Below, piece by piece: positions 1 through 36,936 of a DNA stretch of 36,936 bases. Made by a program: the position numbers and the translations under genes. The notes under the pieces are model-generated. The model saw only the letters and a list, made by a program, of their open reading frames with translations. It did no database searches and was not told the origin of the DNA. Source of the stretch: Candidatus Krumholzibacteriia bacterium. Its GTDB lineage: Bacteria; Krumholzibacteriota; Krumholzibacteriia; JAJRXK01. Position 1 is the stretch's first letter; each line of letters opens with the position of its first letter. The DNA is taken from positions 1-36,936 of the forward strand of contig DATFKK010000033.1 of assembly GCA_035268685.1 (NCBI GenBank), given 5' to 3'.

Positions 1-402
1 TGGGAGGACGCACCATCGTATCTGGGCCTGGCGGGGACACGGGAGGAGTCGGTGGCGTCGGCGCGCTCGTGGTGGCACCGGCTGGCCGAGTACCGCTCGC
101 TCGACCGACTCTGCGCCTCGACGCAGGCGTTCGAGGACGTCGAGGTCGTGGTGAGCGACGACTACGGGATCGCCACCCAGTGGGCCACCCGGTGTCCCAG
201 CTCGGTTCCCCGGCTCGTACTTCCCGGCGATCCGATCTTCGCCCGGGCGGAGTCGACGATTCCCGTGGGAGCGCTGGTGATCGCCGTCCGCCGTCCGCCG
301 GAAGAACTGCTCGGCGAACAGTCGTGGGAACCGGCGGGCGAGGTCGAACATCCCATCACGGGCGAGCCGATCGTCCTGGCTCGCGTGACCGACCCCCCCT
401 GA
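1..402 (+). CDS. C-terminal fragment of an unrecognised protein (possibly a membrane glycosyltransferase)
   Basis: The frame is open from base 1, so the start lies left of the window; the last 133 residues are visible and end in TGA at 400-402. The fragment is soluble-looking, with no membrane segment. Its central part, VVVSDDYGIATQWA followed by a hydrophobic strand ending in ALVIAVRRP, resembles the C-terminal soluble domain of GT39/GT83-type (ArnT/PMT-like) lipid-linked glycosyltransferases, where a sDxYqlAs-type motif occurs. That resemblance is weak and from memory, and the diagnostic membrane part is missing, so no function is assigned. The next gene starts 14 nt downstream on the same strand, suggesting co-transcription. 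Confidence 0.6.
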   Translation, partial: WEDAPSYLGLAGTREESVASARSWWHRLAEYRSLDRLCASTQAFEDVEVVVSDDYGIATQWATRCPSSVPRLVLPGDPIFARAESTIPVGALVIAVRRPPEELLGEQSWEPAGEVEHPITGEPIVLARVTDPP

Positions 403-416
403 CCCTGGAGTCCATC

Positions 417-1193
417 GTGCGTACCGCCCTCGTCGTCCTGTCCATCCTGTTCGCACCGTCGCTGGCGGCGGCCGAGGTCGCCGACGTCCACGACACCTGG
501 AACGCGCTGGTCCAGCGCTATGTCGTCGACGAGCGCTGGGTCGACTACTCCGCCTGGCACGCCTCCGAAGAGGACCTGCAAACCCTGACCGAGGTCGTCG
601 AGGCCTACGAGTCCGTCGACCCCTCCACACTCACGGACGACCAGAAGGTCGCCTTCTGGCTCAACGTCTACAACGCCGCGACCGTGGAGCTCGTACTCGA
701 ACACTACCCCGTGGACTCTATCAAGGACATCGGCGGACTCATCGGCTCGCCCTGGGGCATGGAGCGCGTGACCGTGGCGGGTGAGACCCTCACGCTCGAC
801 CAGATCCAGCACGACAAGCTGGACCCCGTGGCCCAGGACGCGCGGGTCCACTTCGCACTGAACTGCGCGTCGGTGGGCTGCCCGCCCCTGGCTCCGTTCG
901 CCTTCACCGGCGACGCCATCGACGAGCAGCTCGACCGGGTGGCCCGCCGCGCGGTCACCGACCCCGAGTGGGTCGACCTCACCGGATGCACCGGGACCTA
1001 CGGGGACGGGACGATCCGACTGACGAAGATCTTCGACTGGTACCGCGACGACTTCGGTGGCGACGAGGGCGTCCGCGAGTTCCTGGCCCGCTATCGTCCC
1101 GACGACGCCTTCCGCCTGCGGAACACCAGCTGTTCGCTAGACTTCTCGGGGTACGACTGGAACCTGAACGCGCCGCCCGCGTCTCGCTCCTGA
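417..1193 (+). CDS. Exported DUF547-domain protein
   Basis: The 258-residue product has a Sec signal peptide (hydrophobic residues about 4-16, then a likely cleavage after SLAAA) and a full DUF547 domain. Visible hallmarks are KVAFWLNVYNAATVELVL, followed by HFALNCASVGCPPL with its paired cysteines and a C-terminal KIFDWYRDDFG segment. DUF547 proteins are secreted or periplasmic and mostly uncharacterised; a protease-like fold has been discussed, and I do not infer a reaction. The GTG at 417 was chosen because it begins the signal peptide directly; longer versions of the frame overlap the preceding gene and lack a signal sequence. The gene is 14 nt after the upstream gene and about 40 nt before a DUF456 gene. 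Confidence 0.9.
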   Translation: MRTALVVLSILFAPSLAAAEVADVHDTWNALVQRYVVDERWVDYSAWHASEEDLQTLTEVVEAYESVDPSTLTDDQKVAFWLNVYNAATVELVLEHYPVDSIKDIGGLIGSPWGMERVTVAGETLTLDQIQHDKLDPVAQDARVHFALNCASVGCPPLAPFAFTGDAIDEQLDRVARRAVTDPEWVDLTGCTGTYGDGTIRLTKIFDWYRDDFGGDEGVREFLARYRPDDAFRLRNTSCSLDFSGYDWNLNAPPASRS

Positions 1194-1234
1194 GAGAGGC
1201 GAGTGGCCCGGTCCGAGCGCGGGAGTGCACAGCA

Positions 1235-1777
1235 GTGTGGGAATCGTTCGCGGGGTCGGCGGCCTCGGTCGGCGGATGGGTCGGCTACGGCACATGGGTC
1301 CTGCTGCTGTTCGTGTCGTGCTTCACCATTCTTCTGGGTCTGCCCGGGGGCTGGGTCGCGCTCGGCCTGGCCGTGGTCTACGACCTGTTCTTCGGCTTCC
1401 AGGCGATCGGCTGGACGTGGCTGCTGATCTTCGCCGGGCTGCTCACGCTGGGCGAAATCGTGGAGTCCTTCCTCGGCATGGTCTACGTGGCCAAGAAGGG
1501 CGCCACCCGCTACGGCATCATCGGCGGCTTCGTCGGGGGCCTCCTCGGCGCCGTGCTCGGCAGCGGAGTCGTGCCGGTGGTGGGAACGTTGCTGGGCACC
1601 TTCGTCGGGGCCTTCGCCGGAGCCGTCGCCGGGGAGTACCTGCGCGACCAGCAGCTGGAACCGTCGTTGCGCATCGGCTGGCACTCGACGGTCGGCCGGC
1701 TGCTGGCCACCACGGTGAAGTTCGCGCTGGCCGTGACGGGGAGCGTCCTGGCCCTGCGCGCGGCCGTTCCGGGCTGA
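1235..1777 (+). CDS. DUF456 family integral membrane protein
   Basis: The 180-residue protein is largely hydrophobic with about four to five membrane segments. It shows the DUF456 signature: LGLPGGWVALGLA near the start, then LLTLGEIVESFLG, an AKKGATRYGIIGGFVGGLLGA glycine-rich segment and a closing GTFVGAFAGAVAGEYL. Members of this family are small inner-membrane proteins of unknown function. GTG at 1235 is the first usable start in frame after the DUF547 stop and puts the first membrane segment about 20 residues in, as usual for the family. A ribosome-binding site is not obvious (GGGAG about 20 nt upstream only), so the start is less certain than the frame. Confidence 0.85.
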   Translation: MWESFAGSAASVGGWVGYGTWVLLLFVSCFTILLGLPGGWVALGLAVVYDLFFGFQAIGWTWLLIFAGLLTLGEIVESFLGMVYVAKKGATRYGIIGGFVGGLLGAVLGSGVVPVVGTLLGTFVGAFAGAVAGEYLRDQQLEPSLRIGWHSTVGRLLATTVKFALAVTGSVLALRAAVPG

Positions 1778-1807
1778 CCGTCGCGAGGACGACCGGGCCC
1801 GCGGGGA

Positions 1808-2263
1808 TCAGTCCGACACTCCGCCTTCCAGCCAGAACACTTCCATGACCAGTTCGCGTTCGGCCTGCTCGTGACGGCCGAAGCGGGTCATCAGATCCAC
1901 GAAGTCCTTCTTGAAGTCGTCGCAGCGAGGAAGGTCCTCGGTCAGGTCGGTGGCGAGTTCGCTCTCCAGACGGTCGAGGACCACACGGATCTCGCGGTGC
2001 TCGCGCTGGAGCATGTCGACCTTTGTCTTGTGGTGCGGTCGACGGTCGAGCACCTGCTGCATGTAGCCGCCCTCTTCCTCGAACTCGAAGTGGCGCTGCA
2101 GCGAAGCGCGGAAGTCCTCGAACACGCCGACGAAATCGCGGTGGCGTTCGGAGGAACGCTCCTCGCAGAAGGATTCGAATCGGTCCAGCAGGTCTTCCTG
2201 GAGGACACGAAGGGTCCGGTGTTCGTGGTGCATGCGCCGGCGAAGGTCATCGGTCACCGCCAT
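1808..2263 (-). CDS. Hemerythrin-like (HHE domain) protein
   Basis: The 151-residue protein is a predicted four-helix bundle with the spaced His/Glu pattern of the hemerythrin HHE family: MHHEHRTL (residues 11-18), RHFEFEEE (57-64), REHREI (87-92) and GRHEQAERE (129-137). Such domains bind a di-iron centre and act in oxygen, NO or iron sensing or storage; which applies here cannot be read from sequence. ATG at 2263 was chosen because GAGAGGTGAG sits just upstream at good spacing; a longer frame continues upstream without family similarity. The protein is soluble, cytoplasmic and single-domain. The gene ends 30 nt from the convergent DUF456 gene. Confidence 0.85.
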   Translation of the reverse strand: MAVTDDLRRRMHHEHRTLRVLQEDLLDRFESFCEERSSERHRDFVGVFEDFRASLQRHFEFEEEGGYMQQVLDRRPHHKTKVDMLQREHREIRVVLDRLESELATDLTEDLPRCDDFKKDFVDLMTRFGRHEQAERELVMEVFWLEGGVSD

Positions 2264-2327
2264 CGTCTCACCTCTCTTCCGCTCTCGGGTCTCATTCCTG
2301 GCTGGATTGAACCACGGATACCGACGA

Positions 2328-2356
2328 CCGGATATGGTGCCGATGCACCATGCCGG
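2328..2356 (-). terminator. Hairpin between the sialidase-like gene and the hemerythrin gene
   Basis: A 7-bp perfect stem (2334-2340 with 2345-2351) closes a CGAT loop, and after a small internal loop is extended by CCGG/CCGG at 2328-2331 and 2353-2356. It lies 32 nt past the stop of the minus-strand gene ending at 2388 and upstream of the hemerythrin gene. There is no T-run, so it is a candidate transcript end or mRNA-stabilising hairpin, not a canonical terminator. Confidence 0.4.
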
Positions 2357-2387
2357 CCGGCTTGTGAGGTGTGGAACGGGCGAAGGG

Positions 2388-3530
2388 TCAGTGATCCAGG
2401 TCGTAGGCCTCGAGTTGCAACCGTCCGCGGTCGTCCCCGACCAGCAGGATCTGATCACGGAATCGCAATGCATCGGTGCACCAGAAGGGGACTTCGTCGG
2501 TCAGGATCGCCCACCGTCCGCCGTCGCGGCCGAGGAGCCAGCCGGTCGGAGCGCCGGGGACCAGGAGCAGGTCCTGGGCGGAGGCACCGACCCATCGTGG
2601 TGATCCCATGGTCCGGCCGGGCCCGTCCGGGCGGAGGATCGCACGCACCGGCGACGACGCGGACCATCCTTCCACGACACGATCGGTCGGCTCCGAACCG
2701 TCGCGCCAGATCACCGTGCCGGAATCGGCGATCGGCCCGGACATGGGGCAGCCCACGATCTTCCACAGCGCCGGCCCGATCCGGACCGGCGGCGTCCAGT
2801 CGCCGGTCGACCGGCGCTCGATCCGATGGACGTCGCGGAACCCCCGTGCGTCGATCGCGCGGAACACGACCCTCAGGCCGAAACGATCGGCATCCACGTA
2901 CGGGCGGCAACAGCCGCATACACTCGCGAAGGCATTCCCGGTGAGGTCGGTCTCTGTGGTCGCGCCCTCCGACGTGACCGCGGCGTGGAACACGTGGGCC
3001 GGCTCCTCGAGATCCTCGGGCGCATCGCGGGCATCGAGCCACACGACGTGCAGAACGCCATCGTCGTCGAAGGTCGCATGGACGAAGGCGTGGGCGGCAT
3101 GGCCCGGACCCCCGTCGACCCGCACCGGAGCGCCGAAGGTCCGGCCGCCGTCCGCGCTCCGGGTCGCCCACAGTCGGCCGTCCCGGTCGAACCAGGACAC
3201 CGCCACCCGGCGATCGCCGTCGGTCGCCGCGGCGGGGCGTGCCTCGTCGATCCCCAGGATCCGCACCGAGCCCGGCTCCCGGTTCAACCTCCGGGCCGCC
3301 CCCATCGCCCCGTCGTCCTCGCGACGGGCGCACAGCAGGTCGTGGCCGCCGGCGACCGGGCGGGCCCACACGAATACCGCCGTATCTCCTTGCAGCGCTT
3401 CGATCTGAGGTTGTTCGTAGCCGACCCTGGGCGCCGGAATCCGACGCTCCTGACCCGCCGACGGCGAGACACTCCAGATCATAATGAATCCGAACAACAT
3501 CGTGTTGCGAAGGAACGACGAGAAGGTCAT
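2388..3530 (-). CDS. Exported sialidase-like (BNR/Asp-box) beta-propeller protein
   Basis: The 380-residue protein starts with a signal peptide or anchor (hydrophobic residues about 9-22, cleavage likely near SAGQ). The body alternates beta-strand blades typical of the sialidase/neuraminidase superfamily, with one clear Asp-box, SADGGRTF, at residues 125-132. A CGCC cluster at 205-208 (FASVCGCCRP) occurs in a subset of uncharacterised exo-sialidase-like proteins and could bind metal or form disulfides. The arginine triad of true sialidases is not recognisable by eye, so a glycosidase activity is not claimed. ATG at 3530 is supported by GAGGA 7 nt upstream. The gene is divergent from dps with 103 bp between them. 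Confidence 0.75.
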   Translation of the reverse strand: MTFSSFLRNTMLFGFIMIWSVSPSAGQERRIPAPRVGYEQPQIEALQGDTAVFVWARPVAGGHDLLCARREDDGAMGAARRLNREPGSVRILGIDEARPAAATDGDRRVAVSWFDRDGRLWATRSADGGRTFGAPVRVDGGPGHAAHAFVHATFDDDGVLHVVWLDARDAPEDLEEPAHVFHAAVTSEGATTETDLTGNAFASVCGCCRPYVDADRFGLRVVFRAIDARGFRDVHRIERRSTGDWTPPVRIGPALWKIVGCPMSGPIADSGTVIWRDGSEPTDRVVEGWSASSPVRAILRPDGPGRTMGSPRWVGASAQDLLLVPGAPTGWLLGRDGGRWAILTDEVPFWCTDALRFRDQILLVGDDRGRLQLEAYDLDH

Positions 3531-3633
3531 GGATGCTTCCTCGGGCGGAGTGGCCGCTTCGGGGACCGTGACTAGACTACCCGACCGACATTCCCACGGT
3601 GCAATCCCCAAGCCCACGAAGGGACGTGAGACC

Positions 3634-4083
3634 ATGGCTGCCGACAACGATCGCGCCACGGCCGATGCACTCTCCAAGCTCCTCGCCGACAGCTACACGG
3701 TGTACCTGAAGACCCACAACTTCCACTGGAACGTGACGGGTCCGATGTTCACCACGCTGCACAACACGTTCGAGGACCAGTACACCGAGCTCGCCGCGGC
3801 CGTGGACGAGATCGCCGAGCGCATCCGCGCGCTGGGCTACCCGGCCCCCGGCTCGTACAAGCAGTTCTCCGAGCTGGCCACCGTGAAGGATGCCGAGGGA
3901 ATCCCCAAGGCCCAGGACATGATCCGTGAGCTGTCCGACGACCTCGACACGATCGTCGCCAGTTCCAAGGCCGTCCACGCCGCCGCCGAGGCGGCCGGAG
4001 ACCAGGCCAGCGGGGACCTGGCCGTGCGGCGCATGGAGGTCTCGGAGAAGAACGCCTGGATGCTACGCAGCCACCTCGAGTAG
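3634..4083 (+). CDS. dps: Dps family mini-ferritin
   Basis: The 149-residue protein has the length and helices of Dps, a dodecameric cytoplasmic protein that oxidises Fe(II) with peroxide, stores iron and protects DNA. The ferroxidase pattern is intact: His in HNFHWN, a second His 12 residues later (TTLHNTFE), then Asp and Glu in AVDEIAERI at +27 and +31 from the first His, matching E. coli H51/H63/D78/E82. The D67 equivalent is Glu here. The N-terminal tail is short (about 10 residues) with one Arg, so DNA binding by a Lys-rich tail is unlikely. ATG at 3634 follows GGGACGTGAG; the frame upstream shows no family similarity. It sits near the hemerythrin gene, consistent with an iron/oxidative-stress theme. 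Confidence 0.92.
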   Translation: MAADNDRATADALSKLLADSYTVYLKTHNFHWNVTGPMFTTLHNTFEDQYTELAAAVDEIAERIRALGYPAPGSYKQFSELATVKDAEGIPKAQDMIRELSDDLDTIVASSKAVHAAAEAAGDQASGDLAVRRMEVSEKNAWMLRSHLE

Positions 4084-4104
4084 GTGGGCGCGACATCCGG
4101 CCCC

Positions 4105-4120
4105 GGACGGTTCGCCGTCG
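4105..4120. terminator. GC-rich TTCG hairpin between convergent dps and hydrolase genes
   Basis: GACGG (4106-4110) pairs with CCGTC (4115-4119) around a TTCG tetraloop in the 88-bp gap between two convergent genes. The position suits a shared bidirectional transcript end, but no T-run follows on either strand. Confidence 0.3.
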
Positions 4121-4171
4121 GACGCCCCGGTCGACCACGGCCGGGCGTTCCCCTTCGCGGTGTCGCGACCG

Positions 4172-4927
4172 TCAGAGGTAGCGATGCACCCAGTCGGCCA
4201 GGATGTTCGACACGAACTCCGAGTCCGCCGGGTCGGTCAGGAGATGGTCGGCACCGTCGAGGCTCACGAAACTCTTCGGGTGCTTGGCGGCCTTGTAGAT
4301 GTGTGCCGCGTTCTCGATCCCGACGGTCGCGTCGAGCGGACTGTGGAAGATCATCAGGGCGCGCTTCAGATCGGCCAGGGAACGGTCGAGCCGGTGCCGC
4401 TCGATGTCCTCGAGGAACTCCCGACGGATCCGGAAGGTGCGACCCGCCAATTGGACCTCGGCGGACCCTTCGCGCTCGATCTGCTCACGCAGCACGCCGA
4501 AGTGCTCGGCCACGTGCGCAGGGTCGCTGGGCGCACCGACGGTTGCCACCGCCCGCACCGAATCGATACGCGGTGCCACCGCGAGCACCGCGGCCCCACC
4601 CAGGCTGTGCCCGATCAGCAGCGACGGGGCCTGCTCGTGCTCGGCGAGCCAGTCGGCGGCGACGACCACGTCCTCGCAGTTGCTCGTGAAATCGGTGTGG
4701 GCGAACTCGCCCTCGCTGTGACCGAGCCCGGTGAAGTCGAAGCGGAGCACGGCGTATCCCTGCTCGGCCAGACCACGGCTGATGCGGCTGGCCGCGTGGA
4801 TGTCCTTGCTGCAGGTGAAGCAGTGGGCGAAGAGTGCGGTGGCCCGCAGTTCGCCGTCGGGACGATCGAGGCGGCCGGCCAACTGGGCGCCCTGTGAACC
4901 GGGAAAATCGACGCGATCGGAAGGCAT
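4172..4927 (-). CDS. Alpha/beta hydrolase (serine hydrolase, OsmC-associated type)
   Basis: The 251-residue cytoplasmic protein has a complete alpha/beta-hydrolase triad: nucleophile Ser108 in GHSLGG, Asp199 in HSPLDATVG and His228 in DGADHLL. The oxyanion-side segment FAHCFTCSKDIHAASRISR and the strand YAVLRFDFTGLGHSEGEF are typical of the branch usually found fused to, or next to, an OsmC peroxiredoxin domain. Here the protein ends after the hydrolase domain and no OsmC gene is adjacent. Substrate unknown. ATG at 4927 is the family-consistent start; GGTGAT is the only weak ribosome-binding site. The gene converges on dps and is followed by 88 bp holding GC hairpins. Confidence 0.87.
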   Translation of the reverse strand: MPSDRVDFPGSQGAQLAGRLDRPDGELRATALFAHCFTCSKDIHAASRISRGLAEQGYAVLRFDFTGLGHSEGEFAHTDFTSNCEDVVVAADWLAEHEQAPSLLIGHSLGGAAVLAVAPRIDSVRAVATVGAPSDPAHVAEHFGVLREQIEREGSAEVQLAGRTFRIRREFLEDIERHRLDRSLADLKRALMIFHSPLDATVGIENAAHIYKAAKHPKSFVSLDGADHLLTDPADSEFVSNILADWVHRYL

Positions 4928-5015
4928 GGCATCACCGTTTCGACGGGAGGAACGACGGCAGGCGCGACGCCATCATACGGGGCGGACCCCGGGTCGTGAC
5001 AAGACGCGAACGTGG

Positions 5016-6899
5016 TCAGAGACCGGGCCCCCGCGACTCCACCGGCTCGTCGTCGCGGACCATGTGACTCGGCGTCGGCGACACGCTGTCGTCGCCGCTG
5101 GAAGACAGCGGGATCTCGATCGTGAAGGTACTGCCGCGACCGACCTCGCTGTCGAGACCGATCGAACCGCCCAGACGTCGCACCACGTGCTTCACGATGG
5201 CCAGACCGAGGCCGGTGCCTCCGAGCTCACGGCTGCGGGCCTTGTCCACGCGGTAGAAGCGTTCGAAGATCCGCTCGTGGTGGGCGGGATCGATCCCCAC
5301 ACCGGTGTCCTCGATCTCGAGCCGCGCCTCGTCGTCGTCGTGGGACAGGCGCAGCGTGACGTGACCGTCGGCCGCTGTGTAGCGGATCGCGTTGCTGAGA
5401 AGGTTGTCGACGATCTGTCGGACCGACTCGGCGTCGGCAGCGACCCGGACGTCCTCGTCGACCAGGTCGAGGTGCAGGTGCAGGCCCTTCTGTTCGGCGG
5501 CCGGCCGCTGGGTCTCGACGCAGTCCAGCACCGCACGCCGCAGCTCGACCACACTCTCGGCGCCCGCGTCCAGCTCGCGCTCGAGCCGCGACAGACTGAG
5601 CAGATCGACCACCAGACTGTTCAGCCGATCGGCCTGCCGCTGCACCCGCGCCAGGAAGCGCCGCCGGATGGGCTCGGGCATCTCCTCGTCCTCGAGGATC
5701 GATTCCACCAGCCCCTTGATCGCCGCCAGCGGGGTCTTGAGCTCGTGGCTGACGTTGCTGACGAAGTCGCTGCGCACCTCTTCGAGCCGGCGGATCTCGG
5801 TGACGTCGTGCAACACGATCACCACGCCGATGATCTCGCCGTCGCGGTCGCGCAGGCCGGAACTCTGCAGCTCCAGGGTCACCGACGACATTCCCGTCTG
5901 CAGGTGGATCTCGCCCTGCTTTCCGTCGACGCCGTCGAAGGTCGACCGCACGGCCCGCTGCAGTTCCGGGATCTGCACCACCTCGGTCAGTCGCCGACCG
6001 ATGGCGTCGGGAGGATCGATCCGGAACATGCGCCCGGCGGCTGCGTTGAGATGCACCACTTCCTCGCTCCGATCCACCGCGATCACGCCCTCGGTCATGG
6101 CCGAGAGGATCGCCAGGATCTTGTTGCGGTCGGCGGTGATGGTGTCGTTGTGCTCACGGATACGCGTCCGCATCGCCTCGAAGGCGCGGGCGAGCGTTCC
6201 GAATTCGTCGCGGGAGTGGACCTCGATCGAACGGTCCAGCTCGCCGCGGCTGATCGCACGGATGCTCGAGATGATCTCGCGCAGTGGGCGCGTGAAGCGC
6301 CGGGCGAGAACCCAGCCCAGCAGCAGCGCCAGGAGCGAAGCCGCGACCGCCGAGAGCACCGTGCTGTCCCGAATGGTCGCCAGACGACGGTCGACGGTGT
6401 CGAGCGGCAGGGCGCTCCGGCAGAAGCCCACCAGCTGGTCGCCGCGCGCGGGATCTCGGACCGCCACGGCGACATACATCATCTCGACGTCGAGCGTGTC
6501 GCTGCGACGGGTCGACTGTCCCACACCCCGACGCCTCGCCTCGATCACCTCGGGACGGTCGGCGTGGTTCTCCATGACCGTGGGATCCTCGTGCGAATCG
6601 GCGACGACGCGACCGTCGGCGAGCATGACCGTCAGGCGCGTCTCGTTCGGCGCGGTGAGGTCGCGCAGGCGATCGGCGATGGTCTGCAGATCCACGGCCT
6701 CGCCCGCGGCGGAACTGGCCAACGCCGGTCGCGTCCATTCGCGCAACACGGTCACGGCGGTCTTCAGGGACCGCTGCATCTCCTCGAGCGTCGACTCCTG
6801 GATCCGGCTGCCGACGAGACCGCCGGTGACGGTGATCGTGAGCAGGATGAGGGCGACGTATCCGAGGTAGAGCCGGCGCAGGAAGCTGGCTCGGAGCAT
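5016..6899 (-). CDS. Sensor histidine kinase, PhoR-type with periplasmic sensor
   Basis: The 627-residue membrane kinase is paired with the response regulator upstream. Domains in order: membrane helix about 9-31, periplasmic sensor about 32-176, second helix about 178-199, HAMP about 200-250, PAS about 258-368, HisKA with phospho-acceptor His385 in SNVSHELKTPL, and HATPase_c with N-box DNLLSNAIRY (about 498-507), G1 EDTGVGID, F-box FERFY and G2 GGTGLGLAIVKH. The organisation matches PhoR/WalK-like kinases; unlike E. coli PhoR it has a large extracytoplasmic domain, so the signal need not be phosphate. The ATG at 6899 overlaps the regulator stop by one base (TGATG); a TTG one codon earlier is possible. 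No phosphate-transport genes are nearby. Confidence 0.93.
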   Translation of the reverse strand: MLRASFLRRLYLGYVALILLTITVTGGLVGSRIQESTLEEMQRSLKTAVTVLREWTRPALASSAAGEAVDLQTIADRLRDLTAPNETRLTVMLADGRVVADSHEDPTVMENHADRPEVIEARRRGVGQSTRRSDTLDVEMMYVAVAVRDPARGDQLVGFCRSALPLDTVDRRLATIRDSTVLSAVAASLLALLLGWVLARRFTRPLREIISSIRAISRGELDRSIEVHSRDEFGTLARAFEAMRTRIREHNDTITADRNKILAILSAMTEGVIAVDRSEEVVHLNAAAGRMFRIDPPDAIGRRLTEVVQIPELQRAVRSTFDGVDGKQGEIHLQTGMSSVTLELQSSGLRDRDGEIIGVVIVLHDVTEIRRLEEVRSDFVSNVSHELKTPLAAIKGLVESILEDEEMPEPIRRRFLARVQRQADRLNSLVVDLLSLSRLERELDAGAESVVELRRAVLDCVETQRPAAEQKGLHLHLDLVDEDVRVAADAESVRQIVDNLLSNAIRYTAADGHVTLRLSHDDDEARLEIEDTGVGIDPAHHERIFERFYRVDKARSRELGGTGLGLAIVKHVVRRLGGSIGLDSEVGRGSTFTIEIPLSSSGDDSVSPTPSHMVRDDEPVESRGPGL

Positions 6900-7600
6900 C
6901 AAGCGTCCTCGATGTCGCGGAAGCGGTATCCCACCCCACGAACGGTGGAGATGTAGTCGGCGTCGTCACCCAGCTTCTTGCGGATGGCGCGCACGTGCAC
7001 GTCGATGTTCCGCTCGAGGATGTAGGCGTCCTCGCCGATGGCTTCCTTCACCAGGCGCTGCCGCGAGAAGACCTTGCCGGGGTGCGAAGCCAGGAAGTGC
7101 AGCAGACGGAACTCGGTGGCCGTCAGGTCCACCAGCTCTCCGCTCCGGACGACCTCGTGCCGGCTGGGGTCGATGGTCAGCTCGCCGAACACGACACGGT
7201 GCGGTCCTTCGTCCTCCACCCTCACGTTCGCCCGACGCAACACGGCCCGAACCCGGGCCACGAGCTCCCGCGGACCGAAGGGCTTGGTCAGGTAGTCGTC
7301 GGCCCCGACCTCCAGGCCGAGCACCACGTCGCTCTCCTCGCCCTTGGCGGTGACCATGATCACCGGAATCCCCCGCGTGGCCGACTCGTACTTGAGGCGT
7401 CGGCACACCTCGAGGCCGTCCATTCCAGGTAGCATGAGGTCGAGCAGAACGAGATCGGGGTTCTCCTTGCGGACCAGGTTGAGCCCGTCCTCGCCGTTCT
7501 CCACGCCAGCGACCTCGTAGCCCTCGCGCCGCAGATTGTACTGGATGACCTCGAGGATGTCGGGTTCGTCCTCGATGGCGATGATCCGTTCACGGCTCAT
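6899..7600 (-). CDS. OmpR/PhoB-family response regulator
   Basis: The 233-residue protein has a receiver domain with acidic pocket Glu10/Asp11, phospho-acceptor Asp54 in VLLDLMLPGMDG and Lys106 in LTKPFG, followed by a winged-helix DNA-binding domain with ERNIDVHVRAIRKKLG and the terminal VRGVGYRF wing. It closely resembles PhoB, but phosphate control is an inference because no pst, pho box or phoU is visible. ATG at 7600 begins the canonical receiver; the open frame upstream has no homology. It is the first gene of a two-gene operon with the kinase, overlapping it by one base, and has its own candidate promoter at 7692-7721. Confidence 0.94.
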   Translation of the reverse strand: MSRERIIAIEDEPDILEVIQYNLRREGYEVAGVENGEDGLNLVRKENPDLVLLDLMLPGMDGLEVCRRLKYESATRGIPVIMVTAKGEESDVVLGLEVGADDYLTKPFGPRELVARVRAVLRRANVRVEDEGPHRVVFGELTIDPSRHEVVRSGELVDLTATEFRLLHFLASHPGKVFSRQRLVKEAIGEDAYILERNIDVHVRAIRKKLGDDADYISTVRGVGYRFRDIEDA

Positions 7601-7691
7601 GGCACTGTCTCGTGGGTGTGAGGAATGCGACGGCGTCGGGTCCCGGCTCGTGCGAGCCGCGGTGCCGCTTCGGGGCACACCTGCCCGAAAA

Positions 7692-7721
7692 ACTACACCA
7701 GACCGTGGGTTCCGCCGTCAA
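7692..7721 (-). promoter_or_regulatory. Candidate sigma70-type promoter of the two-component operon
   Basis: On the minus strand TTGACG (7716-7721) and TGTAGT (7692-7697) are separated by 18 bp, matching 5/6 and 4/6 of the -35 and -10 consensus. The site lies about 90 bp upstream of the regulator ATG, in the 159-bp gap after the RND operon. No pho-box-like direct repeats were seen. The prediction rests on hexamer matches only. Confidence 0.35.
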
Positions 7722-7759
7722 GATGGGGTGAAGGCGGGGTCAAGGGAGCCGGCACGGGA

Positions 7760-10700
7760 TCACTCGGTCCCCGGAGAGGGCTCCGCGGCGGTGAGCGACC
7801 GCGCCCATCGCGCGCCCCGGCGCACGCTCCGCCCCACCCATTCCCGCAGCCGCCGGATCTGCCATCCGGTCCACACGAACCCGAAATAGAGCGGCGGCAG
7901 CGCGAGCAGGAGCAGGATCGTGCTCGAGACCAGCCCGCCGACCGAACTCAACGCCAGGTTCTCCCAGATGTCCTGGTTGCGGTCGTCCATCCACGACAGC
8001 TCGAAGGGCAGCTCGACACCGAACACCGTCCACGGGATCTCCTGGTAGCTGACCAGCAGCGGAATCAGGCCGACGATCGTGGTTCCGCTCGTGAGCAGGA
8101 TCGAGCGCAGTCGGATCATCGTGGCCCGGGCGACGGCCCTCCGGAGCAGGGGACCGCGTTCCTCGGCGGACAGCAGGAACAGATCGCTCCCCCCGAGCTG
8201 CTTGCGCGTTCCGGGCAGGATGCCCGCGTCGGCCTCCGGGTCGCCGCCGAGCTTGGCGCGCAGCACCAGCGCCGCCTCGTGCCGGAACCGGCTCACGAGC
8301 AGGATCGCGTTGTTCACCACGATTCCGAAGAGCAGGATCAACCCGATCTGCGCCGACGAGTCGAAGGGCACCGTGCTCCAGGCGAAGATCAGGACCACGC
8401 CGATCCCGGCCATCGGTAGCGATGCGAGCACGAGGGTGGGCAGGGCGATACTCTCGAACAAGGCCGCCAGGACCATGAAGATGAACACGGCGGCCAGCAC
8501 GATCGCCAGCTGCAGCTCCTCTTCCTCTTCTTCGGTGAAGAACTCACGGTTCGCCTCTTCGGCCGTGTAGCCGTAGGGCAGGCTCATGCTGTCGAGGATC
8601 GACTGGATGTAGGCACGTCGCATGCGGTCGGTGCCGATGTACTCCCAGTTCACGAACATCGAGTAGCGCTGGTTCTCGCGCGTGATCTCGTCGCTGAGGG
8701 GGACCGTCTCGAGTTCCACCAGATCACCGAGCCGAACCTGCTCGCCACTGGGCGTCTCGAGCACGTAGGCCGACACCTCGCTGAACTCGATCTCGTCGGC
8801 GCCCTCGTACGACAGCTGCATGCGTTCCTGTTCGCCGTCGACGATCATGCGCCAGGGGGTGTCGACCCCGAGCAGCCGCCGCACCTGCTGGACCACCTGC
8901 AACACGCTCAGCCCGTACTCGCCGAGCACGTCGCGTTTCAGACGGACCACCGTCTCCTCGTTGCTGGACCGCCCGAAGCGGGCGCTGCTGGTGATCCGCG
9001 CATTGCGCGCGCGTCGACTGCGCGAGGCCTTCTCCAGTGTTTCGCCAGCGATCTCGCGGAGAACCTTGCTGTTGTAGCCCGTGATCTTGATCAGGGAGTT
9101 CAGCGCCGATCCGCCGAAGCTCCCCTTGAAGTAGGGCTGGTCGGAGAAACCCCGGATGAACACGAAGGCACCGCCCGTGAGATCGGCGACCTCCACCAGG
9201 AGGTTCCGGTACAACAACGGCAGCGGCGAACGGATCTGTTCGTCGGTGAACTCGATGTTGACCGAACCCTGGTTGCCGAACACGTTCGTGCGCATGCGCA
9301 CGCCGTCCTCGAGCGGCAACAAGGCCCGTTCGAATTTGAGGATGGTCTCGCTGGTGACCTGGACGTCCGTCCCGTCGGGCATGCGGACGAACACGAACAG
9401 GGTCTCCTCGCTGCCGAAGCCGAAGAAGCCACCCTTGATGACGTCCTCGTCGTAGACCTTCCACCCGTACCAGCCGAGGGCCACGAGCCCCACGATCATC
9501 AGCGGCCATATGAACTGGTTGAACGCCAGGATCCGCCGCGGCCAGCTCAGCTTCTCCGAGAGGTCCGGGAGGACGTGCACGATCCGCTGCAGCTGTCCGT
9601 CGTCGGACAGTTCGTTGGGCCCGTCGGGGCTGCGCCGGGCCAGCCGCGAGGCCCATGCCTGCTTCAACACCACCGGGATCCAGCCGAAGGCCACGAAGAT
9701 CGACGCGAGCATGGCCAACGCCACGCTCACGGCCAGGGGCACGTAGTACAGCGCCAGACGACCGCTGAGGAAGATGAAGCTCAGGAAGGCCACGATCGTG
9801 GTCAGCGTCGTGGTGAGGATGGGAAAGACGACCTCGGTCGTGCCCTCGACCACGGTCTCGAACACCACCCGCAGCTTCGCCCGCCGCGACAGTCCTGCCT
9901 GGTTCGCCCGGTCGAGCGACTCGATCCGGCGGTGGATCGAATCGAGCACGAGAATGCTGTTGTCCAGCAAGAGCCCGAAGCAGATCGTCAGCCCACTGAT
10001 GGTGATGAAGTTCACCGAAAGCTGCAGGAAGTAGAACAGGCTCAGACAGATCACGAGCGCGAAGAGGACCGAACCGATCACGATCGCCGTCAACACCACC
10101 TGCCGCAGCGAGATCGCCAGCAACAGGAACAACACCAGCAGGATGATGCCCGAGCGTACGAGCAACTCGGTGAGCTTGTCCTCGAGTTCCTGGCCCTGAT
10201 CGGTCTCGACGCGGAGTGTGGCGTCGAAGGGAACGCTGGCCTCGAGATCCGGCAGGGCGTCGCGCAGATCGCGGCTCACCGCGATCGAGTTGCCACCGCT
10301 ACGCTTCTCGACCCGGACCTGGACCACGCTCTTGGCGTTGCTGCGCGCGAAGTTCGTCGGGTCCTCGTGCCCGGCGACCACGTCACCCAGCATGTCCACG
10401 GTGAAGTTCACGTCGCCGCGACGGGCGACGATGGCGTTGCGCAGATCCTCGACGGACACCCGGTCGCGTAACGAGACCAGCTTCTCGGCGCCACCCTCGA
10501 ACACGGCACCGGCCGAGGCGAGAAGGTCGAGGTCGTTGATCGATCCGAACACCTCGTCGCTCGTGATCCCGTAGAAGCGGAGCTTCTGGCGATCGAGCAG
10601 GATCTTCACCAGCGGAAGCGCTCCGCCCACGACGCGGGCGTCGGCCACGCCCTCGATCCCGAGCACCTGTGGAACGATCCACTGCTCGCTACGCTCGCGC

Positions 10701-11158
10701 AGTTCGTTCGGTCCGAGGTCGCTCTCGATACTGAAGATGAAGAAGCCCTCGGTCTCGAACTCCTCGGGCACGAAGGCAGTGATCTGCGGTTGTGTCGCGC
10801 CCAGCGGCAGGTTGCGGCGCACCGAGCCGAGCGCCTCGTTCAGTTCCAGCCGCGCGAAGTCGATCACCGCATCGCGGGTGAGTTCGATCTCCACGCGGCT
10901 TCGCCCGGCGCTGCTCGTCGACACCACGTTCTCGACGTCCTCGACACTGCGTGCCGCCTCCTCGATCGGAAGGGTGATGGACTGCTGGACGGCCTGCGGG
11001 GACGCACCGTTCCACACCGTGGTCACGGTGAGCGTGGGAAGATCGACCTCGGGCAACGCCTCGACCTCGATCCGCGGCAGGGCGTACAGAGCGAGCACCA
11101 CGAAGGCTCCGAAGATCATCCAGGTGGTGACGGGGTGGTTCACGAAGAAGCGCGTCAT
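7760..11158 (-). CDS. RND-family efflux transporter, second pump subunit
   Basis: The 1132-residue inner-membrane protein has the duplicated RND layout: N-terminal helix (MTRFFVNHPVTTWMIFGAFV), a large periplasmic porter loop, six helices, and a second half starting near KLSWPRRILAFNQFIWP. TM4 keeps one acidic proton-relay residue in GLLLDNSILVLDSI; TM10 carries FGIVVNNAILLVSRF. Cytoplasmic and periplasmic insertions occur after TM10 (LGGDPEADAG to SAEERGP) and between TM11 and TM12 (ELPFELSWMDDRNQD), making it longer than typical AcrB-like proteins. The ATG at 11158 overlaps the stop of the preceding RND gene (ATGA), so the two are translationally coupled. It probably forms a hetero-oligomeric pump with that gene, by analogy with MdtB/MdtC. 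Substrate unknown. Confidence 0.92.
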   Translation of the reverse strand: MTRFFVNHPVTTWMIFGAFVVLALYALPRIEVEALPEVDLPTLTVTTVWNGASPQAVQQSITLPIEEAARSVEDVENVVSTSSAGRSRVEIELTRDAVIDFARLELNEALGSVRRNLPLGATQPQITAFVPEEFETEGFFIFSIESDLGPNELRERSEQWIVPQVLGIEGVADARVVGGALPLVKILLDRQKLRFYGITSDEVFGSINDLDLLASAGAVFEGGAEKLVSLRDRVSVEDLRNAIVARRGDVNFTVDMLGDVVAGHEDPTNFARSNAKSVVQVRVEKRSGGNSIAVSRDLRDALPDLEASVPFDATLRVETDQGQELEDKLTELLVRSGIILLVLFLLLAISLRQVVLTAIVIGSVLFALVICLSLFYFLQLSVNFITISGLTICFGLLLDNSILVLDSIHRRIESLDRANQAGLSRRAKLRVVFETVVEGTTEVVFPILTTTLTTIVAFLSFIFLSGRLALYYVPLAVSVALAMLASIFVAFGWIPVVLKQAWASRLARRSPDGPNELSDDGQLQRIVHVLPDLSEKLSWPRRILAFNQFIWPLMIVGLVALGWYGWKVYDEDVIKGGFFGFGSEETLFVFVRMPDGTDVQVTSETILKFERALLPLEDGVRMRTNVFGNQGSVNIEFTDEQIRSPLPLLYRNLLVEVADLTGGAFVFIRGFSDQPYFKGSFGGSALNSLIKITGYNSKVLREIAGETLEKASRSRRARNARITSSARFGRSSNEETVVRLKRDVLGEYGLSVLQVVQQVRRLLGVDTPWRMIVDGEQERMQLSYEGADEIEFSEVSAYVLETPSGEQVRLGDLVELETVPLSDEITRENQRYSMFVNWEYIGTDRMRRAYIQSILDSMSLPYGYTAEEANREFFTEEEEEELQLAIVLAAVFIFMVLAALFESIALPTLVLASLPMAGIGVVLIFAWSTVPFDSSAQIGLILLFGIVVNNAILLVSRFRHEAALVLRAKLGGDPEADAGILPGTRKQLGGSDLFLLSAEERGPLLRRAVARATMIRLRSILLTSGTTIVGLIPLLVSYQEIPWTVFGVELPFELSWMDDRNQDIWENLALSSVGGLVSSTILLLLALPPLYFGFVWTGWQIRRLREWVGRSVRRGARWARSLTAAEPSPGTE

Positions 11159-14100
11159 CGACGATCCCCTTCGTGGGTCAGGCCCGCTGGGGGCTGCGTT
11201 GCGGTGCCACGGCTCGGTGCGTCGGGTTCGGGACCGGACGCCGGCCGGACCCGGATCCGGTGCGCGATACGGTAGAGCAACGGCGTGTACACCAGCGTGA
11301 GCAGCGTGGTCAGGGCGAGACCGCCGATGATGGTGATGGCCAACGGACGTTGCAGCTGTTCGCCACTGCCCAGACCGATCGCCATGGGCAGCATCGCCAG
11401 GATCGTGGTCACGCTGGTCATGAGGATGGGGCGGAAGCGCAGCCGACTCGCGGTGAGAATCGCCTCGAAGTCGGGCGTGCCCTCGGTCCGCAGCCGACGG
11501 ATGGTATCGACCTTCACGATCGCGTCGTTGACCGCGATCCCCAGCAGGGCGAGAACCCCGATCAGCGACAGGATGTTCAGCGAGCCGTGCGTCAGCGAGA
11601 TCGCGATGGCCGAACCGGCCAGGCCGATCGGGATCACCGCCGCGATCAGCAGGGGATCGACGAAGCTCTCGAACTGTGCGGCCAGGATCATGTAGACGAG
11701 GACGACGGCCAGGGCCATGGCCAGGGCCAGATCCCGGAAACTGCGCTGCATCTCGCGCCGCTCGCCGGTCTCGATCACGCGGATGTTCGGAGGAAGCTGC
11801 AGGCCCGCGATGGCGGCCTGCGCACTCTCCCACGCTTCGTCCAGACCGCCGGTGCTGACGTCGCCCGAGATCGTCACCATGCGGCGTTGGTCGTTGCGCA
11901 CGAGTTCGCGGACCGGCCGCTCCTCCTGCAGGGCGACGAAGCTGCGCAGGGGAACCTTCTGCCCGCCGGGCAACGTGATGGGGGCACCCAGGGCCAGGTC
12001 CAGGTCGCGTCGCTCGTCGCGCTCGAAACGCACGGCGATGTCGATGCGCTGTTCGATCTCGTTGAAGGTCGTCGCCTCCACACCCACGATGCGGGCGCGC
12101 AGCTCGTCGGCCACGCGGTTCGGGTCCAGTCCGCTGCGCAGGACTTCGTCGCGGTCGATGCCGACCACCACGTTCGGCGTTCCCAGCACACGGTCGATCT
12201 GCAGGTCCGTCAGCTCGGGCACGGTGCGCAGTTCGCGCTCGATCCGCTCGGCGGCGCGCAGCGCGATCAACGGATCCTCGGCGATCACTCCCATGCGGAA
12301 GGCCGTCCCGCCCGCCGAGAGCAACTCGCCCAGGCCGATGCCCTCGTCGCGGAAGACCCACGTCGTCCCGGACAGCGTCTGCTCCAGACGCGCGGAGATC
12401 TCTTCCTGCAGACGCTGCCCTTCGGCCCGGGCATCGCGTTCCTGCTGCAGGATCACCCGGACACGGGCCGTGTGCGGGGCCGTGTAGTCCTGCAGGGCGG
12501 CCAGGGTGCGTTCGGTCGTTCCCACCTGCGAGAACACGTGCCGCACGGCCGGGTCGGCCTCGACCCAGGAGGCCAGCTCGGCCACCGTGGCCGTCGTCTC
12601 CTCGAGCGGAGTGCCCGCCGGAAGCTCGAGGTCGACCCGCATGTCCCCCTGTGAACGCTCGGGCAGGAAACTCCGGTCGAGTTCGGTCACCAGCCAGGCG
12701 GCAGCGGCCAGTCCCACGAACAACGCGACGAGCATCGTCGCGGGTCGTGCCAGCGCCCGCACGAGGACACCGTGGTAGGAACGATACAGAGCGTCGAAAC
12801 CCGCACCCAGGGCCCGGAACACACCGCGCCGCACACCCGAGCGGATGGTCAGGATGCGCGCGGCCAGGACCGGCTGCAGGAGCAGGGCGGCGAACACCGA
12901 GACCGCCAACGAAAGGGTCACGGTCAGCGCCTGGTCGCGGAAGAAGGCCCCGGCGATCCCCGGTACGTAGACCACCGGGAAGAACACGGCGATCGTCGTG
13001 AGCGTGGCCGCCACGACCGGACGCGCCATCTCGCTCGCACCGCGCGCGGCGGCGTCGGCGACCATCCGCCTGTCGGCCGAGGGAGCCGCGGGACCGTCCG
13101 AACTCGGGGCGGAGCCACCGGCCTGCGCTCTCTTCTCGGCGATGTAGCGATTGATGTTCTCGATCACCACGATCGCGTTGTCCACGAGCATGCCCGCGGC
13201 CAGCGACAGACCACCCAGGCTCATGAGGTTCAGTTTGACGTCGCCGAAGTACAGCAGGCCCAGTGTGATCACGAGGCTCACGGGAATGCTGAAGACGCCC
13301 ACCACGATCGGACTGCGCCAGTCGCTGAGGAACAGGAACAGCACGAGGATCGCGAGCAGGGCACCGAGCAGCAACGACTGCTGCAGGCCGGCGAAGGAGG
13401 CCCGGACGTAATCGGCGTCGCGGTAGACGAAATCGAAGTCCAGACCCGCGATGTCGCCGCGCACCACCTCGAGGGCGCGGTCGACCTCCTCGCTCACCGA
13501 GATCGTGTTCGCGTCGGGTTCCTTGTAGATCAGCAGCGACACGACCGCCGCTCCGCCCAGCAGGGTGGCGCCCTCGGGCTCCTTGATCGTGTCGAGCACG
13601 TCGGCCACGTCGCCGATCCGGATCGGCGAACGACCGGGGCGGACCACGTCGGTCTGACGGATCTGTTCGAGGGTCTCGAACTCGCCGTCGATCCGCAGGC
13701 TCAGGAACAGTGGACCCTGCCGGACCTTGCCGCCGGGGAAGTTCACGTTGCTGCGCTGCAGGGCAGCGGCGATGTCGGCCAGCTCGATGCCGTAGATCGC
13801 CAACTTCCGCGGGTCGGGGCGCACCAGGATCTCGCGGTCGACCCCGCCGACGAGCTCGGCCTGACTCACCCCGTCGACCTGCTCGAGCGCGGGCTTCACC
13901 ACCTCGCGCGCGAACTCGGTCATGTCCTTCATGTCGCCCGCGCCGCGGAGCACGAGAATGCTGATGGGGCGCGAGGTCGGGTCCCAGCGCAGGATCACCG
14001 GCCGCTCGGCGTTCTCGGGGAAGTCGTCACGGAAAGCGACGCGATCGATGGCCTCGCGTAGGTTCAGGTTCGCGAAGTCCATCTGCGAACCCCATTCGTA

Positions 14101-14376
14101 CTCGACGGTGATCGTCGACACGCCCTCCCGCGTGCGGCTCACGACGCCGCGCACGCCCGCGAGCGCGGTGATCACCTCCTCGAGTGGGCGGGTCACCAGA
14201 CGCTCGAGGTCCTGGGCCGGGATGTCCTCGTAGGTCGTGATGACGGTCAGGCGCGGATAGGTGATCGACGGCAGCAGATCCACCGGTAAGCGACCGGCGC
14301 TGAGCACGCCGATCAGCACGAGCGCGGCGAAGAGCATCGACACCGCAATGGGACGTTGGATGGCGAGTCGGAGCAT
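11155..14376 (-). CDS. RND-family efflux transporter, first pump subunit
   Basis: The 1073-residue protein is a full-length RND transporter of the hydrophobe/amphiphile efflux type. It starts with MLRLAIQRPIAVSMLFAALV and PVDLLPSITYPRLTV, typical of this class. TM4 carries LAAGMLVDNAIVVIENINRY with one conserved Asp for proton relay; TM10 has LLGIAVNDAIVKVDTIRRL. A short low-complexity Ser/Ala/Pro insertion (QAGGSAPSSDGPAAPSADRR) lies in the cytoplasmic loop after TM4. It starts 22 nt after the adaptor gene with GGACGG as a plausible ribosome-binding site, and overlaps the next RND gene by 4 nt. The C-terminal tail is Arg/Pro-rich and dispensable-looking. Function: proton-driven export of an unknown small molecule. 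Confidence 0.93.
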   Translation of the reverse strand: MLRLAIQRPIAVSMLFAALVLIGVLSAGRLPVDLLPSITYPRLTVITTYEDIPAQDLERLVTRPLEEVITALAGVRGVVSRTREGVSTITVEYEWGSQMDFANLNLREAIDRVAFRDDFPENAERPVILRWDPTSRPISILVLRGAGDMKDMTEFAREVVKPALEQVDGVSQAELVGGVDREILVRPDPRKLAIYGIELADIAAALQRSNVNFPGGKVRQGPLFLSLRIDGEFETLEQIRQTDVVRPGRSPIRIGDVADVLDTIKEPEGATLLGGAAVVSLLIYKEPDANTISVSEEVDRALEVVRGDIAGLDFDFVYRDADYVRASFAGLQQSLLLGALLAILVLFLFLSDWRSPIVVGVFSIPVSLVITLGLLYFGDVKLNLMSLGGLSLAAGMLVDNAIVVIENINRYIAEKRAQAGGSAPSSDGPAAPSADRRMVADAAARGASEMARPVVAATLTTIAVFFPVVYVPGIAGAFFRDQALTVTLSLAVSVFAALLLQPVLAARILTIRSGVRRGVFRALGAGFDALYRSYHGVLVRALARPATMLVALFVGLAAAAWLVTELDRSFLPERSQGDMRVDLELPAGTPLEETTATVAELASWVEADPAVRHVFSQVGTTERTLAALQDYTAPHTARVRVILQQERDARAEGQRLQEEISARLEQTLSGTTWVFRDEGIGLGELLSAGGTAFRMGVIAEDPLIALRAAERIERELRTVPELTDLQIDRVLGTPNVVVGIDRDEVLRSGLDPNRVADELRARIVGVEATTFNEIEQRIDIAVRFERDERRDLDLALGAPITLPGGQKVPLRSFVALQEERPVRELVRNDQRRMVTISGDVSTGGLDEAWESAQAAIAGLQLPPNIRVIETGERREMQRSFRDLALAMALAVVLVYMILAAQFESFVDPLLIAAVIPIGLAGSAIAISLTHGSLNILSLIGVLALLGIAVNDAIVKVDTIRRLRTEGTPDFEAILTASRLRFRPILMTSVTTILAMLPMAIGLGSGEQLQRPLAITIIGGLALTTLLTLVYTPLLYRIAHRIRVRPASGPEPDAPSRGTATQPPAGLTHEGDRR

Positions 14377-14398
14377 CAGGATTCCGTCCGGGCGGTGC

Positions 14399-15715
14399 TC
14401 AGCGAGAGGAGCCGGCGGTCTCGGCCATGAGCGTCGCCCACGGATCCTCGAGCTCGACCGTTCCGCGCACGCGGATCTTCGCGTCGTGGGTCAGCGTGAG
14501 GTGGTTGTCCACGACCACCAGGGTCCCCGGCTCGATCGCCCCGCCCTGCAGGACGCGCGCGATCTCCACCGCGTGATCGTTGCGGCGACCGATCTCCACG
14601 TACACCCACTTGGCCCGGTCGTCCTCGACCCGGAACACCAGTGGCCGGCCGTCGCGGGTGAGGATCGCTTCGCTGGGAACCACCAGGGTGTTCGGATGGA
14701 TCGTCCCGGCGATCGAGGCCCGGACGAACATGCCCGGCTTGATCCGCCCGTCCTCGCTGCGCAGGCGCATCAGGACCGAACACGTGCGGCTCTCGGGATC
14801 GATCTCGGGGCTGATGACGTCGACCTCCGCCGGCACGGTCTCGTCGAGGGCAGGAATGGTCACCAGCACCGGCCGCCCCTCGTCCAGTCCCTTGAGATCG
14901 GCCTCCAACACCCCCACCTCGGCCTCGAGCTCCACGTCGTCGATCACGCGGCAGAGGGTCTGCCCCACCTGCACGCGCTCGCCCTGGGCCAGTTCGAGAC
15001 CGCGGACCACGCCGTCGAAGGGAGCGCGCAGGACCGTGCGCTCGAGGTTCAGCTCCGCGCGCTGCTCGGCGGCCCGCGCGCTGGCCAGGCCGCTGCGGAC
15101 CTCGAGCAGCTCCCGGCGGAAGGCGCCCCGTCGGACGGCGTCGACGCCGAGTTCGATCTCGCGCGTGCGGCGCTCCTGCTGGGTGATCTTCCCCTGGCGC
15201 TGCAGACGGTCGAGTTCGGCGAGCTGCTCGTCGAGTTCACCGCGCGCCTCGGGGGTGCTCCCGATGCCCTGCTCCTCGACGGCGATCTGCCCGAGGGCCT
15301 GCAGACGATTCGAGCGGGCCTCCTCGAGCGCGACCTGGTACTCGCGATCGTCGAGCGTGGCCAGGCGCTGCCCGCGGCGCACCCGCTGCCCCTCCTCGAC
15401 GAGGACGCGGGTGATCCGGCCCGCGAGCTCGAACTTGATCTCGGCGGCGTGACGGGCGCGTACGGCCCCTTCGGCCACCACCGGCACCACGAGGTCGACA
15501 CTCTCGGCCGGGCTGGCCGTCACCGTGACCGCTCGCTCGCGACGGCGGGGAGATTCCTCCTCGTCCTCGGTGGCAGTCGCCGTCGAGTCGGCCTCGGTTG
15601 TGGTTCGCCCGTCGGTTCCGGGATCGCCGCCGCCGCAGCCGACCAGGGATCCGGTGGTCAGCAGGAAGGCCAGGATCGCGAGCAGCGACGCGCGTGGTGT
15701 CGGGGCAGGGCGCAT
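14399..15715 (-). CDS. RND efflux periplasmic adaptor lipoprotein (membrane fusion protein)
   Basis: The 438-residue protein has a lipoprotein signal with lipobox LVGC (Cys27), then a Thr/Asp/Glu-rich linker (about 28-60). The adaptor fold follows: half-lipoyl strand RHAAEIKFELAGRITRVLV with VEEGQRVRRGQ, a long alpha-helical hairpin (about 120-215), the returning lipoyl half LRAPFDGVVRGLELAQGE, and beta-barrel and membrane-proximal domains to the end. It would link the two RND pumps to an outer-membrane channel, which is not encoded in the window. ATG at 15715 starts the lipoprotein signal; the longer frame is unsupported. It is first in the three-gene efflux operon. Confidence 0.93.
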   Translation of the reverse strand: MRPAPTPRASLLAILAFLLTTGSLVGCGGGDPGTDGRTTTEADSTATATEDEEESPRRRERAVTVTASPAESVDLVVPVVAEGAVRARHAAEIKFELAGRITRVLVEEGQRVRRGQRLATLDDREYQVALEEARSNRLQALGQIAVEEQGIGSTPEARGELDEQLAELDRLQRQGKITQQERRTREIELGVDAVRRGAFRRELLEVRSGLASARAAEQRAELNLERTVLRAPFDGVVRGLELAQGERVQVGQTLCRVIDDVELEAEVGVLEADLKGLDEGRPVLVTIPALDETVPAEVDVISPEIDPESRTCSVLMRLRSEDGRIKPGMFVRASIAGTIHPNTLVVPSEAILTRDGRPLVFRVEDDRAKWVYVEIGRRNDHAVEIARVLQGGAIEPGTLVVVDNHLTLTHDAKIRVRGTVELEDPWATLMAETAGSSR

Positions 15716-15809
15716 GGACGGCACTCCGGGTGGGCGCGAGGACGAGGGGGCGAAACGCGTCCGGCACGTTCGCCCCTTCGTCGGAATCGGGACTTCGGAT
15801 CCGCTCCGC

Positions 15810-17138
15810 TCAGCGGGAATCGGCCGGACGATCGGGGATCCCGGCGGCGCGGTCGAGGTCCGAGGAACGATAGCAGATGATCGCCATCGGTTCGGCGTCC
15901 TCTTCGCCCTCGTCCATGGCCGCCCCGGCGCCACCGCCCTGCGCCGCCATGGCCGAGCTGATGAACTCGGTCACCACGAAGATCCGGTCGCCGACGAACA
16001 TGATCCGGTCGTCCATGTTGTCGCACTGGCCGTTCAGCGTGGCACGGCGCACGAAGCGGCCGCGGGGATCGTAGACGTCGAAGGTGCCCAGCGACACGTC
16101 CCCGGCCTCCATCGACCCGCGCGAGGTCATCACCCACAGGCTGCCGTCGGGGCGGGTGTGGAGACCCTCGCGGTCGATCGCCGGATGGACGTCGTTCACC
16201 TCGAACTTCGTGTTCGGCGGGACCTGCCCCTGCGGCGTGAAGCCGCGATAGATCTCGAGCAACTCGTCGATTTCTTCCTGCGTGCGCTCGTGGACCGCGT
16301 ACTCGCGCGTGATCACGCGCTGGAGCGTGCCATCGGGGTTCCAGGCCAGGATCCGGTAATCGGTGAGGTCGTCCGGCGCGTAGATCATGCCGTCGGCGGA
16401 GACGGCCACGCGCTGGCTGAAGTTGTCGAAGCTCGTCTCGCTCACCACGGGGTTCTTGAAGTCCATGCCCCCCACGTGGTTGTGGAGACGTTCGACCTCC
16501 GCCCCGCTCGTGGGGTCGAAGATCGACAGCCAGGTGGTGGCCACGAACTCCTGCGACTCCTGGTCGAACTCGCGGAACGAGTAGGTCACGGCCAGGTTCT
16601 CACCGGCCTCGTGGATCGCCTGCACCATCATGAATCCCGCGCCCTCGGGCGTCTCCAGCTCGAAGTCGGCGCCGGGCGTGCCGTCGGGCTTCAGCGTGAC
16701 GATGCGCGCCGGGAAGGCCTGCACCACCGCCAGATCACCACTCGGCAGCCAGAACAGGTTGGTTCCGCCGCGGAACTCTCCGGGACCTTCGCCCTCGCGG
16801 CCGATGGTGTTCAGGTAGTTCCCCTGCGCGTCGTAGATCTTCACTTCGTGCAGCTGCGCGTCGAGCACGTACAGGTTGCCCTGCTCGCCGACGGCGATGT
16901 CGGTGATGATGCCGAAGAACTCGTCGTCGCCCCCGTCCCATCCGCCCAGGCGGAAGACCTCTTCCATTTCGATGGTCATGGCGGGGTCGATGGCCTCGGC
17001 CGGATTGTGGACCTGGACGACGCCGTCGACGGTTTCCTGTCGGCCCTTCCAGTCGGCGGCGGTGGACAGGGTCGGGACCAGGCAGAAGACGGCGAGCGCC
17101 AGGCCGGACAGCAGGATCGGGCGCGAGAGAGCATTCAT
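15810..17138 (-). CDS. Exported six-bladed beta-propeller protein (NHL-like), paralogue 1
   Basis: The 442-residue protein has a signal peptide (cleavage near LSTAADW) and repeated blades with NHL-like strands such as GNLYVLDAQLHEVKIYDAQG, followed by the motif IGREGEGPGEF. This GREGEGPGE motif is common in lineage-specific exported propellers of uncultured phyla; they may bind ligands or proteins, and no enzyme function is known to me. Near the C-terminus is a Gly/Ala-rich then acidic stretch (AAQGGGAGAAMDEGEEDAEP) followed by MAIICYRSSDL. The neighbouring gene 17261-18466 is a divergent copy with the same plan. ATG at 17138 follows AGGAG. It lies 94 bp upstream of the efflux operon on the same strand. 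Confidence 0.82.
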   Translation of the reverse strand: MNALSRPILLSGLALAVFCLVPTLSTAADWKGRQETVDGVVQVHNPAEAIDPAMTIEMEEVFRLGGWDGGDDEFFGIITDIAVGEQGNLYVLDAQLHEVKIYDAQGNYLNTIGREGEGPGEFRGGTNLFWLPSGDLAVVQAFPARIVTLKPDGTPGADFELETPEGAGFMMVQAIHEAGENLAVTYSFREFDQESQEFVATTWLSIFDPTSGAEVERLHNHVGGMDFKNPVVSETSFDNFSQRVAVSADGMIYAPDDLTDYRILAWNPDGTLQRVITREYAVHERTQEEIDELLEIYRGFTPQGQVPPNTKFEVNDVHPAIDREGLHTRPDGSLWVMTSRGSMEAGDVSLGTFDVYDPRGRFVRRATLNGQCDNMDDRIMFVGDRIFVVTEFISSAMAAQGGGAGAAMDEGEEDAEPMAIICYRSSDLDRAAGIPDRPADSR

Positions 17139-17260
17139 GGGAGCGGACTCCTGTGTGGGCGGAAACGCCGCGGGAGCGTGCCGCGGCGGGGACGGGTCCG
17201 GAATCCCCTCCGGGCCCGGGTGCAGTCTACGACCTCGGCCCTGCGTCGGTTGCACGCGTT

Positions 17261-18466
17261 TCAGATGCGGTACCGGGCGATCGCGAGAGGGTCGGCTTCC
17301 TCGTCGTCCTCTTCCTGCTCCACCGCATCGCCCATGATCATCATCCCCCCGCCACGAGCGCCCACGAGGTCCTCGAACACGACCAGTGCATCGCCCTGCA
17401 GCGTCATACGGTCGGTCGCACGATCGTAGGGCGCCCGCAGCTCGACCTGGCGCACGAAACGGCCCTGGCGGTCGAAGACGTCGAAGACCCCCACGACCTC
17501 GGGGTCCTCGATCGCCAGGCCCTCGCCCGGCAACACCCAGAGCTCGCCGTCCGGCCGCGCGAACACGTCGACGATCGCCGGTTCGAGGGTGTCGACGGTG
17601 TCCGGGTCGAAGGACCCGCCGGTGCGCTCGGCCATGGCCCGCCGCTGGGCCATGTCGCGCTCGACGTCCTCTTCCTGCCGGGGCACCCGCTCGAAGGCAC
17701 GGCGGATGGTCCGGACGTGCTCGCCCCGGGCGTCGCGCACCTCGATCGCGTAGTCGTCGGGGTCGCGCACGGCGTAGAGGGTTCCGTCGGCAGCGAGCGC
17801 CCAGTCACCGACGAAGTCGGGACTGCCGATGGTGATGACCACGTCGCCCCCGCTGCCCAGGCGGTCGCGCTCTTCGGAGTGGATCAGGTAGTCGACGACG
17901 AACTCCCCGGTGGCCGGATCGACGGCCCGCAGCGCGTTCTCGCTGACCTGGGTCGTCTCGCGGATGGTCGTCGACGCGGTCTGCACCACCACCCGATCGC
18001 CGGCAGCGGTGGCCGCGATCGCGAAGTGGAAGCCCTCGTTGCCCACGAGGCTCACGTCTCCGGCCGGCGTGCCGGCGGCGTCGTAGGTGATCAGCTTCGG
18101 CGGGCGCATGTTCAGCACACCCACACGGCCACCCGGGAGCATCATGATGCCCCGCCCCTGGTCCATCTCGCCCGGGCCCTCGCCCGCCCGCCCGAAGGTG
18201 GCGACCACCCGACCGTCGGGGTCGATGGCGGTGATCTCGGACAGTTGCTCGTCGAGCAGATAGGTGGTGCCGTCGCCGGCCACGGCGGCGGAGCCGACGA
18301 TTCCGAACAGGAAGTCCTCGTCGTAGCCGCCCACCCGCCAGAGTTCGGTGGCGTCGCGCGCGGTGCGGCCGGCGGGGGGCGTCGAGGGGTTGTCGACGAC
18401 AGGCGGCTGGGCGTGGGCGACGGTCGCGATCAGGGCGACGGCCGCCAGGGCGGAGCGCAGTTCCAC
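17261..18466 (-). CDS. Exported six-bladed beta-propeller protein (NHL-like), paralogue 2
   Basis: The 401-residue protein begins with a short signal peptide (ELRSALAAVALIATVAHA, cleaved before QPP). It shares the blade order of its neighbour, including LLDEQLSEITAIDPDG and the motif FGRAGEGPGEM, and ends with the same architecture: Gly/Met-rich GARGGGMMIMG, an acidic run and DPLAIARYRI. The start is GTG at 18466 because GGAGGA lies 9 nt upstream and the signal peptide begins there; no ATG is suitably placed. The two paralogues are 122 bp apart and probably arose by tandem duplication. Function unknown; a periplasmic or surface binding role is an inference. Confidence 0.82.
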   Translation of the reverse strand: MELRSALAAVALIATVAHAQPPVVDNPSTPPAGRTARDATELWRVGGYDEDFLFGIVGSAAVAGDGTTYLLDEQLSEITAIDPDGRVVATFGRAGEGPGEMDQGRGIMMLPGGRVGVLNMRPPKLITYDAAGTPAGDVSLVGNEGFHFAIAATAAGDRVVVQTASTTIRETTQVSENALRAVDPATGEFVVDYLIHSEERDRLGSGGDVVITIGSPDFVGDWALAADGTLYAVRDPDDYAIEVRDARGEHVRTIRRAFERVPRQEEDVERDMAQRRAMAERTGGSFDPDTVDTLEPAIVDVFARPDGELWVLPGEGLAIEDPEVVGVFDVFDRQGRFVRQVELRAPYDRATDRMTLQGDALVVFEDLVGARGGGMMIMGDAVEQEEDDEEADPLAIARYRI

Positions 18467-18493
18467 GGGATCGGATCCTCCGGGGCACGAGGA

Positions 18494-18516
18494 AGCGGCG
18501 GGGCCGCTAATTTTCT
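18494..18516 (+). terminator. Intrinsic-terminator-like hairpin with T-run, antisense to the genes
   Basis: AGCGGC (18494-18499) pairs with GCCGCT (18503-18508) around a GGG loop and is followed on the plus strand by AATTTTCT. This is the clearest hairpin-plus-T-run signature I found, but all nearby genes run on the minus strand, where the T-run becomes a leading A-run. It lies in the 5' leader of the propeller gene starting at 18466. Confidence 0.45.
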
Positions 18517-18580
18517 GGCACGTGGTGTACACGCAGATCCTGCGCCCGATGTTCCAGGAAATCCCTGGGCGGCACCACCC

Positions 18581-19927
18581 TCACCCGCGGCTGCGCACCT
18601 CGACCACGGTCAGGCCGTCGAGCTTGCCCACCCGGCCGTAGTTCTCGCGGTCGACGCGCAGGGTGACGATGGCCGCGCCGTTCTCGTAGACCACGTCCTG
18701 GACGTCGCTGATCTCGTACAACCGTGACAGCGTCCGACCGTTGCTGCTCGGCACGCGCACGATCATGTGGCGCTCCTCGCGGCGCAACCGCGCGGTCATC
18801 TCCTCGAGCAGGTCGTCGAGGCCGTCGCCACTGCGCGCGCTCGTGAACACCGCGTGCGGGTAGAGGCGGGCCAGGTGGTCGCGCACCGGGGTGTCGATGG
18901 TGTCGGCCTTGTTGAACACCAGCCAGCGCTCCTGCTCCTCGTCGAGGTCGAGGGAGTCGAGCACCTCGTCCACGGCCTCGATCCGGCCCTCGAGATCGTC
19001 GTCACCGGCGTCGACCACGTGCAGCAGCAGGTTCGCCTCGGCCACCTCGCTGAGCGTGGACTTGAAGCTGTCGACGAGATGGTGCGGCAGGTTGCGCACG
19101 AAGCCGACGGTGTCGGTGAGCAGGAAGGCGTGCTGGTCGGGTGTCTCGACACGACGCGTGGTGGCGTCGAGCGTGGCGAAGAGTTCGTCGCGCACGTAGA
19201 CCCCGGCCTCGGTCAGCCGGTTCATCAGCGAACTCTTGCCGGCGTTCGTGTAGCCGGCCAGGGCCACGCGGAAGGCGCTGCCTCGCTTCTTGTGCTGCGT
19301 GCGCATCTGCTGCTCGATGCGCCGCAGGTCGCGCTTCATCTGCGTGATGCGATTGCGGATGATGCGGCGGTCGGTCTCGATCTGGGTCTCGCCCGGGCCG
19401 CGCGTGCCGATACCACCGGCCTGCCGCTCGAGATGCTTCCACATCTTCGCCAGGCGCGGCAGCAGGTACTCGTACTGGGCCAGGCTCACCTGCAGGCGCG
19501 ACTGCCGAGTGCGGGCGTGGCGGGCGAAGATGTCGAGGATCAGCTCGGTGCGGTCGATGGTCTTCACGCCGAGGTGCTTCTCGAGGTTGCGTCCCTGGGC
19601 CGGGGTGAGGTCGTTGTCCACCACCACCAGGTTCGCCTCGAGGGTCTCGACCATGTCCTTCAGCTGGTCGGCCTTGCCCTTGCCGATCAGACTGCGCGCG
19701 TCGGCGGCGTTGCGCCGTTGCTCCATGCGGCCGACGACGTCGGCGCCGGCCGTCTCGGCCAGGCGCTGCAACTCGTCGAGGTCGGCCAGGTGCTGCGTAC
19801 CACCGGGGCGGGTGGCGATCAGGTGGACGCCCACGAGCAGTGCGCGCTCGGTGACGGCTTCTTCGCGAGGACGATAGAAGCCGTGCTCGTCGCGCTTCTC
19901 GTGTCTGGATTGCTTCCGGGTCTCCAA
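18581..19927 (-). CDS. hflX: GTPase HflX
   Basis: The 448-residue protein is a full-length HflX, a cytoplasmic GTPase that binds the 50S subunit and splits stalled or hibernating ribosomes. The HflX domain carries the family signature GGIGTRGPGETQIETDRR (171-188). The G domain follows with G1 GYTNAGKSS (225-233), G2 around TLDATTRR, G3 DTVGFV, G4 NKAD and G5 SARSGDG, and a C-terminal domain comes after. TTG at 19927 was chosen because AGGAG sits 5 nt upstream (AGGAGTTCC) and no ATG or GTG gives a better-placed start. It lies 125 bp downstream of an ABC-F gene on the same strand, so the two ribosome-acting factors may be co-expressed. Confidence 0.96.
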   Translation of the reverse strand: METRKQSRHEKRDEHGFYRPREEAVTERALLVGVHLIATRPGGTQHLADLDELQRLAETAGADVVGRMEQRRNAADARSLIGKGKADQLKDMVETLEANLVVVDNDLTPAQGRNLEKHLGVKTIDRTELILDIFARHARTRQSRLQVSLAQYEYLLPRLAKMWKHLERQAGGIGTRGPGETQIETDRRIIRNRITQMKRDLRRIEQQMRTQHKKRGSAFRVALAGYTNAGKSSLMNRLTEAGVYVRDELFATLDATTRRVETPDQHAFLLTDTVGFVRNLPHHLVDSFKSTLSEVAEANLLLHVVDAGDDDLEGRIEAVDEVLDSLDLDEEQERWLVFNKADTIDTPVRDHLARLYPHAVFTSARSGDGLDDLLEEMTARLRREERHMIVRVPSSNGRTLSRLYEISDVQDVVYENGAAIVTLRVDRENYGRVGKLDGLTVVEVRSRG

Positions 19928-20015
19928 GGAACTCCTGCGGTTGCGGTTCGGGTCGAGCGGTCTTGCCGACAGTCTAACACCGGACGCTGGACCAGGCCCC
20001 CGGGTCGACCCCCAT

Positions 20016-20042
20016 CGGCGACGGCCCGGGGCCGTGTCGCCG
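20016..20042 (-). terminator. Hairpin just downstream of the ABC-F gene
   Basis: CGGCGAC (20016-20022) pairs with GTCGCCG (20036-20042), and inside it GGCC pairs with GGCC around a 3-nt loop, with a GT bulge. It begins 10 nt after the minus-strand ABC-F stop. No T-run follows, so it may attenuate transcription into hflX or simply protect the transcript end. Confidence 0.4.
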
Positions 20043-20052
20043 AGCGCAGCGC

Positions 20053-22005
20053 CTAACCCCGCTCGCGCTCCATCACGGCGTTGAGCTCCTCCCAGCGGGC
20101 CATCTTCTGCTCGAGTTCGTGCTGCTGCTCCTGCACGCGTGCGGCCGCCCGTGCCATGTCGTCGCCGGCGAGCGCCCCACTGCTCATCTCCTCGCCCGCG
20201 AGGTCGATCGAAGTCTCGAGCAGCCCGACCTCCTCTTCGAGGTCGGCGATCTCGCGGCGGATCCTCTTCAGTTCGTTCTTCGACAGTTGACGCTTGGTAC
20301 GCGCACCGACCTCGACCTGGGCGGGCGCGACGGCCACCGCGGGTGCCGCCTCGGGCGGCCGTGGGGCCGAAGTGGCTCCCGCCTCACGTTCGCTCTGCAA
20401 CCGGTACCGGTAGTCGTCGTAGTTGCCCAGGAACTGGCGCACGCCGCCGGTGCCTCCGCCGGCCACGCTCTGGAATGCCCAGATCCGGTTGCAGATGCGG
20501 TTGAGGAAGTAGCGGTCGTGGCTGACCACGATCAGCGTGCCCGGGTAGCCCACCAGGGCTTCCTCGAGAGCTTCGCGCGTGTCGGTGTCGAGATGGTTGG
20601 TCGGCTCGTCGAGCAGCAGCGTGTTGTGGCGCTCGAGGATCAGCTTCAGCAGCGACAGCCGCGCGCGCTCGCCGCCGCTGAGCGTGCGGACCTCCTGCTC
20701 GATCATGTCGCCGGAGAAGGCGAAGGCCCCGAGCATGCTCCGCACGTCGCCCTCGGACATCAGCGGATCCATCTGGTGGATCTCTCGGAGCACGGTGTTG
20801 GAATCGCTGACGAGCCGGAGATCCTGGTCGTAGTAACCCAGATCCACGTTCGAACCGAAGACCAGCCGGCCGGCGCTCGGCGTGGTCTCGCGCGTCAGGA
20901 CACGCAACAGTGAGGTCTTGCCGGTTCCGTTGGGGCCGAGGATCCCGACCTTCTCGCCACGCAGGACCTGCAGGTCGAGCTGCTCGAACAGGCTGAGCTC
21001 GCCGAAGCGCAGGGCGAGATCGTGGGCTTCGAGCACCACCGCGCCGCTCTCGCGCGCGGGCTCGATCCGCATGCGCAGTTTGCGTCCCTCGTTGGGTGGC
21101 GCCTCCATGCGCTCGAGCCGAGCCAACTGCTTGCGCCGGCTCTTGGCCTGGTTGGTGCGCTGACCGGCGATGTTCTTGCGGATGTAGGCCTCGGTCTTCG
21201 CGATGCGCTGTTGCTGGCGCTCGTACTGTTCTTCCCACTGCTCCTTCTGCTCGGCCCAGGCTCGCGTGAACTTCGTGTAGGCGCCCTGGAACCGATGGAG
21301 CTTTCCGTTGACCAGGTGCAACGTGGACTCGGTGGCGTTGTCGAGGAAGGCGCGGTCGTGGCTGATGGCGATCATCGCACCGCGGCGGTCGCGCAGGTGC
21401 GCCTCGAGCCACTCGCGGGCCTCGAGATCGAGGTGATTGGTCGGCTCGTCGACGAGAATGATGTCGAAGGGGGCGAGCAGCAGTGCCGCGAGCGCGGCGC
21501 GGCGCTTCTGCCCACCGCTCAGTTGCGAGACCGGCTGGTCGAGGCGATCGGGCGCGAAGCCCAGTCCCTGCAGCGCGGCGTTCACGCGCGACTCCATTGT
21601 GTAGCCGTCGCTGCGCTCGAACTCCTCGTGCAACCGACCGTACTCCTCGATCAACGCGGGGTCGTCCTCGCCCGCCCCCATGCGCTCCGACAGGCGGGAG
21701 AGCTCCGCCTCGATCGCGAGGAGTTCGCCGAAGGCCTCCTCCCGGACCGCCTCGCGCAGGGGCCGATCCGAGTCGAGCCGCGTGTCCTGCTCGAGGGTGC
21801 CCACCCGCACGCGCCCGCTGCGCTCGATCCGTCCGCGCTTCGGTTCGATTTCGCCGTGGATCAGGCGCAGCAGCGTGGACTTGCCCGCGCCGTTCACCCC
21901 GACCAGGCCGTACCGTTCGCCCGGGTGTACGGTCAGGTTCACGCCGTCGAGCACGGTGTGGCCGGCGTAGTCGAATTCCAGCGATTGCAGGGTCAGGAGG
22001 CTCAA
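20053..22005 (-). CDS. ABC-F family ATPase, Uup-like
   Basis: The 650-residue protein has two ABC cassettes without membrane domains. The first has Walker A GVNGAGKST (36-44), signature LSGGQKRRA and Walker B IILVDEPTNHLDLEA; the second has GPNGTGKTS, LSGGERARL and LLLDEPTNHLDTDT. The inter-domain linker is Arg/Lys/Gln-rich (KTEAYIRKNIAGQRTNQAK), as in translation-factor ABC-F proteins. The last about 90 residues form a predicted coiled coil (LKRIRREIADLEEEVGLLE), as in Uup and some resistance ABC-Fs. Such proteins act at the ribosomal E site. TTG at 22005 was chosen because GGAG lies 8 nt upstream and the first cassette starts immediately; a longer frame upstream is not homologous. It is followed by hflX. 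Confidence 0.93.
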   Translation of the reverse strand: MSLLTLQSLEFDYAGHTVLDGVNLTVHPGERYGLVGVNGAGKSTLLRLIHGEIEPKRGRIERSGRVRVGTLEQDTRLDSDRPLREAVREEAFGELLAIEAELSRLSERMGAGEDDPALIEEYGRLHEEFERSDGYTMESRVNAALQGLGFAPDRLDQPVSQLSGGQKRRAALAALLLAPFDIILVDEPTNHLDLEAREWLEAHLRDRRGAMIAISHDRAFLDNATESTLHLVNGKLHRFQGAYTKFTRAWAEQKEQWEEQYERQQQRIAKTEAYIRKNIAGQRTNQAKSRRKQLARLERMEAPPNEGRKLRMRIEPARESGAVVLEAHDLALRFGELSLFEQLDLQVLRGEKVGILGPNGTGKTSLLRVLTRETTPSAGRLVFGSNVDLGYYDQDLRLVSDSNTVLREIHQMDPLMSEGDVRSMLGAFAFSGDMIEQEVRTLSGGERARLSLLKLILERHNTLLLDEPTNHLDTDTREALEEALVGYPGTLIVVSHDRYFLNRICNRIWAFQSVAGGGTGGVRQFLGNYDDYRYRLQSEREAGATSAPRPPEAAPAVAVAPAQVEVGARTKRQLSKNELKRIRREIADLEEEVGLLETSIDLAGEEMSSGALAGDDMARAAARVQEQQHELEQKMARWEELNAVMERERG

Positions 22006-22203
22006 GGCCGGGTCTCCGGGTCGGCGTGGGGGATGGAGCGACACGATACGCGAGGGCGCTGCGAGGACCAGGCGGACCGCCGCGGCGATCCCATTCCCGA
22101 TTCCGGAACGATCGATGCAAGCAGCGTGGCCGACCCGATCGGCTCCCCGGGTCCCCGGCGGCGAACGAGACCGCCCGGCCCGTCCCAGGAACCGAGGATC
22201 GCC

Positions 22204-22941
22204 ATGCCGAAGACTCCGGCCGGTGCCGATGCGGCGACCGAGCAGACCCTGTCGACCCTGCGCAGCCAGGTGGCACGCCTCCGCCGGGAGCGCGACGACC
22301 ACGCCCGAGAGCTCGACACCCTGCGGGAGAGGAACCGGGCGCTCCAGAAGTCGCTCGACGAGACGGTCGATCGGCTGCTCGAACTGGAGCGCCGGCGCGC
22401 CCGGGAACGCAACGACGACGGCACCAGCCACGCGACTCCGCGGGACCCGGCCGTCGCGCGCGAACAGGCGCGCGAGAGTCGCGATCTGCCCGCCCAGGCC
22501 TCCGGACCGCTGCGGATCTTCGACCCCGCCGCGCCCCCCGACGAGGATCCTGGCTTCGAGAAGCCCCTGACCGAGATCGTCGGCATTCCGAACGACATCA
22601 CCGAGCGCCTGGCGCTCGTCGGTGTCCGCACGAACCTCGACCTGCTCCGCAAGGCCGGCCTGGCCCGTCACCGCAGGTCGCTGGCCACGAGCATGCGCAT
22701 GGAAGGGCACGCACTCGCGCAGATTGTCCACCAGGCCGACCTTGCCCGTATTGGTTTACGATCTCATGACTTGCGGATTCTAGCCGCCACCGGCATCGGC
22801 GACCTCCGCGATCTGGCGGGAGCCAGCAGCCTCGACCTGCTCGCCGGGATCCGGGCCCAGGGCGGCGACACCATCGATGCCGCCACCGTGGACCGGTGGA
22901 TCGAGCGCGCGCGCAGCCTGACCTGGATGGTCGACGAGTAG
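22204..22941 (+). CDS. Coiled-coil protein with helix-hairpin-helix (DUF4332-like) C-terminus
   Basis: The 245-residue protein starts with a long heptad-rich coiled coil (about residues 14-70, LSTLRSQVARLRRERDDHAR onward), then a disordered charged linker. The C-terminal half contains two helix-hairpin-helix-like repeats: LTEIVGIPNDITERLALVGV with TNLDLLRKA, and LRILAATGIGDLRDLAGAS with LDLLAGI. This arrangement resembles DUF4332 proteins, thought to bind DNA non-specifically; the role here is unknown. ATG at 22204 is preceded by GAGGATCGCC. A short stretch (about 22741-22784) uses AT-ending codons unlike the rest of the gene. The gene is divergent from the ABC-F gene (198 bp) and converges on the next gene with only 11 bp between stops. 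Confidence 0.75.
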   Translation: MPKTPAGADAATEQTLSTLRSQVARLRRERDDHARELDTLRERNRALQKSLDETVDRLLELERRRARERNDDGTSHATPRDPAVAREQARESRDLPAQASGPLRIFDPAAPPDEDPGFEKPLTEIVGIPNDITERLALVGVRTNLDLLRKAGLARHRRSLATSMRMEGHALAQIVHQADLARIGLRSHDLRILAATGIGDLRDLAGASSLDLLAGIRAQGGDTIDAATVDRWIERARSLTWMVDE

Positions 22942-22952
22942 CGCCCGGAAGC

Positions 22953-24020
22953 TTATTCCTTCCAACGAGTCACGAAGACGTTCGTCTCGCCGCGCTTCGA
23001 ATTGTGCCGGTTCGACGCGAAGACGAACGTCTCACCGTCGGGTGCGAACATCGGGAAGCCGTCGAATCCGGGCGAGTTCGTGACCCGCTCGAGGCCGGTG
23101 CCGTCGACGTTCACGACGAACAGGTCGAACTCGCGTCCCCTCTCCGGATAGTTCGTGCTGAACACGATCTTCTCGCCCGAAGGATGGAAGAAGGGCGCGA
23201 ACGCGGCCGAGTCGAGGTCGGTGACCTGCCGCTCGTCGGTTCCGTCGGCGTTCATGACGTAGACCTCGAGTCGGCTCGGCCGGATCAGGTTCTGCTCGAG
23301 CAGGCGCTGGTAGTCGGCGATCTCCTCGTCGGTCTCGGGACGATGCGCCCGGTAGACGATCTTCGTCCCGTCCGCCGAGTAGAACGGCCCCCCGTCGTAG
23401 CCGAGGTCGTCGGTGAGCCGACGGACGTCGCTGCCATCGAGGTTCATGCTGTAGATGTCGAGGTCGCCGTCGCGGACCGAGGTGAACACGATCCGGTCAC
23501 CCATCGGCGACACGGTCGCCTCTGCGTCGTAGCCCCACTCGGTGGTCAGGGGCTGCGGATCGCTGCCATCGGCGTTGGCGACGAACACGTCGAATTCGGG
23601 ATGCAGGCCCCAGACATAGCCCCGGGACATGTCGGGCGGCTCGGGACAGTCCGGGTCGTGGTGATGGGTCGAGCTGTAGACGATCCGGTCGTCGCCCGGC
23701 AGGAAATAGGCGCAGGTCGTCCGGCCCTTGCCCGTCGAGACCAGTTGCATGTCCGAACCGTCGACACCGATCGTGAAGATCTGGTCGCACTCCCACTCTC
23801 CGTGGGTCGACTGGAAGATCAGCTGCTCGCTGTCGAACGAGAAGTAGGCCTCCGCATTCTCGCCGCCGTCGGTGAGCTGCGTCAGCGTCGAGAAGAACGT
23901 CTCGCCCTCGGCCGGGGCATGCTCGCGAGGTAGCTCGGCGACGGTGCCGTGGTCGTCGGCGAGCGTGGGTGCGGCCAACACCATGGCCAGCAAGCCGGCC
24001 AGACGGAACGTCGTGGTCAT
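22953..24020 (-). CDS. Exported TolB-like/PD40 beta-propeller protein
   Basis: The 355-residue protein has a signal peptide (cleavage near PTLADD) and about six WD40-like PD40 repeats of the TolB type, each with a pattern such as DIYSMNLDGSDVRRLTDD followed by SADGTKIVY or SPMGDRIVFTS. Well-preserved copies cover residues about 75-345. TolB itself has an N-terminal domain that is absent here, and no pal or tol genes are nearby, so this is a stand-alone periplasmic propeller of unknown ligand. ATG at 24020 starts the signal peptide; a longer upstream frame would place about 30 hydrophilic residues before it. The ribosome-binding site is weak. Confidence 0.82.
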   Translation of the reverse strand: MTTTFRLAGLLAMVLAAPTLADDHGTVAELPREHAPAEGETFFSTLTQLTDGGENAEAYFSFDSEQLIFQSTHGEWECDQIFTIGVDGSDMQLVSTGKGRTTCAYFLPGDDRIVYSSTHHHDPDCPEPPDMSRGYVWGLHPEFDVFVANADGSDPQPLTTEWGYDAEATVSPMGDRIVFTSVRDGDLDIYSMNLDGSDVRRLTDDLGYDGGPFYSADGTKIVYRAHRPETDEEIADYQRLLEQNLIRPSRLEVYVMNADGTDERQVTDLDSAAFAPFFHPSGEKIVFSTNYPERGREFDLFVVNVDGTGLERVTNSPGFDGFPMFAPDGETFVFASNRHNSKRGETNVFVTRWKE

Positions 24021-24085
24021 GACTTCGCTTTCGGCAGGGGGATGAGCGGGCTTCCAAGGTCTCAACGGGTCGCCCGCTCGGCAAC

Positions 24086-25222
24086 TCAGGTCATCCGCCG
24101 CCGCAACCACTGCCCGAAGAAGGGATCCACGAAGCGCACCGCGGTGTCGGTCTTCTGCAGGATCTCGCGGTCGGCGAGCACCCTCAGGTTCTTGCTCACC
24201 GTACTCGGCGATCCCAGTCCGAGCTGGAAGACGATCCGCTGGCTGTGAAGCCGCTCGGTGTAACCCTGCGCGATCGCGAGAACCAGATTCCGCTGATGCA
24301 ACGAAAGCTGGTCCCAGACGAAACGATAGCCGTATCCGCTCACTCCGAGCACATGCTCGAGGGCTTCCTTCAGCTCGGATTCCCCGGCGATTCCCGCCTC
24401 ACGCGATGCCTCGTACAGCGAATGAGCAAGGAGCAGCACATAGTGGGGCGCGTGATCCGCCAGGTCGACGAGGCGGAAGAGCAGGTCGACCTCGGCGCGT
24501 ACACCGGCCTCGCGCATCCTCTCCTCCAGGCCGAGCACCAGCGCCTGGTCGGGTACGGGATCGAGGACGACGGGTTCGGCCAACCGGTGGAACGGGCTCT
24601 TGGCCTGGGCGAAGAGGCCTCGCGCCGTCGGCTCCTTGCGGAGGACGAACACGTAGGCGACATTCCGCTGCCGTCTGATGGACTGCGCGAGGGCCTGCTT
24701 CAGCGAGGCCTCGGCGACGCCGGCGAAGTCCTCGAAGTCGTCCAGAACGACCACCAGGGGCGCGTCGGTCTTCTGGGCCAGCTCACCGGGGGCGTCGAGG
24801 ATCCGCTCCAGAAGTCGCTGGATGTCGCGGTCGCGGTCCCAGAGGTCGAGCTGCAGACCGGGCTTGCCGCTGCCGGTGATGGTCACTCGGGGCATGAACG
24901 ACGGGACCAGTTGCTGGACTGCCTCTTGCATGCTCTCGACCGACCGCGACGGCTCGAGAGCCAGGGAGCTGGCGTAGATCTCCGCGAATCGACGCGTGTT
25001 GATCGCGGGGAAGAGGTCGACGTAGATCGCGTGTCGGCCCGACGCCCGCCACTCGTCGAGCACGGCGAGCAACAGGCTGGTCTTGCCCATGCCCCGCGCG
25101 GCGGTGAGGGCCAGGCTGCGACCCTCGCCGAGCGCGCGCAGGAGTTCGGCGCGCTCCCCGTCCCGCCCGATCAGGCGCTGGCCCTCGACGGGGGCCCCGA
25201 AGCGGAACGGGTTCGAGCTCAT
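24086..25222 (-). CDS. Lone AAA ATPase with C-terminal winged helix (archaeal-ATPase-like)
   Basis: The 378-residue protein has Walker A AARGMGKTS (41-49), Walker B LVVVLDDFEDF (about 156-166) and, in the last about 80 residues, a winged-helix domain with GLGSPSTVSKNLRVLADREIL and the ending VDPFFGQWLRRR. That ending is typical of the ATPase_2/archaeal ATPase class of STAND-like NTPases, which act as signal-responsive switches; no particular pathway is known for this one. ATG at 25222 is the start: the frame closes shortly upstream and IGRDGERAELLRAL is the normal N-terminal lead-in. It stands alone, with 551 bp of non-coding DNA upstream containing a 16-bp palindrome about 100 bp before the start. 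Effector partners are not visible. Confidence 0.82.
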   Translation of the reverse strand: MSSNPFRFGAPVEGQRLIGRDGERAELLRALGEGRSLALTAARGMGKTSLLLAVLDEWRASGRHAIYVDLFPAINTRRFAEIYASSLALEPSRSVESMQEAVQQLVPSFMPRVTITGSGKPGLQLDLWDRDRDIQRLLERILDAPGELAQKTDAPLVVVLDDFEDFAGVAEASLKQALAQSIRRQRNVAYVFVLRKEPTARGLFAQAKSPFHRLAEPVVLDPVPDQALVLGLEERMREAGVRAEVDLLFRLVDLADHAPHYVLLLAHSLYEASREAGIAGESELKEALEHVLGVSGYGYRFVWDQLSLHQRNLVLAIAQGYTERLHSQRIVFQLGLGSPSTVSKNLRVLADREILQKTDTAVRFVDPFFGQWLRRRMT

Positions 25223-25321
25223 GCGCCGATGGCCTCGCGCTCGCGCCGACCCGGGACCAGGAGGCCCGAAGTGGCCTCCGCGGGCCCGAAATCCGCCTCT
25301 CGCGCAATTCCGGGATGGGAC

Positions 25322-25337
25322 TTCACCGATCGGTGAA
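25322..25337. promoter_or_regulatory. 16-bp perfect palindrome, candidate operator upstream of the AAA ATPase
   Basis: TTCACCGATCGGTGAA is perfectly self-complementary over 16 bp and sits 100 bp upstream of the ATPase start, at the edge of an AT-rich stretch. Its size and symmetry suit a dimeric repressor such as a TetR-type protein, but no such regulator is encoded nearby. Autoregulation by the ATPase winged helix is possible. Confidence 0.45.
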
Positions 25338-25688
25338 TTCGTGCAGATGAAACTTGCATTACTCCGAAAAGTAAAGTATGAATGGGTGTGGTTCCGGGTG
25401 GTGAAGGGACAAGAGTCGTCACGAAAGGGGCTTGCCCCGATCCAGCGACTCCCCTGGCACCCCGCTCAGTGCGTACGATTCGGGGGGCGTGGGGCACCTT
25501 AATCGTATTCTCTCGGGCGGTGGGACGCTGGCCTCTCGCGGTGGATAGAACGGAGTCGATTCCACCGAGGCAATGGCCAGGGCCAGCATCCAGGCTGCCG
25601 CCACTCGGAACCACCTCTTCGAGACGCTCCGTCGGCCGGCCACGACGAGCACCACGAGTTTCCGGAGGACGTGGTTAGCCGCCGGATC

Positions 25689-25714
25689 GCGGGAGCAGGG
25701 GACCCTGCTCCCGC
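25689..25714. repeat. Near-perfect inverted repeat (12-bp stem)
   Basis: GCGGGAGCAGGG (25689-25700) is followed after two bases (GA) by its exact complement (25703-25714). The stem is very GC-rich and lies about 60 bp past the minus-strand epimerase stop. As RNA it could end or stabilise that transcript; on the plus strand it is followed by the pyrimidine run TCCTCTTT. Confidence 0.55.
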
Positions 25715-25727
25715 TCCTCTTTGCCCC

Positions 25728-25781
25728 CGGGTCGCGGTCAGTCGCCGGGTCTCGGTCAGTCGCCGGGTCTCGGTCAGTCGC
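25728..25781. repeat. 18-bp tandem repeat, three copies, overlapping the epimerase stop
   Basis: Three head-to-tail copies occupy 25728-25745, 25746-25763 and 25764-25781; copies 2 and 3 are identical (CGGGTCTCGGTCAGTCGC) and copy 1 differs at one base. The minus-strand epimerase stop (25774-25776) lies in the third copy, and because the period is a multiple of three each copy supplies an in-frame TGA. Slippage-generated repeat is the simplest explanation. Confidence 0.8.
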
Positions 25782-26433
25782 CGCTCCGCAGAGCACCGAT
25801 CCCCACGGCATAATCTTCCTTCGAGAAGATCGGGTAGCCGCCCACGAGCTCGTCGGCACCCGCGGCCACGAGCCCATCGCGCGTCTTCTCCCAGACCCCC
25901 CCGTCGGCCTGCACCGTGCAGGCCACACCCCGGCGTGCGCGTTCTGCCACGATCCGTCCGATTCGTTCGAAGGTCGTCTCCTGGAATCCCAGGCCGCGTG
26001 TCGGATCGACGCCGAGCGGATTGATCACGGCCAGATCGGCCAGCAGGCCGAAGGCGTCCTCGACGGGTGTCGACGGAAGCAGAACGAGCCCCGGCTGCGT
26101 CCCCGCCGCCCGGATGGCTTCGATCAGCGAGCCCGGCGTGTCGGTCACTTCGAGGTGGAAGGCGATCCGGTCCGCTCCGGCGCGGGCGTAGTCGTCGACC
26201 AGCGATGCGGGGTCCTCCGCCAGGAGATGGACATCGATCATCAATCGGGTCCTGGACCGGAGCCCGGCCACGAAGTCCGGATCGAACCACGATTCGTCGA
26301 CGAAGGAGCCGTCCATGACGTCGACGTGCAGACCGTCGATGCCGGCCTCGGTGAGCCTGCGCAATTCACCGTCGAGATCGGTCCGGTCGGCGGACCGCAG
26401 TGAGGCGAGGATCTTCGGCGTCGGAGTGTTCAT
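25774..26433 (-). CDS. Ribulose-phosphate 3-epimerase family protein (divergent)
   Basis: The 219-residue TIM-barrel protein has the length and key residues of ribulose-5-phosphate 3-epimerase: His36 and Asp38 in LHVDVMDGSFV, His69 in MIDVHLLAEDP, and Asp177 in VQADGGV, the expected metal and acid/base residues. The canonical PSILSAD start is altered to ASLRSAD, and the mobile loop MSVNPGFGGQ is replaced by INPLGVDPTRGLGFQ, so the substrate may be another phosphoketose. Phosphate-binding GGYPIF replaces AGSAIF. ATG at 26433 follows the upstream metallophosphoesterase stop by a single base (TGACATG), so the two are coupled. I leave the symbol empty because of the altered loop. Confidence 0.8.
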   Translation of the reverse strand: MNTPTPKILASLRSADRTDLDGELRRLTEAGIDGLHVDVMDGSFVDESWFDPDFVAGLRSRTRLMIDVHLLAEDPASLVDDYARAGADRIAFHLEVTDTPGSLIEAIRAAGTQPGLVLLPSTPVEDAFGLLADLAVINPLGVDPTRGLGFQETTFERIGRIVAERARRGVACTVQADGGVWEKTRDGLVAAGADELVGGYPIFSKEDYAVGIGALRSGD

Positions 26434-26434
26434 G

Positions 26435-27145
26435 TCACCATCCCTGCCGCAGTCGATCGCCCAGATAGGTGTGCAGTCCGGCCTCGCGAGTCCGCCGAAC
26501 CTGGGCGTCCACGTCGTACGGAACCCTTCGCAACTGCAAGCTCGCGTTCTCGAAGTCCAGGAGCGCATAGGCGGCGCGCGGATCACCGTCACGCGGTTGG
26601 CCCACGCTCCCCGGGTTCACCAGGTAGCGCCGCGACCGCTCCAGGTCCCGGGTCCCGGGGCGGTCGACCGTGCGCTCCCCGTCGAACACGAACTGCTGGT
26701 GGGTGTGGCCGCAGAAGACCAGCCACGTGCTCTGCTCGGCGACGAGCGCACGCACGCGGGTCTCGACCAGGAGGTACTCGTCGCGGTCTTCCGGCGAACC
26801 GTGGCAGAACAGGACTTCGTCGTCCCATCGGATGCGCGTGGGAAAGTGCTGGATCTGCTCGCGGTCCCGGGCATCGAGCGTCCGCCGACAGAACTCGATC
26901 GCGGCCTCGGCCATCGGATTGAAGGGTCCCGTCGGCAATCCCAGCAGGCGCGCCTCGTGGTTGCCCTGCAGACACGCCACGTCGAACTCGCGCAGGCGCC
27001 GCAGGCAGGCGCTCGCATCGGGCCCGTAGCCGATCACGTCTCCCAGACACATCCAACGATCGACATCGGCCTCCCGCCCATCGGCGAGCACCGCGTCGAG
27101 CGCGCTGGCATTCCCGTGGATGTCGGCGACGATGCCCAGGCGCAC
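26435..27145 (-). CDS. Calcineurin-like metallophosphoesterase
   Basis: The 236-residue protein has the full metallophosphoesterase motif set: DIHGN (8-12), GDVIGYGPD (35-43), GNHE (61-64), an intermediate HGSPED and GHTHQQF near residue 135-145. These bind two metal ions and hydrolyse phosphodiesters or phosphomonoesters; the form is close to the YfcE/prpE-like class with a C-terminal extension (LVNPGSVGQPRDGDPRAAYALL). GTG at 27145 was chosen because GGAGGGACGCCC lies directly upstream and the first strand LGIVADIHGN begins at once. It is immediately followed by the epimerase gene. The operon is divergent from the glpQ-like gene across 130 bp. Confidence 0.88.
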   Translation of the reverse strand: MRLGIVADIHGNASALDAVLADGREADVDRWMCLGDVIGYGPDASACLRRLREFDVACLQGNHEARLLGLPTGPFNPMAEAAIEFCRRTLDARDREQIQHFPTRIRWDDEVLFCHGSPEDRDEYLLVETRVRALVAEQSTWLVFCGHTHQQFVFDGERTVDRPGTRDLERSRRYLVNPGSVGQPRDGDPRAAYALLDFENASLQLRRVPYDVDAQVRRTREAGLHTYLGDRLRQGW

Positions 27146-27275
27146 GGGCGTCCCTCCGTCGCTGCGAGTCCTTGATCGGCCGCGGAGTGTACACCATCGT
27201 TGACGGCGTGCGGATTGCAGGTGTGATGTCGATTCCCCGCGAGGCTCCGGAACGGCCGGAGCGGAGGTCCCGGTC

Positions 27276-28013
27276 GTGCCCGAGGTCATCGCACACCGTG
27301 GAGACAGCGCCCACGCGCCCGAGAACACCCTGCGAGCCTTCCGCCGGGCCGTGGAACGCGGCGCCGACCGGATCGAACTCGACGTCCGGCGCAGTGCCGA
27401 CGGCGTTCCCTTCGTCTTCCACGACTCCGATCTCGCCCGCCTGACGGGTCGCGCGGGCCGGGCGGGCGACCTCACGCTCGACGAACTCACGACATTGCAA
27501 GTTCTTGCCGACGAGTTCGGTCGGGCCGAAGACGGACTCGTTCCCAGCCTCGACGCGGTCCTCGCAGATCTGGACGGCACCTGCCCGCTGTACGTCGAGA
27601 TCAAGCCGGATGACGAGGTCCGCGACGGAGAGCATCGACGCGCTCTCACCGACGCCTGTATCGAGCGGATCGATCGCGACGGACCCCATGTCCTGGCGAG
27701 CTTCGACCCGGCGGTGGTCCGGCGTTGCCTCGACGCCGGCCGGCCCACGGTGCTGATCGCGGCCGACCCGCAGTCGCTCGGCCGACTCACCGACCACGAA
27801 CGCGACTCCCTCCACGCCTACAGCGTCCTGCACGAACGGATCGACGCGGCGCTCGTCGAGTCCTGCGCGGCCGTCCACCTGCCGCTGTGGGCATGGACGG
27901 TCGACCGGCGCCCGGACTTCGATCGGCTCTGGACCGCCGGCGCACGCACCGCCTGGTGCACGAACGACGTCGGCGCCCTGCGCGCCTGGCTCGACGGAGC
28001 GGATCGGCGATGA
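27276..28013 (+). CDS. Glycerophosphodiester phosphodiesterase
   Basis: The 245-residue protein is a GDPD-family TIM barrel that hydrolyses glycerophosphodiesters to glycerol-3-phosphate and an alcohol. Catalytic and metal residues are visible: HRGDSAHAPENT (His7, Glu16), Glu34/Asp36 in RIELDV, His49 in VFHDSDL, and YVEIKPD. It has no signal peptide, so it acts in the cytoplasm (UgpQ-like). GTG at 27276 follows GCGGAGG at 8 nt spacing. Its stop overlaps the ATG of glpD (ATGA), so the product glycerol-3-phosphate is likely passed to the next enzyme. Confidence 0.92.
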   Translation: MPEVIAHRGDSAHAPENTLRAFRRAVERGADRIELDVRRSADGVPFVFHDSDLARLTGRAGRAGDLTLDELTTLQVLADEFGRAEDGLVPSLDAVLADLDGTCPLYVEIKPDDEVRDGEHRRALTDACIERIDRDGPHVLASFDPAVVRRCLDAGRPTVLIAADPQSLGRLTDHERDSLHAYSVLHERIDAALVESCAAVHLPLWAWTVDRRPDFDRLWTAGARTAWCTNDVGALRAWLDGADRR

Positions 28014-29536
28014 ACGGTGTCGACCCGCTCGACCTCGTCGTGGTCGGTGGCGGCATCCACGGCACCGGGATCGCACGGGACGCGGCCCGGCGCGGACTGC
28101 GGGTGGCCCTCTACGAACGCGCGGATCTCGGGAACGGCACGAGCAGCGCCAGCAGCAAACTGGCCCATGGCGGACTGCGATACCTCGAACAGTTCCAGTT
28201 CGGCCTGGTCCACGAAGCCCTGCACGAGCGCCACCGTCTACTGAGGACTGCGCCGCACCTCGTGCGGCCTCTGCCCTTCCTCGCGCCTGTGTCCGAGGGC
28301 TCGCGGTGGAGTCGATGGCAACTGGGCCCCGGCCTGTGGCTGTACGATCTCCTCGCGGGCCGCCGCTCGATCGAACGTCACCGCTGGCTCGACCGCGCGC
28401 GCGCGCTCGAAGCGGAACCGGCGCTGGACGCGCCCTCGCTCCGCGGAGCCTATCGCTACGTCGACGCGCAGATGGACGACGCGCGCCTTTGCGTCGAGAA
28501 CGCGATCGACGCCGCCGAGAACGGAGCCCGCATCCACACCCGGAGCGAGGTCACCGGCCTGATCGTGCACGGTGGAACCGTGGCCGGAGTGCGTGTCCGC
28601 GGCTCGACCGGGGACGTGACGTCGGTCCGTGCCCGCCTGGTCGTGAACGCAGCCGGTCCGTGGTACGACCGGATCGCCTCGGCCCAGGATCTGGCCCGGC
28701 CCGCGCGGCTGCGCCTGAGCCGCGGGACCCACGTCGTCGTCCCCCCCCTCACCCGCGGCCACGCGCTGATCCTCACCGCGCGCGAGGACGGGCGCGTGTT
28801 CTTCGTGCTCCCGTTCAAGGGCCGGTCGCTGATCGGCACCACCGAGGCCGAACACCTCGATCCCGACACCGTCGAGCCGACCGAGGAGGAGATCGACTAC
28901 CTGCTCCGCGCGACGAGCGGCCACCTGCAGGGTCCACCCCTGCAGCGCGACCAGGTGCTGCATCGCTTCGCCGGGGTCCGGGCGCTCCGCGCCAGCGACG
29001 AGGACGACACCGGGCGCGTTCCCCGCAGCGCCGAGATCCGCGAGGACGCCCCGGGGCTGATCGGGGTGCTCGGCGGGAAGTACACGACCTACCGGGCGGT
29101 CGCCGAACGGGTGGTCGACGCCGCGGAGCGTCGCCTGCGCGGCCGCACCACGCGCTGCACGACCGCCACCACTCCCCTGCCGGGAGGCGCCGTCCCGGCG
29201 ATGAACGACTACTTCCGCGTGGCCGAGGACCTGCTCACCGACAAGTACGACGGGCTCGACGTCGGCCTGCTCCGCTATCTGGTGGGGACCTACGGCGCGC
29301 GCCACACGCGGATCCTCCGCCTGCTCGAGGACGATCCGGCCGGGGTCGAACGCATCGAGCCGGGATTGCCCTTCACGATGGCCGAGGTCGAGCACTGCGT
29401 GCGGCAGGAGTTCGCACGCAGTGTCGACGACGTGGTCCACCGCCGATGCTACCGCGGAGTTCTCGGGAACTGGACCCCCGGAGCCAGGGACCGCTGGCAG
29501 CACGCGCTCGAGCGCGCCCTGTCACGCGCCGGCTGA
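28010..29536 (+). CDS. glpD: Glycerol-3-phosphate dehydrogenase (aerobic, FAD-dependent)
   Basis: The 508-residue protein is a full-length GlpD, oxidising glycerol-3-phosphate to dihydroxyacetone phosphate with electrons passed to quinone at the inner membrane face. Clear hallmarks are the FAD-binding start LVVVGGGIHGTGIARDAA, TSSASSKLAHGGLRYLEQF, the WVDDAR-like QMDDARL, NAAGPW, GTHVVVP, LIGTTE and LGGKYTTYRAVAE, followed by the C-terminal GlpD cap. It overlaps the phosphodiesterase by 4 nt. At its 3' end it overlaps the convergent transporter by 15 bp. No glpF, glpK or glpT is in the window, so phospholipid-derived glycerophosphodiesters look like the main source. Confidence 0.96.
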   Translation: MNGVDPLDLVVVGGGIHGTGIARDAARRGLRVALYERADLGNGTSSASSKLAHGGLRYLEQFQFGLVHEALHERHRLLRTAPHLVRPLPFLAPVSEGSRWSRWQLGPGLWLYDLLAGRRSIERHRWLDRARALEAEPALDAPSLRGAYRYVDAQMDDARLCVENAIDAAENGARIHTRSEVTGLIVHGGTVAGVRVRGSTGDVTSVRARLVVNAAGPWYDRIASAQDLARPARLRLSRGTHVVVPPLTRGHALILTAREDGRVFFVLPFKGRSLIGTTEAEHLDPDTVEPTEEEIDYLLRATSGHLQGPPLQRDQVLHRFAGVRALRASDEDDTGRVPRSAEIREDAPGLIGVLGGKYTTYRAVAERVVDAAERRLRGRTTRCTTATTPLPGGAVPAMNDYFRVAEDLLTDKYDGLDVGLLRYLVGTYGARHTRILRLLEDDPAGVERIEPGLPFTMAEVEHCVRQEFARSVDDVVHRRCYRGVLGNWTPGARDRWQHALERALSRAG

Positions 29537-30931
29537 GACCTCGCGCCGCCGTCGTGCCGCCCGCCGGCGCACGAGCAGTTCCTGGACGCGTCGATGCCGC
29601 GCGTCGGTGAGGGGCGCCCGCGTCAGCACCCAACCACCCGCCAGGAAGAACAACCCGACCACCGGCCCGAACAGGATGGCCAACCGCAGCCCCACCTCGG
29701 GTCCCTGGGTCACGGCATTCTCGTCGAAGCCGATCACACCCAGCAGGAGACCGGCCAGTCCCAGGCCAATCGCGCGCGACAACTTGGTTCCCATCTTCCA
29801 CACACCGAAGTACAGCCCCTCGCGCTTGCGGCCGGTGCGCAGTTCGTCGTGGTCGACGACGTCGGCCACCATCGAGTCGAGAAGAACGATCGCACCGGCC
29901 AACAGACCGCCGACGAAGGCCATGCCGATCGGCCCCACCAGGCTTCCGGGCGGGAACAGCGGATAGACGACGATCGTCAGCACGCCCAGTCCGCCCACAC
30001 CGACCAGCGCCGGCACGCGTTTGCCGTAGCGCTTCGACGCCCAGACCCACCCCGCGATCGACACGAGGAAGAACAGGAAGAAGGGCAACAACACATAGCC
30101 CACGGTCCGTTCCTCGCTCAGCCCCAGGCGGAACTCGTAGTAGTACAGACCGATCGACGCGTTGATCGCCCGGCCGATCGCCGCCACCACGAAGGCCAGC
30201 AGCAGAGGTACGAAGGCCGGGTTGCGCAGAACCTGGAGCTGTCCGCGGAACAGCGAGCGCACCGACATCGTCTGGCGCGGCCCGTCGTCGACGCGGTCCA
30301 GTCCACGCGTGGCGTACACGGTGACCACGGCGCTCAGCACGATCGGAACGGTGAGCAGCCACGAGGCCAGGTCCCGCGATCGCTGTTCCAGCGCGGGGCT
30401 CTCGCCGCCACCCAGGGCCGCGAGCACGATCGCCGGTAGGGTCAGTCCGAGCACGCTTCCGAAGACCGAGACCACCCTCCTGTAACCGAAGACCTCGGTC
30501 CGCTCGTCGCGATCGAAGCTGATCTCGCCGCCGAGCGCGAGGTGCGGCACCGAGACCACGGTCATCGCCGTGTTCACGAAGACGTAGGTGACCAGGAGGA
30601 ACAGGAACTGGAAGACGTGACCGTCCAGCGTCGGCGGATTGAAGAGCAGCACGAAACCCACGGCCAGGGCGAGAGCGCCGGGCATGATGTACGGCCGCCG
30701 TTTGCCCCAGCGGCTGCGGGTGCGATCGCTCAGCCCTCCCATGAGCGGGTCGCTCACCGCATCCCACACGATGGCCAGGGCCAGAGCGAGACCGGTCCAG
30801 GCAGCAGGAAGCCCGACGACCGTGTTGTAGAACTTCAGTAGATAGATCTGCAGGAGCGTCTCGACGGCCACGACCCCGAACTCGGCCGCGCCGTAACCGA
30901 GCTTCGTCGGCCAGCGGAGTTGGTTCGGCAA
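29522..30931 (-). CDS. MFS sugar:cation symporter of the GPH (MelB) family
   Basis: The 469-residue protein has about 12 membrane helices and the GPH-family signature DAVSDPLMGGLSDRTRSR with WGKRRPYI, including the acidic residues used for cation coupling. A second diagnostic segment is DSMVADVVDHDELRTGRKREG with GVWKMGTKL. The family imports glycosides, pentosides or hexuronides with Na+ or H+; the exact substrate is unknown. TTG at 30931 was chosen because GAGG lies 8 nt upstream and the family N-terminus (LRWPTKLGYGAAEFG) begins at once. It follows the aminophenol-type operon by 106 bp on the same strand and could be its transporter, but a sugar substrate is the family norm. Confidence 0.88.
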   Translation of the reverse strand: MPNQLRWPTKLGYGAAEFGVVAVETLLQIYLLKFYNTVVGLPAAWTGLALALAIVWDAVSDPLMGGLSDRTRSRWGKRRPYIMPGALALAVGFVLLFNPPTLDGHVFQFLFLLVTYVFVNTAMTVVSVPHLALGGEISFDRDERTEVFGYRRVVSVFGSVLGLTLPAIVLAALGGGESPALEQRSRDLASWLLTVPIVLSAVVTVYATRGLDRVDDGPRQTMSVRSLFRGQLQVLRNPAFVPLLLAFVVAAIGRAINASIGLYYYEFRLGLSEERTVGYVLLPFFLFFLVSIAGWVWASKRYGKRVPALVGVGGLGVLTIVVYPLFPPGSLVGPIGMAFVGGLLAGAIVLLDSMVADVVDHDELRTGRKREGLYFGVWKMGTKLSRAIGLGLAGLLLGVIGFDENAVTQGPEVGLRLAILFGPVVGLFFLAGGWVLTRAPLTDARHRRVQELLVRRRAARRRREVSAGA

Positions 30932-31008
30932 GGGGGCGACCTCGATTCGGGGACGGCGTGCCGGCCCGCACTCGTTCGCGGACCGCCGACCCCCGGATGC
31001 GCCGGCGA

Positions 31009-31030
31009 ACCCACGCGCCTCGACGTGGGT
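31009..31030 (-). terminator. Hairpin 8 nt downstream of the dioxygenase-RidA fusion gene
   Basis: ACCCACG (31009-31015) pairs perfectly with CGTGGGT (31024-31030) around an 8-nt loop. It immediately follows the last gene of the catabolic operon on the minus strand and precedes the transporter gene. No T-run follows, so partial read-through into the transporter is possible. Confidence 0.4.
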
Positions 31031-31037
31031 GTAGGCC

Positions 31038-32462
31038 TCAGGCCTGCGCGATCACCTTGAACTCGACGGCGATCGGCGTCGGCAGGCGCTCGACCTCGAC
31101 CGTGGTCCGCGTGGCCTCGACGTCGGCGAAGAACTCGGCGTACACCCGGTTGAAGGCCTCGAAGTCGCGTTCCATGTCGATCAGGAAGCACTGCACGTCG
31201 ATCACCCGGTCGAGCGAACTGCCGCTCGCCTCGAGGACGGTACGCACATTCTCGATCACCGCGCGGGTCTGGGCCTCGACGTCGTAGTCCTGCTTCTCGC
31301 CGCGTTCGTCCCACACCGCGCCCCCGGGCACGGCGTCGGTTCCGGGCGTGCGCGGCCCCATGCCGCTGACGAACAGCAGATCGCCGACCCGCCGGGCGTG
31401 CGGGAAGGCGCCCACCGGACGCGGGGCCTTCTCGGCGTGGACCACGCCCGCCGGGGCCGATCGCGGGGTGGGCGCTGCCGTCGTTTCGCTCGTCGTCGGA
31501 CCGGTCGCGCGCGGTTCGGCCGTGTCCGGCTCCGACGACGCCTGTCCGCTCAACACGTTGCGATCACCGATGAAGACCTCCACGTCCTCCTCGTCGAACT
31601 CGAGGTCGGCCGCGCTCTTCGGCGCCGGCGTCAGCCCGACCACGGCGGCACCGGTACCCACCAGTGGCTGGTAGTCGAACACGTGTCCCTCGTAGCGGTT
31701 GCTCTGTCCCATGAGCGCCGCCAGCCACCAGATCGCCTTCATCTTCTGGTCGGCGTGGGCCTGGGCGGTGAACTCACGGGCGTGCTGGCTCACGTCCTCG
31801 AGCCGGCCCTCGGCCAGGATCTCGACGATCTTGCGGTTCCACTCGTCGTCCTTGATCGCGCTCACCCGATCCTCCGACGGTTCGATCGACCGCGTGAACA
31901 TGCGATTGCTCAACGCCGTCACCGAGATCGCGATCGCCCGCTTGCCCTGTTCGCGCAGGGCGTCGCGGGCAGCCTTGCCGAGCACCAGGGTCTCGGCGCG
32001 GTCGGCGTACATGTTGCAGCTCACCACGCAGGCCGGCAGGCGGCTGTCGGGATTTAGCAGCTTCAGCGCGACCACGGTTCCGGTGTCGATCGGGAAGCCG
32101 TGGTAGGCCACCGTGCGCGCGTGCAGACCGCGACGCGTGGCGGTGCGCTGGTAGGCCGCGGCGTAGTCGGCGTCCATGCGGAAGGAGTAGGGCATGTCGC
32201 CGAGGTCGTGCCATTCCTGGTCGACCAGGGTCCATTCGGGATTCGGGTCGGCCTGGATCTGGTGGCCGATCACGCTGAGCCACTGCGTGGAGTAGAGCAG
32301 CAGCAGATCGGCCTCGGTGCGTTCGATCTCGCGGCGCACGGCTTCGAAGGCATCGCGCAGCTTCCGCCAGGGTTCGGCGCGTTCGGGACACAACAAGGGG
32401 TGGGGCTTGCCAGGAACGACGTAACCACGGGCGATCTGCGGGTCGACGAGGGGCTCGCTCAT
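31038..32462 (-). CDS. Fusion: AmnA-like dioxygenase alpha subunit + RidA-type 2-aminomuconate deaminase
   Basis: The 474-residue protein joins two enzymes that are normally separate. Residues 1-280 resemble the non-catalytic alpha subunit of 2-aminophenol 1,6-dioxygenase (AmnA), with LLLYSTQWLSV (54-64), HGFPIDTGTV and KDDEWNRKIVEIL. Compared with the catalytic partner, the iron ligands are lost (Gln60 for the second His, Asp238 for the Glu) and the catalytic His is Asn186. A Thr/Pro/Ser/Ala-rich linker (about 300-345) leads to a complete RidA/YjgF domain (346-474) starting APRPVGAFPHARRVGDLLFV, with the key Arg452 in TRTTVEV and Glu467 in AVEFKVIA. The domain resembles 2-aminomuconate deaminase (AmnD), which converts 2-aminomuconate to 4-oxalocrotonate and ammonia. 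The ATG overlaps the AmnB-like stop (ATGA). Confidence 0.88.
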   Translation of the reverse strand: MSEPLVDPQIARGYVVPGKPHPLLCPERAEPWRKLRDAFEAVRREIERTEADLLLLYSTQWLSVIGHQIQADPNPEWTLVDQEWHDLGDMPYSFRMDADYAAAYQRTATRRGLHARTVAYHGFPIDTGTVVALKLLNPDSRLPACVVSCNMYADRAETLVLGKAARDALREQGKRAIAISVTALSNRMFTRSIEPSEDRVSAIKDDEWNRKIVEILAEGRLEDVSQHAREFTAQAHADQKMKAIWWLAALMGQSNRYEGHVFDYQPLVGTGAAVVGLTPAPKSAADLEFDEEDVEVFIGDRNVLSGQASSEPDTAEPRATGPTTSETTAAPTPRSAPAGVVHAEKAPRPVGAFPHARRVGDLLFVSGMGPRTPGTDAVPGGAVWDERGEKQDYDVEAQTRAVIENVRTVLEASGSSLDRVIDVQCFLIDMERDFEAFNRVYAEFFADVEATRTTVEVERLPTPIAVEFKVIAQA

Positions 32463-33358
32463 CGCGTCACCTCCGCGCGCTCGAGGTTCCACTCGACCAC
32501 CGCGTTGCCGGTTCCGATCACCGTGCCGTAGGCGTGCACCTCGGCCGGCCCGGTGGGGAAGTCCATGGCGGCGAGCATCCAGCTCAACGAGCCCTCCTTG
32601 GTCTCGGCCGTGGCCTGCCGCGTGAAGTCGACCATCTCGTCGGCGATCTGGCGCGTGCGCCCGCGGCGCATGTGATCGAGCAGGCGCATGTCCCACAGGT
32701 ACTGGCCGTGGTGGTAGACGTGCTCCCGGCTCATGTCCTCGGGCGTCTCGCTCTCGTGCGTGAAGTGACGGTGGCTGAGCGAACAGCTCGAGAGCACCAC
32801 CGCGCGCCGGCCACTGCGTTCGATCGCGCGGCGGGTGGCGTGGCCGAGGGAGATCATCTCCTCGTGGCCCACGTCGTCGCCGAAGTCGTAGAACGCCGTG
32901 CTGCTGCTCAGACCGACGATCGGAACGTCCCACGCCGGATTCATCAGGTGGCAGCTCGCGATGGTTCCGTAGTCCACGCGGAAGTTCGGGTTGCGCATCA
33001 CCTTCGCGACCAGGCCGTCCTCTTCGATCGCATGGTGGATGGCCTCGGCGAGCTCGACGTCGACGTCGATCTCGTAGCGGTAGCGGAAGAGGTTCGGGAA
33101 GATCGGATCGACGCTCAGCCCGCTGAAGTGCGGCACACCGAGCACGTGCGTTCCCTGGGTGGTCTTCCAGTGCGGGGAGTGGACCACGAACACGTCGGGC
33201 TCGAGCGCGAGCACGCTCCTGCGGCAGCGCTCGTAGCCCCAGCGCAGCATCTCCCACCCGCACTCGGCGCGGGGTTCGTTCTGCGGGGGGTTCTCGGCGT
33301 AGACCAGGTGCGGCGGGTGCGGGGCGAGCACCCCGGCCACGATGCGTCCTCCACTCAT
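32459..33358 (-). CDS. 2-aminophenol 1,6-dioxygenase beta (catalytic) subunit-like, LigB family
   Basis: The 299-residue protein is a class III extradiol dioxygenase that cleaves the ring next to an amino-substituted carbon using Fe(II) and O2. It has the AmnB-type start LAPHPPHLVYAENPPQNEP, FVVHSPHWKTT, DPIFPNLFRY and the ending YGTVIGTGNAVVEWNL. His14, His63 and Glu252 fit the iron ligands and His196 (SLSHRHF) the catalytic base; each is one residue off the AmnB-type numbering I recall (13, 62, 251, 195). The expected product is 2-aminomuconic semialdehyde or a derivative. It overlaps both neighbours by 4 nt (ATGA), so it is co-translated with its presumed alpha subunit. A different aminophenol, such as a carboxylated or alkylated one, cannot be excluded. 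Confidence 0.9.
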   Translation of the reverse strand: MSGGRIVAGVLAPHPPHLVYAENPPQNEPRAECGWEMLRWGYERCRRSVLALEPDVFVVHSPHWKTTQGTHVLGVPHFSGLSVDPIFPNLFRYRYEIDVDVELAEAIHHAIEEDGLVAKVMRNPNFRVDYGTIASCHLMNPAWDVPIVGLSSSTAFYDFGDDVGHEEMISLGHATRRAIERSGRRAVVLSSCSLSHRHFTHESETPEDMSREHVYHHGQYLWDMRLLDHMRRGRTRQIADEMVDFTRQATAETKEGSLSWMLAAMDFPTGPAEVHAYGTVIGTGNAVVEWNLERAEVTR

Positions 33359-34821
33359 CGGCTCTCCGTTCGTTCGTTCAGGCGGATGCAGACGTTGCGG
33401 GCCTCGCTGAAGAACTCGAGCGACCAGCGACCGCCCTCGCGGCCCACACCGCTGTCCTTCACGCCGCCGAAGGGCACGCGCAGATCGCGCAGCAACCACG
33501 TGTTCACCCAGACCATGCCGCACTCCAGCCGCGCGCTCACCCGGTGCGCGCGGTCGAGGTCGCGCGTCCACACGCTGGCGCTCAGGCCGTAGCGCACGCC
33601 GTTGGCCAGCGCGAGGGCTTCGTCCTCGGTGTCGAAGGGATGCACGGTCACGACGGGACCGAAGATCTCCTCGGTGGCCGTGCGGCAGGAAGGCTCGAGT
33701 CCGGTGATCACGGCGGGCTCGAGGAAGAATCCGCCGGAGAGTTCCCCGTCGAGCCGGGGTCGTTCGCCCCCGCAGAGGATGGTCCCGCCCTCGTCGCGGG
33801 CGAGCTGCAGGTACGACTCGACCTTCTCGCGGTGCGTCGCACTGATCAGCGCACCGACCTGGGTCTTCGCGTGGTCGGGATCGCCGAGCCGCAGGGCGCG
33901 CACGCGGTCGACGAAGCGCTCGACGAAGGCGTCGTGGATGGAGCGCTCCACCAGCACGCGCGATCCGCACAGGCAGATCTCGCCCTGGTTCGCGAAGCCG
34001 GCCTTCACGGTGCCGGCCACGGCGCGCTCGAGGTCGCTGTCGGCGAACACCAGCGTGGGGTTCTTCCCACCGAGCTCCAGGCTCAGCTTCTTGAAGTCCT
34101 CGGCCGCGGTGCGGGCAACGGTGCGGCCGGTGGCCGTACCGCCGGTGAACGAGATCGCGCCGACGCCGTCGGCGGCGCACAGGGCCTGGCCGACCTCGGC
34201 ACCGACGCCGTGGACCACGTTGAAGACGCCCGGCGGCAGTCCCACGTCGTCGACGATCTCGGCCAGGGCGTTCGCGGTGAGGGGCGTGAGTTCGCTCGGC
34301 TTGGCGATCACCCGGTTGCCCATGGCCAGCGCGGGGGCCGTCTTCCAGCTCAGCAGGTAGAGCGGGAGGTTCCACGGTGTGATCAACGCGACGTTTCCCA
34401 CGGGCTGGCGCAGCGTGTAGTTGATCGCGCCGGGCATGGTCTGGAATCCGTCCTCGTGGTGCCGCACGGCGCCGGCGAAGAAGCGGAAGTTCGCCACCGC
34501 GCGCGGGATGTCCACACTGCGCGCGAGCGACCGCGGCTTTCCGGTGTCGAAGGATTCGAGCGAGGACAGCTCGTCGAGCCGCTCCTCGATCCGGTCGGCG
34601 ATGGCGTCGAGGAGATCGGCGCGCTCGGCCACCGTGGTGTGGGCCCACGGTCCCCGGCCGGCCTCGGTGGCGGCGGTGACCGCCGCGGCCACGTCGTCCG
34701 GGCCGCTGCGCGGGATCGTGGCGACCACGGCGCCGGTGGCCGGAGCGACGTCGTCGATCCGGTCGCCGCCGGACGCGGGCACGAAGGCACCGCCGAGGTA
34801 GTTCTCGACCCGCCGGCTCAC
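33355..34821 (-). CDS. 2-aminomuconic/2-hydroxymuconic semialdehyde dehydrogenase (ALDH family)
   Basis: The 488-residue NAD-dependent aldehyde dehydrogenase has catalytic Cys283 in FANQGEICLCGSR, general base Glu249 in LSLELGGKNP and Asn151 in TPWNLPLY. The NQGEICLC segment and the closing VNTWLLRDLRVPFGGVKDSG match the ALDH8A1/AMSDH/HMSDH branch. Arg101 and Arg445 fall where the two substrate-carboxylate arginines of bacterial AMSDH (R120 and R464 from memory) would lie, with the same offset as Cys and Glu. It would oxidise the ring-cleavage product to 2-aminomuconate. GTG at 34821 has GGGGAGG 7 nt upstream. Its stop overlaps the AmnB-like start by 4 nt; a 115-bp gap with a tiny open frame precedes it. 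Confidence 0.92.
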   Translation of the reverse strand: MSRRVENYLGGAFVPASGGDRIDDVAPATGAVVATIPRSGPDDVAAAVTAATEAGRGPWAHTTVAERADLLDAIADRIEERLDELSSLESFDTGKPRSLARSVDIPRAVANFRFFAGAVRHHEDGFQTMPGAINYTLRQPVGNVALITPWNLPLYLLSWKTAPALAMGNRVIAKPSELTPLTANALAEIVDDVGLPPGVFNVVHGVGAEVGQALCAADGVGAISFTGGTATGRTVARTAAEDFKKLSLELGGKNPTLVFADSDLERAVAGTVKAGFANQGEICLCGSRVLVERSIHDAFVERFVDRVRALRLGDPDHAKTQVGALISATHREKVESYLQLARDEGGTILCGGERPRLDGELSGGFFLEPAVITGLEPSCRTATEEIFGPVVTVHPFDTEDEALALANGVRYGLSASVWTRDLDRAHRVSARLECGMVWVNTWLLRDLRVPFGGVKDSGVGREGGRWSLEFFSEARNVCIRLNERTESR

Positions 34822-34892
34822 GTCCGGACCTCCCCACCGCCGTCGCGCCGGGCTCTTCGTCGCGTCATCTCGTCGAGCTCGATCCGGTGCAT
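34818..34892 (-). CDS. Possible 24-residue leader peptide coupled to the dehydrogenase
   Basis: An ATG at 34892 opens a frame encoding 24 residues (MHRIELDEMTRRRARRDGGG and four more), rich in Arg and with no recognised similarity. Its TGA overlaps the GTG start of the dehydrogenase (GTGA), the same coupling geometry as elsewhere in this operon. AGG immediately precedes the ATG, but spacing is too short for a good ribosome-binding site. It could be a coupling or leader peptide, or chance. Confidence 0.25.
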   Translation of the reverse strand: MHRIELDEMTRRRARRDGGGEVRT

Positions 34893-34936
34893 CCTGCCAC
34901 CATCCGGTCGTGGGTGCGGTCTGGAGCCCCGGTCGA

Positions 34937-36115
34937 TCAGGCCGGGTCCTCGGAGATCGGGCCGTCGGTCGCGTACCGACTCCACTCGTACGACCAGTGG
35001 TCGCGGTCGGGATCCCAGTCGTCCCACGTGGGGATCGCCTCCAGGGCCTCGAGCCGGTCGGGCGGCACGACGCCCGGCACGAGGAACGCCTTCTGCTTGT
35101 ACAGCTTGTAGGGGTTGCGCAGTTCGAACCCGAGCGTGCCCAGGATACCCCGGGCGATGTACCAGGTGGCCCGCGGATTCCATCCGTGCGCGATCTTCAC
35201 CACCACGCCGAGACCCTGCGGATGGTCGGGATGGTCGATCGCCATGCCGAGCAATCCGTCGGCGCCCTCCTTGGCGATCACCTTGCCGTCGCAGGCTTTG
35301 AGGATGGTGGAGTCGAGGCGGTTGAAGCCGCCCACGAGGTCGGGATGGCGCACCATGGCCTCGAAGATCCAGTCCTCGTCGCGCCGCAGGGCGAGACCGG
35401 CGTAGATCTTGGCCAGTTCGCCGACCGTCATCGCGATGGTCGGGAAGCCGTCGCCGTCGCGGGCCATGCGCCGGGGCTGCCACTGTGCCCCGAGGTCACG
35501 GCGGATCAACTCGAGGTACTCGGCGAACCACTCGTGGTGCGGAAGCGTGTACCCCGCGCGGTTGAAGCCCCGCAGACGGCAGCCCTTCAGGATCGCCGCG
35601 TGCTGTCCGCTCGAGTTGTTGTACCAGCGGCGCGGGCGCCGGACCTGCCGACCGAACTGCACGAGCGGGACGTCGAGGGGTGTCTGCATCAGGCCCCACT
35701 CCGGCTCCGGCAGCAGCGACTGCGCGGCGCGCACGTGCTCGGCGCTACCGTTGTGGCTGGCCACGGCGATGGCCTTCTGTTCCCACGTGGTCTCGGGCTC
35801 GAGGATCTCGGCGAAGACCTTCAGCATGACGGGCTTCATCATGCTGCGCCCGTAGCACAACACGTTGCCGCCGAAGGAGTGGAAGATCTCCTCGTCGCTG
35901 GCCCAGGCGACCGCCCCGTGGATCGTCGTCTCGCTCACGCCATGGCGCCGGTAGTCGATCAGCGGTTCCCACTCGACGTCGCGGCCGGTGGCGATGCCCT
36001 CTTCCCGTTCGCCCAGCGGACTGCGGGGATAGAAGTGACTGCCGTCGCGCCGTTCGGGCGTCTCGTGCGGCCACGGTCGGTGCAGGAGCTCGTCGACCTT
36101 TTCGTCTCCGCTCAT
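34937..36115 (-). CDS. Asparaginase_II-family hydrolase with altered metal/thiol site
   Basis: The 392-residue protein matches the Rhizobium-type L-asparaginase II fold across its length: SMMK (Ser91-xx-Lys94), ASHNGSAEHV (Ser120), YNNSSGQHAAIL, DGDGFPTIAMTVGELAKIYAGLA, and KEGADGLLGMAI followed by GLGVVVKIAHGWNPRA. The two serine/lysine nucleophile positions are kept. Where R. etli ReAV has Cys135, Lys138 and Cys189 (metal and substrate site, numbering from memory) this protein has Ser168, Gln171 and Asp222. That suggests an amide-type hydrolase for a different substrate rather than a housekeeping asparaginase. An N-terminal extension of about 45 residues (HRPWPHETPERRDG) precedes the domain. 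ATG at 36115 overlaps the upstream monooxygenase stop (ATGA). Confidence 0.8.
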   Translation of the reverse strand: MSGDEKVDELLHRPWPHETPERRDGSHFYPRSPLGEREEGIATGRDVEWEPLIDYRRHGVSETTIHGAVAWASDEEIFHSFGGNVLCYGRSMMKPVMLKVFAEILEPETTWEQKAIAVASHNGSAEHVRAAQSLLPEPEWGLMQTPLDVPLVQFGRQVRRPRRWYNNSSGQHAAILKGCRLRGFNRAGYTLPHHEWFAEYLELIRRDLGAQWQPRRMARDGDGFPTIAMTVGELAKIYAGLALRRDEDWIFEAMVRHPDLVGGFNRLDSTILKACDGKVIAKEGADGLLGMAIDHPDHPQGLGVVVKIAHGWNPRATWYIARGILGTLGFELRNPYKLYKQKAFLVPGVVPPDRLEALEAIPTWDDWDPDRDHWSYEWSRYATDGPISEDPA

Positions 36116-36936
36116 CGCGACACCGCCTCGTCCACGAGCGGCGCGACTTCGCGCATGAACACCTCCATGTTCCGGATCACCCGCGGGCTGTCGTGGTCGA
36201 AGAAGTCGAACCACAGCATGAGACGGTCGTCGGGATGGAAGCGCTCGACCATCTGCTCGGCCACGTCCCGCGGATTGCCGACCAGCGCGTTGTCGGCGGC
36301 CTTCTCGACCTTCTTCGGATCGAGCGTACCCTCGAGCGCGGTCCAGTAGGCGCCCATGGCGGCATGGGCCTCCTCGTGCGCGGCGGCCCGCTGCTGGTCG
36401 GCAGACAAACCGGGCTCCCCGTTGACGAAGACGAACACCGTGCGCGGCATGTACGAGCGCTTCCAGGGACCACCGTGGGGATGGAAGGCCTCGCTCATGC
36501 GCTCGTGCGTGGCCTCGATCACGTCGGGGCGGGTGATCGAGAGGTTGAAGACGTGCACGGGCAGGATCTCGTTCACTCGGGCCTGCAGACGCGGATCGTG
36601 CGAGCCGATCACCAGCTGCAGCAGTTCGCGCCGCCAGTCCTGCGGCACGATCTTCGTGGCCTCGAACTTCCAGCGGTGCGGCAGTTCGATCGACTTGACG
36701 TTCGGGGACGATCCCGCGGCCCGGAGCACCTCGTCCCACTCCTCGTTGCTCTTCACGTCGTCGCGGGTGACCGTCGCCTTCGGCAGCTCCTCGCTCTCGA
36801 CGACGTCGCCGCGGAGCAGATGACAGAAGACGAGCGCCGCCTCCTCGAAGATCTTGCCCTTCACCAGCGGCCAGAAGGCTTCCTCGAAGAAGTTCTGCGG
36901 GCGGATCCCCGTCGGCGTGTTGTTGAAGTCGAAGCG
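36112..36936 (-). CDS. Luciferase-like flavin monooxygenase, N-terminus beyond the window
   Basis: The frame is open to the right edge, so the N-terminal part is missing; 274 residues are visible. The visible part fits the C-terminal portion of the bacterial luciferase-like (LLM/SsuD) TIM-barrel family: FFEEAFWPLVKGKIFEEAALV leads in, and the end LVGNPRDVAEQMVERFHPDDRLMLWFDFF then VIRNMEVFMREVAPLV is the standard family C-terminus. These enzymes use reduced flavin supplied by a reductase to hydroxylate or cleave diverse substrates. The stop overlaps the asparaginase_II-like start by 4 nt, so it belongs to the same operon, and the promoter lies beyond the window. Substrate unknown. Confidence 0.8.
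   Translation of the reverse strand, partial: RFDFNNTPTGIRPQNFFEEAFWPLVKGKIFEEAALVFCHLLRGDVVESEELPKATVTRDDVKSNEEWDEVLRAAGSSPNVKSIELPHRWKFEATKIVPQDWRRELLQLVIGSHDPRLQARVNEILPVHVFNLSITRPDVIEATHERMSEAFHPHGGPWKRSYMPRTVFVFVNGEPGLSADQQRAAAHEEAHAAMGAYWTALEGTLDPKKVEKAADNALVGNPRDVAEQMVERFHPDDRLMLWFDFFDHDSPRVIRNMEVFMREVAPLVDEAVSR

Follow-up and report, generated by a model that had tools for sequence, protein, structure and literature searches.

The window, by which we mean the whole stretch of 36,936 nucleotides analysed, ends in a group of reverse-strand genes (Table 1) that encode a luciferase-like monooxygenase (LLM), an Asparaginase_II homologue (AsnII), an aldehyde dehydrogenase (ALDH) and two LigB-family subunits (LigB1 and LigB2), the second of them joined to a RidA (Ribonuc_L-PSP) domain. 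The stop codon of LLM and the start codon of AsnII overlap by 4 bp on the same strand. LigB2 and RidA form one frame (31038-32462); the archaea and most Bdellovibrionota loci encode the two separately, and RidA is a gene of its own in many other loci. Because the ring-cleavage genes are nearest to 2-aminophenol enzymes, the aromatic operon is assigned to the 2-aminophenol pathway, and the catabolic set for that compound—1,6-dioxygenase, aminomuconate-semialdehyde dehydrogenase (AMSDH) and RidA deaminase, the last assigned its role by family only—is complete in the window. The placement of AsnII in an aromatic-ring catabolic operon, made in an earlier sequence-only reading of this DNA, is thus borne out, with 2-aminophenol-type enzymes as its neighbours.

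Table 1. Coordinates of the genes and domains in the window, and of genes discussed from other contigs and loci
Feature	Position	Strand	Remarks
LLM, C-terminal 274 aa	36112..36936	(-)	Cut by contig end; proposed type II Baeyer-Villiger monooxygenase of kynurenine
AsnII	34937..36115	(-)	392 aa from ATG; proposed hydrolase of aspartate beta-(2-aminophenyl) ester/anilide
ALDH	33355..34821	(-)	Nearest solved proteins are 2-aminomuconate 6-semialdehyde dehydrogenases, 6e-147
LigB1 (subunit 1)	32459..33358	(-)	Nearest solved protein is 2-aminophenol / 2-amino-5-chlorophenol 1,6-dioxygenase beta, 3e-110
LigB2 (subunit 2, alpha-type)	31434..32462	(-)	N-terminal part of the fusion with RidA; 2-amino-5-chlorophenol 1,6-dioxygenase alpha, 6e-57
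RidA domain	31038..31433	(-)	Fused to LigB2; proposed 2-aminomuconate deaminase, by family
SDR, window genome	L036:10051-10830		Contig C125
SDR, nine-gene locus	L013:5653-6438		
Kynureninase-like gene, window genome	L037:2842-3924		Contig C37; 289 bits, KYNU_C
Formyl_trans_N-like protein, archaea	L009:8786-9523		After RidA
Formyl_trans_N-like protein, archaea	L010:10205-10906		After RidA
LLM homologue, Streptomyces clavuligerus	L085:14001-15245		pCLA1; 54.5% identity; cultured organism, convenient test enzyme

Since the contig ends where the window ends, the upstream genes were sought on other contigs of the genome. The end of contig C125 carries tryptophan 2,3-dioxygenase (TDO), an SDR and the first 235 aa of LLM (its N-terminal part). 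The last 298 bp of this contig match the end of the window in an end-to-end overlap of 92.3% identity, a level that strain variation at an assembly break would be expected to give. With this putative join, the operon most likely reads TDO-SDR-LLM-AsnII-ALDH-LigB1-LigB2::RidA. An arylformamidase is encoded on contig C50 (233.5 bits; cut-off 223). The genome also contains a kynureninase-like gene, unlinked to TDO or to the operon genes; as 12 other genomes of the window phylum have kynureninase without TDO, this gene may serve something else.

AsnII matches the PF06089 Asparaginase_II profile at 142.9 bits (E 1.5e-41; curated cut-off 25 bits). Its top phmmer match is ReAIV/ReAV of Rhizobium etli (8.1e-16), and ReAV/ReAIV is also the best Foldseek match (8.0e-17) of its AlphaFold model (pLDDT 76). 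Residues were mapped by an explicit alignment that included the R. etli CFN 42 asparaginase gene on p42e. In this alignment R90, S91, K94, S120 and K282 of AsnII correspond to R47, S48, K51, S80 and K263 of ReAV, so that both Ser-Lys tandems and Arg47 are retained; Ser91, Lys94 and Ser120 had been recognised as kept in the sequence-only reading, and the equivalents of Lys263 and Arg47 are to be added to them. D220, Y189 and H172 correspond to ReAV D187, Y156 and H139. The ReAV zinc ligands C135, K138 and C189 are replaced by S168, Q171 and D222, numbered just as had been proposed, and no cysteine at a shifted position substitutes for them, so that the alignment leaves AsnII without the class 3 zinc site. 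It likewise places D268 at ReAV Cys249, a conserved 'pattern I' residue (PMC12292245), and AsnII thus departs from class 3 at this position too. The equivalents of ReAV R47, S48, K51, S80, K263 and D187 are invariant across the LLM-linked orthologues, and Asp268 was seen in all of those examined. Together with Glu283, His310 and Trp249, it sets the LLM-linked proteins apart, in the alignment, from seven plasmid-borne asparaginases, which have Cys or Val at the Asp268 position; three of the four annotated plasmid asparaginases adjoin aspartate ammonia-lyase, not LLM. A lactamase identity, also raised earlier, was discarded, the likeness being one of remote fold similarity (Foldseek, class A beta-lactamase, 1.5e-3) with no genomic context to match.

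A scan of bacterial and archaeal genomes gave 27 AsnII relatives with 66-80% identity, drawn from Krumholzibacteriota, Planctomycetota, Latescibacterota, Bdellovibrionota, Acidobacteriota, Myxococcota, Thermoplasmatota/Poseidoniia and others. Their loci span about ten phyla, Poseidoniia archaea among them, and the carriers found by name are all metagenome-assembled. Most of the 27 loci hold the set LLM, AsnII, ALDH, LigB1, LigB2 and RidA, in two main gene orders; some hold a partial set or are truncated at a contig end. An SDR regularly lies upstream, joined in many loci by TDO, and an arylformamidase-like cyclase often lies downstream; one locus (L013) has nine genes in a row, TDO-SDR-LLM-AsnII-ALDH-LigB1-LigB2-RidA-formamidase. 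In the marine archaeal loci L009 and L010 RidA is followed by a Formyl_trans_N-like protein of 233-245 aa, which could be an alternative deformylase for N-formylkynurenine or an enzyme of formyl transfer.

Two further loci hold LLM and AsnII in reduced company. L080 (genome G204) is a four-gene operon, LLM-AsnII-formamidase-TDO, with genes overlapping or adjacent and an AsnII of 35% identity; ring-cleavage genes are absent within 11.5 kb. In L081 (genome G213) LLM and AsnII (38% identity) stand as a lone pair. Given the L080 operon with no ring-cleavage genes, the LLM-AsnII pair most likely acts on the product of TDO and formamidase, L-kynurenine, and does so independently of ring cleavage.

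The positions of the ReAV zinc ligands vary among the orthologues. The triad is S-Q-D or S-H-D in 14 of the first 27, from several phyla, and C-E-C in 13 of them and in L073 and L074; the full C-K-C triad is present in L075-L079, C-Q-C in L080 and S-H-D in L081. In a tree of the first 27, whose input alignment retained the triad columns, all three positions switch in concert across a supported split. As the S-Q/H-D form is common to 14 of the 27 and lies on one side of this split, the substitution in AsnII is not due to chance. The sequence-only reading had taken the lost Cys/Lys/Cys site as the mark of a new function; this was rejected, since orthologues in the same operon type and with the same LLM keep C-K-C, C-E-C or C-Q-C. 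Its broader suggestion, a neofunctionalised hydrolase with a larger substrate, survives without that signal: the acylation machinery has been preserved, and the enzyme is best read as acting on something larger than asparagine. The functional change is marked instead by context and by the fixed residues Asp268, Glu283, His310 and Trp249. For the S-Q/H-D forms we infer that anchoring falls to Asp222 and the residues around it. L075-L079 constitute a Bdellovibrionota sub-clade with full C-K-C, the same operon and about 58-60% identity, and offer a natural comparison pair for metal-bearing and possibly metal-free forms.

The LLM orthologue of L013 matches PF00296 (1.5e-11), which places it among the luciferase-fold flavin monooxygenases, and a model of the L003 orthologue (pLDDT 87) matches the luciferase family in Foldseek, including 3,6-diketocamphane monooxygenase (6.9e-12). 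Type II Baeyer-Villiger monooxygenases are found among the luciferase-fold flavin enzymes (PMC4631483). The sequence similarity of LLM to any solved protein is weak, so Baeyer-Villiger activity is proposed from the family of the fold and the logic of the pathway. None of the genes was recognised as encoding a flavin reductase. The SDR encoded just before LLM has S-N-x-x-R in place of the Y-x-x-x-K of classical SDRs in all 19 aligned sequences (18 loci and C125); to judge from this motif it may not be an ordinary dehydrogenase, and a flavin-reductase partner of LLM is one guess. In a plasmid search for cultured carriers, LLM matches came from Streptomyces clavuligerus alone, with partner genes absent within 14 kb.

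The window genome and the 27 relatives make up 28 carrier genomes. All have TDO, which is found in 2 of 14 controls, and all have LLM, of one distinct type. An arylformamidase-like gene is present in 24, several of them with the gene in the same operon as AsnII; the cyclase-type formamidase is absent from the three Poseidoniia-type archaeal genomes. Kynureninase scores over the cut-off in a single carrier, the window genome itself, and 3-HAO in none of the 28. Within the window phylum (80 genomes) the orthologue occurs in five genomes, all with TDO, and TDO in nine (Fisher P 5e-6, ignoring shared ancestry); for the four TDO genomes with no AsnII, cluster genes are not near TDO in three loci and a short fourth. 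A sample of 291 Bdellovibrionota genomes (orthologue threshold E <= 1e-175) contains 28 with the orthologue, again all with TDO, which occurs in 204 (Fisher P 4e-5, ignoring shared ancestry). Kynureninase is found in 55 of the 291, 54 of these with TDO, and in none of the 28 carriers (P 9e-5 among TDO genomes, ignoring shared ancestry). Of the Bdellovibrionota genomes sampled, a further 122 encode TDO and lack both kynureninase and the LLM-AsnII system, so kynurenine has other fates as well.

We propose, with a probability of roughly two in three, that AsnII carries out the hydrolytic half of a tryptophan degradation that is independent of kynureninase, and takes the Baeyer-Villiger product of LLM as its substrate. 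The proposal builds on the families to which the proteins belong, the conservation of the operon, the presence of TDO and LLM alongside AsnII, the almost complete lack of kynureninase and 3-HAO, and the retention of the catalytic residues. TDO and formamidase would convert tryptophan to L-kynurenine, an aryl ketone whose side chain resembles aspartate. LLM would insert oxygen between the aryl ring and the ketone carbonyl (aryl migration), yielding L-aspartate beta-(2-aminophenyl) ester, and this may undergo an O-to-N acyl shift to the anilide N4-(2-hydroxyphenyl)-L-asparagine; either would resemble asparagine and carry a bulky leaving group. If the residue roles of ReAV carry over, Ser91, with Lys94 as base, would attack the beta-carbonyl, Ser120 and Lys282 would act as a relay, and Arg90 would hold the alpha-carboxylate of the substrate. 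The predicted products are L-aspartate and 2-aminophenol, the latter being the very compound that the neighbouring dioxygenase takes as substrate; LigB1/LigB2 would open its ring, ALDH would oxidise the product and RidA would deaminate it. On balance it is probable that these steps amount to a complete kynureninase-free pathway in about ten bacterial and archaeal phyla, in which the metal anchor can be swapped (C-K-C, C-E-C, C-Q-C, S-Q-D, S-H-D) and the pathway stays unchanged.

Other roles for AsnII can be drawn from the same observations. Sharing an operon with 2-aminophenol 1,6-dioxygenase, AMSDH and RidA would also suit a hydrolase for an amide or lactam that arises once the ring is open, such as one derived from aminomuconate, with 2-aminophenol coming from elsewhere. 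The known 2-aminophenol route, to our knowledge, requires no amidase; moreover, L080 pairs LLM and AsnII with formamidase and TDO only, and L081 has the two alone, which makes this role unlikely. Alternatively, AsnII might be a serine hydrolase that itself cleaves the C-C bond of kynurenine or 3-hydroxykynurenine, LLM being a prior hydroxylase or a later anthranilate oxidative decarboxylase. This would agree with the inseparability of LLM and AsnII and with kynureninase being below cut-off or absent in 27 of the 28 genomes and in all 28 Bdellovibrionota carriers. However, we know of no precedent in the asparaginase fold for cleavage of a plain aryl-alkyl ketone without PLP, Ser-Lys acyl transfer suits ester and amide chemistry, and the lack of any 3-HAO over cut-off in the 28 genomes also speaks against it; we regard it as improbable.

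It is very unlikely that AsnII is still an L-asparaginase placed by chance in a catabolic operon. Family, fold, both Ser-Lys tandems and the C-K-C triad of some orthologues would be accounted for, but asparaginase activity is abolished in the ReAV mutants C135A and C189A (PMC11024299) and the S-Q/H-D orthologues lack both cysteines; the four fixed residues and the aspartate ammonia-lyase neighbourhood of the annotated plasmid asparaginases separate the two groups further. Kynurenine formamidase activity on N-formylkynurenine is the least probable role, although TDO is present in every carrier and three archaeal genomes lack the cyclase-type enzyme: an arylformamidase-like gene is already present in most carriers, L009 and L010 of the archaea encode the Formyl_trans_N-like protein, and the source of 2-aminophenol would be left unexplained.

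Tryptophan breakdown via kynurenine is usually assumed to require kynureninase, and TDO genomes that lack it are consequently read as incomplete. If AsnII hydrolyses the LLM product as proposed, the operon closes this gap in many uncultured lineages, and the annotations 'asparaginase' and 'LLM-class flavin oxidoreductase' gain a testable function. It would also provide an asparaginase active site with a zinc anchor that can be exchanged from one orthologue to the next, of use in research on class 3 asparaginases, a group explored as anti-leukaemia enzymes. No description of a route combining Baeyer-Villiger oxidation of kynurenine with an asparaginase-fold hydrolase was found in the literature searched; bioRxiv preprints and the majority of subscription journals lay outside its scope, which makes this negative result weak evidence. 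The individual folds are known ones; the pathway and the role of AsnII appear to be new.

The class 3 L-asparaginases ReAV and ReAIV have in common with AsnII the fold, both Ser-Lys tandems, Arg47, Asp187, Tyr156 and His139 and, presumably, acyl-enzyme chemistry on an aspartyl beta-carbonyl. The AsnII group differs in its variable metal triad (S-Q-D in the window), in Asp for Cys249 and in the fixed Glu283, His310 and Trp249, and whereas the ReAV and ReAIV genes adjoin an amino acid permease and aspartate ammonia-lyase, AsnII sits in a TDO/LLM/aminophenol operon. The type II Baeyer-Villiger enzyme 3,6-diketocamphane monooxygenase (PMC4631483) shares the luciferase fold of the LLM model, but LLM is distant from it, other members of the luciferase family match equally well or more closely, and the substrate is unrelated. 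The 2-aminophenol 1,6-dioxygenase (amn/cnb) pathway shares the dioxygenase subunits, AMSDH and a RidA-type gene; window-type loci add LLM, AsnII, TDO and formamidase upstream, and the window has RidA fused to LigB2. The kynureninase-dependent routes, through anthranilate or 3-hydroxyanthranilate, likewise begin with TDO and formamidase, and the 3-hydroxyanthranilate branch likewise ends through aminomuconate; the carriers, in contrast, have no kynureninase over the cut-off in 27 of 28 genomes and no 3-HAO over the cut-off in any of the 28, and the ring is opened as 2-aminophenol. Similar in logic to the proposed LLM-AsnII pair is 4-hydroxyacetophenone monooxygenase with its esterase, which convert an aryl ketone to an aryl ester and then to a phenol and an acid. 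That pair consists of a type I FAD Baeyer-Villiger monooxygenase and an unrelated esterase, whereas LLM-AsnII would combine a luciferase fold with an asparaginase fold and act on an amino-acid ketone.
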